Assembly: GCF_002906165.1 (NCBI RefSeq)
Contig: NZ_PPCN01000001.1
Coordinates: forward strand, 310,001 to 374,000
DNA length: 64,000 nt
Direction: 5' to 3'
Source: Roseibium marinum
Lineage (GTDB): Bacteria > Pseudomonadota > Alphaproteobacteria > Rhizobiales > Stappiaceae
The notes under the pieces are model-generated. The model worked only from the letters and a program-made list of their open reading frames with translations. It made no database searches and was not told the origin of the DNA. This document shows positions 1-64,000 of this stretch, one piece after another; within the stretch, counting starts at the first letter, position 1, and each line of letters starts with the position of its first letter. The position numbers were made by a program, and so were the translations under genes.

Positions 1-1164
1 TTCGTGACCATGCAGTTCACGTCCGACTTCCAGGAAAAGGACATCGTCTTCGGCGGCGACAAGAAGCTTGCCAAGATCATGGACGAGATCCAGGACCTGT
101 TTCCGCTCAACAACGGCATCACGGTTCAGTCCGAATGCCCGATCGGTCTCATCGGTGACGATATTGAAGCGGTGTCAAAGCAGAAGTCGAAGCAATATGA
201 GGGCAAGACGATCGTGCCCGTCCGTTGCGAAGGTTTCCGTGGCGTGTCCCAGTCCCTCGGCCACCACATCGCTAACGATGCGGTTCGCGACTGGGTCTTC
301 GACAAGATCGATCCGGATGCACCGGCGCGTTTCGAGGAGACCCCCTACGACGTCGCGATCATCGGCGACTACAATATCGGTGGCGATGCCTGGTCCTCGC
401 GCATTCTGCTTGAGGAAATGGGTCTTCGCGTCATCGCCCAGTGGTCCGGCGACGGCACTTTGGCCGAACTGGAAGCGACGCCCAAGGCGAAGCTCAACGT
501 TCTCCACTGCTACCGCTCGATGAATTACATCTCACGGCACATGGAAGAAAAATACGGCATTCCGTGGTGCGAATATAACTTCTTTGGTCCGAGCAAGATC
601 GCGGAATCCCTGCGCAAGATCGCCAGCTTCTTCGATGACAAGATCAAGGAAGGCGCCGAGCGCGTCATCGCCAAGTACCAGCCGCTGATGGATGCGGTCA
701 TCGCCAGGTACCGGCCGCGGCTGGAAGGCAAGACCGTCATGCTGTTCGTCGGCGGCCTGCGTCCGCGCCACGTCATCGGCGCCTATGAGGATCTCGGCAT
801 GGAGGTCGTCGGGACCGGCTACGAATTCGGCCACAATGACGATTACCAGCGCACCGCCCAGCACTACGTCAAGGACGGAACGCTGATCTACGACGATGTC
901 ACCGGTTACGAGTTCGAGAAGTTCGTCGAGAAGATCCAGCCGGATCTGGTCGGTTCGGGCATCAAGGAAAAGTATGTCTTCCAGAAGATGGGTGTGCCGT
1001 TCCGGCAGATGCACTCCTGGGACTACTCAGGCCCGTACCATGGCTATGACGGCTTCGCGATCTTCGCGCGCGACATGGACATGGCGATCAACTCACCGAT
1101 CTGGAAGATGGCGCAGACCCCGTGGAAGCGGAAGCCGGTTCCGACAATGATCGCGGCTGAATAA
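1..1164 (+). CDS. nifD: NifD, nitrogenase MoFe protein alpha chain (5' truncated)
   Basis: C-terminal three quarters of the MoFe protein alpha subunit, which holds FeMo-co and shares the P-cluster with NifK. The reading frame is open from base 1, so the true start lies before the window, presumably after nifH. Visible landmarks are the P-cluster cysteine in [11 protein letters not shown], the FeMo-co cysteine in HCYRS and the FeMo-co histidine in [13 protein letters not shown]. No disruption is seen. It is followed by a strong intercistronic hairpin and then nifK, the usual nifHDK order. Regulation is probably from a sigma-54 promoter before nifH, outside the window. Confidence 0.97.
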
Positions 1165-1174
1165 ATGCCACGCC

Positions 1175-1200
1175 CCCCTGGCCCGGCAAAGGGCCAGGGG
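1175..1200 (+). other. Intercistronic hairpin between nifD and nifK
   Basis: Perfect 10-bp inverted repeat CCCCTGGCCC / GGGCCAGGGG with a 6-nt loop, starting 11 bases after the nifD stop. No T-run follows, so it is more likely an mRNA stabiliser or processing structure that sets the NifD:NifK ratio than a full terminator. Confidence 0.7.
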
Positions 1201-1238
1201 AGGCCGATGCAATCACTCAGGATGCAAAGGGCTTCATC

Positions 1239-2798
1239 ATGACGCAGAATGCAGACAACGTGCTCGATCACTTCGAGCTATTCCGTGGCCCGGAATACCA
1301 GCAGATGCTGGAAGCCAAGAAAAAGATGTTCGAAAACCCGCACGATCCGGCTGAAGTCGAGCGCGTTCGGGAGTGGGCAAAGACCGAAGAGTACAAAGAG
1401 AAGAACTTCGCTCGCGAAGCTCTGACGGTGAACCCGGCCAAAGCCTGTCAACCGCTCGGCGCGGTCTTCGCCGCCGTCGGCTTTGAAGGGACCATTCCCT
1501 TCGTGCATGGCTCTCAGGGCTGTGTCGCCTATTACCGCAGTCACCTGTCGCGCCACTTCAAGGAGCCGAGTTCCTGCGTGTCGTCATCGATGACCGAGGA
1601 CGCGGCCGTGTTCGGGGGCCTCAACAACATGGTCGACGGGCTCGCCAACACCTACAATCTCTACAAGCCGAAGATGATCGCCGTGTCGACCACCTGCATG
1701 GCGGAAGTGATCGGCGACGACCTCAACGCCTTTATCAAGACGGCGAAGGAAAAGGAATCCGTTCCGGCGGAATTCGACGTTCCCTTCGCCCATACTCCGG
1801 CCTTCGTCGGCAGCCATGTCACCGGCTATGACAACGCCCTCAAGGGCATTATCGAGCATTTCTGGGACGGCAAGGCCGGTACTACGGAAAAGCTTGAGCG
1901 CAAGCCGAACGACACGATCAACTTCATCGGCGGTTTCGATGGCTACACCGTCGGAAACATGCGCGAGATCCGGCGCATCTTCGATCTGATGGGCGTCGAG
2001 CACACAATCCTGTGTGACAATTCCGACGTCTTCGACACGCCGACGGACGGCGAGTTCCGGATGTATGACGGCGGCACCACCCTTGAGGACGCGGCCAACG
2101 CGATCCACGCCAAGGCGACCATCTCCATGCAGCAATACTGCACGGAGAAGACCCTGCCGGTCATCAAGGCGCATGGCCAGGAAGTGGCATCCTTCAATCA
2201 CCCGGTCGGCGTTGCCTCCACGGATGCCTTCCTGATGGAAGTGGCACGTCTCACGGGCAAGGAAATTCCGGAAGAGCTCGCCAGGGAACGTGGCCGTCTG
2301 GTCGACGCCATCGCCGACTCCAGCGCTCACATTCACGGCAAGAAATTCGCCATCTACGGCGATCCGGACCTCTGCCTCGGTCTGGCCGCCTTCCTTCTGG
2401 AACTCGGCGCGGAACCGACCCACATCCTGGCGACCAATGGCACCAAAGGCTGGGCGAAGCAGGTACAGGAATTGCTGGACTCCTCCCCGTTCGGCCAGGA
2501 CTGCCATGTTTATGCGGGCAAGGACCTTTGGCACATGCGCTCGCTTCTGTTCACCGAGCCGGTCGATTTCCTCATCGGCAACACCTACGGCAAGTATCTG
2601 GAACGCGACACCGGGACACCGCTGATCCGCATCGGTTTTCCAGTGTTCGACCGGCACCACCATCATCGCCGGCCGGTGTGGGGCTATCAGGGCTCGATGA
2701 ATGTGCTGATCACGATTCTCGACAAGATCTTCGACGAGATCGACCGCAACACCAATGTACCGGCGAAGACGGACTACAGCTTCGACATCATCCGCTAA
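1239..2798 (+). CDS. nifK: NifK, nitrogenase MoFe protein beta chain
   Basis: Beta subunit of the MoFe protein, 519 aa, a normal length. The P-cluster cysteines are at residues 70 (NPAKAC), 95 (HGSQGC) and 153 (STTC), the same numbers as in Azotobacter vinelandii NifK, which supports the ATG at 1239. It pairs with NifD as an alpha2beta2 tetramer that reduces N2 with electrons from NifH. It lies 74 bp after nifD and is followed by another hairpin and nifE, so nifDK and nifEN may be one transcript with partial attenuation. Confidence 0.98.
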
Positions 2799-2813
2799 GC
2801 GGATGTGAAAAAC

Positions 2814-2838
2814 CGGCTTCGCGCAAAGCGCGGAGCCG
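2814..2838 (+). other. Intercistronic hairpin between nifK and nifE
   Basis: An 11-bp stem with one G-U pair and an AAA loop (CGGCTTCGCGC / GCGCGGAGCCG). There is no T-run after it, so read-through into nifE is expected with some attenuation or RNA processing. Confidence 0.6.
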
Positions 2839-2912
2839 AAAACTGCGACGCTATCGAGGCCGCCGGGACGCTGGCGGTCCGTTCTTCCGGTTTCAGCTGA
2901 CAGGAGAGACGC

Positions 2913-4589
2913 ATGAGTTCGCTTTCGGCCACCATTCAGGACGTGTTCAACGAGCCCGGCTGCGGCAAAAACGCGGACAAGTCGGAGGCCGAGCGCAAGA
3001 AGGGCTGTACCAAGCAGTTGCAGCCCGGTGGCGCGGCCGGCGGCTGCGCCTTCGACGGCGCCAAGATCGCCCTGCAGCCCTTGACTGACGTGGCGCATCT
3101 GGTCCACGGACCGATCGCCTGCGAAGGAAACTCCTGGGACAATCGCGGCGCCCGTTCCTCAGGCTCGCAGATCTGGCGAACCGGCTTCACGACCGATATC
3201 AACGAGACCGACGTCGTCTTCGGCGGCGAGAAGCGCCTGTTCAAGTCCATCCGCGAAATCATCGAAAAGTACGATCCGCCGGCCATTTTCGTTTACCAGA
3301 CCTGCGTGCCCGCCATGATCGGCGACGACATCGACGCGGTCTGCAAGGCGGCGAAGGAAAAATTCGGCAAGCCGGTGATCCCGATCAACGCCCCCGGCTT
3401 CGTCGGGTCGAAGAACCTCGGAAACAAGCTCGCCGGCGAGGCGCTGCTGTGCCACGTGATCGGCACCGAGGAACCGGAATACACCACACCCTACGACATC
3501 AACATCATCGGCGAATACAATCTCTCTGGTGAGCTTTGGCAGATCAAGCCGCTGCTCGACGAACTCGGCATCCGTATCCTTGCGTGCATATCGGGCGACG
3601 GCAAATACAAGGAAGTCGCCTCCGCCCACCGCGCCAAGGCCGCCATGATGGTGTGTTCCAAGGCCATGATCAACGTCGCCCGCAAGATGGAGGAGCGTTA
3701 TGGCATTCCGTTTTTCGAAGGCTCCTTCTACGGCATCGAGGACACCAGCGACGCTCTGCGCGAGATCTCCCAGCTTCTGGTGGAGCGCGGCGCGGATCCG
3801 GAATTGCTCGACCGCACCGAAGCGCTGATCGCGCGCGAGGAAGCCAGGGCCTGGGCGGCGATCGCGCCGTTCAAGCCGCGCTTCAAGGGCAAGAAGGTCC
3901 TTCTGATCACCGGCGGTGTGAAATCGTGGTCGGTGCTTGCCGCGCTGCAGGAAGCCGGGCTGGAGTTGACCGGCACCAGCGTGAAGAAGTCCACCAAGGA
4001 GGACAAGGCCCGCATCAAGGAACTGATGGGCCAGGACGCGCACATGATCGAGGACATGACCCCGCGCGAGATGTACAAGATGCTCAAGGATGCGCAGGCC
4101 GACATCATGCTGTCCGGCGGCCGCTCCCAGTTTGTGGCCCTCAAGGCGTCCATGCCCTGGCTCGACATCAACCAGGAACGCCACCACGCCTATATGGGCT
4201 ACGTCGGCATGGTGAAGCTGCTTCAGGAGATCGACAAGGCGCTCTACAACCCGGTCTGGCAACAGGTGCGCAAGCCGGCGCCGTGGGAGGCCGAGGGCGA
4301 CACCTGGCAGGAGAGGGCCATGGCCGAGGCGGAAGCCGAAGAGGCCATCCTTGCCGCCGATCCGCAATTGGCCGAACAGAAACGCCGCGAAACCAGGGTC
4401 TGCATCTGCAAGTCCGTCGATCTGGGGACCATCGAGGATGCCATCCTGTCGCGCAACCTGACGACGGTGGACGAGGTCCGCGAGCTGACGAACGCGTCCG
4501 GTGGTTGCTCCGACTGCACCAGCCGGGTGGAGGATATTCTGGCGTCCCTCACCCAATCCGCTCCCGCGCTCGCCGTGGCGGCGGAATAG
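2913..4589 (+). CDS. nifE: NifE, FeMo-co scaffold alpha subunit with C-terminal BFD-like [2Fe-2S] domain
   Basis: 558 aa. The first ~470 residues are the NifD-like scaffold that, with NifN, receives NifB-co and matures it to FeMo-co; conserved cysteines near the N terminus and the HGPIACEGNSWDNRG region are present. Residues ~490-540 form an extra domain with C497-x-C499-x32-C532-x2-C535, the spacing of bacterioferritin-associated ferredoxin (BFD) [2Fe-2S] domains. A. vinelandii NifE is about 475 aa and lacks it. The ATG at 2913 follows CAGGAGAG. nifN starts 11 bp downstream, indicating tight co-expression. Confidence 0.96.
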   Translation: MSSLSATIQDVFNEPGCGKNADKSEAERKKGCTKQLQPGGAAGGCAFDGAKIALQPLTDVAHLVHGPIACEGNSWDNRGARSSGSQIWRTGFTTDINETDVVFGGEKRLFKSIREIIEKYDPPAIFVYQTCVPAMIGDDIDAVCKAAKEKFGKPVIPINAPGFVGSKNLGNKLAGEALLCHVIGTEEPEYTTPYDINIIGEYNLSGELWQIKPLLDELGIRILACISGDGKYKEVASAHRAKAAMMVCSKAMINVARKMEERYGIPFFEGSFYGIEDTSDALREISQLLVERGADPELLDRTEALIAREEARAWAAIAPFKPRFKGKKVLLITGGVKSWSVLAALQEAGLELTGTSVKKSTKEDKARIKELMGQDAHMIEDMTPREMYKMLKDAQADIMLSGGRSQFVALKASMPWLDINQERHHAYMGYVGMVKLLQEIDKALYNPVWQQVRKPAPWEAEGDTWQERAMAEAEAEEAILAADPQLAEQKRRETRVCICKSVDLGTIEDAILSRNLTTVDEVRELTNASGGCSDCTSRVEDILASLTQSAPALAVAAE

Positions 4590-4600
4590 GAGGCGTGACG

Positions 4601-5989
4601 ATGGCCGAGGTCAAGACCAGCAAGAAGTCCTGCTCTGTAAACCCGCTGAAGATGAGCCAGCCGATCGGCGGCGCGCTCGCCTTCATGGGGCTGCGTGGCG
4701 CGATGCCGCTTCTTCATGGCTCACAAGGATGCACGTCCTTCGGGCTGGTGCTGTTCGTGCGCCATTTCAAGGAAGCCATTCCGATGCAGACGACGGCCAT
4801 GTCCGAAGTGGCGACGGTGCTCGGCGGGTTCGACAACGTCGAACAGGCGATCCTCAACATCCACAAGAAGACCAAGCCGGAGATCATCGGCATCTGCTCA
4901 ACGGGCGTCACGGAGACCAAGGGCGATGATGTCGAGGGTTACATCAAGCTTGTCCGGGAAAAGAACCCGGACGTAAAGGACCTGCCGATGGTCTACGTCT
5001 CGACGCCGGATTTCAAGGACGCGTTTCAGGACGGCTGGGAGAAGACCGTCGCGCGGATGGTGGAAGTGCTCGTCGACACGCCGGCGGAAGGCGCGGCCAC
5101 GGATCAAAAGCGTATCAATGTGCTGCCCGGATGCCATTTGACGCCGGGCGATCTCGATGAGCTGCGCTCCATCATCGAGGATTTCGGCCTCGTGCCGACG
5201 TTCCTGCCGGATATCGCCGGCTCGCTTGACGGCCATATTCCCGACGACTTCACGCCGACCACCATTGGCGGCGTCGGCGTGGACGAGGTGGCGGCGATGG
5301 GCCAGGCGGCCTGGACGATCGCCATCGGCGCGCAGATGCGCCGCGCCGCGCAAGCCATGGAAAAGAAGACCGGCATTCCATTCAAACTGTTGGAGCGCCT
5401 CTGCGGCCTGGAAGCCAATGACAAACTGATGAGCTTCCTCAGCAAGATCAGCGGACGCCCGGTTCCGAAAAAATACCGGCGCCAGCGCGGTCAACTGGTC
5501 GATGCCATGCTCGACGGACATTTCCACATCGGTGGACGCCGGCTGGCCATTGGCGCCGAGCCGGATCTGCTCAACGATCTTGGCGGATTTTTGCACGAAA
5601 TGGGCGCGCATATGGTGGCGGCCGTCACGACGAACCACTCGCCGGTGCTGGAACATCTACCGACCGAAGACGTGTTGATCGGCGATCTGGAGGATCTGGA
5701 AACCATGGCGAAAGAGCGCGGTTGCGATTTTCTGGTCACCCATTCGCACGGCCGTCAAATGGCGGCGCGGCTGAACATTCCGTTCTACCGGGCAGGGCTG
5801 CCGACGTTTGATCGGATTGGCGCCGGTCATCAGCTCTCCGTCGGCTATCGCGGCACGCGCGACATGATCTTCACGATCGCCAACCTGCTGATTGCCGATC
5901 ACGAGGAAAACCACGAACCGACACCGGATACCTGGCGCGAAGGCGCCGGGCACGGTCATGGCGCCGCAGCGTCAGTGTCGGCCCATTGA
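4601..5989 (+). CDS. nifN: NifN, FeMo-co scaffold beta subunit
   Basis: 462 aa, NifK-like partner of NifE in the NifEN scaffold. The N-terminal KKSCSVNPLKMSQPIGGALAF and LLHGSQGCTSF blocks are typical. The reading frame is open far upstream through nifE, but the ATG at 4601 has AGGAGG at the right distance and sits just after the nifE stop, so earlier starts are artefacts. nifX follows 19 bp later. Confidence 0.97.
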   Translation: MAEVKTSKKSCSVNPLKMSQPIGGALAFMGLRGAMPLLHGSQGCTSFGLVLFVRHFKEAIPMQTTAMSEVATVLGGFDNVEQAILNIHKKTKPEIIGICSTGVTETKGDDVEGYIKLVREKNPDVKDLPMVYVSTPDFKDAFQDGWEKTVARMVEVLVDTPAEGAATDQKRINVLPGCHLTPGDLDELRSIIEDFGLVPTFLPDIAGSLDGHIPDDFTPTTIGGVGVDEVAAMGQAAWTIAIGAQMRRAAQAMEKKTGIPFKLLERLCGLEANDKLMSFLSKISGRPVPKKYRRQRGQLVDAMLDGHFHIGGRRLAIGAEPDLLNDLGGFLHEMGAHMVAAVTTNHSPVLEHLPTEDVLIGDLEDLETMAKERGCDFLVTHSHGRQMAARLNIPFYRAGLPTFDRIGAGHQLSVGYRGTRDMIFTIANLLIADHEENHEPTPDTWREGAGHGHGAAASVSAH

Positions 5990-6008
5990 AGACGGAGGTT
6001 GAACGCGC

Positions 6009-6425
6009 ATGAAAGTCGCCTTTGCAACGCAGGACCTCAAAAGGGTCGACGCCCATTTCGGCTGGGCCAAGCATATCGCCATCTACGACCTGGAGCCGGA
6101 AGGCCACAAGTTTCTCGAGGCCGTGGAATTCGAGGGCGATCTCAAGGAAGACGGCGATGAGGACAAGCTGGCCCCGAAGATCGAGGCGATCAAGGACTGC
6201 GCCATTCTCTATGTCGCGGCTATCGGCGGCTCGGGCGCGGCGCGGGTCGTGGCCAACAACATCCACCCGATGAAGGTCAACCAGCCGGAGAACATCCTGG
6301 AACTGCTCGACAAGCTCCAGGAGGTGCTGAAAGGAAATCCGCCGCCCTGGCTGCGCAAGGTCATGCTGAAGGGTCGGGAACGCAGTTTCGATGAGTTCGA
6401 CGATGAGGAAGTGGTCAATGGCTGA
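6009..6425 (+). CDS. nifX: NifX, FeMo-co precursor carrier
   Basis: 138 aa, the NifX/NafY-type fold that binds NifB-co and the VK cluster and shuttles them between NifB and NifEN. The characteristic N terminus [26 protein letters not shown] and the [10 protein letters not shown] stretch are present. The ATG follows GGAGGTTGA. Its last 8 bases overlap the start of the DUF269 gene, suggesting translational coupling. Confidence 0.95.
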
Positions 6426-6888
6426 AGCAGCAACGACGCTCACTGAGGAACCGGCGGCGGATGCGCCGTTCATAAAGGAACTGATCAAGATCTGGCGCGC
6501 CCAGGACAGTCATGGCACCTGGGAGAACAAGGCCGATCTCGACCTGATCGCGCCCTACATCTTGAGCAAGGAAGAAAGACGGGCCCTGCCGATCGTCGGC
6601 GATCCCGATCCCGATACGATCTGGCGCATGGAGTTGCTTTTCAACGCGGTCGCGCTGTCGATCGAGAAGGAAACCGGCGTCATGGTCTCGCCGATGTTCA
6701 AGATGCACCACGAGGGCTTCGGCAGGATGGTGCTCATCGGCGGCCGGCTGATTGTCGTCAACAAGCAACTGCGGGACATGCACCGGTTCGGCTTCGACAG
6801 CCTCGCCAAGCTGGCCGAGCAGGGTGACAAATACGTCAAGGAAGGCGTGGACACGATCAACCGGTTCCCGGACGTGGCGAAATACTAA
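6418..6888 (+). CDS. NifX-associated nitrogen fixation protein (DUF269)
   Basis: 156 aa from the ATG at 6418, which overlaps the nifX stop; the longer reading frame from 6391 has no good ribosome site. The sequence [32 protein letters not shown] and the later [23 protein letters not shown]-like block are those of the DUF269 family found next to nifX in most diazotrophs. The role is not settled; it is assumed to assist FeMo-co assembly. Recognised by memory of the family. Confidence 0.9.
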
Positions 6889-6904
6889 ATACTGAGGTGA
6901 TGCA

Positions 6905-7102
6905 ATGAGCGATGTGGAAACGCTGAAAGCGGAAGTGAAGAAGCTCTCGTCACGGGCGGTAGCCTTGAAGATGGATCTTCACGATCTCGCGGAGGACTTG
7001 CCTGTCAACTGGCAGTCCATCCTGGATGTCGCGCAAAAGACCTACAGCACCTACGAGACGCTGGAAACCAAGCGCGCCGAACTGAAGCAGCTTGAGGCTT
7101 AA
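6905..7102 (+). CDS. DUF683 / CCE_0567-type small helical nif protein
   Basis: 65 aa, almost entirely helical with heptad-like leucines (LKAEVKKLSSRAVALKMDLHDLAEDLP..W..I..VA..TY..Y..L). This matches the small two-helix DUF683 family encoded after the DUF269 gene in nif clusters; family members are reported to bind metal. It has a good AGGTGATGCA leader and lies between DUF269 and fdxB, all co-directional. Function unknown. Confidence 0.85.
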   Translation: MSDVETLKAEVKKLSSRAVALKMDLHDLAEDLPVNWQSILDVAQKTYSTYETLETKRAELKQLEA

Positions 7103-7118
7103 CGAAAGGAAACCCATC

Positions 7119-7424
7119 ATGGCCGCCCCCCATTTGACTCGAGATGGCCGGGACTGGACACCGGATTTTCTGATCTCCATCGACGGCGACGTCTGTATCG
7201 GCTGCGGCCGCTGCTACAAGGTCTGCGGCCGCGAGGTCATGACGTTGAAGGGCCTCAACGAGGACGGCGACGTGGTCGAACTCGATGACGACGAGGATGA
7301 GGAGGTCGAAAAGAAGGTCATGGTGATGAATGACACCGGCGCCTGTATCGGCTGCGGCGCCTGCGCCCGGGTCTGCCCGACCAACTGCCAGACGCATGCG
7401 TCTCAGATTGCCGAGGCCGCCTGA
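7119..7424 (+). CDS. fdxB: Ferredoxin III, nif-specific, 2[4Fe-4S]
   Basis: 101 aa from the ATG at 7119 (AAAGGA upstream). Two cluster motifs are present: CIGCGRCYKVC and, near the C terminus, CIGCGACARVCPTNC. Between them is a long acidic linker (DDDEDEEVEK). This is the FdxB/ferredoxin III architecture that sits between nifX-DUF683 and nifQ in alphaproteobacteria. It is a likely electron donor for nitrogenase or for cofactor assembly. Confidence 0.93.
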   Translation: MAAPHLTRDGRDWTPDFLISIDGDVCIGCGRCYKVCGREVMTLKGLNEDGDVVELDDDEDEEVEKKVMVMNDTGACIGCGACARVCPTNCQTHASQIAEAA

Positions 7425-7447
7425 AACCCGAAGAACGAGAGGCTCAT

Positions 7448-8080
7448 ATGACCGGTGACGAAGCCTATCGCTGGCTGATCGACGCATCTGCTGCCTCGGA
7501 TTGCGACGCGTTCGACATTCACGTGGCCGCATCGATCCTCGCACTTGCCCTGTCCGAAGAGGAGGCGGGTGTTTTCTCCGGTTTCGGCGACGGCTCGGGG
7601 CTTTCGCAGACAGAGTTGCGCGGACTGGCGGGGCGGATGTTTCCTGCCATCGTCGAAGAACTGGTGAAATTGTCTCAAGGTGCCGGTCCGCAGGTTGACG
7701 ACGAGGAACAGTCGGTTCGCGATATCCTGTTGATGTATGCGACCGGCGCGAACGATCTGGAAAAGACCTTCGCAGCCATGATCGCCCGGCGCTGCAAGGC
7801 CCCACACCACCTCTGGCAGGATCTCGGGCTGCGCCACCGCGGCGAACTCTCGCAATTGATGGATCGGCATTTCTCCCGGCTTTCGGCCCGAAACCGCGAA
7901 GACATGAAGTGGAAGAAATTCCTCTATCGCATGGTCTGCGGCTCGGCCGGCTTCACGCTTTGCACGGCGCCGGTATGCACCGATTGCGATGACTTCGACA
8001 CGTGCTTCGGCGACGAAACGGGCGAAGCGCGCCTTGCCCGTATCGCAAATAGTGAAGAAAACGCCAGTCAGCCCGGCTGA
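7448..8080 (+). CDS. nifQ: NifQ, molybdenum donor for FeMo-co synthesis
   Basis: 210 aa. The C-terminal motif C-x4-C-x2-C-x5-C (CTAPVCTDCDDFDTC) is the NifQ signature that binds a Mo-Fe-S cluster and delivers Mo to NifEN/NifH. Upstream conserved elements include ATGANDLEKTFAAMIARRCKAPHHLWQDLGL. It is the last gene of the nifD-to-nifQ run and faces a minus-strand gene 18 bp away. The modABC genes for molybdate uptake are 24 kb downstream. Confidence 0.95.
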   Translation: MTGDEAYRWLIDASAASDCDAFDIHVAASILALALSEEEAGVFSGFGDGSGLSQTELRGLAGRMFPAIVEELVKLSQGAGPQVDDEEQSVRDILLMYATGANDLEKTFAAMIARRCKAPHHLWQDLGLRHRGELSQLMDRHFSRLSARNREDMKWKKFLYRMVCGSAGFTLCTAPVCTDCDDFDTCFGDETGEARLARIANSEENASQPG

Positions 8081-8098
8081 CGTTTCCGCCTCGCGGAT

Positions 8099-8413
8099 TT
8101 ATTCGATACCTTCCGAGCAGGTCCGTCGTTTCACGGCGAGGCGGAAGCGTTCGTTGATCGCGGCAGGACTCGCCAGGATCTGCTTTTCGGTTTCGGCGAA
8201 AGCCTCCTCGACCTTCCGCACGTCCTCGCGCGTCAGCGCAATGCGCCCGGCCATGTGAGTGGCGTCGGACATGATCTCCACGATTGCCCTCCGGTTCGGA
8301 TGCATGGCGACTTCGATCAGTTCGAAGGCCTCCAGCTTGCCGTCGAGGCAGATGGCGAGCCCATTGACCTCGACCTTGCGGCCGTCTTCAGTCGTCTTGA
8401 TCAGTGTTGTCAT
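8099..8413 (-). CDS. Conserved-looking hypothetical protein
   Basis: 104 aa from the ATG at 8413 (GGAG upstream on the minus strand); an earlier in-frame start at 8458 is less likely. No motif is recognised: no signal peptide, no cysteine pairs apart from single cysteines, and a predicted mixed alpha/beta N terminus followed by a helical segment (TREDVRKVEEAFAETEKQIL). Convergent with nifQ and downstream of the 8514-8972 gene on the same strand, so probably co-transcribed with it. Nitrogen fixation is suggested only by location. Confidence 0.7.
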   Translation of the reverse strand: MTTLIKTTEDGRKVEVNGLAICLDGKLEAFELIEVAMHPNRRAIVEIMSDATHMAGRIALTREDVRKVEEAFAETEKQILASPAAINERFRLAVKRRTCSEGIE

Positions 8414-8462
8414 TGTTGTTCTCCAACGGTTGGATCGAACGTGTTCGGGTTCCGACAAAATG

Positions 8463-8479
8463 GCGCGTTTGAAACGCGC
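8463..8479. repeat. Perfect palindrome GCGCGTTT-G-AAACGCGC
   Basis: 17-base palindrome between the two minus-strand hypothetical genes. It could be an operator or a small hairpin (5-bp GC stem, 7-nt loop) followed on the minus strand by CATTTTG. No regulator can be assigned. Confidence 0.4.
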
Positions 8480-8513
8480 TGCCGGGGTCCTGCCCCAAGG
8501 AACCGTGTCCGGT

Positions 8514-8972
8514 TCAGAGCGTCGACGGCATCTGGTAGCCCGGGCGTGGCCGGCTGTCGAAATAGTCCGGGCGCTCCGGCCAGCCGTCCTCTTCCTGGAT
8601 CTGGAACGAGACGACCTTCACTGGTGCATCCTTGGAGCAGGATACTTCCGCGAACTTGATCTCCCGGTTTCCCGGACCGGCGGAGAAGTCTGCAACCACC
8701 GCGCCGTCCGCCGAGCACGCCCGGGCGAAACCGGGCGTTCCGACACTTTCAGCCGTGGCTGTTTCCTCCACGAAAACAGGAGCTTCACCACCATCGACGG
8801 GCGCGCCGAAGGCTGGAGAAGAAAATCTGAAGACGGCAAGCACGCCGCTTCGGTCGACCGGCAGGTTCGCGGTCAACGGACGGGCGACGGAATAGACGGT
8901 CAGGGTACCGCCGGCGAGCGCCGCCTTGATGTCGTCCAGACCGGATGCGGCAAAAGCCTCTGCAACCTTCAT
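8514..8972 (-). CDS. Hypothetical protein with phage structural-protein-like pattern
   Basis: 152 aa, starting at the ATG at 8972 with AAGGAG upstream. The pattern LAGGTLTVYSVARP ... LAVFRFSSPAFGAP ... ADGAVVADFSAG ... VKVVSFQIQE resembles, from memory, small beta-rich proteins in phage and prophage structural regions (..GGxLRIYxGxxP..). No phage genes surround it. It is divergent from the FAD gene across a 186-bp gap that holds a degenerate sigma-54-like site. Function unknown; the resemblance is inference and could be coincidental. Confidence 0.65.
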   Translation of the reverse strand: MKVAEAFAASGLDDIKAALAGGTLTVYSVARPLTANLPVDRSGVLAVFRFSSPAFGAPVDGGEAPVFVEETATAESVGTPGFARACSADGAVVADFSAGPGNREIKFAEVSCSKDAPVKVVSFQIQEEDGWPERPDYFDSRPRPGYQMPSTL

Positions 8973-9022
8973 GGGGGATCTCCTTTTCTTTCATGTCGGG
9001 TCGTTCAGGTTGGTTAGCTCCA

Positions 9023-9038
9023 ATCAAGTTCCGTGCCA
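9023..9038 (-). promoter_or_regulatory. Degenerate sigma-54-like promoter for the 8,972 gene
   Basis: On the minus strand TGGCAC-N5-TTGAT. The -24 element is perfect, but the -12 reads GA in place of the near-invariant GC. No TGT-N10-ACA site was found in the gap. Weak candidate. Confidence 0.3.
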
Positions 9039-9158
9039 TTTCGGGCGCTCTCTCCGGAGCGAATTGGGCGGAAGGGGAATTGTGCGCGATTCTTGCATTG
9101 CGCTGCCCAGGGACAGACCGGACCCGGAACCGGGCCCGAACTTGAAAGGAGAGTGAAC

Positions 9159-10769
9159 ATGCTTGAGATTGCGATCGTTGGTGGCGGCCTGTGCGGTTTG
9201 GCTCTGGCGGAACACTTGCGCCGGGAGGGAAGGGACTTTGCCCTTTTCGAAGCGCGGCCCCGGCTTGGCGGCCGTATTGACTCACAATGGAGTGCGCGTT
9301 CCGGGATGCGTGTCGATCTGGGCCCGGCCTGGTTCTGGCCGGGTGCGCAGCCGATGATTGCCGGTCTCGTCGAAGATCTGGAACTGGCTACCTTCGACCA
9401 GCACGAAACGGGGGAAGTGCTTCATTTACAGGATGTCAACAAGGTTCCGGACGTCCAGACGGCAGCCGTTCACGCCGGCGCCCGGCGGCTCACGGGTGGC
9501 ATGGCCTCGCTGGTGGACGCTCTCGTCGCCCGTCTACCGCAGGAACGTATCCATCTGACGCATGAGCTGGCCAGCGTGAAGGACTGCGGCGACTATGTGC
9601 AACTCTTGTTTCTGCGCGACGGCCAACTCGTCAAGGTAACGGCGCGGACCGTCGTATTGGCGGTGCCGCCGCGTCTGCTGGAAGACCGTGTTCTGTTCGA
9701 GCCGGAGCTTTGCGAGGATGTCCGCACGGCCATGGGCGAAGCGGCCACCTGGATGGCGGGGAGCGCCAAGGTCGTTTTGGGATACGATCGCCCATTCTGG
9801 CGCGACGCCGGACACGCGGGCAATGCATTCGTCAGTCATGGCCAAACGGTTGTCGGGGAAATTTTCGACGCCTGCGATGCGACGGGGAACAAGGCGGCGC
9901 TAGGCGGTTTCCTTGCTCTCGGTCCGGACGATAGGGAGCGGTTCAACATCGGTCTGCCCATGCTCATGGGAAACCAGCTGGCACAGGTTTTCGGGGCCGA
10001 GGCCGAACGGGGCGAGCTTCTCTACCGCGACTGGGCCACGGAACGCCTCACCTGCTCCGCGCGGGATCGCCGCGAACCACCGACCGGCGAGCACGCCGGC
10101 ACCTCCAATCCGCTCCTCCGGCGGTCGCTCTGGGGCGGTAGACTGCATCTCTCCGGATCGGAGACGGCGGCCCGCGGCTGCGGTTATCTGGAGGGAGCGC
10201 TTGAGGCCGCCGCTCACGCTTTGGCAGCTGTCGGAAGCGCAAGGGAGAGTGGCGCAACCGGCGAGCTGTCGGGCAATGCGGCGCAGTTGGCGCAATTCGA
10301 AACCTGGGTTCGAGCGCGGAGTGGTCCGGCCTTCGACAGCTATCGGCGTAACCTGACAGCGCGGTTGTCCGAACAGGAACGCGATCAACTCACCCAGCTG
10401 TCCCTGCTGGAAACCGTGGAGGAGATGCTGGACGAGGCCTTGGTCTATCTGGGAGAGCTCGATTTCGATATTGCGAGAATTCCGGTCGAGAACGGTCGGT
10501 CGGCGTTGATGTCGGACATCCAGTCGCCATTCCGGGATTTTCTGCAAATCCTGATGGACGACGTGATCGCCTTTAATCGAACCTCCTGTGCCCTGTCCAA
10601 CTTCCCCCACGAGCACCAGCTGTCCAACGACTACAAGCAGACGATCCTCAGGGATGTGGCCGCGGCCTGGCGGGCGTTTTCGCTGGCCGCCAATCGCCTG
10701 CTTCTGTCCAAGACGGATGCGCTGGGCGCGGACTTGTCTGGAAGTCATTCAATCGGAAAACTGTCATGA
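9159..10769 (+). CDS. FAD-dependent amine-oxidase-family protein with helical C-terminal extension
   Basis: 536 aa from the ATG at 9159 (AAAGGAGAGTG upstream); the open frame before it is non-coding. Residues 1-40 are a Rossmann FAD site, VGGGLCGLALAEHL..FALFEARPRLGGRI, typical of flavin amine oxidases. The second FAD motif near residues 325-350 is GGRLHLSGSETAARGCGYLEGAL. About 160 mostly helical residues follow that the family usually lacks. Its stop overlaps the Rieske gene start, implying a flavoprotein/Rieske redox pair. The substrate is unknown; it may be an electron-transfer or oxygen-scavenging flavoprotein rather than a true amine oxidase. Confidence 0.85.
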   Translation: MLEIAIVGGGLCGLALAEHLRREGRDFALFEARPRLGGRIDSQWSARSGMRVDLGPAWFWPGAQPMIAGLVEDLELATFDQHETGEVLHLQDVNKVPDVQTAAVHAGARRLTGGMASLVDALVARLPQERIHLTHELASVKDCGDYVQLLFLRDGQLVKVTARTVVLAVPPRLLEDRVLFEPELCEDVRTAMGEAATWMAGSAKVVLGYDRPFWRDAGHAGNAFVSHGQTVVGEIFDACDATGNKAALGGFLALGPDDRERFNIGLPMLMGNQLAQVFGAEAERGELLYRDWATERLTCSARDRREPPTGEHAGTSNPLLRRSLWGGRLHLSGSETAARGCGYLEGALEAAAHALAAVGSARESGATGELSGNAAQLAQFETWVRARSGPAFDSYRRNLTARLSEQERDQLTQLSLLETVEEMLDEALVYLGELDFDIARIPVENGRSALMSDIQSPFRDFLQILMDDVIAFNRTSCALSNFPHEHQLSNDYKQTILRDVAAAWRAFSLAANRLLLSKTDALGADLSGSHSIGKLS

Positions 10770-11197
10770 TGGAAACGCAAACGCACGAGGAGACCCCGTA
10801 TGTCGTCTGCGGTTTGAACGACATCCCGAGCAAGCGGGCCTACGGCTTCTGCCTGATCCGCCTCGACGAGCATGGAACCGAGCAACCCTGGCCAATCGTG
10901 ATCATTCGTTGGGGGCTCCAGGCCTTTGGGTATGTCAACCGCTGCCCGCATGACGGTGTCAATCTGGATTGGGAGCAGGACCAGTTCCTGGATGCCTATG
11001 GCACCCGGCTGATGTGCGGCAAACACGGGGCGCTCTTCGACATTGGAACAGGGGACTGTATCGACGGACCTTGCAAGGGTGAAGGTCTGCAGCCGATCGA
11101 CGTTCGGGTGATCGAAGGCGACATCTGCGTTCTCGGCGTGGAACTGGCCGGCTATGGCGAGGATGGCGAAGAGGCGGGAGCGGACGACACCGAATGA
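10766..11197 (+). CDS. Rieske [2Fe-2S] protein
   Basis: 143 aa. The Rieske ligands are C60-x-H62 (CPHDG) and C84-x2-H87 (CGKHGALF), followed by the GPCKGEGL loop and an acidic tail. It is soluble, with no membrane anchor, so a ferredoxin-type Rieske protein. The ATG overlaps the FAD gene stop (ATGA; a second ATG lies 3 bases on). The likely job is to pass electrons to or from the flavoprotein encoded upstream. A paralogue is at 30,531. Confidence 0.92.
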   Translation: MMETQTHEETPYVVCGLNDIPSKRAYGFCLIRLDEHGTEQPWPIVIIRWGLQAFGYVNRCPHDGVNLDWEQDQFLDAYGTRLMCGKHGALFDIGTGDCIDGPCKGEGLQPIDVRVIEGDICVLGVELAGYGEDGEEAGADDTE

Positions 11198-11214
11198 GGG
11201 GAGCTGTTGCGGGG

Positions 11215-11251
11215 CGGCTGCGTCCTCGACCCGGAGCCGAGGACGCAGCCG
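11215..11251. terminator. Hairpin terminator-like element between convergent genes
   Basis: Stem GGCTGCGTCCTCG / CGAGGACGCAGCC (13 perfect pairs, extendable by one) with a 9-nt loop, between the Rieske gene stop and the convergent 11,274 gene. There is no strong T-run on either side. It probably ends or stabilises both transcripts. Confidence 0.6.
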
Positions 11252-11273
11252 GCCGAAAACGCTTGGCTTATCC

Positions 11274-11864
11274 TCAGACGGGCCGGTTTTCGTTGCGGTT
11301 TCGCACCGGCTCCATCAGCTCGAGGCCTTTTTCGTAGGTGATCTCGTCGAACCCGTTGCTAAAGCCTTTGACGGCATCTAGGACGTAGTCGGTCTTGCCG
11401 GCGGTGTTCAGCTTCTTGATATCGTTTTTGTCGATACTCATCAGCTCGAGGGTTTCCTTCCAGACCGTCGATTCATCGCAGGGCAGGATGTGGAACGTGA
11501 TGTCGCCCATCTTCACCTTGTACTGGGATCTCAGGTCGATGTTGTTGCAAAACAGCAGGTAGGTTCCGTTCGGGCTGAGCAGGTCTCCGAGCACGTCCAG
11601 CGCCGAGCGCAGATATTCGAAGGAATGCAGATAGCCGATCAGGATGGGGATCTGCGGGTCGTTTCCCTCGGAGTAGGTCAGAACCTGTTCGATGGAATAA
11701 TCCGGCGGGCGCATTTCGTCCGCGACCTTTGGCTGGAACTTCAAGGCAATGTCGCCGCGGAAGCCGAAGCGGCCGTCCTTGGTGGTCGGCCCTTTCAGGA
11801 CAGCGTTGAAAAGGCGGCCTTCGCTTTCCAGGCGTGCCAATGGGGTTTGTTCGATCGTCGTCAT
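11274..11864 (-). CDS. Unknown 196-aa protein under a sigma-54/NifA promoter
   Basis: 196 aa, ATG at 11864 with AGGACA upstream. I do not recognise the family. The centre reads like an alpha/beta fold (QIPILIGYLHSFEYLRSALDVLGDLLSPNGTYLLFCNNIDL). There is no signal peptide, membrane segment or metal-binding cysteine cluster. A good -24/-12 promoter lies 56 bases upstream and shares a NifA site with the divergent iscA-like gene, so it is almost certainly expressed with nitrogenase. Function unknown. Confidence 0.8.
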   Translation of the reverse strand: MTTIEQTPLARLESEGRLFNAVLKGPTTKDGRFGFRGDIALKFQPKVADEMRPPDYSIEQVLTYSEGNDPQIPILIGYLHSFEYLRSALDVLGDLLSPNGTYLLFCNNIDLRSQYKVKMGDITFHILPCDESTVWKETLELMSIDKNDIKKLNTAGKTDYVLDAVKGFSNGFDEITYEKGLELMEPVRNRNENRPV

Positions 11865-11919
11865 GAAAGTGTCCTAACTAGCGATAATACGCGCGCTCTC
11901 AGGCGCATGGCTGTTGTTA

Positions 11920-11935
11920 GGCAAGTCGTGTGCCG
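11920..11935 (-). promoter_or_regulatory. Sigma-54 promoter for the 11,864 gene
   Basis: Minus-strand CGGCAC-N5-TTGCC, with GG and GC at the required spacing (GG-N10-GC), 56 bp before the ATG. It shares the NifA site at 12054-12069 with the divergent promoter. Confidence 0.75.
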
Positions 11936-12053
11936 TTTCGTGTTTGGAGCGGGTGAACCGGCGCGGATCCCTGATTTCAGCCGGTTCTGCCGTTCGGCCC
12001 TGGCTGGGAATGTCCGAACCCGCCGACGTGCCGCGTCATGGTTGGAACCAGCC

Positions 12054-12069
12054 TGTCGCAAACCCGACA
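12054..12069. promoter_or_regulatory. NifA upstream activator sequence (shared, divergent)
   Basis: TGT-N10-ACA (TGTCGCAAACCCGACA). It lies 62 bp before the plus-strand -24 element and ~119 bp before the minus-strand one. The motif is symmetrical and can serve both. Confidence 0.8.
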
Positions 12070-12130
12070 AGCGTCGCAAAGGCAACAGCCACTTTAAGCG
12101 AAAACGGCAGATTTCTAACGTTTTTCTGAA

Positions 12131-12146
12131 TGGCACGCCACTTGCT
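12131..12146 (+). promoter_or_regulatory. Sigma-54 promoter for iscA-like/nifU/nifS operon
   Basis: TGGCAC-N5-TTGCT, a consensus -24/-12 element, 44 bp before the ATG at 12190. Confidence 0.9.
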
Positions 12147-12189
12147 CACTTTGCTGTAACAGAGACCCTCAGCAGGGAGAAAGACAGCG

Positions 12190-12510
12190 ATGATTAATCT
12201 CACCGACAGCGCCATGGACGCCGTCCGCACTGCGATTTCCGGTGCCAAGGATCCGGTTGGAGGCCTGCGCATCATGGTCGAGACCGGCGGCTGCGCCGGC
12301 TACAAATACATGATGGGTCTCGTCGATGAGGCCGGCCCGGACGACACGGTTATCGAGCGGGACGGGGTGAAGGTCTTCGTCGACACCACGAGCCATCAAT
12401 TGCTGAATGGGACGACAATCGACTTTGTCGTCGCGCTCGAGGGCTCGGGCTTCACTTTCGACAATCCGAATGCCAATTCGAGTTGCTCCTGCGGCAAGTC
12501 CTTCGGCTGA
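12190..12510 (+). CDS. HesB/IscA-type iron-sulfur carrier (IscN-like)
   Basis: 106 aa A-type carrier with the three conserved cysteines: one in VETGGCAGYKY and two in the C-terminal SCSCGKSF. It holds Fe or Fe-S for delivery to nitrogenase proteins. First gene after a consensus sigma-54 promoter, followed by nifU and nifS, the arrangement known in rhizobia as iscN-nifU-nifS. The SD is AGCAGGGAGA. Confidence 0.93.
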   Translation: MINLTDSAMDAVRTAISGAKDPVGGLRIMVETGGCAGYKYMMGLVDEAGPDDTVIERDGVKVFVDTTSHQLLNGTTIDFVVALEGSGFTFDNPNANSSCSCGKSFG

Positions 12511-12588
12511 CCGGCGCCGGTCATCGAGGATAGCGGCGGACTCAAGGGACGCGACCCAGTCAAAAGAACCCGAGGACAAGGAAACGAC

Positions 12589-12882
12589 ATGCGAGCCGAA
12601 ACAGCAACGACCCTGGAACAGCCGCACCCCTCCGCAGCGGAGGAGAAGCGCCTGCAGGTCATCACCAAGGTGCTGGAGGAGATCAGGCCCAATCTGCAGC
12701 GTGACGGCGGCGACTGCCAACTCGTCAAGGTCGAGGACAAGAAGGTCATGGTGCGGCTCACCGGGGCCTGCGTGATGTGCAAGCTGTCAAGTATGACCCT
12801 GGAAGGCATCCAGTCGCGGCTCGTCGAGGAACTCGGCGAGCTTGTCCGCGTCATCCCGGTCATGGGTGGTGTGTCCGCCTGA
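12589..12882 (+). CDS. nifU: NifU C-terminal (Nfu) domain protein
   Basis: 97 aa, containing only the Nfu domain: EIRPNLQRDGGDCQLVKVEDKKVMVRLTGACVMCKLSSMTLEGIQ with the CxxC cluster site (CVMC). The IscU-like and central [2Fe-2S] domains of full-length NifU (~310 aa) are absent. It presumably acts as a transient Fe-S scaffold or carrier with NifS. The short form is known in some alphaproteobacteria. nifS starts 17 bp downstream. Confidence 0.9.
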   Translation: MRAETATTLEQPHPSAAEEKRLQVITKVLEEIRPNLQRDGGDCQLVKVEDKKVMVRLTGACVMCKLSSMTLEGIQSRLVEELGELVRVIPVMGGVSA

Positions 12883-12899
12883 ACTTGAAGGAACATCAG

Positions 12900-14120
12900 G
12901 TGCGAGCGATCTATCTCGACAACAACGCGACGACCCGCACCGACCCCGAAGTCGTGGCCGCCATGCTGCCGTTTTTTACCGAGCAATTCGGCAACGCCTC
13001 CTCGACCCACACCTTCGGTTCCGAGGTCGCAGGAGCGGTCAGAGAGGCCCGGCGGCACGTGCAGAACCTGTTGGGAGCGGCGCATGATCATGAGGTGATC
13101 TTCACCTCCGGAGGGACGGAGTCCGACAACGCGGCGTTGCTGTCGGCGTTGGAAAACCAGCCCGAGCGCAATCAGATCGTGACGATGGCGGTCGAACATC
13201 CTGCGGTCCTCTCCCTTGTTGCCTATCTGCGGCAAAGCCGTGGCATCGAGGTCACGACCGTCGGTGTGAATGAAAACGGAGAACTCGATATCGAGGCCTA
13301 CCGCGCGGCGCTTGGGCCACGAACGGCGGTTGCCTCGGTGATGTGGGCCAACAACGAGACCGGAACGATCTATCCGGTCGAGCTTCTGGCCGGCTACGCT
13401 CATGAAGCCGGAGCGCTGTTTCACACCGACGCGGTCCAGGCCGTAGGTAAGATCCCGATAGACCTTTCCTCAAGTGCGATCGACATGCTGTCGCTATCCG
13501 GCCACAAGTTGCACGCCCCCAAGGGCATCGGCGCGCTTTATGTCCGCAAGGGCGTAAAGTTCAAGCCCCTGCTGCGCGGCGGCCGTCAGGAACGCGGCCG
13601 GCGCGCGGGAACGGAGAACATTCCGGCGATTGTCGGACTTGGAAAGGCCGCGGAGATCGCTGCCGTGCGGATCGAGGAGGAGCAGACGAAAGTCCGCGCC
13701 CTGCGCGACCGGCTGGAGCAGGGCGTTCTCCAGCAGATCGGCAACTGCAGCGTTGTCGGCGGCAACGCGGAGCGGTTGCCCAACACCTCCAACATCGCCT
13801 TCGATTGTCTCGACAGCGAGGCGATCCTGCACAAGCTGGAGCAGGTTGGAATTGCCGCGTCCTCCGGGTCTGCCTGCGCGTCGGGATCCATGGAACCGTC
13901 GCATGTGTTGCGTGCCATGAACGTTCCGGCGACGGCGCTGCAAGGCGCGATCCGGTTTTCGTTGTCGCGGGACAACACGCCTGAAGACATCGGCCGCGTT
14001 CTCGACGTCATGCCCGGCATCATTTCGAAGCTGCAGTCCATGTCGCCGCTGTGGCGTGACCGTCATGAAACGAAGGCCGCGACGAGCGGAGACGGGGAAT
14101 ATGTCTTTGCAAGGTCTTGA
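12900..14120 (+). CDS. nifS: NifS, cysteine desulfurase
   Basis: 406 aa from a GTG at 12900 preceded by GAAGGAAC; the open frame before it runs through nifU. Class V PLP enzyme that takes sulfur from cysteine for Fe-S clusters. The start YLDNNATTR, the PLP lysine K203 ([18 protein letters not shown]) and the persulfide cysteine C326 ([17 protein letters not shown]) are all present. The 3' end overlaps cysE by 20 bases. Confidence 0.96.
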
Positions 14121-14979
14121 GGATCTCGAAAGGCGGTTGGCCGAGCCGGTAGACCGTATTGCGATTGCATCGCCCGGTCAGCGGTCGCCGAAGCCGCGGT
14201 CCGCACATGCCGGGTCCCCGGCAGAGCCTGTGGCCAAGACACGCTTGAAGTGGACAGATCCGCCAACACGCAGAACGCTTTGGTCGCAGCTCGGCGAGGA
14301 TATTGGTTGCGTCAAGGCCCGCGATCCCGCCGCCCGGCATACCTACGAGATCGTGCTGACCTACCCGGGTGTGCACGCCGTGATCGCCCACCGGCTCGCC
14401 AATCGGCTGTGGACGAAAGGCCTGCGCTTTCCCGCCAGGTTTCTGTCCTGGTTCGGCCGGGTTCTCACAAATGTGGATATACATCCAGGCGCCACGATCG
14501 GGCGCAGGTTCTTCATCGATCACGGTGCTTGCGTCGTCATCGGAGAAACGGCGGAAGTCGGCGACGATGTCACGCTCTATCACGGGGTGACCCTGGGCGG
14601 GACCAGCTGGTCAGCCGGCAAGCGGCACCCGACGCTGGAAGACGGCGTTCTTGTGGGCGCGGGAGCCAAGATTCTTGGCCCGATCCGGGTTGGGGCAGGC
14701 TGCCGGATCGGAGCCAATTCTGTGGTCGTGGAAGATGTGCCGCCGGGCATGACCGTGGTCGGCATTCCGGGAAAGGTGGTCAGGGACCGGCGTGAGCACC
14801 GCCGCCAGGACGGACGGATCGACCTGGACCATCACCTGATTCCCGATCCCGTTGGCGACGTGCTGACGGTTCTGATCGACCGGGTCGAGTTTCTGGAGAC
14901 GCGGGTCAATCACCTGCAGAGCCGGCTGCGCGCCCGCGCGGTCTCGCCGTCCCCCGAAGAGGGGGAAACGGAAAATTAG
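14101..14979 (+). CDS. cysE: Serine O-acetyltransferase, nif-linked (CysE/NifP)
   Basis: 292 aa. Makes O-acetylserine for cysteine, the sulfur source of NifS. The left-handed beta-helix hexapeptide repeats and active-site region ([40 protein letters not shown]) lie at about residues 125-165. An N-terminal ~60 residues are low-complexity. The ATG at 14101 has GGGGA upstream and overlaps nifS; ATG 14065 or GTG 14056 are alternatives. Confidence 0.93.
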
Positions 14980-15016
14980 CGCGGCCATCGGGCGGCAACG
15001 AGGGAGAATCTGGATT

Positions 15017-15370
15017 ATGAGTGTTCTTGACGACCTGTCGCAGCTGTCCGCGGCCGAAGAATTTTTCACCTATCTCGACGTGGCTTATGAGCCCTCGGTG
15101 GTGCATGTCGCCCGCCTGCATATCCTGCGGCGCATGGGCCAGTACCTGCGCACGAGCGAGAGCGACGGGGCGTTCGATGCCTTGAGCGATGACGATATCA
15201 GAGCGCTGTGCCGGACCCATCTGGAGCAGGCCTACCTGGACTTTGTGACATCCTCCCCCATCGAGGAGCGTCTGTTCAAGGTGCACAAGGATGCCGTCGC
15301 GCCAAAGGCTGAACCGGCCAGACAGTTTGTCGCCTTGTCCTCCATCTCGGGTGGGAACACCGACATATGA
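15017..15370 (+). CDS. nifW: NifW, nitrogenase-stabilising protein
   Basis: 117 aa. The family pattern LSAAEEFFTYLDVAYEPSVVHVARLHILRRMGQYL is clear. NifW is thought to protect or help assemble the MoFe protein. The SD is GAGGGAGAA. Last gene of the iscA-like/nifU/nifS/cysE operon; only 5 bases separate its stop from the NifA site of the fixA promoter. Confidence 0.94.
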   Translation: MSVLDDLSQLSAAEEFFTYLDVAYEPSVVHVARLHILRRMGQYLRTSESDGAFDALSDDDIRALCRTHLEQAYLDFVTSSPIEERLFKVHKDAVAPKAEPARQFVALSSISGGNTDI

Positions 15371-15375
15371 CACTT

Positions 15376-15391
15376 TGTCGGCAAGCCGACA
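15376..15391. promoter_or_regulatory. NifA upstream activator sequence for fixA
   Basis: TGTCGGCAAGCCGACA, a fully palindromic TGT-N10-ACA site 94 bp before the -24 element. Confidence 0.85.
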
Positions 15392-15484
15392 GATGCGTTG
15401 CGTTTATCGCAGCCGTGTATGGCCACTCTTCGCGGAGGGTGGGCACAATGGCGGACTTCCGCCATCCTTCGCTGCGCTAGGGGT

Positions 15485-15500
15485 TGGCACGCTAATTGCG
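15485..15500 (+). promoter_or_regulatory. Sigma-54 promoter for fixABCX
   Basis: TGGCAC-N5-TTGCG, 55 bp before the fixA ATG. Confidence 0.88.
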
Positions 15501-15554
15501 GAGAGGATTGGAACAGAAAACAAGTCCAATTGATCAAGGAGCAGGTGAGGTCCG

Positions 15555-16433
15555 ATGCACATCGTCGTTTGTGTGAAGCAAGTTCCCGACAGCGCCCAGA
15601 TCCGCGTTCACCCGGTGACCAATACGATCATGCGTCAGGGCGTGCCGACAATCATCAATCCGTATGATCTGTTCGCTCTCGAAGAAGCGCTTCGCCTCAG
15701 GGACAAGTTCGGCGGCGAGGTGACCGTCCTGACCATGGGACCGCCCATGGCGGAGGATTCCTTGCGCAAGGCCATGACTTTCGGCGCCGATCGAGCGGTT
15801 CTCTTGACCGACCGTTTCTTTGCCGGGTCGGATACGCTGGCGACGAGTTTTGCTCTTGCCGAGGCGCTGAAGAAAATCGGCACTGACTTCGGCGAGCCGT
15901 CTATCGTCTTCACCGGCAAGCAGACAATCGACGGTGACACGGCCCAGGTCGGACCGGGCATCGCCAAGCGGCTGAAGCTCAACCAGCTGACCTATGTGGC
16001 GAAAATCTCGGATCTCGATCCAGACAGGGAAACCATCACGGTGGAGCGCCGCGCCGAAGGCGGCATTCAGGTGTTGGAGACTAGGTTGCCGGTGCTCGTC
16101 ACCATGCTTGAAGGCTCCAACGAAATACGGCGCGGATCGCTGGAGGACGCCTTGCGGGCGGCCAAGGCCGACGTTGTGAAATGGAGCGCCGCCGACGCGG
16201 GCATCGAGGATTTGACGAAATGCGGTCTGCGCGGATCGCCGACGATCGTCAAGAAGATCTTCTCGCCGGATCCGCGTTCCGAAAAGGCTCATCCCATCGA
16301 CACCACCGATCTGTCGATGGACGACATTGCGCAAGCCTTGATGGATGAGCTTTTTCAGCGCCAGCCGGAGTTGGAGGGAGAATTCCTCCGTTTTGCCGCA
16401 ACACAATTTGGACAGGAGGTCGGTCATGGCTGA
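15555..16433 (+). CDS. fixA: FixA, electron transfer flavoprotein beta subunit
   Basis: 292 aa, ETF-beta family ([20 protein letters not shown]...). With FixB it forms the bifurcating ETF that splits electrons from NADH to quinone (via FixC/FixX) and to ferredoxin/flavodoxin for nitrogenase. The SD is AAGGAGCAGGTGAGG. It overlaps fixB by 8 bases. Confidence 0.97.
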
Positions 16434-17520
16434 AGCACCGAAAGCCAAGCCGGCCGCCGGCCGTGCCGGAACCAAAAAAGAGCTGCCGGACCATTTCAAG
16501 GCCTACAAGCATGTCTGGGTCGCCATCGAGTGCGAGCACGGCGCCGTGCATCCGGTATCTTTCGAACTCCTCTGCGAGGGACGCAAGCTCGCCGACAAGC
16601 GCGGTGTGGAGCTTGCCGGTGTCGTTATGGGCGGTAGCGAGGACGCGATTGCCGAGGCGGTTGCCCAGACCTTCGAATATGGCGCAGATGTTGTCTATAC
16701 GGTCGTGGACCCGGTGCTGACCCACTACCGCAATGAGCCCTACACCAAGGCGATGACGGATCTGGTGAACACCTATCAGCCGGAAATTCTGTTACTCGGG
16801 GCGACAAATCTCGGCCGCGATCTGGCGGGTTCCGTGGCGACCACGCTGCTGACCGGCCTGACGGCGGATTGTACCGAATTGGCGATCGACGACGAAGGGT
16901 CTCTGGCGGCGACCCGTCCGACCTTTGGCGGCTCGCTGCTCTGCACGATTTTCACGCTGAATTACCGGCCGCAGATGGCCACCGTCCGCCCGCGCGTCAT
17001 GTCGATGCCAGAGCGCCAGGAGGGCAAGCGCGGCAAGGTCATTTCCCATCCCCTGGGCATGGGAGAGGACGATGTCGTCACCAAGGTTCTGCAATTCGTA
17101 GCCGACCGGGAAACCGACAAGGCGCAATTGCCCTACGCCGACATTGTCGTGGCGGGCGGGCTGGGTCTGCGGTCTGCGGAAAACTTCCAGCTTGTGAAGA
17201 ACCTGGCGGCGGTACTTGGTGCCGAATACGGCGGTTCGCGGCCGCTGGTGCAAAAGGGCTGGATCAGCGCAGATCGTCAGATCGGCCAGACCGGCAAGAC
17301 CATCCGGCCGAAGCTCTACATTGCCGCCGGTATTTCCGGCGCAATTCAGCATCGCGTCGGTGTAGAGGGCGCGGACCTTATCGTTGCCATCAACACCGAC
17401 GCTAACGCCCCGATCATGGATTTCGCCAATCTGGCGATCATCGCCGACGCGGTGCAGGTTCTGCCGGCGCTGACGGAAGCATTCCGCAAACATCTTTCGG
17501 TCAACCGGATGGCGGGTTGA
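16426..17520 (+). CDS. fixB: FixB, electron transfer flavoprotein alpha subunit
   Basis: 364 aa from the ATG at 16426 (GACAGGAGG upstream) overlapping fixA. ETF-alpha with the C-terminal FAD-binding domain: [33 protein letters not shown] and [25 protein letters not shown]. Works as a heterodimer with FixA. fixC follows 11 bp later. Confidence 0.97.
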
Positions 17521-17531
17521 AGGAGGCTCCC

Positions 17532-18836
17532 ATGAGTGACGAACATTTCGATGCAATCGTTGTCGGCGCCGGACCTTCGGGAAACGCCGCGGCCTACACC
17601 ATGGCCAAGGAAGGCCTGAAGGTTCTGCAACTCGAGCGCGGCGAATATCCCGGCTCCAAGAATGTTCAGGGCGCGATCCTTTATGCAAGCGCGCTTGAAC
17701 AGATCATTCCCGACTTCCGCGAGGACGCTCCGCTGGAGCGGCACGTCATCGAACAGCGCATGTGGACGATGGACGACGCGTCGCATGTGGGCATGCACTA
17801 CCGGTCCAACGACTTCAACGAGGAAAAGCCGAACCGGTACACGATCATCCGCGCCCAGTTCGACAAGTGGTTCAGCCGCAAGGTCCGGGACGCCGGCGCC
17901 ACTTTGCTCTGCGAGACCACCGTGACCGAATTGCTTCGCGATTCCAGCGGCAAGGTGATCGGGGTTCGGACCGACCGCAACGCAGGCAAGGTCTTCGCCG
18001 ATGTCGTTATCCTGGCGGAAGGGGTCAATGGGCTGGTCGGTCAGCGATCGGGTCTAAGATCCGAAGTCGCCCCGGACACCGTCGCGCTTGCGGTCAAGGA
18101 AATGCATTTTCTGCCGCGCGAAGTCATCGAAAGCCGCTTCAATCTGAAGGGCGATGAGGGCGTCGTGATCGAAGCCATGGGCACGATCACCAAAGGCATG
18201 ACCGGCACCGGCTTCCTCTACACCAATGAGGAATCCATTTCCGTCGGGATCGGCTGTATCGTGTCCGACTTCGCGGAGAATGAGACGACGCCCTACGGGT
18301 TGCTCGAGGCATTCAAGAACCATCCGAGCATCAAGCCCCTCCTGGCGGGTTCGGAGTGCAAGGAATACGCCTCGCATCTCATCCCCGAAGGCGGCTACAA
18401 CGCCATTCCCAGGCTGGTTGGAGACGGCTGGATCGTGGTCGGCGATGCCGGTCAGTTTGTCAACGCCGTGCACCGCGAAGGCTCCAACCTGGCCATGACC
18501 ACCGGTCGTATCGCCGGGGAGACCGTCGTCTGGCTGAATCGTCGCCGGGACGAAATGACGAAAGCCAACCTGACGGAATACACGCGACGCCTGGAGCAGA
18601 CCTTTGTGATGAAGGACATGAAAAAATACCGGAAAATTCCGGATTTTCTCCACGGCAACAAGCACGTTTTCACGCTTTATCCAAAACTGTTCACCAACGC
18701 GGCGCAGTCCTGGTTCCGTGTCGACGGTGTCGACAAGCGGTCGAAGGAAAAGCAGATCATGAGTTCTTTCCGCAAGAGCCGGAGCATTCTTGGACTGCTT
18801 GGTGACGCATTCAAACTCGCGAGGGCATGGCGATGA
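17532..18836 (+). CDS. fixC: FixC, ETF-quinone oxidoreductase-like flavoprotein
   Basis: 434 aa. N-terminal FAD site [28 protein letters not shown]; later [23 protein letters not shown], typical of the GR2/ETF-QO family. It takes electrons from FixAB at the membrane and passes them to quinone. AGGAGG precedes the ATG at 17532. Its 3' end overlaps fixX. Confidence 0.97.
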
Positions 18837-19138
18837 TCGAAACGACGCACGCAACCGGGATGAAGGTCGAGGAAAAACTCTTCCAGAACCGCTACCTCGT
18901 CGATGCGGGACGGCCGCATATCAAGGTTCTGCCGCACGACAAACCATCGAAAGCCCTGTTGGCGCTGACCCATGCCTGCCCGGCGGGATGTTACGCGGAG
19001 AACGAGCGGGGCCAGGTGGAGATCACCGCTGACGGCTGCATGGAATGCGGCACCTGCCGTATCATGACCGCCAAGACCGGCGAAATCGAGTGGAACTATC
19101 CGCGCGGCGGGTTCGGGATTCTCTACAAATTCGGATGA
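18827..19138 (+). CDS. fixX: FixX, ferredoxin-like partner of FixC
   Basis: 103 aa. Single [4Fe-4S] domain with the cysteines of THACPAGCY and [12 protein letters not shown], ending in the typical [17 protein letters not shown]. It completes the FixABCX bifurcating complex. The start is ATG 18827 or ATG 18833; both overlap the fixC stop at 18834-18836. Confidence 0.96.
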
Positions 19139-19426
19139 TGGCACCGGGCCTTTTTGTTCCAGAAGTCCGTAACGACGGGAGCATACCTTCGTCGATTGCA
19201 GAATTTATTTTGAATACCGGGAGAACTCTTCTCTGGCGTGCCGCGCTGTCGCCAAAGAAACTACAGGATCGCAGTAAATTGGCAGAATCTGACACGTTTA
19301 CTGTAAAAAATGCTTGTTGTTTTTTGCTGCACCTGCGAAGGTTGAAAAAAACGGGCTGCGGCGGAAAAGCCAGTTCAAGGCCCGTGGTTTTTGGGGAGGC
19401 GCCCTCCAGTCAAGCGAGTTGGTGCC
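19139..19426 (+). other. fixX-nifA intergenic region, no clear promoter
   Basis: 288 bp, relatively AT-rich. No TGT-N10-ACA, no -24/-12 element and no TTGAT-N4-ATCAA FixK box was found. A long-loop stem ACGGGC / GCCCGT at 19351-19385 followed by TTTTT may attenuate. nifA may be read through from fixA or use an unrecognised promoter here. Confidence 0.5.
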
Positions 19427-21181
19427 ATGCCTACTGAATTGATCCCGGAGCTTCACAAGCCTGTTACGCCGGCCGGCCTCTTTACGACGCGTGCGGAAGT
19501 CGCGTTGCACGGAATGTATGAGATTTCCAAGGTTCTGGCGATCCCGGCGCGACTTGAATCGACCTTGTCGAATGTCTTGACCTTGCTCTCCAGTTTTCTT
19601 GAAATGAGCCATGGGCTGATTGCCCTGCTGGACGAAAACGGCGAACCGAATGTGGTGGTCGGGTCCGGCTGGACGGAACGCAATGCCAAGAGCCATTTCG
19701 AGCTTCTGCCGCAGCTCGCCATCGGCCAGATCGTGGCGACCAAGATGCCGCTGGTGGTCGAGAACGTCGCCAACGATCCGCTGTTTGAGGATTGGGTTGC
19801 CGCCGAGCACTGGGGCGATGCGCCGCGGATTTCCTTTATCGGTGTGCCGATCAAGGAACGTGAGAAGGTCATCGGCACGCTGACCATCGATCGGATTTCG
19901 GACGGTCGCACCAGCTTCAAGTTCGACGAGGACGTCCGTTTTCTGGCGATGATCGCCAATTTGGTCGGTCAGACCGTTCGCCTGCACGATGTCATCAACC
20001 GCGACCGCCAAAGATTGATGGGCGAGCAGCGCCGGTTGGAAAAAAAACTTTCCGAAACCGTCAAGCCGACCCGCGATCCCGGTATGCGGATGCGCGGAAT
20101 CGTTGGCGAAAGCGATGCCATTCATTCGGTTCTGGACAAGATCAAGGTGGTGGCGCGCAGCAATTCAACGGTTCTGCTGCGCGGTGAATCCGGAACGGGA
20201 AAAGAGCTCTTTGCCCGCGCCACCCATGATCTGTCGGAGCGGAAGAAAGGTCCCTTCGTCAAACTCAACTGCGCGGCCCTGCCGGAGTCCGTGCTGGAGT
20301 CGGAGCTTTTCGGTCACGAAAAGGGCGCCTTTACCGGCGCGGTCACACAACGCAAGGGACGCTTTGAGCTCGCCAACGGCGGGACGTTGTTCCTGGATGA
20401 GATTGGCGAGATTTCGCCCTCCTTCCAGGCCAAGTTATTACGCGTGCTTCAGGAAGGCGAGTTCGAGCGCGTTGGCGGCATGAAGACCATCAAGGTCGAT
20501 GTCCGGCTGGTGGCGGCGACCAACAAGAACCTGGAAGAGGCGGTCACCAAGGGCGAGTTCCGGGCCGATCTCTATTATCGGATCAACGTCATCACCATTT
20601 TGCTTCCTGCCTTGCGCGAGCGGCGGGAGGACGTGTTCCCGCTGGCGCAGGAGTTCCTCAAGCGCTTCAATACCGAACACGGTACGCAGTTGACATTCAC
20701 CGGTTCGGCCAGGGGCGTTCTCGAAGGTTGTTTCTTTCCCGGAAACGTACGAGAGCTGGAAAATTGCGTGCGCCGGACGGCGACCCTGTCCCAGGAGGCA
20801 AACATCGTCGCGGACGATTTTGCCTGCCGCAACGACGACTGTCTTTCTTCGACCCTGTGGAAGGGGGCTGTGGAAACCGCGGCCCCGTTCAATATCATCC
20901 ATCGTCCGACCGTTTCGGGTATGCCGGGACCAGGCCGGATGGCCGACAGCGTGGCGTCCGCCAGCGTGAATACCCCGGCCGGCATCTCGCCGGCGTCCTG
21001 TCCGGAAGCCGAGACCTGCACGGTCTTGAACGGCGACGGGCAATCGGAACGCGAGCGCCTTGTGGATGCGATGGAACGCGCCGGCTGGGTGCAGGCAAAG
21101 GCAGCCCGGATTCTTAATCTGACGCCACGCCAGATCGGCTATGCGTTGCGCAAGCACAAGATCCCGATCAAGAAATTCTAG
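19427..21181 (+). CDS. nifA: NifA, sigma-54 activator of nif genes (O2-sensitive type)
   Basis: 584 aa from the ATG at 19427; the SD is weak and a TTG at 19391 is a less likely start. N-terminal GAF domain (~30-190), AAA+ domain with Walker A G253-E260 (GESGTGKE) and the sigma-54 contact loop GAFTGA, then an interdomain linker and C-terminal HTH ([23 protein letters not shown]). C435-x11-C447-x19-C467-x4-C472 is exactly the cysteine motif of oxygen-sensitive NifA in alpha/betaproteobacteria. It should act on the TGT-N10-ACA sites listed here. Confidence 0.98.
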
Positions 21182-21312
21182 CGTCGGCGTCCTGTCGCTG
21201 ACACGGTGCCCGCAAAACGGAAGCGATCGATCCGATTGGCGGCGCGGCATGGTCCGGCGCATCCTTTGCCCGAAAGCTTTCGAAACACGCGGCTCAGCTT
21301 TCCGACAGAAAA

Positions 21313-21328
21313 TGTTGGAAGTCCGACA
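21313..21328. promoter_or_regulatory. NifA upstream activator sequence for fdxN
   Basis: TGT-N10-ACA (TGTTGGAAGTCCGACA), 171 bp before the -24 element. Confidence 0.7.
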
Positions 21329-21498
21329 CTCCTCAGCGAAAGAACGGCGCGCGCGGCTGTTCAGGCCTCACAACGAGTACTCGCTCGCCAGCAGAGTATT
21401 GATGTCACCAAACTAAGTCGCTGGAATTAAATAATAATAATTCAAAAATAAATTGCTCCGGCTTTCTTTTTCATTCGCGTGGAAGCTTGATGCGAGCA

Positions 21499-21514
21499 TG
21501 GCACGATGCTTGCT
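21499..21514 (+). promoter_or_regulatory. Sigma-54 promoter for fdxN operon
   Basis: TGGCAC-N5-TTGCT, consensus, 84 bp before the fdxN ATG. Confidence 0.9.
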
Positions 21515-21597
21515 CCAACAATCCTGAGCGCAGCTTTTTGCTGCAAGGCCGCCGGCCTTCCCCGGCGCCGTTCTGGTCTGATTAAAGGAGCGAAGTC

Positions 21598-21792
21598 ATG
21601 GCCTACAAGATCATCGTATCGCAGTGCACGGTTTGCAGCATGTGCGAATTCGAATGCCCGAATGCCGCCATTTCCATGAAGGGCGACACATATGTGATCG
21701 ATCCGAAAAAGTGCACCGAATGCGAGGGCTCTTACGATACGCCGAAGTGCGACGAAGTTTGCCCCGTGCCAAATACCTGCGTTCCCGCCTGA
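21598..21792 (+). CDS. fdxN: 2[4Fe-4S] ferredoxin, FdxN-type
   Basis: 64 aa. First cluster [13 protein letters not shown], second CTEC-x8-C-x3-C, the nif-type spacing with an enlarged loop between the second-cluster cysteines. Likely direct donor to NifH or NifB. AAAGGAG lies before the ATG. It opens the operon fdxN-LRV-like-nifT-SIR2-like. A close paralogue is at 25347. Confidence 0.95.
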
Positions 21793-21833
21793 GGCGGGAT
21801 TGTTTTCAATCTCCAGATCCTGAGGGGGCGGTC

Positions 21834-22334
21834 ATGAATGACCTCAGCCACGCTGCCGCTTGGAGCGAAATCGAACAGAACTCCTTGAAATTCGCGGCGG
21901 ATCTTTCAGTCCTGCATGATCCGTCGGCTTGCGGGGTGGATTGCTACGTCCAACAGCAGTCGTCACGCAGGAAATGGTGCTTTTGCGACTATCTCGCCTC
22001 CGTGGGTGCCTATCTGCAAGAGGGCCAGGCAACCGGAGCCCGGAAATGGCAATTGACCGGTGATGGGGAGGGGGAAATGCGCGTGACAGCCCAGGCCGGC
22101 GAGTCGGGCGCATTCTCCGCCGCTGCCATTCACCCCGATCCGAATATCCGGCTGTCCTACGCAAAGCGGCTTTCGGAAAGCGATCTGGCGCCTTTTCTCG
22201 ACGATCCTGACGGCGAAATTCGCGAACTTGCCTATGACCGCTTGCTCGCCGTTTCCAGAAAGCAGGTCAAAAGGCTGATGAACAAGCGCCAGGGCAAGAG
22301 TGATTTCTCTCACGCGAAGGATTGCAATCAATGA
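21834..22334 (+). CDS. Short LRV-like Cys-rich nif protein
   Basis: 166 aa from the ATG at 21834 (TGAGGGGGCGGT upstream). The N terminus has a cysteine-rich patch (DPSACGVDCY...KWCFCDYL) that could bind Fe-S. Residues ~100-150 contain two leucine-rich-variant/HEAT-like repeats (AAIHPDPNIRLSYAKRL, PFLDDPDGEIRELAYDRL) like those of the full LRV protein at 26469. Function unknown; presumably an accessory to NifB or Fe-S maturation. Its stop overlaps the nifT start (ATGA). Confidence 0.75.
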   Translation: MNDLSHAAAWSEIEQNSLKFAADLSVLHDPSACGVDCYVQQQSSRRKWCFCDYLASVGAYLQEGQATGARKWQLTGDGEGEMRVTAQAGESGAFSAAAIHPDPNIRLSYAKRLSESDLAPFLDDPDGEIRELAYDRLLAVSRKQVKRLMNKRQGKSDFSHAKDCNQ

Positions 22335-22552
22335 AGATCATGATCCGCCGGTCTCCGGAAATCGGCCTGTCGATATACGTCCCTAAAAAGGACCTCGAAG
22401 AGCCGGTCGTCGAGATGGAGCACGAGGCCATGTGGGGCGGGTGGATCAGGATCGCCAACGGCTGGGTGCTCGATCTTCCCGAGATGGACGAGGACACACG
22501 GCTCCCGATCACCGTGAATGCGCGCAAGCGCGCCGAAGCGGAAGAGGTGTAG
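22331..22552 (+). CDS. nifT: NifT/FixU family protein
   Basis: 73 aa. The family pattern is complete: MKIMIRRSP..GLSIYVPKKDLEEPVVEME...WGGWIRIANGWVLDLPEM. Small protein of unknown biochemical role found near nifHDK or nifB. The ATG at 22331 overlaps the previous stop. Confidence 0.92.
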   Translation: MKIMIRRSPEIGLSIYVPKKDLEEPVVEMEHEAMWGGWIRIANGWVLDLPEMDEDTRLPITVNARKRAEAEEV

Positions 22553-22554
22553 AC

Positions 22555-23427
22555 ATGAGTGCTCTTCTTGCCGACGTATCGGACTTGAGCTTCGCGAATG
22601 CGGAAGACACGCTGCCCAGGCTGGCCGATGGGCTACGAGCCGGGCAGGTGGTGCCCTATCTCGGCCCGCAGCTGTTGAGTTCGGACAATCCCGACCTGCC
22701 ATCGACCCCGGAAGCGCTTGCGAAATTCCTCGAAAGCAAGGTGGCTCTGCCTGCCCGCGCCCGCGGCAACGTCTGGGCGGCGGCGCAATATATCGAGAGT
22801 ACCCGGCACCGGGCGACGGTGACGACGTTGATGGCCGAGGCCTTTTCGGTGCCGGCCAAGCCATCCGGGTTGCACCGCATGCTGGCGTCGCTCAACCTGC
22901 CGCTCATCGTCGACAGTTGGTACGATGGCGCCATGCGCTCCGCGCTGCAAGCCACGCAAGGCTGGGGCGAGATCCAGGGGATTACCCGCGCCGGCATCGG
23001 TGAGGACCAGTGGTATCGGTTCTACGACCGGTCCGGTGAAGAAACGGAGGCCGCGGCCGCGGCTGGATGGAAGACCATACTCTACAAGCCGAATGGCGGC
23101 ATCGTTCCGGCGCGCAATTTTCTGATCACCGATGCGGATTATGTCGAGGTTCTGACGGAGATCGACATTCAGACGCCAATTCCGGACATGGTCAAGGACC
23201 GGCGCTCCGACCGTGGCTTCGTGTTCCTCGGCTGCAGGTTCCACGACCAGCTTCTGCGCACTTATGCACGCCAGATCATGAAGCGGTCCACCGGCCCGCA
23301 CTATGCGATCCTTGATCCCGCGGACACTTTGACTCGGAACGAGGTACGCTTCCTGGCGGCACAGGAGATCGTTCCGATTTCCGCGTCGGTCGATACGGCA
23401 GCGGAGATCATGCTGGAAGTGGCTTGA
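22555..23427 (+). CDS. SIR2-like domain protein in nif operon
   Basis: 290 aa from the ATG at 22555, two bases after the nifT stop. The C-terminal block [22 protein letters not shown] and overall layout resemble the SIR2_2 (PF13289-type) fold, but the NAD-binding GAGxS is replaced by YLGPQLLSS, so NAD hydrolase or deacylase activity is doubtful. Last gene of the fdxN operon, followed by a rho-independent terminator. Its role in nitrogen fixation is unknown; assignment by memory of the family. Confidence 0.7.
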
Positions 23428-23478
23428 GGGCAAAGCAAACTGAGGCAAGCCCGGTATCGGGCCAGGTATTGGGAAAAC

Positions 23479-23507
23479 AAACGGCGCGGCTTTGTCCGCG
23501 CCGTTTT
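23479..23507 (+). terminator. Rho-independent terminator of the fdxN-SIR2 operon
   Basis: Stem AAACGGCGCGG / CCGCGCCGTTT, 6-nt loop, T-rich tail (TTTTGCGTTTG), 51 bp after the SIR2-like stop and before the nifB promoter. Confidence 0.85.
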
Positions 23508-23575
23508 GCGTTTGTGTCCGCCTCTTCTTGTCACCGGACAATGGATGTCCGGCATTTACGAAAGACAACAATCTG

Positions 23576-23591
23576 TGTTGGCAAGACGACA
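23576..23591. promoter_or_regulatory. NifA upstream activator sequence 1 for nifB
   Basis: TGT-N10-ACA (TGTTGGCAAGACGACA), 93 bp before the -24 element; tandem with the next site. Confidence 0.8.
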
Positions 23592-23593
23592 GA

Positions 23594-23609
23594 TGTCGGC
23601 AACGGAACA
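23594..23609. promoter_or_regulatory. NifA upstream activator sequence 2 for nifB
   Basis: TGT-N10-ACA (TGTCGGCAACGGAACA), 18 bp downstream of the first site, 75 bp before the -24 element. Confidence 0.8.
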
Positions 23610-23668
23610 CAAGCGGATCATCGAAATAACGATCTGAATTATATAAGTAATTTCACGTTTATTCAATC

Positions 23669-23684
23669 TGGCACGCGAGTTGCT
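23669..23684 (+). promoter_or_regulatory. Sigma-54 promoter for nifB
   Basis: TGGCAC-N5-TTGCT, 61 bp before the nifB ATG; two tandem NifA sites lie upstream. Confidence 0.92.
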
Positions 23685-23744
23685 CAGGTGAACTCAGATT
23701 ACTTTAGAACGGTTACAGCTCAGGCGAACAGCGAGGACGGACGG

Positions 23745-25307
23745 ATGGATACACCGGTACAGCACGACGGCGCGCAAGTCGAAAGCTCCGTTGATTTGGA
23801 AGCGATCATGCAGCAGGCGGCCGAGCACAAGGGATGCGGTACGGACGGCGGCAACAGCAAGCCCAGCTGCGGATCTTCCGCGGGGCAGGGCGACATGCCG
23901 ACCGAAATCTGGGAAAAGGTGAAGAACCACCCCTGCTATAGCGAAGAGGCGCATCATCACTACGCCCGCATGCATGTCGCGGTCGCACCTGCCTGCAACA
24001 TCCAGTGCAACTACTGCAACCGCAAATACGACTGCGCCAACGAATCCCGGCCGGGCGTGGTCAGCGAGCGGCTGACGCCGGAGCAGGCCTCCAAGAAGGT
24101 GCTGGCCGTTGCCTCCACCATTCCACAGATGACTGTGCTCGGCATCGCGGGCCCCGGTGACCCGCTCGCCAATCCGGCGAAAACCTTCAAGACCTTCGAG
24201 CTGATCTCGCAAACGGCTCCCGACATCAAACTCTGCCTGTCGACCAATGGGCTGACGCTGCCGGATCATGTCGACGAGATCGCCAAGTACAATGTCGATC
24301 ACGTGACCATCACCATCAACATGGTTGATCCGGAAATCGGCGCCAAGATCTATCCCTGGGTGTTCTACAAGCACCAGCGCTACACAGGCGTTGAAGCCGC
24401 GCAAATCCTCACCGACCGCCAGCTCCAGGGCCTGGAGATGCTTACCGAGCGCGGCATCTTGTGCAAGGTCAACTCCGTCATGATCCCCGGCGTCAACGAC
24501 CAGCACCTGGTCGAGGTCAACCGGGCGGTGAAGTCGCGCGGTGCCTTCCTGCACAACATCATGCCGCTGATTTCCGCGCCCGAACACGGCACGGTCTTCG
24601 GTCTGAACGGCCAGCGCGGGCCCTCGGCGCAGGAACTGAAGGCGCTGCAGGATTCCTGCGAAGGCGAAATGAACATGATGCGTCATTGCCGCCAGTGCCG
24701 CGCCGATGCTGTCGGTCTTCTCGGGGAGGACCGCAGCGCGGAATTCACCACCGACAAGATCATGGAAATGGAAGTCGACTACGATCTGGATACGCGCAAG
24801 GCCTATCAGGCCCAGGTCGAAGAAGAACGGGTGGCCAAGGTTGCCGCGAAGCAGGAAGAGCTCAAGGCCCTTGCCGGCGAAGTCAGCGACATCAAGGTTC
24901 TTGCTGCCGTGGCGACCAAGGGCTCGGGTTTGATCAACGAGCATTTCGGCCATGCCAAGGAATTTCAGGTTTACGAACTGTCGACCGATGGAGCCAAGTT
25001 CGTCGGCCACCGCCGCGTCGATCTTTACTGCCAGGGTGGCTTTGGCGACGAAGATTCGCTGTCGACGGTGATCCGCGCGATCAACGACTGCCACGCGGTG
25101 TTCGTCTCCAAGATCGGCGGATGCCCGAAGAGCGACCTTCAGGCCGCAGGCATCGACCCGGTCGACCGGTATGCGCACGAATACATCGAGAAGTCGGCGA
25201 TCACCTGGTTCAAGAACTACCTGGAGAGAGTCCGCAGCGGCGAGATCGAGCACATCGAACGGGGCGATGCGGACATCCGACAGGGTGCACTGATCGAGGT
25301 CGCCTGA
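23745..25307 (+). CDS. nifB: NifB, FeMo-co precursor (NifB-co) synthase
   Basis: 520 aa from the ATG at 23745; the frame is open further upstream but crosses the promoter. Radical SAM cluster C84-x3-C88-x2-C91 (CNIQCNYC) and the conserved [26 protein letters not shown] block. The C-terminal ~120 residues are a NifX-like domain ([17 protein letters not shown]). It fuses [4Fe-4S] clusters and inserts carbide to make NifB-co, passed via NifX to NifEN. An N-terminal Gly/Ser/Cys-rich segment is typical of this group. Confidence 0.98.
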
Positions 25308-25346
25308 CGGCGGCCTAGGCAACCTTCTATTCAGGAGAGGTGACCC

Positions 25347-25571
25347 ATGGCTTTCAAGATCATCGCGTCCCAATGCACCAACTGCACGGCTTGTGAGGCG
25401 GAGTGCCCCAATCTGGCGATTTCGGAGAAGGGCGGAACCTTCATCATCGATCCGGAAAAATGCACCGAGTGCATTGGGCACTTCGACTCGCCGCAATGCG
25501 AGGCGGTCTGCCCGGTCGACGATACATGTGTCATCGATCAGAACTTCCCGCGGTATCAGGCCGCGCAATAG
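25347..25571 (+). CDS. 2[4Fe-4S] ferredoxin, second FdxN-type
   Basis: 74 aa. [13 protein letters not shown] and CTEC-x8-C-x3-C match the first fdxN closely ([11 protein letters not shown] versus [11 protein letters not shown]). Directly after nifB, so a likely electron donor to NifB. The SD is AGGAGAGGTG. The paralogue at 21598 is in a separate operon. Confidence 0.95.
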
Positions 25572-25594
25572 GGGCCATGCAACAGGGGACGAAA

Positions 25595-25912
25595 ATGGCT
25601 TTTGAAATCACACCGAAAGCGGAACGGTTCATCCGGATGATGCTGATGTCCGACGGCGGTCCGCAAAGCGGCTTCCGTCTCGCAGTCAGCCCGGGCGGAT
25701 GTTCGGGGCTGAATTCCGACGTCACCGTCATCGACGTGCCAGAGCCCGGTGACGCGGTCGTCGAGCGCAACGGCGTCCGGCTATTCCTGCCGGCGGAAAG
25801 CCGTCTCCTTCTGGACGGCGTGACGATCGACTTCATGGACACTCCGGCGCAGACCGGCCTCGTCTTTCACGATCCCAAGGCAACCGGAACCTGCGCTTCG
25901 CAGGCAGGCTAG
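25595..25912 (+). CDS. HesB/IscA-like protein after nifB
   Basis: 105 aa from the ATG at 25595 (ACAGGGGACG upstream; ATG 25577 possible). A-type carrier fold: FRLAVSPGGCSGLNSDVTVIDVPEPGD. One cysteine in the GGCSG motif is kept, but the C-terminal CxC of canonical IscA is reduced to a single cysteine (ATGTCASQAG), so cluster binding may differ. Likely an Fe-S accessory for NifB. Distinct from the canonical-looking copy at 12190. Confidence 0.85.
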   Translation: MAFEITPKAERFIRMMLMSDGGPQSGFRLAVSPGGCSGLNSDVTVIDVPEPGDAVVERNGVRLFLPAESRLLLDGVTIDFMDTPAQTGLVFHDPKATGTCASQAG

Positions 25913-25936
25913 GCAAGGAGCAGGAGGGAGAGCAGG

Positions 25937-26482
25937 ATGATCGGGCCGGTGGCAGAGGAAAGCAGGTGGATTCCCGCCTCGCAGGATACGATGCTTGCCG
26001 AAAGCCTCTTGGGCGGCGGTCTGCCCCGGGAGGCTGAGCATCATCTCGAACAGGCGGGACTTTCCTATCACCTGGATGAGGTTGCCGAAGCGCATCTGTC
26101 GCAGGCCTTCATGCTTGCGCCCGATCATGCCGCTGTTCTGATCGGTCTCTACCGCTTTTATTTTTACAAGGGGCGCTTGCGCGACGCCCTTCATATCGCC
26201 GGGGTCTGTCTGAAAAAGGCCACGCGTGAAAATAGCCTCCCTGAAGACTGGCGGCAGGTGAAACCCGGTGATGCGGCCTTCGACCGCTACGAGGAGATCC
26301 TGCCGCGCTTTTTTCTCTTCACTCTGAAGGGGTACGCCTATTTGAACATGCGTCTCGGCAACGCCGAGGAAGGCAAGACAGCGGTCCTGAAACTCCTGGA
26401 ACTCGATCCGGGCGACAAGATCGGCGCCAAGGTGCTGCTCGATGTCGCGACAAGGGCGGGGCGCGACGATGACGATGATTGA
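25937..26482 (+). CDS. TPR-like protein of nif cluster
   Basis: 181 aa, all-helical, with TPR-like pairs (AEAHLSQAFMLAPDHAAVLIGLYRFYFYKGRLRDALHIAGVCLKKA and LFTLKGYAYLNMRLGNAEEGKTAVLKLLELDPGD). Acidic C terminus. The SD is GGAGGGAGAG. It overlaps the LRV gene by 14 bases. Probably a protein-interaction adaptor; no enzymatic motif is seen. Confidence 0.8.
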   Translation: MIGPVAEESRWIPASQDTMLAESLLGGGLPREAEHHLEQAGLSYHLDEVAEAHLSQAFMLAPDHAAVLIGLYRFYFYKGRLRDALHIAGVCLKKATRENSLPEDWRQVKPGDAAFDRYEEILPRFFLFTLKGYAYLNMRLGNAEEGKTAVLKLLELDPGDKIGAKVLLDVATRAGRDDDDD

Positions 26483-27242
26483 CGACATCGACGAAGCCGT
26501 CGACTGGAGGGGCAATCCGGTCGATTGCGGCGCATGCGACCATCAGGCGCTGCTGGCGACCGGCAGATGCCAGATCAAGCGCGCCTGCGTTCATGATCGT
26601 TATGCGCGGCGCATCGACCGCTTCTTTGACTGGAATTCGGGTCTTGCCAACGACTATTTGAGCCACCCGCATTTCGAGGTGCGGGCGATCGCTGCCAAGC
26701 GCGCGGATGTGTTCCGCCTGCCGCCGCTGCTCCGCGACAACGAGGAAACCGTTCGCTGGAATGCCGCGCGGCGCCTGCCCAAGCGGTTGATCCTGGACTT
26801 GCGTGCGGATCCGCACCGGGAGGTCCGCATCCGCATCGCCAATCTGCTCGATGACGCGGAACTGGCGCCGATGATGACGGATACGGACTACTATGTCCGT
26901 CTTGTTGTTGCCCGGCGCATAGCCGCGCCCCTGCTGTCACGGATGATGCGCGACGAAGAGGCGGAGGTCCGCCGCGTTGTCGCCCGGCGCATTCCGGAAA
27001 ACTGGCTCACCGGAATGATGAACGATCCCGACGCGTCGGTGCGCTATGACATCGCGCAGCGTCTGCCGCCCGATCTGCTGATCCGGCTCCTGGGCGACGA
27101 GGACTGGCGCGTCCGCTACGAGGTTGCCAACCGGGCGAATGTGGAGCGGATCGGTGACCTCGCCCGGGACGCTGACGATTTGGTGAGAGAGGCCGTTCAG
27201 GCGCGCCTTTCCAGGCCGCTCATTCAGGAGACGTCGATATGA
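26469..27242 (+). CDS. LRV protein with N-terminal 4Fe-4S domain
   Basis: 257 aa from the ATG at 26469. The N-terminal cysteine cluster C-x2-C-x10-C-x5-C (CGACDHQALLATGRCQIKRAC) is followed by about eight leucine-rich-variant repeats (e.g. DYLSHPHFEVRAIAAKRA, DDAELAPMMTDTDYYVRLVVARRIA). This is the architecture of the A. vinelandii LRV protein, also encoded beside nif genes. Precise role unknown. It overlaps the TPR gene and, by ATGA, nifZ. Confidence 0.9.
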   Translation: MTMIDDIDEAVDWRGNPVDCGACDHQALLATGRCQIKRACVHDRYARRIDRFFDWNSGLANDYLSHPHFEVRAIAAKRADVFRLPPLLRDNEETVRWNAARRLPKRLILDLRADPHREVRIRIANLLDDAELAPMMTDTDYYVRLVVARRIAAPLLSRMMRDEEAEVRRVVARRIPENWLTGMMNDPDASVRYDIAQRLPPDLLIRLLGDEDWRVRYEVANRANVERIGDLARDADDLVREAVQARLSRPLIQETSI

Positions 27243-27577
27243 GCAATATCGTACGCGACAGCGACGTCGTGGAGCTTTCCGGACCGCCGATTTACAATTT
27301 CGGCGACAAGGTTCGCGCCAAGCGCACCGTTCGCAACGACGGAACCTATGCCGGCAAGGAGATCGGCGACATCCTCGCGAAGAAGGGCGAGGAGGGCTAC
27401 GTGGTGCACATCGGCACCTTTCTGCAGCAATTCTACATCTACGGCATCGAATTCATGGAAAGCGGCAATCGTGTCGGCATGAAGCGCAAGGAGCTCGAGG
27501 CGGTCCATGCGCCCGAGGACGAGGACATCGATCTGCCATTGCCAGGGAGAGATCGATTGCCAGGGAGACATCAATGA
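27239..27577 (+). CDS. nifZ: NifZ (copy 1), P-cluster maturation
   Basis: 112 aa. NifZ core PIYNFGDKVRAKRTVRNDGTYAGKEIGDILAKKGEEGYVVHIGTFLQQFYIYGIEF. NifZ helps form the second P-cluster of the MoFe protein. Starts on the LRV stop and ends on the start of the second nifZ (ATGA overlap at both ends), so translation is coupled. Confidence 0.94.
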   Translation: MSNIVRDSDVVELSGPPIYNFGDKVRAKRTVRNDGTYAGKEIGDILAKKGEEGYVVHIGTFLQQFYIYGIEFMESGNRVGMKRKELEAVHAPEDEDIDLPLPGRDRLPGRHQ

Positions 27578-27849
27578 GTGACAGCCAGAATCCTTTTATC
27601 GGCAATCTGCCCATCGAACCCAGAACGCCGAAATACGACTGGGGCCAGCGGGTGCGGGCCATGGTCGACCTGCAAAATGACGGCTCCTATCCGGACGCGC
27701 CGGAAGACGCGCTTCTGGTTGCGGTCGGCGATTTGGGCGAGGTCGTCCAGGTGGGGATGCACACCGATACCAACACCCCGGTCTACATGGTCGAATTCGA
27801 TGGGCCGAAGGTGGTCGGCTGCCTCGAAGAAGAGATTTCCCTGGTCTGA
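27574..27849 (+). CDS. NifZ-family protein (copy 2)
   Basis: 91 aa, the same fold as the gene before it: KYDWGQRVRAMVDLQNDGSYPDAPEDALLVAVGDLGEVVQVGMHTDTNTPVYMVEFDGPKVVGCLEEE. The N-terminal 18 residues are unique. The two copies are clearly diverged, so this is an old tandem duplication. Confidence 0.88.
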   Translation: MSDSQNPFIGNLPIEPRTPKYDWGQRVRAMVDLQNDGSYPDAPEDALLVAVGDLGEVVQVGMHTDTNTPVYMVEFDGPKVVGCLEEEISLV

Positions 27850-27864
27850 AGCGAGTGCCCGGTC

Positions 27865-28224
27865 ATGCAAGTCGCCGCGCTGAATTCCCCGTCGCAGATG
27901 CCCGCCGCGCAGCCGAACGAGTTCGACCTGCGCCGGATCGAGCGCGCACTGCAGGACCGGGTCCGCTACCGCTACGTGACGCCGGCGATTATCGGCGTCA
28001 GCGGCGGCTATCGGATCCAGGCGCCGTGCTGTTCCCGCAATGTCGATCCCGAGGGCGGCATCGTGGACATCGCCCTGTTGCTTTTTAACGGCCTGAACGG
28101 CGAATGGCGGCTGTTTGTCAAGGATCACACGCGCCAGAGCTGGGAACTGCACAGTGCCCATTCGCGGCTCCAGGAGTTGCTTGACGATCTGAAGGCGGAT
28201 CCGAACCGGGTGTTCTGGCAGTGA
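27865..28224 (+). CDS. DUF3024-like protein
   Basis: 119 aa. The pattern RVRYRYVTPAIIGVSGGYRIQAPCCSRNVDPEGGIVDIALLLF...WRLFVKDHTRQSWELH matches my memory of DUF3024. Two adjacent cysteines (PCCSRN) are conserved in that family. Function unknown. The SD is weak; a later ATG at 27898 is possible. Confidence 0.7.
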   Translation: MQVAALNSPSQMPAAQPNEFDLRRIERALQDRVRYRYVTPAIIGVSGGYRIQAPCCSRNVDPEGGIVDIALLLFNGLNGEWRLFVKDHTRQSWELHSAHSRLQELLDDLKADPNRVFWQ

Positions 28225-28246
28225 TCGAGACACGGGAACCGAGACC

Positions 28247-28516
28247 ATGACGGTAAATTCGAACGACCTGGCCGAGATCGGGAAAGAACTCACCGCGGCC
28301 GGCGTGGACGGTGCGCTCTTTGCGACCTTGCGGGGAAGGTTTCCCCACTTGTCCTGGACGCGGTGCGATGCGTCGGATGTCGTCGAGGAGCCGTTTCAGA
28401 CCATCGGCGGGTTTGACCTGCATCTCATCGACACGAGAGATCACTGCGTTCACATCGTCAGCGATCCGGAACACGCGACAGGAATTATCCTGGCAACACG
28501 GAGTGCGACGGCATGA
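28247..28516 (+). CDS. Small nif-linked protein, unknown
   Basis: 89 aa: FATLRGRFPHLSWTRCDASDVVEEPFQTIGGFDLHLIDTRDHCVHIVSDPEHATGIILATR. I have a weak memory of such proteins as a DUF (possibly DUF6129) in nif clusters but cannot confirm it. No catalytic motif is visible. Its stop overlaps the DegT gene start (ATGA), so the two are probably made together. Confidence 0.65.
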   Translation: MTVNSNDLAEIGKELTAAGVDGALFATLRGRFPHLSWTRCDASDVVEEPFQTIGGFDLHLIDTRDHCVHIVSDPEHATGIILATRSATA

Positions 28517-29706
28517 GCGAACCCTTGATAGAAGAGATCGAAATCGCCGATCTCGCGGAGGACGCAGGCATCATTCCGCTGTCCGACCCGGACATGACTG
28601 TCGCCGATCTCTCGGCCGTGGACACGGTTCTGCGCTCCCCGTGGATTTCAAACGGGACGGCGGTGGATGCGTTCGAGGATGCCTTTGCCGCGTATCTCGG
28701 CCGGAAATACGCCATTGCCTTTCCCAGCGGGGTGTTTGGCCTGCTGCTCGCCCTGGAGGCGTTGGGGATAGGGCCCGGGGATGAGGTGATTGCATCTTCC
28801 CTTTCCTTCCGCGAGACGGCACATGCCATCAGCGTGCGCGGGGCCCGTCCGGTCTTTGCCGATATCGACTATTGGTCCGGGACGATCGCGGTTGCCAAGG
28901 TCGAGGCCCGCCTCACGGAAAAGACCAGGGCGATCGTTGCCGGCAACACCAACGGCCATCCGGCGCAATGGAGCGAACTGCGCGAATTGGCCGACAAGCA
29001 TGGCATTCCTCTGATCGAGGACTCCACCGAGGCAATCGGCTCGACCTACAAGGGTGCGCCGGTCGGAACCTTCGGGGATTGTTCCATTTTCGATTTCTCG
29101 CAGCCCATGGCGATCACCTGCGGCGAGGGCGGCATGGTGGTAACGGATGACATCGATCTGGCCGTGGTGCTGCGCCGGCGGCGGTCGCACCGTCCGCAAG
29201 ACCGGTCTTCCGTCGTGATCACGGCAACGGCCCCTTATCAGGCGGCCATGAGCGACCTGACTGCCTCACTCGGAATGTCTCAGTTGCAGCGGATCGACGA
29301 GATCCTCGCCAAACGCAAGCAGGTTGAAGCCTTCTACCTCGCGCATGTCGAAACCTTCGAAGGTATCAAGCCGCCCTATATCGGACCCGATATCACGGAC
29401 GTGCACTGGTTCCTGTATGTCGTGCATCTGGGCACGCGTTTTTCCCGCTCCAGCCGGGATGCCATCATCGAGGATCTCAAGGTGGAGCAGGTCGAGGCGT
29501 CCGCCTACAGCTCCCCGCTTCACCTGCAGCGCCATTACTACAATCTCGGGTATCGCCGCGGCGACTATTTCGTCACCGAAAAGGTCGCCGATCGGGCCAT
29601 CGCCCTGCCGTTTCATACCCATCTGGACGAAACCCAAGTCGAATTTCTCGTCGAAACCATGAAGGACGCCTCGATCAACGTTGGGGCCGGTGCGGCGATT
29701 TACTAG
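28513..29706 (+). CDS. DegT/DnrJ/EryC1/StrS-fold protein lacking the PLP lysine
   Basis: 397 aa with the full-length aminotransferase-fold pattern: PWISNGTAVDAFEDAFAAYLGRKYAIAFPSG, EALGIGPGDEVIASSLSFRETAHAI, LIEDSTEAIGSTYKGAPVGTFGDCSIFDFSQ. In family members the catalytic lysine sits in FSxxxxKxITTGEGG; here the aligned stretch is FSQPMAITCGEGG and the position is Met199 (codon ATG at 29107). It is therefore unlikely to be a PLP aminotransferase. The conserved length and coupling to upstream nif genes argue against a pseudogene. Confidence 0.85.
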   Translation: MSEPLIEEIEIADLAEDAGIIPLSDPDMTVADLSAVDTVLRSPWISNGTAVDAFEDAFAAYLGRKYAIAFPSGVFGLLLALEALGIGPGDEVIASSLSFRETAHAISVRGARPVFADIDYWSGTIAVAKVEARLTEKTRAIVAGNTNGHPAQWSELRELADKHGIPLIEDSTEAIGSTYKGAPVGTFGDCSIFDFSQPMAITCGEGGMVVTDDIDLAVVLRRRRSHRPQDRSSVVITATAPYQAAMSDLTASLGMSQLQRIDEILAKRKQVEAFYLAHVETFEGIKPPYIGPDITDVHWFLYVVHLGTRFSRSSRDAIIEDLKVEQVEASAYSSPLHLQRHYYNLGYRRGDYFVTEKVADRAIALPFHTHLDETQVEFLVETMKDASINVGAGAAIY

Positions 29707-29741
29707 GCCCGGACGGGCCACAACGTGCCAAGGAGTAATAG

Positions 29742-30047
29742 ATGTCTCTGATTACCGTAATGCCTTCCGGAAAGACCGTCGAAGCGGCGGAAGGAACTTC
29801 TCTGATGCAGGCCATTTCCCAGATCGACGGCGACTTCAAGCACAAGTCGGGCGACACCTGCGATGGCTCTTGTCACCTCTTCCTGCTGGAAGGCCGCAAG
29901 GGCGTTTCCAAAGTTAGCCGTGAAGAGAATGAGAAGCTCGACATGATTGTCGGCGTCGGTTCCAAGTCGCGGCTTGCCTGTCAGGCGACTGTGTTGGGCA
30001 CGGAAGACATCAAGGTCGAAGTGCTGGACTTTGCCTCGGGTTTTTGA
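29742..30047 (+). CDS. Atypical 2Fe-2S ferredoxin-like protein
   Basis: 101 aa, adrenodoxin/Shethna-II-like fold: MSLITVMPSGKTVEAAEGTSLMQAI, CDGSCHLFLLEGRKGVSKVSREENEKLDMI and RLACQATV. Only three ligand cysteines remain (C40, C44, C80). The loop that in adrenodoxin carries the second of the first three cysteines appears deleted, giving C-x3-C-H. Either His45 or another residue completes the cluster, or it binds none. Possible conformational protector or electron carrier. The SD is AAGGAG. Confidence 0.8.
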   Translation: MSLITVMPSGKTVEAAEGTSLMQAISQIDGDFKHKSGDTCDGSCHLFLLEGRKGVSKVSREENEKLDMIVGVGSKSRLACQATVLGTEDIKVEVLDFASGF

Positions 30048-30080
30048 GGCCGCGCCATCGCATTGAGACGTCTGGAAGGA

Positions 30081-30101
30081 ATTCCGGAGGGACTCCGGAA
30101 T
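30081..30101 (+). other. Intercistronic hairpin
   Basis: Perfect 9-bp repeat ATTCCGGAG / CTCCGGAAT with a 3-nt GGA loop between the ferredoxin gene and the 30130 gene. No T-run; probably an RNA stability element. Confidence 0.5.
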
Positions 30102-30129
30102 GCGTACCTCAAGAGGTAGGAGACGGACT

Positions 30130-30348
30130 ATGGGTATGGAAAGCACGGTTATTCACGTTCGGTTCGCGCCGAACGGCACCGTTGTCGAAATTGGCGAACG
30201 GCCGGAGGCGCTGTCGCCGCAACAGTGGTTCAATTGGCTCAGCCTCAATGTAGCGAACCACTATCGCTCGCTGGCCGGCGGCAGGGGCGTCTTCAAGGTC
30301 GCGGCGAGCGACATTGACATGCTGCGGAAGACCGCGAACGCCTCTTGA
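30130..30348 (+). CDS. Small nif-linked hypothetical protein
   Basis: 72 aa from the ATG at 30130 (GTAGGAGACGG upstream); the frame is open to 30100 without a better start. The sequence VIHVRFAPNGTVVEIGERPEALSPQQWFNWLSLNVANHYRSLAGGRGVFKVA has no recognised motif. I cannot name the family. Co-directional with the ferredoxin. Confidence 0.65.
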   Translation: MGMESTVIHVRFAPNGTVVEIGERPEALSPQQWFNWLSLNVANHYRSLAGGRGVFKVAASDIDMLRKTANAS

Positions 30349-30428
30349 AATTCGAACGCCACGGGAGGAGCACTTGGCAGGTCCGCAATGCAGCGCGGAT
30401 CTGCTCTTCTTTGCGAGAGGCTCGATTC

Positions 30429-30444
30429 CGGCACGCAATATGCA
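30429..30444 (+). promoter_or_regulatory. Possible sigma-54 promoter for the second Rieske gene
   Basis: CGGCAC-N5-ATGCA keeps GG-N10-GC but deviates at the first base of both elements. It lies 87 bp before the ATG at 30531. No NifA site upstream. Confidence 0.4.
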
Positions 30445-30488
30445 AGTTTCGCTTTGACCCGGTTTACCGTGGTTCGCTGAAGTGAAAT

Positions 30489-30504
30489 TGTCGGGTTCAA
30501 GACA
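30489..30504. promoter_or_regulatory. TGT-N10-ACA site in the leader of the second Rieske gene
   Basis: TGTCGGGTTCAAGACA matches the NifA site but lies downstream of the candidate promoter. About 15 such matches are expected by chance in 64 kb, so this one alone is weak. Confidence 0.3.
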
Positions 30505-30530
30505 CACCCGCAACGAGGAAAGGTCAAGAT

Positions 30531-30986
30531 ATGCAGGACGATGCGGATCTCTACGTCATTTGCCATAGCGAGGATATCCCGAGCGGAACGGCCAGGGCTT
30601 TCAGCTTGTCGCGTCTGAACGAGGCCGGGGAGAGCCGGCCGTTTCCGGTGGTGATCGTTCACACCGACGCCGATGTTTTTGTCGGCTATGCCAATATCTG
30701 CCCGCACAATCGCCTCTGGCTCAATATCGGCGACGGCGCGTTCTTCAACGACGACAACAGCTTCCTGGAATGTGGCCGGCATGGCGCCCGCTTCGAGATC
30801 TTGTCCGGCCAGTGCGTTACCGGGCCCTGCGCCGGATCGAGCCTGGAACCTGTGCCGCTGATGCTGAGCGATGGCGAGGTCTGCATCTATGGAATCAGGT
30901 TGGCGGAGGACACGCCGTATCCGGATCCCTTTGGGCCTCATGCGGATTATGACGAGACCATGGAAATCATGATCCATCCGGACTGA
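30531..30986 (+). CDS. Rieske [2Fe-2S] protein, second copy
   Basis: 151 aa. Ligands C57-x-H59 (CPHN) and C81-x2-H84 (CGRHGARF), then GPCAGSSLEPV. The layout matches the Rieske protein at 10766, including the opening YVxCxxxDIPSGxARxFSLxRL-like segment and the trailing acidic C terminus, so the two are paralogues. Here no flavoprotein is adjacent. The SD is AGGAAAGGTC. Confidence 0.9.
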   Translation: MQDDADLYVICHSEDIPSGTARAFSLSRLNEAGESRPFPVVIVHTDADVFVGYANICPHNRLWLNIGDGAFFNDDNSFLECGRHGARFEILSGQCVTGPCAGSSLEPVPLMLSDGEVCIYGIRLAEDTPYPDPFGPHADYDETMEIMIHPD

Positions 30987-30990
30987 GGGG

Positions 30991-31302
30991 ATGCCGACCG
31001 AAGATATGAAAGTGTCCCGGGACTGCCGGTATTTTGTGACCTACGCCGGGGTGAAACTGCCTTTTCGTCTGGTCAATCCGATCGATCCGGATAGCTTGTC
31101 CAACCGGAATACCTACATCCGGGCGTATTTCGAGGGTCCGGATATCCTGGTCGGATTCGACAAGGTGGTTTATGGCGAGATCGAGTTATCGCACCGCTAT
31201 ACGTATCACGCCGGGGGTATGTTGAAGCAGGTGGAAATCACCATGCTTGAGGACGACCCGGTCGTTCTCGACTTTGATGAAACCGGGCAACAATCTCGCT
31301 GA
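30991..31302 (+). CDS. Hypothetical protein (possibly DUF6156)
   Basis: 103 aa, four bases after the Rieske stop: CRYFVTYAGVKLPFRLVNPIDPDSLSNRNTYIRAYFEGPDILVGFDKVVYGEIELSHRYTYHAGGMLKQVEI. Beta-rich. I associate this pattern with DUF6156 from memory only. Co-transcribed with the Rieske protein and truncated haemoglobin. Function unknown. Confidence 0.65.
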   Translation: MPTEDMKVSRDCRYFVTYAGVKLPFRLVNPIDPDSLSNRNTYIRAYFEGPDILVGFDKVVYGEIELSHRYTYHAGGMLKQVEITMLEDDPVVLDFDETGQQSR

Positions 31303-31335
31303 TGTTGCCCGCACGATAGAGAGAAAACCGCGGGG

Positions 31336-31770
31336 ATGGCAATGCAGGACGCCGGGCACAAGGGCACGATTTTCGAACACATTGGCGGCGCGGAGGTCAT
31401 CGACCGTCTGGTGGATCTGTTTTATGAGCGGATGGATACGCTTGCGGAAGCAAAGGATATTCGAGCCATACATGCGGCCGATCTCGGTCCGACCAAGGAT
31501 GTCTTGAAGCGCTATCTGTGTGAATGGACCGGCGGACCGAAACTTTATTCGCCGGAGAAAGGCCATCCCCGCCTGCGCCAGCGGCATCTGCACGTCGCGA
31601 TTGGCGAGGCTGAGCGGGATGCCTGGCTTGTCTGCATGCGGGGCGCGCTGGAGGAAGTCATAAGCGACGCCGAGGCCCGCGCCGGACTTTACGAAAACAT
31701 GGCCAAGCTTGCCGACTGGATGCGCAACCAGCCTGGCAATCCGCACGATGCGCGTGGCCAAGCGACCTGA
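31336..31770 (+). CDS. Truncated haemoglobin (group II-like)
   Basis: 144 aa. Globin pattern IFEHIGGAEVIDRLVDLFYERMD...YLCEWTGGPKLYSPEKGHPRLRQRHLHVAIGEAERDAWLVCM. The proximal haem histidine is H84 (in RQRH), and W97 matches the conserved TrpG8 of group II. Likely binds O2 or NO, which would protect O2-sensitive NifA and nitrogenase or handle NO. Last gene of the plus-strand nif block. Confidence 0.9.
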   Translation: MAMQDAGHKGTIFEHIGGAEVIDRLVDLFYERMDTLAEAKDIRAIHAADLGPTKDVLKRYLCEWTGGPKLYSPEKGHPRLRQRHLHVAIGEAERDAWLVCMRGALEEVISDAEARAGLYENMAKLADWMRNQPGNPHDARGQAT

Positions 31771-31796
31771 TTTGTCTGGTTGCCCGGGTCCGTACC

Positions 31797-32036
31797 CTAA
31801 AGCGGCACGCCGAAAAACTCGTCCTCGTCGCCGCCGCCGGTCTTGTGCAGGGCGAAGGCGTCATTCCAGCGGGCAAGCTCCGGTTCGGTGGCGTCCCTGT
31901 GTGTGACCGTGGCGTCCTGACGCTCACCCAGAAGATAGCTCTTCCCGTTGCGCAAAAAGCGGCTCAACGCCTTTCGGTCCGTGGGACGGACGATGCAGCG
32001 CGGTGTTTCATCGATGAGAATGGTCGTCGGTAGCAT
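31797..32036 (-). CDS. Small hypothetical protein
   Basis: 79 aa, ATG at 32036 with AAGGAG upstream. MLPTTILIDETPRCIVRPTDRKALSRFLRNGKSYLLGERQDATVTHRDATEPELARWNDAF; no known motif. Second gene of a two-gene minus-strand operon with the 32,312 gene, and convergent with the globin gene. Confidence 0.65.
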   Translation of the reverse strand: MLPTTILIDETPRCIVRPTDRKALSRFLRNGKSYLLGERQDATVTHRDATEPELARWNDAFALHKTGGGDEDEFFGVPL

Positions 32037-32066
32037 GGTCGAACTCCTTGCCGTTCTGAATGCCGC

Positions 32067-32312
32067 TCAAAACCCGTCCTTCTTCGTTCCCCAGGGATGA
32101 GACCCGTCGACAAGAGGCGCCGAAATGCCGGCCTTGGTCACGTCGTTCAGGTTTCGGTAAAGCGTCGCTTCGTGAACCAGGATCCCGGTTTTTGTCGTAA
32201 CCGCGACATAGCGGGCGGCTCGATCGATATCGCACAGGTAGCCGCCACCTGGATCGGCGGCCGGGCGAAGATTGCCATCCCAATCGATAAAATAGCCCTC
32301 TGTGTCCGGCAT
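32067..32312 (-). CDS. Small hypothetical protein under a sigma-54 promoter
   Basis: 81 aa, ATG at 32312 with AAGGAGA upstream. Sequence EGYFIDWDGNLRPAADPGGGYLCDIDRAARYVAVTTKTGILVHEATLYRNLNDVTKAG; no motif recognised. A near-consensus -24/-12 promoter lies 68 bp upstream on the minus strand, so co-expression with nif genes is likely. Confidence 0.7.
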   Translation of the reverse strand: MPDTEGYFIDWDGNLRPAADPGGGYLCDIDRAARYVAVTTKTGILVHEATLYRNLNDVTKAGISAPLVDGSHPWGTKKDGF

Positions 32313-32379
32313 CGACTGTCTCCTTTTTCAAATATCGTCACGGCGGTTTTGTCGCCCCACGGGGACAAATGATATGTGA

Positions 32380-32395
32380 AGCAAACTCCTTGCCA
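32380..32395 (-). promoter_or_regulatory. Sigma-54 promoter for the two small minus-strand genes
   Basis: Minus strand TGGCAA-N5-TTGCT (one mismatch in -24). No TGT-N10-ACA site was found within about 200 bp upstream (inside modC), so the activator is uncertain. Confidence 0.65.
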
Positions 32396-32417
32396 TGTGA
32401 CCGTGCCGGCGGAACGT

Positions 32418-33566
32418 TCATTCCAGAACCGCTGCCGATTTGATATGCGCCCACACCGGCTTTCCCGGAGAAAGCGCCAGCGCCTCCGAGGATCGCGCGG
32501 TGAGACGGGAGATCAGCGGTGTCGTGCCGTCGATGTGTTTGATCGTGCGATCGTTCTGATTGGCGGGAATGCCCGTGTTTGAGCCCGGCAGCGGGTGGCC
32601 GAGGCGGACCTGTGTGAGCACCACCGCTGGATGATCCGTCGGCACGGAGCCGGTCACCGTCGCCGGCAGGATGTTTAAAATGCTGCTTGCGTCCTGACGT
32701 TCCAGGGCGAGGCTCACGTCGCGGGCAAGCACGCGCATGCGTACCTTCTGGCCGATCGCCTGACCATGATCGCGGATCCAGAGACTGCCGCCGGGAAAGG
32801 CCACCCGCATCAGGTGCCAGCGCGCGTCCCGTTCGACCACCTTGGCTTCCAGTGCGATCCCGGTGTCCTCGTCCTGACCGATCGGGAGGTCCAGCCGGGC
32901 GAGCGTTTCCGTCAGGTGACCGTTCGCCAGCACCCGGCCTTTGTCCAGAACCACGAGGTGATCGGCGAGGCGGGCTACCTCGTCGGGAGAATGGGTTACA
33001 TAAAGGATCGGGATCGACAGCGCGTCGCGCAGATGTTCCAGATAGGGCAGGATTTCCCGCTTGCTCTTGTGATCGAGTGCCGACAGCGGCTCGTCCATCA
33101 GGAGAAGGCGGGGGCTGGTGAGCAGCGCCCGCGCCACGGCCACCCGTTGCCGTTCACCGCCCGACAGGTTGGCCGGCCGGCGGTCAAGCAGGGCGGAAAG
33201 GCCAAGCCACTCCGCGGCCTGACCGAATTGGATCCGCCGGTCCTGGTCGGGAATCCGCCTCGCACCATACTCCAGGTTCTTGCGCACGGATAAATGCGGG
33301 AAGAGGCTGGCTTCCTGGAAAACATAGGCAAGGGGACGCCGGTGGACGGGAAGGAAACGTTTCTTGTCTTGCCAGGTCTCGCCATCGACGCGCAATGTGC
33401 CTTCCGCCCGATTGAGCCCGGCGATGCAGCGCAAGGTCGTGGTCTTGCCGGAGCCGGAATGGCCGAACAGCGCGGTCAGGCCCGCCGCCGGCAGGCGCAA
33501 ATCGATGTCCAGTGAAAAGCCGCCCTTGAACCCGGTCCGGAAGCGCGCCTCGATGATCCCGCTCAT
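32418..33566 (-). CDS. modC: ModC, molybdate ABC transporter ATPase
   Basis: 382 aa. Walker A GHSGSGKTT, signature LSGGERQR, Walker B LLLMDEP, H-loop ILYVTHSPDEVARLADHLVV. The C-terminal ~130 residues form a Mop/TOBE-type regulatory domain, though the middle of it (GSNTGIPANQNDRTIKHI) looks unusual. Powers molybdate import with ModAB, feeding NifQ and FeMo-co. Overlaps modB by 4 bases. Confidence 0.96.
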   Translation of the reverse strand: MSGIIEARFRTGFKGGFSLDIDLRLPAAGLTALFGHSGSGKTTTLRCIAGLNRAEGTLRVDGETWQDKKRFLPVHRRPLAYVFQEASLFPHLSVRKNLEYGARRIPDQDRRIQFGQAAEWLGLSALLDRRPANLSGGERQRVAVARALLTSPRLLLMDEPLSALDHKSKREILPYLEHLRDALSIPILYVTHSPDEVARLADHLVVLDKGRVLANGHLTETLARLDLPIGQDEDTGIALEAKVVERDARWHLMRVAFPGGSLWIRDHGQAIGQKVRMRVLARDVSLALERQDASSILNILPATVTGSVPTDHPAVVLTQVRLGHPLPGSNTGIPANQNDRTIKHIDGTTPLISRLTARSSEALALSPGKPVWAHIKSAAVLE

Positions 33567-34240
33567 GACTTTTCCGCCACGGCGATGCGGCCGTTGACCG
33601 CGTAGAGAACCAGAAGCACGGTGAAGGCGAATACCAGCATGCCCGCCGACATCACATGTGCCTGATCGTATTCCAGAGTTTCCACATGATCGTAGATGGC
33701 GACAGAAAGTACCTTGGTCTGACCGGGTATGTTGCCGCCGATCATCAGCACCACCCCGAACTCGCCGATCGTGTGTGCGAAGGAGAGAACGGCGGCCGTA
33801 AGAAACCCCGGTCTGGCGAGGGGAACCACCACCGTGAAGAAACGGTCCAGGGGCGTGGCCCGCAAGGTCGATGCGACCTCCAATGGCCGCTCGCCGAGGC
33901 CCTCAAACGCGTTTTGCAGCGGCTGGACGGCGAATGGCAGCGAATAGAACACCGATGCGATGACCAGCCCTGGAAAGGTGAAGGGGATGGTTCCAAGACC
34001 CATGCCTTTCACGATCTGGCCGACGAAGCCGTTCGGCGCGAGTACCAGCAGCAGGTAGAATCCGAGCACGGTCGGGGGCAGGACGAGCGGCAGGGCAACC
34101 AGCGAGACCAGCGGTTGCTTGATCCAGTGGCGCAGCCGCGCGAGTCGCCAGGCAATCGGCGTTCCGACGATCAGCAGGACAAGCGTCGTGATTGTCGCCA
34201 GTTTCAAGCTCAGTAAAACAGGACTCCAGTCGAAGGTCAT
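33563..34240 (-). CDS. modB: ModB, molybdate ABC transporter permease
   Basis: 225 aa, about five or six membrane helices. Family motifs LPLVLPPTVLGFYLLL and the EAA loop ASTLRATPLDRFFTVVVPLARPGFLTA (coupling to ModC). Inner-membrane channel of the ModABC importer. 31 bp after modA. Confidence 0.96.
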   Translation of the reverse strand: MTFDWSPVLLSLKLATITTLVLLIVGTPIAWRLARLRHWIKQPLVSLVALPLVLPPTVLGFYLLLVLAPNGFVGQIVKGMGLGTIPFTFPGLVIASVFYSLPFAVQPLQNAFEGLGERPLEVASTLRATPLDRFFTVVVPLARPGFLTAAVLSFAHTIGEFGVVLMIGGNIPGQTKVLSVAIYDHVETLEYDQAHVMSAGMLVFAFTVLLVLYAVNGRIAVAEKS

Positions 34241-34271
34241 TCGCTTGTCTCCGCTCGAATGATTGGCCCGC

Positions 34272-35039
34272 TCACTCCACCGCGTAGCCGTAGCCGGTAG
34301 TGATGTTCCGGGCGGTGCCGCCCTTGAGGAAGTCGATGAAGGCCAAGGCGGCCGGGTTGGTCTCGCCCTTCTTCAAAAGGACGGCCTCCTGCACGATGGG
34401 TTCGTAATAGGTTTCGGGGATTTCCCAGTTGCTGCCGGTTCCCGCCGGGAGAGCCAAGACCTGCGAGAGGGCGAGTAGGCCGACGTCCGCATTGCCGCTG
34501 GCCACGAACTGGAAGGCCTGGGCGATGGTGTCGCCGCGCACCAGCCTGTCGGACAAAGTGTCCCACAGGCCCAGGCGCTCCAGCACCTGGCGGGCCGCGA
34601 ATCCGTAGGGGGCGGTCTTCGGATTGGCGATGGCGGCATGGGAAAAGGCGCCGGTTTTCAGATAATCTTCCCCGTCCGAGAACAGGTTCTCCGTTGCGCT
34701 CCACAAGGCAAGCTTGCCCTTGGCGTAGGTGAAGCGGGAGCCAGGCACCGCAAGGCCCTCGGCCTCGGCCTTTTGCGGGCGCGCCGCATCGGCGGCGAGG
34801 AATACCTCGAAGGGAGCGCCGTTCTGTATCTGGGCGTAGATCTTGCCGGTCGAGGCAAAGCTCACGACAGCTTTATGACCGGTCGCCGTCTCGAACGCCC
34901 GGGCGATGTCGCGCATCGCGTCGGTGAAATTGGCCGCGACCGCCACCGAAACCTCCCCGGCGCCAGCGGCGGATGCACACGCCATGGCGGTCGTCAGTCC
35001 GACGACGGCAAGTTTTGCGAACCTGGTCAACATGCGCAT
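34272..35039 (-). CDS. modA: ModA, periplasmic molybdate-binding protein
   Basis: 255 aa with a signal peptide (MRMLTRFAKLAVVGLTTAMACASAAGA, cut near residue 27). The ModA pattern VSVAVAANFTDAMRDIARAFETATGHKAVVSFASTGKIYAQIQNGAPFEVFLAADA is clear. Captures molybdate (and tungstate) for ModBC. Confidence 0.96.
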   Translation of the reverse strand: MRMLTRFAKLAVVGLTTAMACASAAGAGEVSVAVAANFTDAMRDIARAFETATGHKAVVSFASTGKIYAQIQNGAPFEVFLAADAARPQKAEAEGLAVPGSRFTYAKGKLALWSATENLFSDGEDYLKTGAFSHAAIANPKTAPYGFAARQVLERLGLWDTLSDRLVRGDTIAQAFQFVASGNADVGLLALSQVLALPAGTGSNWEIPETYYEPIVQEAVLLKKGETNPAALAFIDFLKGGTARNITTGYGYAVE

Positions 35040-35078
35040 GGGTTGGATCCTTGTCTCTGGTGGGAAGTGGAAGGAGCC

Positions 35079-35915
35079 TTATTCGACGCCGAGAATGATC
35101 TGCGACGCCTTGATCAGCGCGCCGCAGCCGGTTCCGGGCTCCAGCGCCAGCTCCTGTGCGCTGTCATTGGTAATGACCGCCGCGAGCGTCTTGCCTGCGC
35201 CGATGTCGAGAACCACGTCCGTGTTCACGGCCCCTCTTTCGATGGAAAGCACCGAGCCGTGGATCCGGTTGCGGGCCGACAGGCGCAGGCCGTCCATGTC
35301 CCGGGCGAGGATCGGTGTGCTCGCATTGACCAGGGCGCAGGCGGATTGCCCTTCGTGAAGCGCGAGCATGTTGGCGCTCTGATTGGTCAGGATCGCCGTC
35401 AACGTCGTGGTCGCCGAAATCTTCAGCGCCACCTCGGTGCTGACCGACCCGGTCGTTACGCTGGTGATGATGCCGTGGAAGCAGTTGCGGGCGCTGGTTC
35501 TCATCAGAAAGCTCCAGAGCGGGGGAACAGGGATGTCCGGACCGCCGTGTCCGGCTGCCAGGGACATTTGCAGTTCGCCGATTAGATCGCCAAGGCCTTC
35601 CATCAGCCGGCGGTGGGCGTGCAGGGTACAGCGCCCGGCCGCCGTTACCTCGGCACCGCCGCCGTGCCGTCCGCCGGGTCGGGCCTTCACGAGAGGTTGC
35701 GCGAACAGGTTGTTGAGGGCGTTGGTCGCATCCCAGGCGGCCTTGTAGCTCAGGCCCGCTTCCCTGGCGGCTGCCGAAATCGAGCCGAGCCGGCCAATCG
35801 CCTCGAGCAACCGGAACCGTTCCTCGCCGACGCGCAGTCCGGTTTCGTTCGTCACGGCAAGAACCGGTTTGAGTACGGCGGCGGTCTGGTCCATCGTTAT
35901 GTATCTCGACTGCAT
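35079..35915 (-). CDS. modE: ModE, molybdate-responsive regulator
   Basis: 278 aa from ATG 35915; ATG 35894 (271 aa) is an alternative and neither has a strong SD. N-terminal winged HTH (LEAIGRLGSISAAAREAGLSYKAAWDATNALN), then two tandem TOBE/Mop domains (SARNCFHGIITSV..., SARNRIHGSVLSIERGAVN...). It represses mod genes when Mo is plentiful. First gene of modEABC; a candidate Mo-box overlaps its 5' end. Confidence 0.94.
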   Translation of the reverse strand: MQSRYITMDQTAAVLKPVLAVTNETGLRVGEERFRLLEAIGRLGSISAAAREAGLSYKAAWDATNALNNLFAQPLVKARPGGRHGGGAEVTAAGRCTLHAHRRLMEGLGDLIGELQMSLAAGHGGPDIPVPPLWSFLMRTSARNCFHGIITSVTTGSVSTEVALKISATTTLTAILTNQSANMLALHEGQSACALVNASTPILARDMDGLRLSARNRIHGSVLSIERGAVNTDVVLDIGAGKTLAAVITNDSAQELALEPGTGCGALIKASQIILGVE

Positions 35916-35919
35916 ATCG
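35895..35919. promoter_or_regulatory. Candidate ModE operator (Mo-box)
   Basis: Inverted repeat CGTTATGTA-N7-TGCATATCG (arms CGTTATGTA and CGATATGCA, 7 of 9 matching). It resembles the CGNTATATA-type half-sites of ModE. It lies between the two possible modE start codons, suggesting autoregulation. Confidence 0.5.
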
Positions 35920-36309
35920 GTTGGAACGGATTTGCAGACTGAAAAGCAACGATGATGCCAGATTTAATTTGATATATTTTTCAATTATTTAAACGAATTT
36001 CAAGTCATCCCGCCACATTCAGTCCACCGTTTGCCGGATTTTGTCGCGTCGGGTTTGTCGGTCTTTGTTCGCATTTTGTCGCGTGTGGACCAGAATAGGC
36101 TGTGGTTTCGACGCAGCCACTGTTCGCCGACGCGGCCCCACCGCCAAGCGATTTTCCGAAGGGACCCAAAGCACATCAAGAATACCGATGCGCTGCTGGT
36201 GACGTACTGTCGGTGTATTGCTTGGCTGTAGGTTCCAGGAAGTGTGTTCATTTATTTCGGGTCACCAGAAAGAGGACTGCGCTTCGCAGCCTCTCCAGAA
36301 ACGGATATT
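35920..36309. other. Intergenic region between catabolic and mod blocks
   Basis: 390 bp. The part near modE (35940-36000) is AT-rich and is the expected modE promoter. No gene, sigma-54 element or terminator was seen. It marks the junction between the nif/mod block and the catabolic genes. Confidence 0.5.
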
Positions 36310-37773
36310 TTACACAATCTCGCCCATGCAGAGATACTTGATTTCCAGGAAGTCATCGCTGCCGAATTTCGACCCCTCGCGGCCCAGCCCGGATTGCTTG
36401 ATCCCGCCAAACGGCGCGACTTCCGTTGATATGAGCCCTGTGTTGATACCAACCATGCCTGTTTCCAAAGCTTCCGCCACGCGCCACACGCGCGCATGGT
36501 CGCGGCTGTAGAAATATCCGGCCAGGCCGAACTCGCTGTCATTCGCCATGGATATGGCCTCGGCTTCATGCTCGAACCTGATGAGCGGCGCGACGGGACC
36601 GAAGGTCTCTTCATGTGCGACGCGCATGGTCTGGGTAACACCGGTCAGCACGGTGGGCCTAAAGAAGGTGCCGCCGAGGTTCGAGCGCGTACCGCCTTCC
36701 ACAACCTCGGCTCCCTTGCCCACTGCGTCCGCGATATGTGCCTCCACCTTCTTGACGGCGGCCTCGTTGATGAGGGGGCCGATTGTAACCCCCTCCTCAA
36801 ATCCGTCGCCGACGCTCAGCGCGCGCGTCCTGGAGGCCAGTTTTTCGGCGAAAATGTCGTAGATCCCGGTCTGCACATAAATGCGGTTGGCGCACACGCA
36901 GGTCTGGCCGTTGTTGCGATACTTGGCGATCATGGCGCCTTCGACCGCGGCATCGATGTCGGCATCGTCAAAAACGATGAACGGGGCGTTTCCGCCCAGT
37001 TCGAGAGACATCTTCTTGATCGTGTCGGAGCACTGCTTCATCAGGATCCGGCCAACGCGGGTGGAACCGGTGAAGGTGATCTTGGCCACCTTCTCATTGG
37101 CGCAAAGTTCCTTCCCGATGGCGGACGCATCCGACGATGGAATGACGTTGAACACCCCCGCCGGAATCCCAGCGCGCTCGGCCAGTACCGCCATGGCCAA
37201 TGCCGACAAAGGGGTCAACTCGGCCGGCCGCGCGACGAATGTGCACCCGACGGCGAGCGCCGGAGCAACCTTGCGGGCGATCATGGCGTTGGGGAAATTC
37301 CAGGGCGTGATCGAGCCGACGACCCCGACGGGCTGTTTCAGGACCACGATCCGTTTATCGCGCTGGTGGCCCGGTATCACGTCGCCATAGACGCGCTTGG
37401 CTTCTTCGGCGAACCATTCGATGAAACTGGCCCCATACAGAATTTCACCTCGTGCCTCAGGCCACGGCTTGCCCATCTCGGCAGTCAGGATCCTTGCCAG
37501 GTCATCGGCGTTTCCGATCATCAGGTCGTACCAACGACGCAGGAGCGCGCCGCGTTCCTTGCCGGTCAGCACCGCCCAGGCGGGTTTCGCCGCATAGGCT
37601 GCGTCGATTGCTCCGGCTGCGTCGGCGATCCCCAGGTCCGCCACCTCGGCGATCTGTTCGCCGGTAGCCGGATTATGAACGGCAAAGGTCTTGCCGGCTT
37701 CAACCCATTCTCCGTTCACGTAGGCGCGGGTTTCCAGCAGCGACGGGTCAGTCAGCTTCAAAGTGCTTGTCAT
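36310..37773 (-). CDS. NAD(P)-dependent aldehyde dehydrogenase (GabD-like)
   Basis: 487 aa. ALDH catalytic Glu258 (SLELGG) and Cys292 (GQTCVCANR); cofactor segment TPWNFP and FTGSTRVG. The usual KPAxxTP lysine is arginine (ARPAELTP). Closest by eye to succinate-semialdehyde dehydrogenases. As the last gene after xsc, exporter and pta, it may oxidise an aldehyde of sulfonate metabolism (e.g. sulfoacetaldehyde) or succinate semialdehyde; the sequence does not decide. Confidence 0.9.
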   Translation of the reverse strand: MTSTLKLTDPSLLETRAYVNGEWVEAGKTFAVHNPATGEQIAEVADLGIADAAGAIDAAYAAKPAWAVLTGKERGALLRRWYDLMIGNADDLARILTAEMGKPWPEARGEILYGASFIEWFAEEAKRVYGDVIPGHQRDKRIVVLKQPVGVVGSITPWNFPNAMIARKVAPALAVGCTFVARPAELTPLSALAMAVLAERAGIPAGVFNVIPSSDASAIGKELCANEKVAKITFTGSTRVGRILMKQCSDTIKKMSLELGGNAPFIVFDDADIDAAVEGAMIAKYRNNGQTCVCANRIYVQTGIYDIFAEKLASRTRALSVGDGFEEGVTIGPLINEAAVKKVEAHIADAVGKGAEVVEGGTRSNLGGTFFRPTVLTGVTQTMRVAHEETFGPVAPLIRFEHEAEAISMANDSEFGLAGYFYSRDHARVWRVAEALETGMVGINTGLISTEVAPFGGIKQSGLGREGSKFGSDDFLEIKYLCMGEIV

Positions 37774-37785
37774 CAGGCATTTTCC

Positions 37786-38763
37786 TCAATCAGGTTTGTC
37801 GCCGCGGGAAGCTGCCTGCACGGCGGTCACGGCGGTTGTAGCGATAATGTCGTCCACGGAGCAGCCGCGGGACAGGTCGTTGGCGGGTCTGGAAAGGCCT
37901 TGAAGAATCGGACCGATAGCGATCAGCCCCCCCAGTCGCTGGGCGATCTTGTAGCCAATGTTTCCCGAGGCCAGGTCGGGAAAGATGAAGACGTTGGAGC
38001 GCCTGGACAGACGGCTGCCCGGTGCTTTCTTTGCGCGGACCGCATCGTCGAGGGCGGCGTCAAACTGCATCTCACCGTCAACTTCCAGATCGGGCTCCGC
38101 CGCGTGGATCAGGTCCAGCGCGTCATGGATCTTATTCAGACTGTGGTGGCGCGCCGACCCAGCGGTGGAAAACGACAGAAGCGCGACCCGGGGCGTTTCA
38201 TGCAGCAACCGCCGGCAGGATTGCGCGGCGGAAAGCGCTATGGTGGCAAGTTCCGCGGCATTGGGCTCAATCACAAGGCCGCAATCGGCAAAGATCATGC
38301 CGCCCTTGATCGGCGCGTCGGGGCCGCAAGACAACATGATGAAGAAGCTGGAAACGATCTTGGCATCCGGAGCGCGGCCAATAATCTGCAGTGCGGCGCG
38401 TACCGTCTGCGCGGTTGTGGCAACCGCCCCGCCCACCGTACCGTCCGCCTGGCCCAGCCGGACCCGCATGGCGGCCTGCCGGATCGGGTCGCGCATGTCC
38501 TCAAGCGCCTTTTCCGCCGTCATCCCTTTTGCGGCGCGCATTTTGTGCCAATGACCGCCAAGTTCCGGCAGATCCGGTGCCTCCGCGGGGACAAGGGACG
38601 TAACCTGGGCAAGATCGGGCCCGTTCATCAGCGTGACCTGGGCGAGGCCGCCGGCGGCGAGACGGGCAGCGGCCTCAGCCACAAGAGGATTGTCCCCCTC
38701 TGGCAGGATAATGTGGCGCGGATTTGCCCGCGCGGCGGCCAGGATGCGGTCGAGCGGTTTCAT
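37786..38763 (-). CDS. pta: Phosphate acetyltransferase
   Basis: 325 aa, short PTA_PTB-domain enzyme (PEGDNPLVAEAAARLAAGG..., GGLIAIGPILQGLSRPANDLSRGCSVDDIIATTAVTAVQAA). Converts acetyl phosphate to acetyl-CoA. Xsc makes acetyl phosphate, and pta next to xsc is the standard arrangement, so this closes the C2 sulfonate route. 12 bp before the ALDH gene. Confidence 0.95.
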   Translation of the reverse strand: MKPLDRILAAARANPRHIILPEGDNPLVAEAAARLAAGGLAQVTLMNGPDLAQVTSLVPAEAPDLPELGGHWHKMRAAKGMTAEKALEDMRDPIRQAAMRVRLGQADGTVGGAVATTAQTVRAALQIIGRAPDAKIVSSFFIMLSCGPDAPIKGGMIFADCGLVIEPNAAELATIALSAAQSCRRLLHETPRVALLSFSTAGSARHHSLNKIHDALDLIHAAEPDLEVDGEMQFDAALDDAVRAKKAPGSRLSRRSNVFIFPDLASGNIGYKIAQRLGGLIAIGPILQGLSRPANDLSRGCSVDDIIATTAVTAVQAASRGDKPD

Positions 38764-38858
38764 CGCGCAGCCCTGTCCCGATGAGCGGGGCGGAGATCCG
38801 CCGGGAAGCGCGGAGCTGCCGCGCGGCGTCCATGAATGGGTCGGGCGAAACTCATCGG

Positions 38859-39881
38859 TCAGACCAGGACATGGAGACCGACGACGATGAAAATGCCGAG
38901 GAACAGCGTTTCGACGACCACCAGAGCGATGGCGGTCGCGCCGACTTCAACCATGCGGCCAAGGGACGTCTTGATGCCAACCGCGGCGACGGCGATGAGC
39001 AGGGCCCAGCGGCTCAAGGACCCGACCCAGTCGGCCAGCACCTCAGGGATCAGACCGACGGAATTGAGCGCCGCCAGCACCAGAAAACCGATCACGAACA
39101 GCGGCATCAGCGGTGGCCGGTCCTTGGGATGGGCTTCGGAAAGGCCGGCCTGACGGATGACCAGCGAGAACACCAGCACCACCGGCGCCAGCATCGAGAC
39201 CCGGATCAGCTTGACCAAAGTCGCGGTTTCGCCCGTTTCCGGACTGATCGAGAAGCCCGCGCCCACAACCTGCGCCACATCGTGAATGGTGCCGCCGAGA
39301 AACAGGCCGGAATCATGGGCGTCGAATTCAAAAAGCTGCGCCAGCATCGGGTAGATCACCATGGCGATTGTCGACAGCACCGTTACGGACAGAACCGTGA
39401 AGACGAGATCGCGTTCGGATTTCTCGTGCCGCGGGAGAACCGCCGCGATGGCCATCGCGGCCGAGGCCCCGCAGATGGCAACCGATCCGCCGGTCAGAAG
39501 CGCGAATCGCCAGCCGCACCCGATAAAGCGGCTCGCCAGCAAGGCGAAGAGAATGGTCAGGACGACCCCGGTCACGACCAGGGTCACGGACAGCCCTCCC
39601 AACTGGATCAACAGGTCCACACTGATGCGCGCGCCCAGAAGCGCCACCCCGATCCGCAACACGCTGCGCGCGGTGAATTCAACGCCCCTGGCGGTTCTGG
39701 TCCCTGGTTCGGAGAGGAAATTCAGCGCCAGACCGAGCAGCAATGCCATCAGCATGGCGGGAGCGCCGTAGTGTTCTGACAGAAACTGCGCGGTGGCAGC
39801 CGCCAGAACTGAAACCGCGAATCCGGGAAAGACCGCTGTCAGCGACTGGATATCAGGCAGCCGAATGCCTTTGCTTGTCAT
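38859..39881 (-). CDS. YeiH-family putative sulfite/sulfate exporter
   Basis: 340 aa from the ATG at 39881, preceded by GGGAGCA; an earlier in-frame start at 39947 overlaps xsc and is unlikely. About ten membrane helices with YeiH/UPF0324 features (LLGARISVDLL, GGSVAICGASAAMAIA, GGTIHDVAQVVGAG). Members beside sulfonate genes are proposed to export the sulfite or sulfate released by Xsc. Lies between xsc and pta. Confidence 0.9.
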   Translation of the reverse strand: MTSKGIRLPDIQSLTAVFPGFAVSVLAAATAQFLSEHYGAPAMLMALLLGLALNFLSEPGTRTARGVEFTARSVLRIGVALLGARISVDLLIQLGGLSVTLVVTGVVLTILFALLASRFIGCGWRFALLTGGSVAICGASAAMAIAAVLPRHEKSERDLVFTVLSVTVLSTIAMVIYPMLAQLFEFDAHDSGLFLGGTIHDVAQVVGAGFSISPETGETATLVKLIRVSMLAPVVLVFSLVIRQAGLSEAHPKDRPPLMPLFVIGFLVLAALNSVGLIPEVLADWVGSLSRWALLIAVAAVGIKTSLGRMVEVGATAIALVVVETLFLGIFIVVGLHVLV

Positions 39882-39901
39882 GAAGTGCTCCCGTGCGGAC
39901 G

Positions 39902-39928
39902 GGCCCGGCGGCAAGAAACCGCCGGGCC
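39902..39928 (-). other. Intercistronic hairpin xsc-exporter
   Basis: Perfect 10-bp stem GGCCCGGCGG / CCGCCGGGCC, 7-nt loop, no T-run. Likely sets the ratio of xsc to downstream genes. Confidence 0.6.
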
Positions 39929-39939
39929 GACTGTCCTGA

Positions 39940-41724
39940 TCAGGCAACGCCCTTTTGAGGGCACATGTCGTCCTTGCTGATACCGGCGACTTTGACGGGC
40001 TTCTTCATCGCGTCGCGCCGGAAAGGTTCTCCCAGCTCCTGGTTGATCAGGGCCTCGATCAAGGTGGTCACGCCGTTTTCCATCTGGTCGGTGACCGCTT
40101 GTGCCAGGGCGTCCGTCAGTTCCTCCATCGTGCGTGCCACAACGCCCTTCAGCCCGCAGGCATTGGCGATGGCGGCATAGCTGACGCCCTCGTCCAGCTC
40201 GGTGCCGACGAAGTTGTCGTCGTACCAGAGGGTCGAGTTGCGCTTTTCCGCACCCCATTGGTAGTTGCGGAAAACAACCTGGGTGATGGCCGGCCATTCC
40301 TCGCGGCCGATGGCCGTCAGTTCCGTGACCGCGATGCCGAAGGCGCCGTCGCCTGAAAACCCAACAACGGGCGTGCCGGGGCAGCCGATCTTGGCGCCGA
40401 TAACGGCGGGCAGACCATAGCCACAGGGACCGAACAGACCGGGTGCAAGGTACATCCGGCCGGTATCGAAGCTCGGATAGGCGTTGCCGATAGCGCAGTT
40501 GTTGCCGATGTCGGAAGAAATGATCGCTTCCCTCGGCAGACCTGCCTGGATCGCGCGCCAGGCCATACGCGGGCTCATCCACTTGGGTTTGTCCGCGCGG
40601 GCGCGTTCGTTCCAGGTCGTGCCCGGATCGTCGTTTTCGTGATCCATCGAGGTCAGCTGCTGCGCCCAGCGGCTCTTGGTCTCGGCGATGCGTGCCTTGC
40701 GCTCCGACCGGCCCGCGTCGCCGGCGTTCGATGACAGTTGGGTGAGGATGCCCCTGGCCACCCTTGTGGCGTCACCAACGATGCCGACGGAGATTTTCTT
40801 GGTCAGGCCGATGCGGTCCGGATTGATATCGACTTGGATGATCTTCGCGTTCGCCGGCCAGTATTCCATGCCGTAGCCCGGCAGGGTCGAGAATGGATTG
40901 AGGCGGGTGCCCAACGCCAGCACAACATCGGCTTCCCTGATAAGCTCCATGGCGGCCTTGGAGCCGTTATAGCCGAGCGGACCGGCAAACAGCGGATGCG
41001 ATCCCGGAAAAGCGTCGTTGTGCTGATAACCGACGCAGACAGGCGCATCGAGCCGTTCGGCCAGTTCCATGGAAGCGGCAATACCGCCCTCGGCCAGAAC
41101 CACTCCGGCGCCGTTCAGGATCACCGGGTTCGTGGCCTCGCTCAGAAGGCGGGCCGCTTCGGTCACGGAAGTTTCACCACCGGAGGACCGCTCGAAGAGG
41201 ATCGGGTCCGGAATTTCGACATCCACGACTTGCGTCCAGAAATCGCGCGGCATGTTGATCTGCGCCGGCGCAGATGCCTGCCTGGCCTTGGCGATCACAC
41301 GGGTCAGGACCTCGGCGACACGCGTTGGATCGCGCACTTCCTCCTGATAGGCGACCATGTCGCGGAACAGGGCCATCTGCTCGACTTCCTGAAAGCCGCC
41401 CTGCCCAATTGACTTGTTCGCCGCCTGGGGAGTGACCAGAAGCAGTGGCGTGTGGTTCCAGTACGCTGTCTTCACGGCGGTGACGAAATTGGTGATGCCG
41501 GGGCCGTTCTGGGCGATCATCATCGACATCTTGCCGGTGGCGCGCGTGTAACCGTCCGCCATCATCCCGCCGGAGCCTTCATGGGCGCAGTCCCAGAAGG
41601 CGATGCCTGCCCTGGGGAACAGATCCGAGATCGGCATGAACGCCGAACCGATGATGCCGAAGGCATGTTCGATGCCGTGGCGCTGCAGTGTTTTCACAAA
41701 GGCTTCTTCGGTGGTCATCTGCAT
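39940..41724 (-). CDS. xsc: Sulfoacetaldehyde acetyltransferase (Xsc)
   Basis: 594 aa ThDP enzyme cleaving sulfoacetaldehyde with phosphate to acetyl phosphate and sulfite. Catalytic Glu49 (CAHEGSGGMMADGYTRATG); ThDP motif GDGAFGIAVTELTAIGREEWPAITQVVFRN. The Xsc-specific blocks NKSIGQGGFQEVEQMALFRDMVAYQEEVRDP and YQWGAEKRNSTLWYDDNFVGTEL are present. CAGGAG lies before the ATG. Central to degradation of taurine, isethionate or similar C2 sulfonates. Confidence 0.96.
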   Translation of the reverse strand: MQMTTEEAFVKTLQRHGIEHAFGIIGSAFMPISDLFPRAGIAFWDCAHEGSGGMMADGYTRATGKMSMMIAQNGPGITNFVTAVKTAYWNHTPLLLVTPQAANKSIGQGGFQEVEQMALFRDMVAYQEEVRDPTRVAEVLTRVIAKARQASAPAQINMPRDFWTQVVDVEIPDPILFERSSGGETSVTEAARLLSEATNPVILNGAGVVLAEGGIAASMELAERLDAPVCVGYQHNDAFPGSHPLFAGPLGYNGSKAAMELIREADVVLALGTRLNPFSTLPGYGMEYWPANAKIIQVDINPDRIGLTKKISVGIVGDATRVARGILTQLSSNAGDAGRSERKARIAETKSRWAQQLTSMDHENDDPGTTWNERARADKPKWMSPRMAWRAIQAGLPREAIISSDIGNNCAIGNAYPSFDTGRMYLAPGLFGPCGYGLPAVIGAKIGCPGTPVVGFSGDGAFGIAVTELTAIGREEWPAITQVVFRNYQWGAEKRNSTLWYDDNFVGTELDEGVSYAAIANACGLKGVVARTMEELTDALAQAVTDQMENGVTTLIEALINQELGEPFRRDAMKKPVKVAGISKDDMCPQKGVA

Positions 41725-41815
41725 GGCTGGAACTCCTGTCAGTCATATGGGCCGCCTCGGCGGCAGAAAGGGATCAGCCCGCCGGCCGGAGCCCTGCAGG
41801 CACACGCAATCCTTT

Positions 41816-41849
41816 CCAGGCGAGCCATTCATTCGCCTGGTTTCTTTTT
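41816..41849 (+). terminator. Rho-independent terminator on the + strand, against all nearby genes
   Basis: Stem CCAGGCGA / TCGCCTGG, 9-nt loop, then TTTCTTTTT. It reads correctly only on the plus strand, while xsc and the SDR gene are on the minus strand. May end an antisense or small RNA. Confidence 0.65.
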
Positions 41850-41939
41850 GGATGTACGGGAAAGTCACGCCACCGGAACTTGAGGATCGATTTTCACCCG
41901 GCCCGGCGGCACGAAGACGCGACGCGTGTAGGGTCTAGA

Positions 41940-42707
41940 TCATGATGCCATCCCCTGTCCGCCATTCACGTCAAGCAATTGTCCGGTGATGAAACCTGCC
42001 TCGTCAGAGGCGAAAAACGCGACCGCAGCCGCCACATCCTCAACCCGGCCGTGGCGGCGCACCGGGATGGACGCCAGCACGCCGGCCCGTTCTTCCGGAG
42101 ACTGCCGCTCGCTCAATAGCCGCTCGACCCGTGGCGTCAGGATCGCGCCTGGGCAGACCGCGTTGCAGGTAACCCCGTGCGGTCCGAATTCCTGGGCGAG
42201 CTGCAGGGTCATGGATTGCACCGCGCCCTTGGCGGCAACATAGTTGGCGCCGGTAAACAGGCTGCCGTATCGCCCGGCTTTGGAACCCAGATTGATGATG
42301 CGGCCATAACCACGTTCGACCATGCCCGGGATGACTGCACGTGTCAGACGGACCGCGGCCGTCACGTTGAGGTCCATGACCCGCGCCCAGTCCTCATCGG
42401 TTTCCTCGACGAAGGCACGCGGCGTGTGGAGCGAACCGCCAGCGTTGTTGATCAGGATATCGAAAGCAAAACCGGCCTCTTGAAGCCGCGTCATCGCGGC
42501 GGTGATCCGATCGGCATCGGAGAGGTCCACCTGTTCGAAATGCACGCCCGACATTTCGGGACGTGATGACGAGCGCTCGATCGCCTCGGCGCTGCGGTCA
42601 AGAACCGCGACACGCGCGCCTTCCGAGGCCAGACGCGCGGCAATAGCCTCTCCGAGGCCGTCCGCCGCGCCGGAAACGAGAGTGGTCTTTCCCTCCAGGT
42701 TTTTCAC
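41940..42707 (-). CDS. SDR-family oxidoreductase
   Basis: 255 aa from a GTG at 42707 with GGAGGG upstream; a TTG at 42725 is the alternative. Cofactor motif TLVSGAADGLGEAIA (SG in place of the usual TG), NNAG, catalytic YVAAKGA and a typical C-terminal FITGQLLDVNGGQGM. Substrate unknown. Upstream of xsc on the same strand with a 215-bp gap; may act on a hydroxy-sulfonate or sugar-derived alcohol. Confidence 0.88.
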   Translation of the reverse strand: MKNLEGKTTLVSGAADGLGEAIAARLASEGARVAVLDRSAEAIERSSSRPEMSGVHFEQVDLSDADRITAAMTRLQEAGFAFDILINNAGGSLHTPRAFVEETDEDWARVMDLNVTAAVRLTRAVIPGMVERGYGRIINLGSKAGRYGSLFTGANYVAAKGAVQSMTLQLAQEFGPHGVTCNAVCPGAILTPRVERLLSERQSPEERAGVLASIPVRRHGRVEDVAAAVAFFASDEAGFITGQLLDVNGGQGMAS

Positions 42708-42764
42708 GATCAGCGGCCCTCCCAAGCCAAATTCCGACGGCTCGCGTCGCCTTTTGGTAATTGT

Positions 42765-42793
42765 ATATATCGGACTTTAATTCCGCAATATAT
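42765..42793. promoter_or_regulatory. Inverted repeat upstream of SDR gene
   Basis: CGGA-N7-TCCG flanked by ATATAT arms. It contains TTAATTCCGCAATA, similar to an element before the 45,535 ThDP gene. Candidate operator for one of the adjacent IclR regulators. Confidence 0.4.
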
Positions 42794-42903
42794 TATTATT
42801 AGAAAAATGCGCAAGCCAAAAACTCCGCCGTTCCGTTAGCGGAAGCCCTTGATCTGCAATGGAATATGAAGGTTGTGGCGCCGTCAGTCGTCAGAGCGTA
42901 TCG

Positions 42904-43752
42904 TCAAAGAGATCCGCCACCGAGGGCCGCGATATCCTGCGTGGCGCTCAGCAATTTCGGCAAGTGCTCCCGGCGCAGCCTTTCAGGAGACAAAATGGAG
43001 GCGTTGCCCCCGACGCTGAGTGTGTAAATGTCCCCGGTCAAGGGATCGTACAAGGGAATTCCGATGGCGTTGTGATCGGGTTTCCATTCCCCGAAGGAAT
43101 CCGAGTGGCCCTGCCGCCGCATACGCTCAAGAGCCGACATGAGCGCCGCTTCCTTGCCATTCGACCAGGCCTCGCCGTGATACTGCGCGAGTTCCGTCAA
43201 GACGGCATCGCGTTCCTTTTCCGGCGCAGCGAAGAGATAAGCTCGACCTGGAGCGGATTCCGCCAGGGGAATCCGCGAGCCGACATTCAGCGACAGATAG
43301 ATTGCGGTGGGCTCGCGGATCAGTTCAACGAACATCATGTCCAATTTGTCGCGCACGCTCAGAGCAACAACGCAATCGCCCTGGGCCGCAATCTCTTCCA
43401 TCCGCCTGCGCACCAGTTCGCCGAAGCCGAACCGGCCCATGACCGCGAAGCCGAGCGTCAGTACCTGGTTCGAAACGGCGTATTTGCCGTACTCAGGCAT
43501 GTAGCGCAGATAACCGAGCTTGGTGAGGGTGCCCAGAAGGCGCGACACCGTCGTCTTGTGCAGGCCGGTGCGTTCGGCCAGGACCTGGGTTCCGAGCATC
43601 CGGTCCTCGGCCCGAAAGGCGCGCAGGATCGACATCCCCCGGGCGAGTGAACTTACGAAAGGGCGGTCGTCATTGAAGTCGCCCGCGTCAGTTCCCTGAC
43701 GCGGCCTTCCCCGGCGGCGTTTCACAGGCTCTTTCGGAGGATTGTCACTCAT
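42904..43752 (-). CDS. IclR-family transcriptional regulator
   Basis: 282 aa. Basic N-terminal tail (KRRRGRPRQG), then winged HTH (LARGMSILRAFRAEDRMLGTQVLAERTGLHKTTVSRLLGTLTKLGYL) and a C-terminal effector domain (~110-280). Lies between the ThDP gene and the SDR gene on the same strand; likely controls one or both, with or instead of the IclR at 45921. Confidence 0.92.
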   Translation of the reverse strand: MSDNPPKEPVKRRRGRPRQGTDAGDFNDDRPFVSSLARGMSILRAFRAEDRMLGTQVLAERTGLHKTTVSRLLGTLTKLGYLRYMPEYGKYAVSNQVLTLGFAVMGRFGFGELVRRRMEEIAAQGDCVVALSVRDKLDMMFVELIREPTAIYLSLNVGSRIPLAESAPGRAYLFAAPEKERDAVLTELAQYHGEAWSNGKEAALMSALERMRRQGHSDSFGEWKPDHNAIGIPLYDPLTGDIYTLSVGGNASILSPERLRREHLPKLLSATQDIAALGGGSL

Positions 43753-43822
43753 GATTGCCGTTTACAGCAGCAGCATGGCCGTGTCACCCGCAATCCGCCA
43801 TCTCTCGAGGGGTGAAAGGCCG

Positions 43823-45535
43823 TCAAGCCCGCCCACCAATATCGGGAAGATCGGCGTAATCCGAACAGTCGCGATGGCTTGCGGCCGGGTCTACCTTGAC
43901 GTCGACGACCACCGGGCCGCCGCGGCTGTGAGCCTCGCGCAAGGCATCGCCGATCTGATCCGCCTCGGTGACTGTAACGCCGGAGCCACCGAGGCCCTCG
44001 GCCACCTTGGTGAAATCGTGATCGTTGAAATCAACGCCGATGGCCTGATTCCCAAGGTTGTCGCGCACCATGCCGAGACCGGCGTTGTTGGCGACAACAT
44101 AGACCACGTCGAGACCGCGTTCCGCCGCCGTGGCGATCGCATCCATCGTCATGACGAAGCCGCCGTCACCGACCAGGCCGGTGACCCGTTTTTCCGGACA
44201 CACCACCTTGGCGCCGGTCGCCGCCGGCGTACTCCAGCCCATTCCGCCGATTCCGCCGGGTGCCACCAGTTGATGCGGATGGCGGAGCGGCAGACGCGAG
44301 GTGGCCCAGATCCGGTTGGTGCCCGCATCGAGTGTCAGGAGATCGTCTTTGGTGAGGAAATCGCCGAGCGCCCGCATGATGTCCGCGTAATGCACGGTAC
44401 CGGGACGTGTCTTGTATTCCGGCAGAACACCGTAGTCGTTGTCCGCCTTGATCTGGGCGATCCGGGCCTTGCGCCTGCTGATTGTGATCGCATCCTGCGC
44501 GGGCTTGGTCAGCAGATAGTCGAGAACGTCGGAGACGTCAGCGGTGACGGCCTGATCCACCGGCAGAACCCAGCCCGCGTGCAGAGGGTCGATGTCCACC
44601 TGGATTATGGTCTGGTCGCCGGGGCGGAGCATTTTCTCATCCCGGAACCGGGTGTATTCCGCGCCGAGGCTGCAGCCGAGAACCAGGATCACATCGGCTG
44701 CCTGCACCATGCGGTTGGCGGCCGCGGAAGCCCAGGTGCCCATCATGCCGACGGCGATGTCCGAGGTTTCGTCGATCGTGCCCTTGCCGTGATAGCTGGA
44801 CGTTACCGCGATCCCTTCACGGCTGGCGTACTCCTGCAGCTTCTCGCCCGACCGGCTCATGTAGATGCCGTTGCCCGCAATGATCACCGGAGACTTGGCG
44901 CTTGCCAGCGCCGTGACGATTTTTTCCAGGGCGGCCCAGTCCGGGACCATCGGCGTGTAACGCAGATAACCTTCGGTCGGATAAAGCTTCGCGCGCAGAT
45001 CGTCGGGTACTTCCTGCTTGATGATGTTGGTGCGCATGATCATCGCTGCCGGTCCCTGGCGCGGGGTCATGGCATGCTTTATGGCCATTTGCGTTCCGTA
45101 AATCGCCTCGGCCGGCGTCGTCGCGAGGGTTGCGTATTTGGTCATGGTCTTGAGGACGGCGAACGCGTCACCCGCACCGTAGTCTCCCGTCATCGTCTGA
45201 TAGACACCCTGCTGGGCGAAGCCGTCGTAGCAGGAGGTGTCTGTCATGATCACCATGGGCGAGGAGGAGAAATAGGCTTCCAGAATGCCGAAGGCGCCGG
45301 TCGTTGTCGCGAAAGGACCCTGTGCCATCAGAAGGCCGGGCTTGCCCGTCAGTTTGCCCGCCACCTGGGCCATGACCGAAGCCGACTGCTCGGTGCGCGC
45401 CAGGACAAGATCAAATTCGGACTGGCGGTCGTGAAAGGCCGGCAGCGACCAGGTGATGCCGAGACCGGGCAGCGTAAAGCCACGCGTGATGCCTGCCTCG
45501 ATGAACGTCGAGATCACGCCTTCATTCGTTCTCAT
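43823..45535 (-). CDS. ThDP-dependent enzyme, acetolactate-synthase-like
   Basis: 570 aa from the ATG at 45535 (GGAGGAAA upstream). PYR-domain Glu49 (ARTEQSASVMAQVAGKLTG), central domain, and ThDP motif GDGGFVMTMDAIATAAERGLDVVYVVANN. It is not a biosynthetic acetolactate synthase by context; substrate unknown. Flanked by two IclR regulators and 2 kb upstream of xsc, so probably a catabolic decarboxylase or lyase for a related carbon source. Confidence 0.88.
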   Translation of the reverse strand: MRTNEGVISTFIEAGITRGFTLPGLGITWSLPAFHDRQSEFDLVLARTEQSASVMAQVAGKLTGKPGLLMAQGPFATTTGAFGILEAYFSSSPMVIMTDTSCYDGFAQQGVYQTMTGDYGAGDAFAVLKTMTKYATLATTPAEAIYGTQMAIKHAMTPRQGPAAMIMRTNIIKQEVPDDLRAKLYPTEGYLRYTPMVPDWAALEKIVTALASAKSPVIIAGNGIYMSRSGEKLQEYASREGIAVTSSYHGKGTIDETSDIAVGMMGTWASAAANRMVQAADVILVLGCSLGAEYTRFRDEKMLRPGDQTIIQVDIDPLHAGWVLPVDQAVTADVSDVLDYLLTKPAQDAITISRRKARIAQIKADNDYGVLPEYKTRPGTVHYADIMRALGDFLTKDDLLTLDAGTNRIWATSRLPLRHPHQLVAPGGIGGMGWSTPAATGAKVVCPEKRVTGLVGDGGFVMTMDAIATAAERGLDVVYVVANNAGLGMVRDNLGNQAIGVDFNDHDFTKVAEGLGGSGVTVTEADQIGDALREAHSRGGPVVVDVKVDPAASHRDCSDYADLPDIGGRA

Positions 45536-45920
45536 TCCAGTTTCCTCCAACTTCACAGGCCAGCAGGGGCCCGTCAATGCTTGTTATTGCCATCAATTAA
45601 TTCTGCTATACGCAATTAGATTTTACAATAAGCATTTTTAAATTGAATGAAAATCTCCCGGGCAGGCGAAAGAAGCCCCTGTGCGGATGCGGGAAATTCG
45701 AGCTGAATGAGAGATGCTTGAAGCGCAAAACGCTTTAAGAGGTGTAGAGATTCAGGCGAAGGGGAGCTGAGAGGCAAGACGGAACGCATGCCTTCGGTCC
45801 TGCCAAAAGGCAGGGCGAAACCTGTCGCGGCGGTAGCGTTATCCGTGGCCTAGTGGTTTGATTCCAACATTTGAGCACGAGCCAAAAAGAAAACGCGTAT
45901 CAAATGTCAAACTCGATCCG
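45536..45920. other. Intergenic region upstream of the ThDP gene
   Basis: 385 bp, AT-rich near 45,590-45,660. It contains TTAATTCTGCTATA (45597-45610), the inverted repeat at 45717-45739, and a small hairpin CCTGCC / GGCAGG (45799-45814) that may help end the upstream IclR transcript. No gene seen. Confidence 0.5.
45717..45739. promoter_or_regulatory. Inverted repeat upstream of ThDP gene
   Basis: CTTgAAGCG-N5-CGCTTtAAG, arms matching at 8 of 9 positions, about 180 bp before the ATG at 45535. Candidate regulator-binding site. Confidence 0.45.
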
Positions 45921-46730
45921 CTAGAGCATGCCCCGGGCGACCATTTCGATCTTGCGGGTGACGCCCAAAAGACGTGGGGCGAGATCGTTCATGAGCCGGT
46001 CCGTGGTGATGATCGACCGCAGCCCGCCAACATTGACCGCATAGACCGGATAGCCGTCGGCACGACAGACGGCGGCTCCGGCGGAATTGGCCTCTGCGAT
46101 CCAGTCGCCACCACTGAGCGCGAAACCGTTTTCTGTGGCAAAGGCGATGGCTTTGCGCGCCGATTCTTCGATCGCGGGCCATTGCTCATCGCTATATCCC
46201 TGGCGGATCAACGCCAGGCGCTCTTCCCGCTCGGGACCCGGCAGCGCGGCGAGAAAGGCGCGGCCCATGCCGGTGCTGATCATCGGAATGCGCGAGCCGA
46301 CACCCAGCCGGATCGCCATGGACGCCGGCGTCCGGCAGGCTTCGATATAAATGATTTCGATGCCGCTCGGAGTGCCGAGATAAACGCTGGCATCGGCATA
46401 TTCCGCCAGTTCCTGCATGTAGGGACGGGCGATGTCGCGGATTTCCATCTGCGCCAGAACGTCATAGCCGAGCGTCAGAACCTCAGGCCCGAGCGAATAA
46501 CGGCCGGTGCCTTCATCGTAGTTGAGATATCCGAGCTCGGTCAGCGTGAAGGTCAGCCGTGAAACGGTGGCCTTGGGCAGTTTCACGCGCGCCGCGATCT
46601 CCGCATTGCCGACGGGACGATTGTCCGGTCCGAAAGCCTTGAGAACGGACAATCCTCGAGCCAGTCCTGAATTGACCCTGTAGTCTTTCTCCCCGCTGTC
46701 TTCAGAGGGGGCAGCTTTCCGTTTGACCAA
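45921..46730 (-). CDS. IclR-family transcriptional regulator
   Basis: 269 aa from a TTG at 46730; no in-frame ATG lies near and the SD is poor, so the start is uncertain. HTH region LARGLSVLKAFGPDNRPVGNAEIAARVKLPKATVSRLTFTLTELGYL; effector domain after ~95. Upstream of the 43823-45535 ThDP gene in the same orientation; likely its regulator. Confidence 0.88.
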   Translation of the reverse strand: MVKRKAAPSEDSGEKDYRVNSGLARGLSVLKAFGPDNRPVGNAEIAARVKLPKATVSRLTFTLTELGYLNYDEGTGRYSLGPEVLTLGYDVLAQMEIRDIARPYMQELAEYADASVYLGTPSGIEIIYIEACRTPASMAIRLGVGSRIPMISTGMGRAFLAALPGPEREERLALIRQGYSDEQWPAIEESARKAIAFATENGFALSGGDWIAEANSAGAAVCRADGYPVYAVNVGGLRSIITTDRLMNDLAPRLLGVTRKIEMVARGML

Positions 46731-47017
46731 TTCGACACCTGTCCAGCGCTAGTTGGAAATCATCAACACACAAACTCTCACCTATGGGGAATAGCGAAAA
46801 CAGTCCGGTCTCCACAAGCGGAAATCATGAAACGGCGGTCAATTCCCTGAAAACCTGGGCCGTGTGGACGAATTGGAGATGCAACTCCCGGACCTTCGGG
46901 TGAGACAAGAGGCTTCGATCTGACGCGAAAAAATCCCGCCGATACGCTCCGCGGTTCTTTCCCCGTCATCTCTCGCCTCTTTTTTCACGAAATGCGCCTC
47001 CAAGTCGTCCACACAGC

Positions 47018-47956
47018 CTAGACATCTGACAGGCAGTGCCGTTCCGCGATCTCACAGTAAAGATTGACGGTTTCCCGGATCCCCTCGACCAGGGGCCGTT
47101 CCTGGAAATCACCGATGATCTCTTTGAGCGCGGAGGTATCGAACCCGTCACTCGGCGAGACGCGAAGGATGTCCGCGCAACTCACCGCCGCTTGGGGAAC
47201 GACCTCTTTGATCGCGGCGACAACATCGTCTGTGGAATGAACGGTATCCGTGACATCCGACAGCAAGGCCCCATCCCAGGACGACACGGCGGCACGGACG
47301 AAGACATCCGCCACGTCGGCGGCATACTGGAAACAGCTGCGGGTTGTGAAAGGGATCTCATAAGATTTGCCAAGGGCAGCCGCCTCGATGGCCCTCGTGA
47401 TGGCTGAAGTTTCCCCGTCATCACGACCGACACCGAAAACGACATACGGCCTTAGCCCCAGACTTGGCAGCTTGTGGTCTTCCCAGTAGATCCGGGCGAT
47501 CTCCTCATCGGTCTTCTTGAACACACCGTAGAAATTCGAAGGTGCATTCGCCTTACCGCGCGGCTTGGCCGCGATGGAACTGGTGTAGATGATCCGGTCG
47601 ATGCCGTGCTTGCCGGCAGCTTCGAAGATATTGATATGACCGCCGATATTGATCGCCGCTCCGAGCGCCGGGTTAGCCCGGCACTGCGGGATCTGCAAGG
47701 CCGCCAGATGAATGATGCCAGTCGGGCGCGTCTCCGCGATCTGGGTATTCAGCGTCTCGGCATCCCTGACATCGCAGATACGGAAATCGATCAGGTCCCT
47801 GGGCAGATCGGGTTTCAGGAGTTCCAGCCGGCGGTGATCGTCGCTGATATCCGTCGCGACCACCTGGATACCCCGGTCGATCAGCCTTGAAATGATCCAG
47901 GAACCGAGAAACCCCGTCGCGCCCGTAATGAAGATCTTTTCCGTCGAAGGGGTCAT
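47018..47956 (-). CDS. NAD-dependent epimerase/dehydratase
   Basis: 312 aa extended SDR. Cofactor motif FITGATGFLGSWII, then IIHLAA, a serine in IIYTSSIAA and catalytic YGVFK. Likely acts on a sugar or sugar acid. A sequence matching the operators near the LacI-type regulator at 50213 lies 150 bp upstream, linking it to that regulon. Separated from the ThDP gene by a terminator. Confidence 0.88.
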   Translation of the reverse strand: MTPSTEKIFITGATGFLGSWIISRLIDRGIQVVATDISDDHRRLELLKPDLPRDLIDFRICDVRDAETLNTQIAETRPTGIIHLAALQIPQCRANPALGAAINIGGHINIFEAAGKHGIDRIIYTSSIAAKPRGKANAPSNFYGVFKKTDEEIARIYWEDHKLPSLGLRPYVVFGVGRDDGETSAITRAIEAAALGKSYEIPFTTRSCFQYAADVADVFVRAAVSSWDGALLSDVTDTVHSTDDVVAAIKEVVPQAAVSCADILRVSPSDGFDTSALKEIIGDFQERPLVEGIRETVNLYCEIAERHCLSDV

Positions 47957-48103
47957 TTCCTACCTCGCATACCACCAGGATTCAGCGGCCTCCTCCCGCC
48001 GATCTTCATCAACGCAAAGCCTCTTTGGTTTCTTTCGGCAAACCCTGTCGCTTGCCCTCCGCCGATGCGAATTTCTATTTTTAAAACACTATTTCAAAAA
48101 GTA

Positions 48104-48122
48104 TTGCAAGCGATATCGGCAA
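48104..48122. promoter_or_regulatory. LacI-type operator candidate before the epimerase
   Basis: TTGCAAGCGATATCGGCAA. The core TGCAAGCGAT is identical to the reverse strand of the site at 50166-50179. Confidence 0.55.
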
Positions 48123-48254
48123 TCCCGTATTCCACTGCCTACACGTGTGAAAACCGGTTGCAACGGAGAATGAGGCGGCGTTTTCTCAGAATCGAGGGGA
48201 TGAAAACACATGATCAATCGACTGAAGACGCAAGGGCAGACAGGTGAAAGCGCA

Positions 48255-48297
48255 TTAAAAGCAGCAGGCGCCAGACCGGATAGACCGGCCTGACGCC
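48255..48297 (-). terminator. Rho-independent terminator of the ThDP gene
   Basis: 13-bp stem (two G-U pairs) GGCGCCAGACCGG / CCGGCCTGACGCC with a 5-nt loop, followed on the minus strand by TGCTGCTTTTAA; 56 bp after the stop at 48353. Confidence 0.7.
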
Positions 48298-48352
48298 CAA
48301 GGGTGTCATTTCAGGACGGCAAGCCCGTTTTGACTTGCCGGATACGCATGAG

Positions 48353-50050
48353 TCAGGCCGCCGATGGCTCCCAGGCTTCCGGCGCGCGCGGGTGAATATC
48401 CGTCACCACATCGATCAAGACAGGCTTGCGTGCCGCGATGGCGTCTTTCAAGACAGGACCGAGTTCAGCCTGGTCCTCCACGCGAATGCCCTCGACACCG
48501 AAATCGCGCGCCACGGCGGCGAAATCCGTCGGCCCGAAGCGGTTGATCTCCGCCGGATTTCCACCCTCGCGTCCCGCGTAGAAGGAGGCCACCTTGGGTG
48601 TGCCCTGGCCGAATCCGGAATTGTTGTTGATGACGGTCACGACCGGGAGGTTCCAGCGTTTCTGGGTCTCCAGCTCCGTCAGATGATAGTAGAAGGCACC
48701 ATCGCCTGAGAAGCAGACCACCGGACGGTCCGGTGCGCCGCACTGTGCCCCGAGCGCTGCCGGAAAAGCCCACCCCAGGGAACCGGCCGCGCGCAGGTAG
48801 CTCTGACCCGCATGCGGCAGATCGAGCATTGTCGCCGTCCAGATGCCGGAATAGCCCGTGTCCGCGACCAGAACCCCGTTCTTGGGAAGCGCTTCGGAGA
48901 TTTCCCGGCACAGCCGTTCGACGCGGATCGGCGCGGCGTTCGATTGGCTGAGCGGTTCCATATCCGCCCGCCATGCGCCGACAACCTCGGCGACGTGGTT
49001 GGCCCAGTTCAACCACTCCGGACGAGCAATGTTTTTTTCGGCCAGGTCCGCCAGCGCCTGGCGCGGACAGCCCCAGACACCAGTGACATCCGGGTAGTTC
49101 CGGCCGATTTCCTGACCATCGAGATCGATCTGGACGATCGGCGTTCCCTGGGCCGGAACCTTGTAGTTGTTGGTCGGCTGATCGCCGGCATGACACCCAA
49201 CGAAAATGACCAGATCAGCCTCATGGACCAGCCGGTTTCCGGGAGGGGCCGAATAGGTGCCGACTGTACCGATGTGACGTGGATGGGTTGTCGGGATAAT
49301 TGTCCGTCCACCCAGAGAGGTTGCCACCGGAATGTTCAGTTGTTCCGCGAAGGCAAGCACTTCCTCATAAGCCTCGGCTTGGATGGCTCCCGTGCCGACC
49401 ACCAGCACCGGCCGCTCGGATTGCGAAAGACGGCTGGCAGCCTCCGCGATCGCACGCGGCGTCGCCAGAGGACGATCCACGGGTAGACGGCCCAGCGCGG
49501 CGGGGGGAAGGTTCGGATTTGTCACTTCGCCCTTCTCGATGATCTCGCCTCCGAGGCCATTCAGGTCGAGATGCACCGGACGGGGCGAACAGTCAGTGGC
49601 CTGGCGGAAAGCCTGAGCCAGCAGATGAGGCAGTTCGCGCGCCTCGGCCACGTCCATCGAGGCCTTGGTCACGGAGGCGTAAAGCGGCGTATGGGGTACT
49701 TCCTGATAGGCGTTGCGATAGCGCAGCATCGGTTCCTTGCGGCCCGTCAGCGCCACGACCGGCGCGCGGTGAAGATAGGCATCCTGCAGACCGGCCGCGA
49801 GATTGGCCGCGCCGACCGACTGCGCCATGCAGACGCCCACGCGGCCACTCACCCGCGCATAGCCATCGGCCATATAAGCCGCGGACTTCTCGGAGTGCGT
49901 GAGGATACGCTTGATCCCCAACTCCTCCATTTCGACAAGCGTCGGCCGCAAGATCGCGTCCATGAAGAAAACATGGCTGACCCCCAGTTGCTTGAAGGAT
50001 TCGGCGATATAGCGCGCGCCATTCTTGGGCGCTGAACGGTTCTTTGTCAT
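48353..50050 (-). CDS. ThDP-dependent enzyme, third in the window
   Basis: 565 aa. Catalytic Glu54 (THSEKSAAYMADGYARVSGRVGVCMAQ); ThDP motif GDGAFYYHLTELETQKRWNLPVVTVINNN. Acetolactate-synthase/benzoylformate-decarboxylase superfamily; substrate unknown. Divergent from the LacI-type regulator with operator candidates between them. GGGAGG precedes the ATG (minus strand). Grouped by operator with the epimerase, so perhaps sugar-acid catabolism. Confidence 0.88.
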   Translation of the reverse strand: MTKNRSAPKNGARYIAESFKQLGVSHVFFMDAILRPTLVEMEELGIKRILTHSEKSAAYMADGYARVSGRVGVCMAQSVGAANLAAGLQDAYLHRAPVVALTGRKEPMLRYRNAYQEVPHTPLYASVTKASMDVAEARELPHLLAQAFRQATDCSPRPVHLDLNGLGGEIIEKGEVTNPNLPPAALGRLPVDRPLATPRAIAEAASRLSQSERPVLVVGTGAIQAEAYEEVLAFAEQLNIPVATSLGGRTIIPTTHPRHIGTVGTYSAPPGNRLVHEADLVIFVGCHAGDQPTNNYKVPAQGTPIVQIDLDGQEIGRNYPDVTGVWGCPRQALADLAEKNIARPEWLNWANHVAEVVGAWRADMEPLSQSNAAPIRVERLCREISEALPKNGVLVADTGYSGIWTATMLDLPHAGQSYLRAAGSLGWAFPAALGAQCGAPDRPVVCFSGDGAFYYHLTELETQKRWNLPVVTVINNNSGFGQGTPKVASFYAGREGGNPAEINRFGPTDFAAVARDFGVEGIRVEDQAELGPVLKDAIAARKPVLIDVVTDIHPRAPEAWEPSAA

Positions 50051-50077
50051 GCGGGACCTCCCGATCTGTGTAATTTA

Positions 50078-50091
50078 TGTAAGCGCTTTCA
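50078..50091. promoter_or_regulatory. LacI-family operator candidate 1
   Basis: TGTAAGCGCTTTCA fits the LacI/CcpA-type pattern TGWAARCGYTWNCW at every position, 28 bp before the ThDP gene start. Confidence 0.65.
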
Positions 50092-50165
50092 TTTGGGTTG
50101 ATTTCACATTTCTCCCCTGTTTTCAATTAATTTTTCATTTTTGAAATCAAATTCCAATTCAATTT

Positions 50166-50179
50166 TGAAATCGCTTGCA
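50166..50179. promoter_or_regulatory. LacI-family operator candidate 2
   Basis: TGAAATCGCTTGCA, one mismatch from the same pattern, in front of the LacI-type gene. This argues that the protein starts after this point. Confidence 0.6.
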
Positions 50180-50212
50180 GAAAATTTGTACAGGCCATAT
50201 GTTCACCTGAAC

Positions 50213-51268
50213 ATGCTCAGGCAACTGGAAGGCCGATCGCGCGTGCCCCAACAGGAAAAGACACACACTCCGCCCCGGAAGGTCCGGATGGAAGAGGTCG
50301 CCAAGGTCGCCGGCGTCTCGCTCGCCACCGTTTCGCGGGCGCTGCGGACACCTGAGGCCGTGTCACCGAAACTGCGCACGCGCATCGAGGAGGTGTCGCG
50401 GCGGCTCGGTTATGCGCCCAACCGGATCGCCGGCAGCCTCGCGGGAGCGCGCACGCCCCTGATCGGCGTTATCGTTCCCAGCCTGACCAATTCCTTCTTC
50501 GCGGGCACGCTGGAACAGATGACCACGCTGTTCGAGGCCAAGGGCTACCAGTTGATGATCGGTCAGCACGGATACGACACGGACCGCGAGGAGCGGATCG
50601 TCGCGGCCTTTGCCAGCTGGAACCCCTCCGCCCTGGTCGTGACCGGACGTGCCCACACGAGGAATACCCTCAACACCCTGTCCTCATCAGCCTGCCCGGT
50701 CGTGGAGATGTGGGATCACGGTGAGCGCCCGCTCGATTCCGGCATCGGCTTTTCCAACCGGGCCGCCGGTAAACTGGCCGCGCGGTTTTTCGCCGAACAG
50801 GGCATCGCCAAGGCGGCGTTCGTCGGTGCGATCCTGGACAAGGATGATCGCGCCCGGGCGAGGGCGGAAGGGTTCAGGCAGGAATTCCTGCACCTCACGA
50901 GGTTCGAACCCTTGATTGTCACCGCGAATAACCGCGAGCTGGGCGAAGGCGGATCTGCTCTTAAACGTGTCCTGGGGCAGCAGCCGGAGACCTCCGCCAT
51001 TGCCTTTTCCGGAGACATGCTCGCCGTCGGCGCCATGTTCGAGGCTGACCGGATAGGCCTTTCCATCCCCGGCGATCTCAAGATCCTGGGCTATGGCGAT
51101 CTCGACATCGCTCGCAACACAAATCCCCGGCTGACCACCATCCGGCCGCCGCACAACGCGATCGGTGAGGCCGTGGTTCGTCATGTTCTGGAAAGGCTCG
51201 AAGCCCCGGACACGCCGAGCGTCAACCTGGATCTCGGGGTCAAGCTGATCCTGCGGGAGACCGTTTGA
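50213..51268 (+). CDS. LacI-family regulator, GntR (gluconate)-like
   Basis: 351 aa from ATG 50213; ATG 50288 is an alternative, and a TTG at 50141 would place an operator inside the gene. HTH MEEVAKVAGVSLATVSRALRTPEAVSPKLR; the periplasmic-binding-like domain starts at GVIVPSLTNSFFAGTLEQM. Closest by eye to the E. coli gluconate repressor. Divergent from the ThDP gene and followed by a dehydrogenase/SDR pair. Confidence 0.92.
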   Translation: MLRQLEGRSRVPQQEKTHTPPRKVRMEEVAKVAGVSLATVSRALRTPEAVSPKLRTRIEEVSRRLGYAPNRIAGSLAGARTPLIGVIVPSLTNSFFAGTLEQMTTLFEAKGYQLMIGQHGYDTDREERIVAAFASWNPSALVVTGRAHTRNTLNTLSSSACPVVEMWDHGERPLDSGIGFSNRAAGKLAARFFAEQGIAKAAFVGAILDKDDRARARAEGFRQEFLHLTRFEPLIVTANNRELGEGGSALKRVLGQQPETSAIAFSGDMLAVGAMFEADRIGLSIPGDLKILGYGDLDIARNTNPRLTTIRPPHNAIGEAVVRHVLERLEAPDTPSVNLDLGVKLILRETV

Positions 51269-51294
51269 GGGAATAACATCATGGGAGGAAGACA

Positions 51295-52245
51295 TTGGAG
51301 ATCCAGCGCGTTGCCGTAATCGGTGCGGGCACCATGGGCCATGCGCTGGCCCTCGTTCACGCCTTGGGCGGCTGCCGGGTAAATCTATTCGACAGCAACC
51401 CGGATGTGCTGAACGGCGCACCTGCAATGATCCGGGCTGCCTGCGCCACACTTCGTGAGGCGGAGGCAATCACGGCAGGACAAGAACACGATGCACTCGG
51501 CAGGATCGCTCCAGCCGGGACACTGGCCGAGGCTGTCCGGGACGCGGACCTGATCGTTGAGGCCGTTGTCGAGAAGGCCGGAATAAAACGGGGCGTCTTC
51601 GCCGAAATCGACCGGTTCGCGCCAGCCATGGCCATCCTCGCCAGCAACACGTCCTATCTCGACATCTTCCCGCTGATCCCGGAGGCCCGGCAAGCTCGTG
51701 CGGCGATCGCGCATTGGTACACTCCGCCCTACATCGTCGACCTTGTCGACCTCGCTCCGGGACCTCACACGGATGAAGAGATCATCCCGGCGCTGAAGGC
51801 GCTTTACGAAGGCTTCGGCAAGGCGCCGCAGGTGTTCAAGCATCTTGTGCCCGGCTACATCGCCAACCGGTTGCAGGCTGCGCTTAATCTCGAATGCCTG
51901 CGCATGATCGACGAATTCGGCGTTTCGGCGCAAGACATCGATTTTTCGATCCGCCACGGTTTGACCGAACGCCTCGCCGTTCTCGGGCACATGCGCAAGA
52001 TGGATTACACCGGACTGGAAATGGTGCGCAACGGTATCGCCGGCGGCACCTATCAGCCGCCCCGGAACACGGGCGAAAGTCCGGTCCTCGACCGGTTGAT
52101 CGAGGCCGGGCGCGGCGGTGTCCGCTCTGGCGCCGGTTTCTACGACTACGGCGGCGCGTCCGCCGAAGAGCTGTTCCAGGAACGCGATCTACGACTTCTG
52201 CGGCTCAAGACACAACTTCAAGCACTCATGGGGGAGGAACAATGA
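51295..52245 (+). CDS. 3-hydroxyacyl-CoA dehydrogenase-family protein
   Basis: 316 aa from a TTG at 51295 with GGAGGAAG upstream; no in-frame ATG is nearby. NAD site VAVIGAGTMGHALALVHALGG, then ASNTSYLDIF and a C-terminal helical domain. Family members include hydroxybutyryl-CoA dehydrogenases and L-gulonate/carnitine dehydrogenases; the absence of thiolase genes here and the LacI regulator favour a hydroxy-acid substrate. Overlaps the next SDR gene (ATGA). Confidence 0.88.
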   Translation: MEIQRVAVIGAGTMGHALALVHALGGCRVNLFDSNPDVLNGAPAMIRAACATLREAEAITAGQEHDALGRIAPAGTLAEAVRDADLIVEAVVEKAGIKRGVFAEIDRFAPAMAILASNTSYLDIFPLIPEARQARAAIAHWYTPPYIVDLVDLAPGPHTDEEIIPALKALYEGFGKAPQVFKHLVPGYIANRLQAALNLECLRMIDEFGVSAQDIDFSIRHGLTERLAVLGHMRKMDYTGLEMVRNGIAGGTYQPPRNTGESPVLDRLIEAGRGGVRSGAGFYDYGGASAEELFQERDLRLLRLKTQLQALMGEEQ

Positions 52246-53003
52246 TCCATGCTGATCTGACAGGAAAACGCGCTTTGGTGACGGGCGGTGCCTCGGGCAT
52301 CGGGCTTGCCTGCGCGACAATGATGGCGGAGATGGGCGCAACGGTTGCCATCAACCATCTGGAGGACGACCCGATCGGTCCGGCGAAGGTGGCCGAGCTC
52401 ACGGAAAAGGGGCTCAAGGTCCTCTCCGCACCCGGCAACGTCTCTGTTCCGGGCAACGCCGAAGCCATGGTCACGGCCGCCGTCGCGCAAATGAGCGGGC
52501 TGGACTATCTGATCAACAATGCCGGCACCGCCGGCACCCATGACAAGATCCCGCCTTCCGAACTCGACAAGATGACAGAGGATTTCTGGCGGCTCCTTCT
52601 GGGAACCAACCTGATCGGCCCGTTCAGATGCGCCCATGCGGCAGCCGGAGCCCTGAAGGAAAGCCGGGGCGCGATCGTCAACATGGCATCGATCGCCGGC
52701 ATCGGGCAGCAGGGCAGCTCAATCGCCTATGCGGCAAGCAAATCCGGACTGGTGAGCCTGACCCGCAGTCTGGCGCGCGGGCTCGCGCCCGAGGTCCGGG
52801 TCAACGCGGTGGCGCCGGGACAGACGAAAACCCCCTGGACGGAGGACTGGCCGGAGGAGCGCAAGCAGTGGGCCCGGGATCAGGCGGTTCTGAAACGCCG
52901 GTCCTCTCCCGAGGATATCGCCGAGGCGGTGCTTTATCTCTGCGCCGGGGCCGCCATGGTGACCGGTCACGTTCTGGTCGTCGACGGCGGCATGACCCTT
53001 TGA
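52242..53003 (+). CDS. SDR-family oxidoreductase
   Basis: 253 aa. Cofactor motif LVTGGASGIG, NNAG, catalytic SIAYAASKSG, C-terminal GHVLVVDGGMTL. GGGGGAGG precedes the ATG at 52242, which overlaps the previous stop. Works with the preceding dehydrogenase in an unidentified hydroxy-acid or sugar pathway. Confidence 0.9.
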   Translation: MIHADLTGKRALVTGGASGIGLACATMMAEMGATVAINHLEDDPIGPAKVAELTEKGLKVLSAPGNVSVPGNAEAMVTAAVAQMSGLDYLINNAGTAGTHDKIPPSELDKMTEDFWRLLLGTNLIGPFRCAHAAAGALKESRGAIVNMASIAGIGQQGSSIAYAASKSGLVSLTRSLARGLAPEVRVNAVAPGQTKTPWTEDWPEERKQWARDQAVLKRRSSPEDIAEAVLYLCAGAAMVTGHVLVVDGGMTL

Positions 53004-53005
53004 AC

Positions 53006-53032
53006 AAAAAAAGCCGGGGCGGACGCCCCGGC
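53006..53032 (-). terminator. Rho-independent terminator of the acyl-CoA dehydrogenase operon
   Basis: Stem GCCGGGGC / GCCCCGGC with a 4-nt loop and a seven-T tail on the minus strand. It lies between convergent genes. Confidence 0.85.
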
Positions 53033-53071
53033 AAGTCACGGTTCTCTCTGGGAAGAGCTTCTTAAACTCTG

Positions 53072-54157
53072 TCAGGCCGCCGCGCGAAAACGCCGGAGAC
53101 CGGCCATCCGGCCACCGTCGAGCCGGGTGAGCAGCAACAACCGTTTGACCATATGGCCCACCGGAAGTTCATCGGTGACCCCCATGCCGCCATGGAGCTG
53201 GACCGCATCGCGCAGCACGGCGCGCGCATTGTCGTAGATCTTGACCTGTGCCGCGCAGACAAGCTTCGAGCGGAAGGCCGTATCGTCGCTTGCCATCGCC
53301 TCAGCGGCCAAGAACACCATGGACTGCGCTTCCTCCCGCTTGATGAACATGTCCGCCATCCGGTGTTGAATGACCTGGAAGCGGCCGATCGGACGCCCGA
53401 ACTGCTCGCGCAGCTTCATGTATTCGAGAGTCTCGCGGTAAAGCCGGTCGATCAGACCGGCCAGTTCCGCCAGTTTGCCAACCATCGCCAGATCATTGCC
53501 GTAGGCAAGGGCCTCTTCGCATCCGGCAATGGCTTCCGGCGCCGCGCGGCGGACGCCTTTGAAGGAAACCCTGGCGGCCGATTGCCCATCGACCACGCGA
53601 TACGCTTCGACCGAAGCTTCACCGGCGGGAACCCTGACAAGTAGGGGCGCGCCCTCGCATTCCGCCACGACCCAGAAGGCCGCAGCCTGCGCGCCGCCGA
53701 TCAGCAGGGGCACGGAACCTGTCAACACGAGGTCATCGCCCTCACGCGTAGCCCGGATAGGGGCATTGGCGGGACCGGCCGCGATCAATTCGATGCTTTC
53801 ACCGGCCAGAACGGGCGCCAGCGCAGCCGCGGCCTTGTCAGATGGCAGCGCTCTGGCGAGCGTCGGCGCGCAATGCATGACCACGGGGCCAATCGGCTCC
53901 AGAACAAGGCCCGCGCCCAACACGCTCATGAATGGAACCACCTGCCTGGGCGTCAGACCAAGTCCACCGGCCTCCTCACTCACAGGAGCTGCGAGCCAAC
54001 CGAGTTCGGCCATTTCGCCCCAGTGGGCAGGCAACTGGCCGGCGGAAGCGGTAAGCATTTCATTCCGCAGCGCCAACTCGTAATGATCCGCTATGAACCG
54101 CTCCGCCGTTGCTTTCAGCAGCAGCGTTTCCTCATCGGGCAGTTTGAAATCAATCAT
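53072..54157 (-). CDS. Acyl-CoA dehydrogenase (small-type subunit)
   Basis: 361 aa, ACAD fold: N-terminal helical domain, short beta domain (GDDLVLTGSVPLLIGGAQAAAFWVV), C-terminal QLHGGMGVTDELPVGHMVKRLLLL. Shorter and more diverged than its neighbour at 54170. Such pairs occur as heteromeric dehydrogenases (for example PimC/PimD or steroid FadE pairs), so the two probably form one enzyme. Confidence 0.9.
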   Translation of the reverse strand: MIDFKLPDEETLLLKATAERFIADHYELALRNEMLTASAGQLPAHWGEMAELGWLAAPVSEEAGGLGLTPRQVVPFMSVLGAGLVLEPIGPVVMHCAPTLARALPSDKAAAALAPVLAGESIELIAAGPANAPIRATREGDDLVLTGSVPLLIGGAQAAAFWVVAECEGAPLLVRVPAGEASVEAYRVVDGQSAARVSFKGVRRAAPEAIAGCEEALAYGNDLAMVGKLAELAGLIDRLYRETLEYMKLREQFGRPIGRFQVIQHRMADMFIKREEAQSMVFLAAEAMASDDTAFRSKLVCAAQVKIYDNARAVLRDAVQLHGGMGVTDELPVGHMVKRLLLLTRLDGGRMAGLRRFRAAA

Positions 54158-54169
54158 GAAACGCTCCGC

Positions 54170-55330
54170 TTATTTGAGGCCCAGGACCTGGGTCGCCAGG
54201 ATGCTGCGCTGGATTTCATTGCTGCCGCCGTAGATCGAAAGCTTGCGCCAGTTAAGGAACTGATAGACGGCGTTCTCGAACGGCTCTTGCACTCCCGCGC
54301 TATCACGCGCCGCTAGGGCGGCCGGACCGGCGATATCAAGCATCACCTCGGTGAGCGCCTGCTGGATTTCCGTTCCCCGCACCTTCAGCAGGGAGGTCTC
54401 CGCGCCGATCTTCACACCCGCCTCGACAGCTGCGAGCAGGCGCAGCGTGGTCGCTTCGATAGCCATGATGTCGATTTCCAGGGTATCGAGCGCATTGGCG
54501 ATCTCCGGTTCCCCCGCGCGGCCGGAGGCATCCGCGGCCTCGCGCACTCTTGCAAGGAGTTGCTTCGAGCGGCCTATACCACCGATGCCGAAGCGCTCAT
54601 GTTCCAGAAGCGCCTTGGCGTAGGTCCAGCCCTTGTTGATTTCGCCGACAACAAGGTCATCAGGTACGTACACCTGATCGAGGAAGATCTCGTTCACCTC
54701 CTCTGTTCCGTCTATCAGCCGGATCGGACGGCGGGAGACGCCAGGCAGGGACATGTCGATCAGCATCATGGAGATGCCTTCCTGCTTCTTCACGTCCGGA
54801 TCGGTCCGCACGAGACAGAAGATCCAGTTGGCGTATTGGGCGTAGGTCGTCCAGGTCTTCGAACCGGACACGAGCCAGCCGCCGTCCGTACGCACCGCCC
54901 TGGTCTTCAACGACGCGAGGTCGGAGCCGGCACCGGACTCGGAAAAGCCCTGGCACCACCAGTCCTCACCCGACAGGATACGCGGCAGGAACCGCTGCTG
55001 TTGCTCGAGCGCGCCGAACTGGATCAGGATCGGTCCGATCATCTTCAACCCGAAGCCCGGCAGCGGAGGGGTGTGCAGGCGGAACATCTCCTCATCGGCG
55101 ATAATGCGCTGGCGCGCGGTCCAGCCCGGTCCGCCATGCTCCTTCGGCCAGGCCGGTGCGACCCAGCCCTTCGCGTGGAGGCTTTTCTGCCAGCGTGAAA
55201 AATCCTCGCGGGTCAGCGGCGCACCGCGCGAAACCCTGGCGCGGGTGTCGGGATGAAGCTCGCCGGCAACGTATTCCCGGATCTCTTCACGGAAGGCCTG
55301 ATCCCCGGGGCTGTTCAGCAGGTCCGTCAT
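54170..55330 (-). CDS. Acyl-CoA dehydrogenase (large-type subunit)
   Basis: 386 aa. Conserved WCQGFSESGAGSDLASLKTRA, GSKTWTTYAQYANWIFCLVRTD and C-terminal YGGSNEIQRSILATQVLGL. FAD enzyme making the 2,3-double bond of acyl-CoA. Its start overlaps the CoA-ligase stop (ATGA), and the small-type gene follows 12 bp later. Confidence 0.93.
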   Translation of the reverse strand: MTDLLNSPGDQAFREEIREYVAGELHPDTRARVSRGAPLTREDFSRWQKSLHAKGWVAPAWPKEHGGPGWTARQRIIADEEMFRLHTPPLPGFGLKMIGPILIQFGALEQQQRFLPRILSGEDWWCQGFSESGAGSDLASLKTRAVRTDGGWLVSGSKTWTTYAQYANWIFCLVRTDPDVKKQEGISMMLIDMSLPGVSRRPIRLIDGTEEVNEIFLDQVYVPDDLVVGEINKGWTYAKALLEHERFGIGGIGRSKQLLARVREAADASGRAGEPEIANALDTLEIDIMAIEATTLRLLAAVEAGVKIGAETSLLKVRGTEIQQALTEVMLDIAGPAALAARDSAGVQEPFENAVYQFLNWRKLSIYGGSNEIQRSILATQVLGLK

Positions 55331-57534
55331 GCCTGGTTCTCCGGCTTGATGATCAGCGCATCCACGGCGATGCAGCCCTCGCCTTGCGGCAGGACAATCA
55401 GCGGGTTGATGTCGATGCTGTCGATGCTGTCGGCATGGGCGACCGCGAAGGCCGACAGACGCAGCACGGCCTCTTCAAGCGCCGCGCGATCGGCACGCTC
55501 GGCGCCGCGATAGCCTTCCAGAAGCTGACTCAGACGGGTTTCGTCAATCATCTCGGCGACATCCGCCTGGCTCAACGGAGCGCGGCGGAGGGCGACATCG
55601 TTCATCAGCTCGGTCATGACACCACCCACACCCAGAAGGATCATCGGTCCGAAATCGGGATCGTTCTGCATGCCGAGGATCGCTTCCACGCCGCCTGTGA
55701 CCATCTTCTGGACAAGGCAGGCGGCAGGCGCATCCCCGAGTTTGTAGCCGTCGATTTTTCCGCTCAGATCGGCGAAGGCGGTACGAACCGCGTCGGCATC
55801 GGCAAGGTTGAGCCGCACCAGACCGGCTTCGCTCTTGTGCTCCATGCCATCGGCCAGTCCCTTCATGACGACCGGGTATCCGATTTCCTCGGCGGCCGAC
55901 AGGGCGTCGGCCTCGATCCGGACCAGCGTCTCGCCGACCATTGGCAGGCCGTAGGACTTCAGGGCTTCCTTGGCCGCGTGTTCGGAAAGGCTGCGCCCTG
56001 ACGCTGCAAGCAGCTTCTCCACCGTCTCGTCCGCACCGGCCTCGATGTCCAGCAGTTTCCAGTCACTGTCGCCTTGTGAGGCTGACTTGCGTTTGTGGTA
56101 CTCCACGAAGCGCTTCAGTGCCTTCAGCATTTGCTGGCTGCCGCGATAGATCGGCAGCGACTTGTCGGCGGCCAGGAAATCCCAGCCGGGCTCTACGATC
56201 TTGCCGCCGTCGTAGACGATCACGATCGGTTTGCCGGCGGTCTTGGCAAGTTCCAGAACCGGCTCGATCAGCCGTCCGCGCCAGGCTTCGCGCACCTGAT
56301 GAATGAAGACGACCATGATGTCGGTGTTTGCATCCGCCAGAACCGCCTCGAGGGCCGCACCCCAGCGTTCGGGATGATTGTTGACGTTGCCGGAGAGATC
56401 GAGCGGGTTGACCGGCGGCGTGAAATCGAGCAGCGGCCTCAGCTTCTCAACGGTCTCCCCGGTGAAATCCGCCATCGGCAATCCGAGTGCCTCCGACTGG
56501 TCGGCCATGACGCCGCTCCAGCCGCCGGAGAAGGTGACCACGGAAATGCGCTCACCGTGCGGCGCGGGGCATTTCTCGAACAGCGCGGCAACATCCGCGA
56601 GCTCCAGCGGATCGTCGACCGAGACAATGTTGTTTTGCCGGAAGACGGCCTCATAGGTCCGGAAAGCGCCGGCCATCTTGCCGGTGTGAGCAAGCGCGGT
56701 GCGCGCGGCCCTCTGGCTGCGGCCCAGCTTCAGAACGATCAGGGGCTTTTCCACTTCCCGCGCCCGCTTGGCCAGGTCAAGGAAACGGTCCGGGCTGCGC
56801 AGGCCTTCCAGGGCCATGCAGACCGACCTGATCTCCGGATCCTCCAAAGCCCATCGGGCGTAATCGGCGGCCTCGACGTTCAGTTCGTTGCCGGTCGAGA
56901 CCAGATAGCGCATGTGAACGCCCTGGTCGTGCGCCCGCGACAGCATCACCATCAAAAGCTGACCGCTCTGGGAAATCAGGGCCGTATGACCCGCCGACAT
57001 GTCTTCCGGGAAGGTTGCGGCCGTCAGGCCCATGAAGCCGCTGTCCAGATTGGCAAGGCCGAGGCAATTGGGTCCGCAGATCGCGATCCGATTGCGGTTG
57101 GCGACCTCGCGCAGCGTTTCCTCCAGCTTTCTGCCTTCTTCGCCGGTTTCGGAAAAACCGGACGCCAGGATGACAGCGCCGCGTACGCCCTTCTGACCGC
57201 ATTCCTCAAGAATGCCCGGCAGGACCCGCTGTGGTACGAACATCAGGGCGGCATCGACCGGTTCGGGGATCGCGGATACTGAAGGATAGCAGCGCAACCC
57301 GTTCAGCTCCTCGTATTTCGGGTTTACCGGAAAAATCTTGCCTCTGTAGCCAAGGCGCCGCAAAACGGGGACCGCTCCACCGCTCCAGCCTTGCGCGTTG
57401 GCGCTGGCGCCGATCACCGCAACACTGCGGGGCGCCATCAGGCCTGTGAGCCGGTCAAAGAGATCGCTTTTGTCATTTGTTTCGTCGGAAAGGTCCGCCG
57501 CTCCCTCGGCCGCCCCTTGAGCGCTCCCAGCCAT
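55327..57534 (-). CDS. Acyl-CoA synthetase, NDP-forming type
   Basis: 735 aa. CoA-binding domain (MAPRSVAVIGASANAQGWSGGAVPVLRRLGYRGKIFPVNPKY), succinyl-CoA-ligase-like domains with the probable phospho-His in ALAHTGKMAG, then an ATP-grasp domain (~500-735; GYPVVMKGLADGMEHKSEAGLV). Activates an acid to its CoA ester for the adjacent dehydrogenases. GGAGGAG precedes the ATG. An IclR operator candidate lies upstream. Confidence 0.92.
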   Translation of the reverse strand: MAGSAQGAAEGAADLSDETNDKSDLFDRLTGLMAPRSVAVIGASANAQGWSGGAVPVLRRLGYRGKIFPVNPKYEELNGLRCYPSVSAIPEPVDAALMFVPQRVLPGILEECGQKGVRGAVILASGFSETGEEGRKLEETLREVANRNRIAICGPNCLGLANLDSGFMGLTAATFPEDMSAGHTALISQSGQLLMVMLSRAHDQGVHMRYLVSTGNELNVEAADYARWALEDPEIRSVCMALEGLRSPDRFLDLAKRAREVEKPLIVLKLGRSQRAARTALAHTGKMAGAFRTYEAVFRQNNIVSVDDPLELADVAALFEKCPAPHGERISVVTFSGGWSGVMADQSEALGLPMADFTGETVEKLRPLLDFTPPVNPLDLSGNVNNHPERWGAALEAVLADANTDIMVVFIHQVREAWRGRLIEPVLELAKTAGKPIVIVYDGGKIVEPGWDFLAADKSLPIYRGSQQMLKALKRFVEYHKRKSASQGDSDWKLLDIEAGADETVEKLLAASGRSLSEHAAKEALKSYGLPMVGETLVRIEADALSAAEEIGYPVVMKGLADGMEHKSEAGLVRLNLADADAVRTAFADLSGKIDGYKLGDAPAACLVQKMVTGGVEAILGMQNDPDFGPMILLGVGGVMTELMNDVALRRAPLSQADVAEMIDETRLSQLLEGYRGAERADRAALEEAVLRLSAFAVAHADSIDSIDINPLIVLPQGEGCIAVDALIIKPENQA

Positions 57535-57602
57535 TTACATCTCCTCCAGGCTCATCGTTGAGGTCTTTATCATTCAGGAGATCGGTCGGGTCAAGTATTT
57601 TT

Positions 57603-57625
57603 AAAACATTTGTCCGCATAGCGAA
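57603..57625. promoter_or_regulatory. IclR operator candidate before the CoA-ligase operon
   Basis: Contains AAACAT and TCCGCATAGCGAA. It matches the site at 58590-58612 at 17 of 23 positions and lies 69 bp before the ligase ATG. Confidence 0.55.
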
Positions 57626-57666
57626 ATTCAAGTGAGTGACTCAGATCGGAACTTCAATCGCCAGAC

Positions 57667-58464
57667 CTACCGGTGAAAGGCTCTGCGCATACGGCTCTCG
57701 ATCACTTGCGCCGAGTTCAAAAGCGCCGCCGCATATTCTCCCTTGAGGCGTTCGGCCGTGAGGACCGAGGACAGGCCGGAAATGGATAAAAGCAGAGGGT
57801 CTCCGTCGTCGACGAACCGGATGACGGTCGCCACGGCACTCAACTCCGGCCACCAGCCTCCAAACGAGCAGGCGAAGCCCTGCTTGTCACAAGCGGCAAT
57901 TTCGGCTTTCACGCTGCCTTCCTGCGCGGCAAACAGGTCGGGGTCGTTTTCCGCGAGTCGGGCCAGAAGATCCTGCCGTTGTATTGAGGTGAGACTGGCG
58001 AGATAGGCTCTTCCGATGGCCGTTTGCAGCATTGGCACTAGGGCGCCGGCATCCAGATTGAGAACGATGGCCTCGGGCCGCCGCCGCAGTTCCAGATACC
58101 GGATATTCAACCCGCTTGGGACGCCCAGCGCCACTGAAAACGGCCCCAGTTCGGCCAGGGTTTCCATCACGGGACAAGCAATGTCGCGGATTTCGGTGGC
58201 CACGAAAGCCGCGCGCCCCATCTCCATGACCCGCGGCGTCAGGCTGTAGCGCCCGGTGTCGGGGTGATAGGCAAGATAGTTGAGGCTGCGCAGCGTATGG
58301 GTGAAGCGTGAGACTGTCGGCCTTGGCAAGCCGGTCCGTTCCGCCAGATCCTGGTTGCCAAGCGCGCGATCGTCCGGCTGGAAAGCCGACATGATCCTCA
58401 GTCCGCGCTCAAGGGACGCGACAAATTGGCGGTCCGTCTTGCCCTCTTTATCGCTGCTGCTCAT
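57667..58464 (-). CDS. IclR-family regulator of acyl-CoA genes
   Basis: 265 aa from the ATG at 58464 (GGAGGG upstream); an in-frame start at 58596 would cover the operator. HTH LERGLRIMSAFQPDDRALGNQDLAERTGLPRPTVSRFTHTLRSLNYL, then effector domain. Sits between two copies of the same operator-like sequence, so it likely controls both the ligase/dehydrogenase operon and the divergent DUF35/thiolase operon. Confidence 0.92.
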   Translation of the reverse strand: MSSSDKEGKTDRQFVASLERGLRIMSAFQPDDRALGNQDLAERTGLPRPTVSRFTHTLRSLNYLAYHPDTGRYSLTPRVMEMGRAAFVATEIRDIACPVMETLAELGPFSVALGVPSGLNIRYLELRRRPEAIVLNLDAGALVPMLQTAIGRAYLASLTSIQRQDLLARLAENDPDLFAAQEGSVKAEIAACDKQGFACSFGGWWPELSAVATVIRFVDDGDPLLLSISGLSSVLTAERLKGEYAAALLNSAQVIESRMRRAFHR

Positions 58465-58589
58465 TTCACACCCTCCATCGCGTCTTGCGCTTCTTGATAG
58501 AAAACATCCCGCCGGCGCACAAGCGAACAGAGCTTTTGCGCCAGCCATGCTCCGGTTGCCAGTCTGGTTTCGGAATGCTAGCATATATT

Positions 58590-58612
58590 GAAACATAGTT
58601 TCGCATTGCGAA
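58590..58612. promoter_or_regulatory. IclR operator candidate, divergent promoter
   Basis: Two overlapping palindromes, GAAACATAGTTTC and TTCGCATTGCGAA, between the IclR gene and the DUF35 gene. Confidence 0.65.
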
Positions 58613-58688
58613 CACTTAGTTTAAATAACCCAGGAAAGATAAGTGACCGCCGCCGTCTAGCTGAGGTGGCGTACGAAAGGGAGGAAAC

Positions 58689-59090
58689 ATGGCCAGCTTA
58701 CCCAAAGCCGGGCCCGATCAGGCTTTTCAGGAGCACGTCGCTGACGGACGCCTCTGGCTGCAATACTGCGACGATTGTGGTGAGGCAGTGTTCATGCCGC
58801 GCATCCTTTGCCCGCATTGTTCGTCGCTCTCGCTTGAGTGGCGTCCCGTCTCCGGACGCGGCACCGTTCACACACTGACCGTCCTGCACCGGCGCTCCAG
58901 ACCGGGCGAACCTGAAAAGATCAACCATGCCATCGTCCTGGTTGATCTCGATGAAGGGCCGAGAATGATGAGCCATCTGCCAGGTACGGCGCCGGAAGAC
59001 ATCCGCATCGGCATGCGCGTCCGCGCCCGGTTCGAGGGTGAGGACGGTGCCCGCGCGGTCGTCTTCGATCGAGAGGAGGGCGCGGCATGA
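58689..59090 (+). CDS. Zn-ribbon/OB-fold protein (DUF35)
   Basis: 133 aa. Rubredoxin-like zinc ribbon C-x2-C-x11-C-x2-C (CDDCGEAVFMPRILCPHC), then an OB-fold (WRPVSGRGTVHTLTVLHRRS). DUF35 proteins form complexes with thiolase-like partners or hydratases and bind acyl-CoA. It overlaps the thiolase gene (ATGA), and the two are most likely a heteromer. AAAGGGAGGAAAC precedes the ATG. Confidence 0.92.
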   Translation: MASLPKAGPDQAFQEHVADGRLWLQYCDDCGEAVFMPRILCPHCSSLSLEWRPVSGRGTVHTLTVLHRRSRPGEPEKINHAIVLVDLDEGPRMMSHLPGTAPEDIRIGMRVRARFEGEDGARAVVFDREEGAA

Positions 59091-60250
59091 GCACTGCGAA
59101 CGGATCTTCCCTGCGCGGCGGCGCGGCCATTGTCGGTGTCGGTACGGCTGGCCTTGGCGAAGCCCCGGGCTTCAACGCCATGGATATCCAGGCGCTCGCG
59201 GTACGCGAAGCGCTGGACGACGCGGGTTTGAAACTGTCCGACGTGGACGGCATCTTCTGCGCCAACATGAGCCACACTTTCCCGGTGATCTCGACCATCG
59301 AATATCTCGGTATCCAGCCGCGCTGGATCGACGGGACCAATACCGGCGGCTCCAGCTTCGTGGCCCATGCGATGGCCGCGACCCTGGCGCTCCAGGCCGG
59401 GCTCTGCGACGTGGCGCTGATCTGCTACGGCGCCACCATGCGCTCGGGCGCGGGCCGGATGGTTCCGGCAACGGAGCAGCCGGTCTATGAAGTCCCTCAC
59501 AAGCCGCGCTATCCGATGACCGCCTACGCCATGTCCGCGGCTAGGCACATGGCGCAATTCGGGACCACGCGTGAGCAGCTCGCCGAGGTGGCTGTCTCCG
59601 CGCGCCTGTGGGCGCGGAAAAACCCGCAGGCATTCGAACGCGGCCCGCTTTCCATCGACGATGTTCTGGGAGCGCGCATGGTGATGGAGCCGCTCACCGT
59701 ACGGGACTGCTGTCTCCTGACCGATGGTGCCGGAGCCGTGGTCATGACCCGCGCCGACCGGGCGCGCGATCTGAGGAAAACGCCCGCCTATTTCCTCGGC
59801 GGCGGTGTGGCCTCCTACAATCGGGCGGTGTCCGAAATGCCGGACCTTACCAGCACGGCCGCGAAGGATTCCGGCGAAAGGGCCTACGCCATGGCCGGCA
59901 TGAAACCGTCGGACATGGATGTCCTGCAGCTCTACGATGCCTTTACCATCAATGTAATCCTGTTCCTGGAGGATCTCGGTTTTTGCCCGAAAGGCGAAGG
60001 CGGTGCCTTCGTTTCCGGCGGGCGGATCGCTCCCGGCGGCGAGCTGCCGGTCAACACCAATGGCGGCGGGCTCTCCTTCTGCCATCCCGGCATGTATGGC
60101 GTCTTCACCCTGATCGAGGCCACCCGGCAGCTGCGCGGCGAGGCGGGAGACCGGCAGGTGAGTGATGTCGAGACCGTGCTCTGCCACGGTAACGGTATCA
60201 CGCTGTCGCATCAGGCAACGGCCATTTTCGGCACCCAGGCCACGCTTTGA
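59087..60250 (+). CDS. Thiolase-fold (SCP2/lipid-transfer-type) protein without the nucleophilic Cys
   Basis: 387 aa thiolase superfamily. Where classical thiolases have the nucleophile (NxCSSG-like), this one reads TNTGGSSFVAHAM, with no cysteine. Later motifs VLQLYDAFTINVILFLEDLGF and NTNGGGLSFCHPGMYG are kept. This matches the DUF35-partnered Ltp2-type group, known for retro-aldol cleavage of CoA esters. So a C-C lyase or condensing role is more likely than thiolysis. Confidence 0.88.
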   Translation: MSTANGSSLRGGAAIVGVGTAGLGEAPGFNAMDIQALAVREALDDAGLKLSDVDGIFCANMSHTFPVISTIEYLGIQPRWIDGTNTGGSSFVAHAMAATLALQAGLCDVALICYGATMRSGAGRMVPATEQPVYEVPHKPRYPMTAYAMSAARHMAQFGTTREQLAEVAVSARLWARKNPQAFERGPLSIDDVLGARMVMEPLTVRDCCLLTDGAGAVVMTRADRARDLRKTPAYFLGGGVASYNRAVSEMPDLTSTAAKDSGERAYAMAGMKPSDMDVLQLYDAFTINVILFLEDLGFCPKGEGGAFVSGGRIAPGGELPVNTNGGGLSFCHPGMYGVFTLIEATRQLRGEAGDRQVSDVETVLCHGNGITLSHQATAIFGTQATL

Positions 60251-60270
60251 CAGCGGAGACACAGGACATC

Positions 60271-62325
60271 ATGGAAAATCTCATCGATACGCAAACCCGC
60301 GGTCCGCTCGGGATAATCCGCATGCAGCGCGCGCCCGTGAACGCTCTCGGGCACGCATTGCGCGGCGCTATTTCCGAGGCGCATCGCGGCTTCGAGGCCG
60401 ACCCGGCAATCAGGGCCACGGTGCTTACCGGGAACGGCAAGTTCTTTTCCGCCGGTGCCGACATCACGGAATTCGACACCGGCCGCAAGAAGCCCTACCT
60501 GACCGACCTGATCGCGCGGCTCGAAGAGGGCACGAAACCGGTTGTCGTCATCATCAATGGCATCGCCTACGGCGGCGGTTTCGAACTGGCGCTCGGCTGC
60601 GACTACATTTACCTGCTTCCTCAGGCCAGGCTCGCCTTTCCCGAGATCAATCTCGGCAACATTCCAGGCGCCGGCGGTACACAAAAATTGCCGCGACTGA
60701 TCGGCGGACCGAAGGCGCTGGACATCATCCTGACCGGCACACCCATCGATGCCTCCAGGGCGCTGGAACTGGGCATCGCCGAAACCATCGTCTCCGATGA
60801 GGAAGAAGCGCTCGCCAGGATCACGCAAACCGTGGAAGCGGGTCTGCCGCGCCGCCCGGTCCGGGACCTGACTGTCCCCGGCTCCGCGGATGAACTGGAG
60901 ACCGCGGCGGAACCCCACCTGCGCCGTTCGCGCGGTGCTATGGCGGTGCTCAAGGGCGTTGAGGCCGTGCGCATGTCCTATTCGGCTCCGATCGACGAGG
61001 CGCTCGCCTGGGAACGCGACACCTTCCACGAACTCAACGCTTCTTCCGAAGCGCGTGCGCAGCGTCACATCTTCTTCGCCGAACGGTCCGCCCGCAAGAT
61101 CGCGGATGTTCCAGCGGACACGCCGCTTCGCCCGATGGAAAGTGCCGGCATTATCGGGGCCGGCACCATGGGAACCGGCATTGCGATGTGTTTTGCCAAT
61201 GCCGGCATTCCCGTCCGCGTCATCGAACAGGAGCAGGAGCGTCTGGACCATGGCCTTGCCAGGATCCGGCAGACCTATGAGACGATGCGGGACAGGGGCC
61301 GTATTTCAGCGGAAGAGGCGCAAGCCCGCGCTGGCCTGGTTACCGGCTCTGTGGATCTCGCGGCTGTGGCGAATGCGGATATTGTCGTTGAAGCCGTGTT
61401 CGAGGCGATGGACGTCAAGCACGAGGTGTTCGCAAAGCTGGATGCGGTCTGCAAACCGGGCGCGATCCTGGCCACCAACACTTCGACGCTCGACATCGAC
61501 AAGATCGCCGAGGCGACCAGCCGTCCGCGGGACGTGATCGGTCTGCATTTCTTCTCGCCCGCACATATCATGAAGCTTGTGGAAGTGGTGCGCGCGCGGA
61601 AGACCGCAAAGGACGTGATCGCCACCTCGATGGCTCTCGGCCAGCGCATCGGCAAAATCCCGGTCCTTGTCGGTGTCTGCGATGGGTTCGCGGGCAACCG
61701 CATGTTCATCAACTTCAACCGCGAGGCCCAGATCCTGATCGAGGAGGGCGCCTTGCCCTGGCAGGTCGACAAGGTTTTCACCGACTGGGGTCTGGCCATG
61801 GGGCCTCTGTCGGTGATGGATCTCGCCGGTCTCGATGTCGGCTATCGCATCCGTCAGGCACGCGGGTCTCAAACTCCCTATCCTTTCACGACTGCCGATC
61901 GTCTGGCCGAGTCCGGAAGATACGGTCAGAAAACCGGTCGTGGCTGGTATCTCTATCCAGAAGGAGCGCGGCGCGGGGTCCCGGATCCGGAGGTGGAAAA
62001 GCTGATCGAGGATGTATCGCGCGAAAAGGGTATCAGGCGCCGTCCGGTGACGGATGAAGAGATACTTCGCCGCTGCCTCTGGCAGCTCGTGAACACCGGC
62101 TACCAGATCGTCGAGGAGGGAATTGCCCAGCGAACCGGCGATCTCGATGTCATCTTTGTCAACGGCTACGGCTGGCCCCGGACCCGGGGCGGTCCGATGT
62201 TCTACGCCCGGGAAACCGGACTTGCCCAGGTTGCCGCTGACGTTACCCGCTTTCACGAGGAAATCGGTCCACACTGGAAGCCTTCCGCCCTGCTGCTTGA
62301 AGAGGCGAAAGCCGCTGGCGCCTGA
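60271..62325 (+). CDS. Bifunctional enoyl-CoA hydratase/3-hydroxyacyl-CoA dehydrogenase
   Basis: 684 aa from ATG 60271 (a TTG at 60247 overlapping the thiolase stop is possible). N-terminal crotonase domain (FFSAGADITEF..., oxyanion YGGGFELALGCDYI, acidic LAFPEINLGNIPGAGGTQKLPRL) to ~290; then NAD-binding AGIIGAGTMGTGIAMCFANAGI and two C-terminal dehydrogenase domains with HFFSPAHIMKLVEVV. FadB/FadJ/PimF type; hydrates and oxidises the enoyl-CoA made by the dehydrogenase pair. Confidence 0.95.
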   Translation: MENLIDTQTRGPLGIIRMQRAPVNALGHALRGAISEAHRGFEADPAIRATVLTGNGKFFSAGADITEFDTGRKKPYLTDLIARLEEGTKPVVVIINGIAYGGGFELALGCDYIYLLPQARLAFPEINLGNIPGAGGTQKLPRLIGGPKALDIILTGTPIDASRALELGIAETIVSDEEEALARITQTVEAGLPRRPVRDLTVPGSADELETAAEPHLRRSRGAMAVLKGVEAVRMSYSAPIDEALAWERDTFHELNASSEARAQRHIFFAERSARKIADVPADTPLRPMESAGIIGAGTMGTGIAMCFANAGIPVRVIEQEQERLDHGLARIRQTYETMRDRGRISAEEAQARAGLVTGSVDLAAVANADIVVEAVFEAMDVKHEVFAKLDAVCKPGAILATNTSTLDIDKIAEATSRPRDVIGLHFFSPAHIMKLVEVVRARKTAKDVIATSMALGQRIGKIPVLVGVCDGFAGNRMFINFNREAQILIEEGALPWQVDKVFTDWGLAMGPLSVMDLAGLDVGYRIRQARGSQTPYPFTTADRLAESGRYGQKTGRGWYLYPEGARRGVPDPEVEKLIEDVSREKGIRRRPVTDEEILRRCLWQLVNTGYQIVEEGIAQRTGDLDVIFVNGYGWPRTRGGPMFYARETGLAQVAADVTRFHEEIGPHWKPSALLLEEAKAAGA

Positions 62326-62351
62326 CGCGGTAAAATAGCAATCTTGAAAAG

Positions 62352-62383
62352 AAAACGGCCGCCCCTGGGAGCGGCCGTTTTTT
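62352..62383. terminator. Bidirectional rho-independent terminator
   Basis: Stem AAAACGGCCGC / GCGGCCGTTTT with an 8-nt loop and TTTTTT; A-rich on the other side, so it serves both convergent genes. Confidence 0.9.
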
Positions 62384-62402
62384 GATGTGGCGCCGTCCCG
62401 CG

Positions 62403-63689
62403 TCAGGCGAAGCCGAAGAGGCGCGGGAAGAACATTGTGAAGAAAGGCACATAGGTAATCAGCAGGAGAACGGCGATCTCGGCAGCGACAAAGGGCAAGA
62501 TCGCCACGCTAAGTCGCGCCAGCTTCACTCCCGACACTCCGCAGGCGGCGAACAGCACCAGTCCGAATGGTGGCGTCACCAGGCCGATCGTCAGGTTCAC
62601 GCAGGTGATCAGACCGAAGTGAATCGGGTCCACGCCGTACTGATAAGCGATCGGCGCGATCAGCGGTCCCAGCACGATGATGGCAAAGCCCATGTCCAGG
62701 AACATGCCCAAAACCAGGAACAATATGTTCACAAGGAGCAGGAAGACATACTTGTTTTCGGTCAGGTGAACGAAGGCGAGCGTCACATGTTCAACCAGAT
62801 TGTAGTAGCTCACCAGCCAGCTGAAGGACTTGGCGCAGGCCAGAAGAAACATGATCATCGCTGTCGCGGTGACCGTGTGCTTCAGGACATGAACGATGTC
62901 ATCCCAGCTCAGCGTGCGATAGACAAAAAGACCTATCCCCAGCCCGTACATCACGGCGACCGCGGAAGCCTGGGTCGGGCTGAAGAAGCCGCCCAGAATG
63001 CCGCCCATGATGATGGCCGGCAGGAGCAGGGCCGGAATGCCGCGCAGGATGGCGATCAACAGATTGACGAAACCGACAAAGGGAACGCGTTCGCCTATCC
63101 CTTTTCTGACGGCCACGAGATAGGCCGTTGCCATCAGGAACAGCGCCACCAGAATGCCTGGCAACAATCCGCCGAGGAACAGGCCGGCAATAGAAACGTT
63201 CATCACCGAGGCGTAGAGCAGCATCGGGATGGACGGCGGAATGATCGGACCGATCACCGAGCTCGAGGCGGTGACTGCCGCGCTGTAGTCCTCGTCGTAG
63301 CCGTTTTCCTTCATCGCCGGAATCATGATCCCGCCGACGGCCACCGTATCGGAGACAGCCGAGCCGGTGATGCCCGCGAAGAACATGCTGGCGATGATGT
63401 TTGTGTGGGCCAGACCACCCCGGATCCATCCGACCAGGGCGCCGGACAGCGTCATCAGCCGGTCGGTGATCTTGGCCCGGTTCATGATCTCGCCGGCCAT
63501 GATGAAGAAGGGGATGGCCAGCAGCAGCAGGTTCTCCGTGCTGGTGAACATGCGCTGCGGAATTTGCAGGAAGAGAAGCGGATTGCCCATGTCGATGAAG
63601 ACGAAAATCGTCATCAGTACGAGACAGAGTGCGATTGGCACCCCGAGCAGAAGCATCGGGATGAAACTGCCGACAAGAATACCGATCAT
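62403..63689 (-). CDS. TRAP transporter large permease (DctM)
   Basis: 428 aa, about twelve membrane helices. DctM features: LLLAIPFFIMAGEIMNRAKITDRLM, FAGITGSAVSDTVAVGGIMIPAM, GPIIPPSIPMLLYA, LGMFLDMGFAIIVLGPLIAPIA. Sodium-coupled uptake of organic acids with a DctP binding protein, presumably encoded beyond the window. Overlaps the DctQ gene by 4 bases. Confidence 0.95.
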   Translation of the reverse strand: MIGILVGSFIPMLLLGVPIALCLVLMTIFVFIDMGNPLLFLQIPQRMFTSTENLLLLAIPFFIMAGEIMNRAKITDRLMTLSGALVGWIRGGLAHTNIIASMFFAGITGSAVSDTVAVGGIMIPAMKENGYDEDYSAAVTASSSVIGPIIPPSIPMLLYASVMNVSIAGLFLGGLLPGILVALFLMATAYLVAVRKGIGERVPFVGFVNLLIAILRGIPALLLPAIIMGGILGGFFSPTQASAVAVMYGLGIGLFVYRTLSWDDIVHVLKHTVTATAMIMFLLACAKSFSWLVSYYNLVEHVTLAFVHLTENKYVFLLLVNILFLVLGMFLDMGFAIIVLGPLIAPIAYQYGVDPIHFGLITCVNLTIGLVTPPFGLVLFAACGVSGVKLARLSVAILPFVAAEIAVLLLITYVPFFTMFFPRLFGFA

Positions 63690-64000
63690 AGCTCTGCTTC
63701 CTCAATCTTCAGCTTTTCTTGGTCAGGGGCACCTGGCAGAGCCGAACCGATGGCGTTGAGTCCAAGGATCAAACCGCCCGCGGGGATCGACAGGTAATAG
63801 TAGTAAAGGTTGATATCGAGGTAGAGAGAGGTCTGGGAACGGCCGACGAAGAGAGCCATCTTGTAACCGTAGTAGACCATCACCCAGACCACGATCAAAG
63901 TGAGTGCCGCGAACAGAACGCGCAGTGCGGCCATGACTTTCGGCGCAAAGAAATCGTGGAGAATATCAACGCCGATATGACCGCCCCGCCGGGCAATCGC
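63686..64000 (-). CDS. TRAP transporter small permease (DctQ), 5' truncated by window end
   Basis: The frame is open to base 64000. The last 22 codons before the internal ATG read ARRGGHIGVDIL..., typical of the DctQ middle region, so the gene continues beyond the window. Membrane helices at MAALRVLFAALTLIVVWVMVYYGYKMA and LYYYYLSIPAGGLILGLNAIGSAL. Partner of DctM. Confidence 0.9.
   Translation of the reverse strand, partial: AIARRGGHIGVDILHDFFAPKVMAALRVLFAALTLIVVWVMVYYGYKMALFVGRSQTSLYLDINLYYYYLSIPAGGLILGLNAIGSALPGAPDQEKLKIEEAEL

Follow-up and report, generated by a model that had tools for sequence, protein, structure and literature searches.

A nif-operon DegT/StrS-fold protein lacking the PLP lysine is a probable accessory of nitrogenase maturation

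GDP-perosamine synthase (PDB entries 3bn1 and 3dr7) and ArnB (1mdo) are the closest solved DegT/DnrJ/EryC1/StrS relatives (PF01041) of the protein described here, which we call DegTx. It resembles GDP-perosamine synthase in fold, length and Asp170, scoring 249 profile bits to 3dr7. Unlike the DegT/StrS aminotransferases, however, it has no PLP lysine, carries Asp194, Gln243 and a GAGxxIY tail, and is encoded in a nif operon. ColD-type PMP dehydratases (2gms, 3gr9), in which a His replaces the Lys, share with DegTx a DegT fold without the PLP lysine, but DegTx is distant from them (130 bits), lacks a His at position 199 and has further PLP-site residues changed. SPTLC1 and GcvPA are fold-type I subunits without the Lys that are paired with a Lys-bearing paralogue. 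They set an example of a fold-type I pseudoenzyme that selection has preserved, but no such paralogue of the DegT kind was found for DegTx in the 104 loci and the window searched.

Neither a study of DegTx or of its small neighbour DUF6129 nor a mutant phenotype of DegTx in diazotrophy was found in the openly licensed literature, as far as its text was available. A nif-linked DegT gene goes unmentioned in the available parts of PMC9769520, PMC8594446, PMC3916325, PMC4101177, PMC10030364 and PMC3093359, and the cluster nifB-orf3-nifZ-nifS-orf4-rhodanese given in the accessible part of PMC3912193 includes no DegT gene. The nif cluster of Bradyrhizobium ORS278 has BRADO5411, a “putative Aminotransferase, DegT/DnrJ/EryC1/StrS family” listed with the ferredoxin BRADO5410 and the NifZ BRADO5414; in the portion of PMC3899966 at hand it is a list entry in which the lost Lys is not mentioned, and from gene order alone it is presumably the DegTx orthologue. 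Databases annotate DegTx orthologues as DegT/DnrJ/EryC1/StrS family aminotransferases, and under such an “aminotransferase” label a conserved nif-operon gene is easily passed over. Two text matches were discarded: Rru_A0933, for which the available text of PMC10927898 evidences no nif link, and “degt” in that of PMC9164220, an author's name and not a gene.

DegTx lies at 28513-29706 on the forward strand of the window, by which we mean the whole 64,000-nucleotide stretch analysed (Roseibium marinum, contig NZ_PPCN01000001.1, positions 310,001 to 374,000); the window genes and sites discussed below with the DegTx operon are on the same strand. A sequence-only reading of this DNA had claimed an intact ORF of 397 residues whose start overlaps the stop of a small upstream gene, and both points hold: the ORF is open, and 4 nt are shared between its ATG and the stop of the gene at 28247-28516. 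The product matches PF01041 with 301 bits over profile positions 4-359 of 360 and so belongs to the DegT/DnrJ/EryC1/StrS fold family. Its AlphaFold2 model (pLDDT 83.6, falling below 50 at residues 1-17 and 227-241 and to about 54 at the tail) finds GDP-perosamine synthase 3bn1 as its best PDB match in Foldseek (E 1.5e-34, TM 0.85). Among the NCBIfam sugar aminotransferase equivalogs PseC, ArnB, DesI and WecE it reaches no curated cut-off, the best score being 239.1 bits for PseC against the 423.5 required. The closest named relative, from Roseibium litorale, is 83% identical. The named set used here, the best 80 of 475 confirmed relatives (64-83% identical), holds orthologues from Bradyrhizobium, Xanthobacter, Azorhizobium, Methylocystis, Nitrospirillum and others, and the family is present in alpha-, beta- and gammaproteobacterial records. 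Bradyrhizobium sp. CCBAU 51765 has two separate DegTx-bearing nif loci on one chromosome (L083 and L141), whose DegTx proteins are 69% and 68% identical to that of the window.

Codon 199 (29107-29109), in the column of the PLP lysine, encodes Met. The sequence-only reading had seen this replacement, and profile alignment supports it: FDFSQPMAITCGEGG aligns with the PLP-lysine motif of GDP-perosamine synthase, and the Met199 column holds Lys in 3dr7 and Ala in 3dr4, a K186A mutant according to its PDB title. By tblastn, position 199 in the best 80 of 475 named relatives is L in 28, S in 27, G in 9, F in 7, V in 6, A in 2 and M in 1, with Lys in none; in the 90 family rows of a joint MAFFT alignment, it is S in 30, L in 28, G in 13, F in 7, V in 6, M in 3, A in 2 and Q in 1, again never Lys. 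One orthologue with an internal stop (L099, 229 aa) is counted in the 80, tblastn aligning across the stop, and left out of the 90; those 90 rows contain one genome twice (L063, L067), and the count of invariant residues uses 89. The Schiff-base Lys of PLP aminotransferases, found in 0/90 family rows, is present in 47/47 other homologues; these are 47 of 49 homologues at E ≤ 1e-15 from loci L001-L066, two identical copies having been dropped, and they are near relatives and no sample of the superfamily, since all were found by searches with DegTx or PF01041. V and A at position 199 in two of them (L014, L017) in the tblastn output are a gap artefact, both having Lys in the MAFFT alignment.

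The loss of the Lys is thus, as far as the alignments tell, a trait of the whole family and not a peculiarity of a single gene. The earlier reading had proposed to see whether Met or another non-Lys residue is conserved in other nif clusters: Lys is absent from all family sequences compared, but Met itself varies, orthologues from the class sample having Gly (L039, L040, L041) and the near relative L063 having Met. The same reading had named Lys in homologues of other nif clusters as evidence against it, and none was seen (0/80, best 80 of 475). The conserved lysines K129, K286, K357 and K384 of the family stand in other columns of the sequence alignment than the catalytic Lys, and the eight kinds of residue accepted at 199 imply that no substitute base has been selected.

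Changes at the PLP site reach beyond position 199. Codon 194 (29092-29094) encodes Asp where one would expect the phosphate-binding Ser that belongs to the FS motif; this column has Asp in 90/90 family rows and Ser in 47/47 other homologues, and column 243 is Gln in 86/90 family rows and Asn or Lys in 40/47 of the others. We take the Ser at 194 and the Asn or Lys at 243, the latter from the second subunit, to contact the PLP phosphate in known structures of the family, and these contact residues are replaced in all (Ser) or nearly all (Asn/Lys) of the DegTx rows. The Asp presumed to face the PLP pyridine nitrogen, D170, is kept in 90/90 rows, and position 99 is aromatic in 87/90. DegTx might still be an enzyme that uses PLP or PMP and works without the Lys, as ColD-type dehydratases do. 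Besides the retained fold, Asp170 and aromatic residue, the titles of PDB entries 4oca and 3nys report Lys-to-Ala mutants of relatives crystallised with PLP, so that loss of the Lys alone is no proof of lost cofactor binding. However, position 199 is never His in the 90 rows, its eight kinds of residue include G, L and F, and the substitutions of Ser by Asp194 and of Asn/Lys by Gln243 run through all or nearly all of the family; we regard such an enzyme as improbable. That DegTx has lost PLP binding we can only infer, because Asp170 and the aromatic residue at 99 are kept, Lys-less relatives hold PLP in crystals, and Glu173 occurs in 11/47 other homologues too and is therefore no mark of such a loss. 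With these residues, DegTx could hardly be an ordinary aminotransferase.

A protein of this fold without the Lys could also be the regulatory subunit of a PLP heterodimer, as SPTLC1 and GcvPA are, with a nearby NifS as one candidate partner. Some alphaproteobacterial clusters, like those of beta- and gammaproteobacteria, do have a nifS-like gene upstream of DegTx and its preceding DUF6129 or NifT gene, and a nifS match occurs in 70/80 named loci (best 80 of 475). NifS, however, belongs to a different subfamily (Aminotran_5, PF00266), and a search at E 1e-6 of 104 loci and the window recovered no Lys-bearing DegT homologue that could act as a paralogous partner, which leaves the heterodimer decidedly doubtful in our eyes.

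In a careful tree, 24 representatives of the DegTx family set against the 47 other homologues form one clade with support 100/100, and one change is enough; a quick tree returns the same single clade on a stem of 1.26 changes per site. Against R. litorale, DegTx has a dN/dS of 0.121, ten nearby genes of the nif region ranging from 0.074 to 0.229, and by this estimate it is under purifying selection. Its C-terminal tail, NVGAGAAIY (residues 389-397, 29677-29703), is conserved: the I396 and Y397 of the GAGxxIY pattern are found in 89/89 family rows and 0/47 other homologues. Many residues vary little or not at all among family members yet seldom occur in the other homologues, N145, D194, P198, K286, R309, F310, I396 and Y397 among them. 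The internal stop of the Bradyrhizobium pachyrhizi orthologue (L099) might hint at a gene that is decaying or mis-called, but this is scarcely credible given that the ORF is open to its end in the other 79/80 named loci (best 80 of 475), that dN/dS is 0.12 and the tail invariant, and that conservation spans alpha-, beta- and gammaproteobacterial records.

Gene order is equally constant. In 80/80 named loci (best 80 of 475), nifZ, nifZ, an optional DUF3024 gene, DUF6129 and DegTx follow one another on one strand, the fixed place in a nif operon that one expects of an accessory gene; within this same set, the DUF3024 gene is found in 75/80 loci and missing in 5, and DUF6129 and DegTx overlap by 4 nt in 66/80, a count that takes whichever start codon is closest to the DUF6129 stop and so favours short overlaps. 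One gammaproteobacterial and two betaproteobacterial plasmids (L163-L165) have an annotated order of nifZ, nifZ, DUF3024 or hypothetical, class-V aminotransferase/cysteine desulfurase (420 bp in L164), nifT, hypothetical and DegTx. A SIR2-family gene lies 3′ of DegTx, directly or two genes on, in two of these plasmid clusters, one gamma- and one betaproteobacterial (L163, 13767-14609; L165, 13154-13996), and a SIR2-like ORF was recognised by eye 3′ of DegTx in L177.

The tie to nifZ is seen in whole genomes as well; in the large class and phylum samples, DegTx was scored on at most the best four candidates per genome. Of 385 genomes sampled from the class, 12 were found to have nifZ; DegTx occurs in 4/4 genomes with tandem nifZ, 0/8 with a single nifZ and 0/373 without nifZ (Fisher p 0.002 for tandem nifZ among the nifZ genomes), and the other 21 above-threshold matches carry the Lys. 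In a genus sample of 45, DegTx is in 2/2 nifZ genomes and 0/43 others. That nifZ and DegTx counts (class), like DUF6129 and DegTx counts (phylum), refer to the same genomes we infer from equal sample sizes and shared genome labels. With 8/12 nifZ genomes of the class sample lacking it, DegTx is not generally required by nitrogenase. The family member G538 (L171/L177) is an exception to the tandem-nifZ rule: one nifZ was found there, and NifT stands upstream of DegTx in place of DUF6129. Only 2/45 genomes of the genus have nifZ, that of the window included, which suggests a rare and perhaps acquired nif cluster. Herbaspirillum seropedicae has both nifZ and nifZ1, as stated in the available part of PMC3093359.

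The small gene that overlaps DegTx (28247-28516, 89 aa, AlphaFold2 pLDDT 87.5) had been called unknown, a label that no longer fits, since it matches Pfam DUF6129 (PF19624) with 25.2 bits, above the gathering cut-off of 23.6. It has no NCBIfam match, and its PDB matches stay at E 0.06 or worse by profile and, for its model, at E 1.2 or worse by fold. The link to DegTx proposed earlier is strong: DUF6129 is directly upstream in 80/80 named loci (best 80 of 475), but the pairing is not obligate, as DUF6129 occurs without DegTx in the nifDK-type operons L178-L180. PF19624 is an insensitive profile, finding 5/398 genomes of a phylum sample against 6/398 for DegTx, with two shared; a DUF6129-like ORF just 5′ of DegTx in G661 was spotted only by eye. 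Over 40 aligned rows Cys40, Asp44 and Cys67 are invariant and Asp41, His59 and His66 nearly so, and DUF6129 is possibly a small metal-binding Nif protein.

Upstream in the window, the listed nifB ORF (23424-25307; related clusters annotate nifB at the same place) is followed by an fdxN-like 4Fe-4S ferredoxin (25347-25571; CxxCxxC motif, its L163 counterpart annotated “4Fe-4S binding protein”), an IscA/HesB-like protein (25595-25912, its start picked by eye within ORF 25403-25912; PF01521, 43.3 bits over 25601-25912), a TPR protein (25937-26482; PF14559, 29.7 bits), an LRV-FeS4 protein (26442-27242; PF05484, 92 bits), two nifZ copies (27239-27577 and 27574-27849; PF04319, 107.7 and 92 bits) and a DUF3024 protein (27865-28224; PF11225, 68 bits). 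The sequence-only reading had put the small gene downstream of tandem nifZ; the order is right, but the DUF3024 gene intervenes. From nifB through the DUF3024 gene, all lie on the DegTx strand with gaps below 40 nt, and nifB to DegTx would form one operon. Directly 3′ of DegTx is a gene for a 2Fe-2S ferredoxin-like protein (29742-30047; fdx_isc 50.8 bits and PF00111 19.6 bits with a cut-off of 21, both sub-threshold).

A site at 23669-23684 matches the sigma54 -24/-12 pattern applied here exactly, and the true nifB start is presumably downstream of this promoter. Two NifA upstream activator sites (TGT-N10-ACA) start at 23576 and 23594 (23576-23609). The sigma54 pattern is enriched in the window (7 found, 1.97 expected; 0/100 shuffles reach 7), and with at most one mismatch no second site appears between 23669-23684 and DegTx. 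The NifA sites are by number not above chance (9 found vs 5.9 expected, 13 shuffles reaching 9); it is their location ahead of sigma54 sites, and only that, which speaks for them. Three other searches remained at chance level and were dropped: a sigma54 pattern with an incorrect spacer, N5 after CACG (5 found vs 5.7 expected), terminator-like sites (6 vs 5.4) and sigma70-like sites (1 vs 1.7). The nif region also holds two Rieske-type proteins (30531-30986 and 10766-11197; PF00355), one of whose genes adjoins DUF6156 (30991-31302) and a truncated haemoglobin (31336-31770), and a flavin amine-oxidase-like ORF (9033-10769; PF01593).

The sequence-only reading had claimed a full-length, nif-coupled and altered fold, and this stands in so far as the catalytic position is altered and the gene intact, conserved and nif-coupled; the roles it offered as examples (chaperone, scaffold or ligand sensor) are hypotheses. 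We consider it reasonably probable that DegTx is a PLP-independent pseudo-aminotransferase recruited once as an accessory of nitrogenase maturation. A sugar-aminotransferase scaffold of the DegT/StrS family (fold-type I) would have lost the Schiff-base Lys and further PLP-site residues a single time, in the ancestor of the nif-specific clade, and purifying selection would then have kept the protein as an accessory factor. Its translation is apparently coupled to that of DUF6129, from a nifB operon that would be driven by NifA and sigma54. DegTx probably acts as a homodimer, in the manner of a scaffold or chaperone, and may bind a small ligand or a partner through its rebuilt pocket and its invariant C-terminal tail. 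NifZ is known for its part in the maturation of the P-cluster of the MoFe protein, and the tie of DegTx to nif genes, above all to the second nifZ, is our reason to place it at or near the stage at which the two NifZ proteins would act. The dimer, the partner to be bound and this stage of maturation are all put forward here as proposals.

On another reading, DegTx is chiefly a sensor or carrier whose old active site would bind a small molecule from the pathway, be it homocitrate, some nucleotide sugar or an intermediate with bound metal. The polar residues N145, H149, D194 and C203 vary little or not at all within the family and are less frequent or rare in other homologues, we expect their motifs to line the active site, and genes of the cofactor pathway are close by (nifB and nifQ in the window, nifV in L164). 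Cys203, however, is missing in 5/90 rows, and a cavity shared by these polar residues is presumed from sequence; we hold this sensor or carrier to be unlikely. A bolder version of the accessory role, speculative and rather unlikely, would turn the former PLP pocket into a binding site for a cofactor or P-cluster intermediate (a metal-sulfur precursor or homocitrate) through the same N145, H149, D194 and C203, with the GAGxxIY tail docking DUF6129, NifZ or the MoFe protein; DegTx would then be a new kind of Nif metallochaperone, derived from a sugar aminotransferase.

Taken as a whole, the nif-operon protein DegTx probably aids nitrogenase assembly in some way other than as an aminotransferase. 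Should it take part in MoFe maturation, it would be one more factor for the parts list of nitrogen-fixation engineering, and through its tie to the duplicated nifZ one could ask directly, by genetics, why some diazotrophs have two NifZ proteins.
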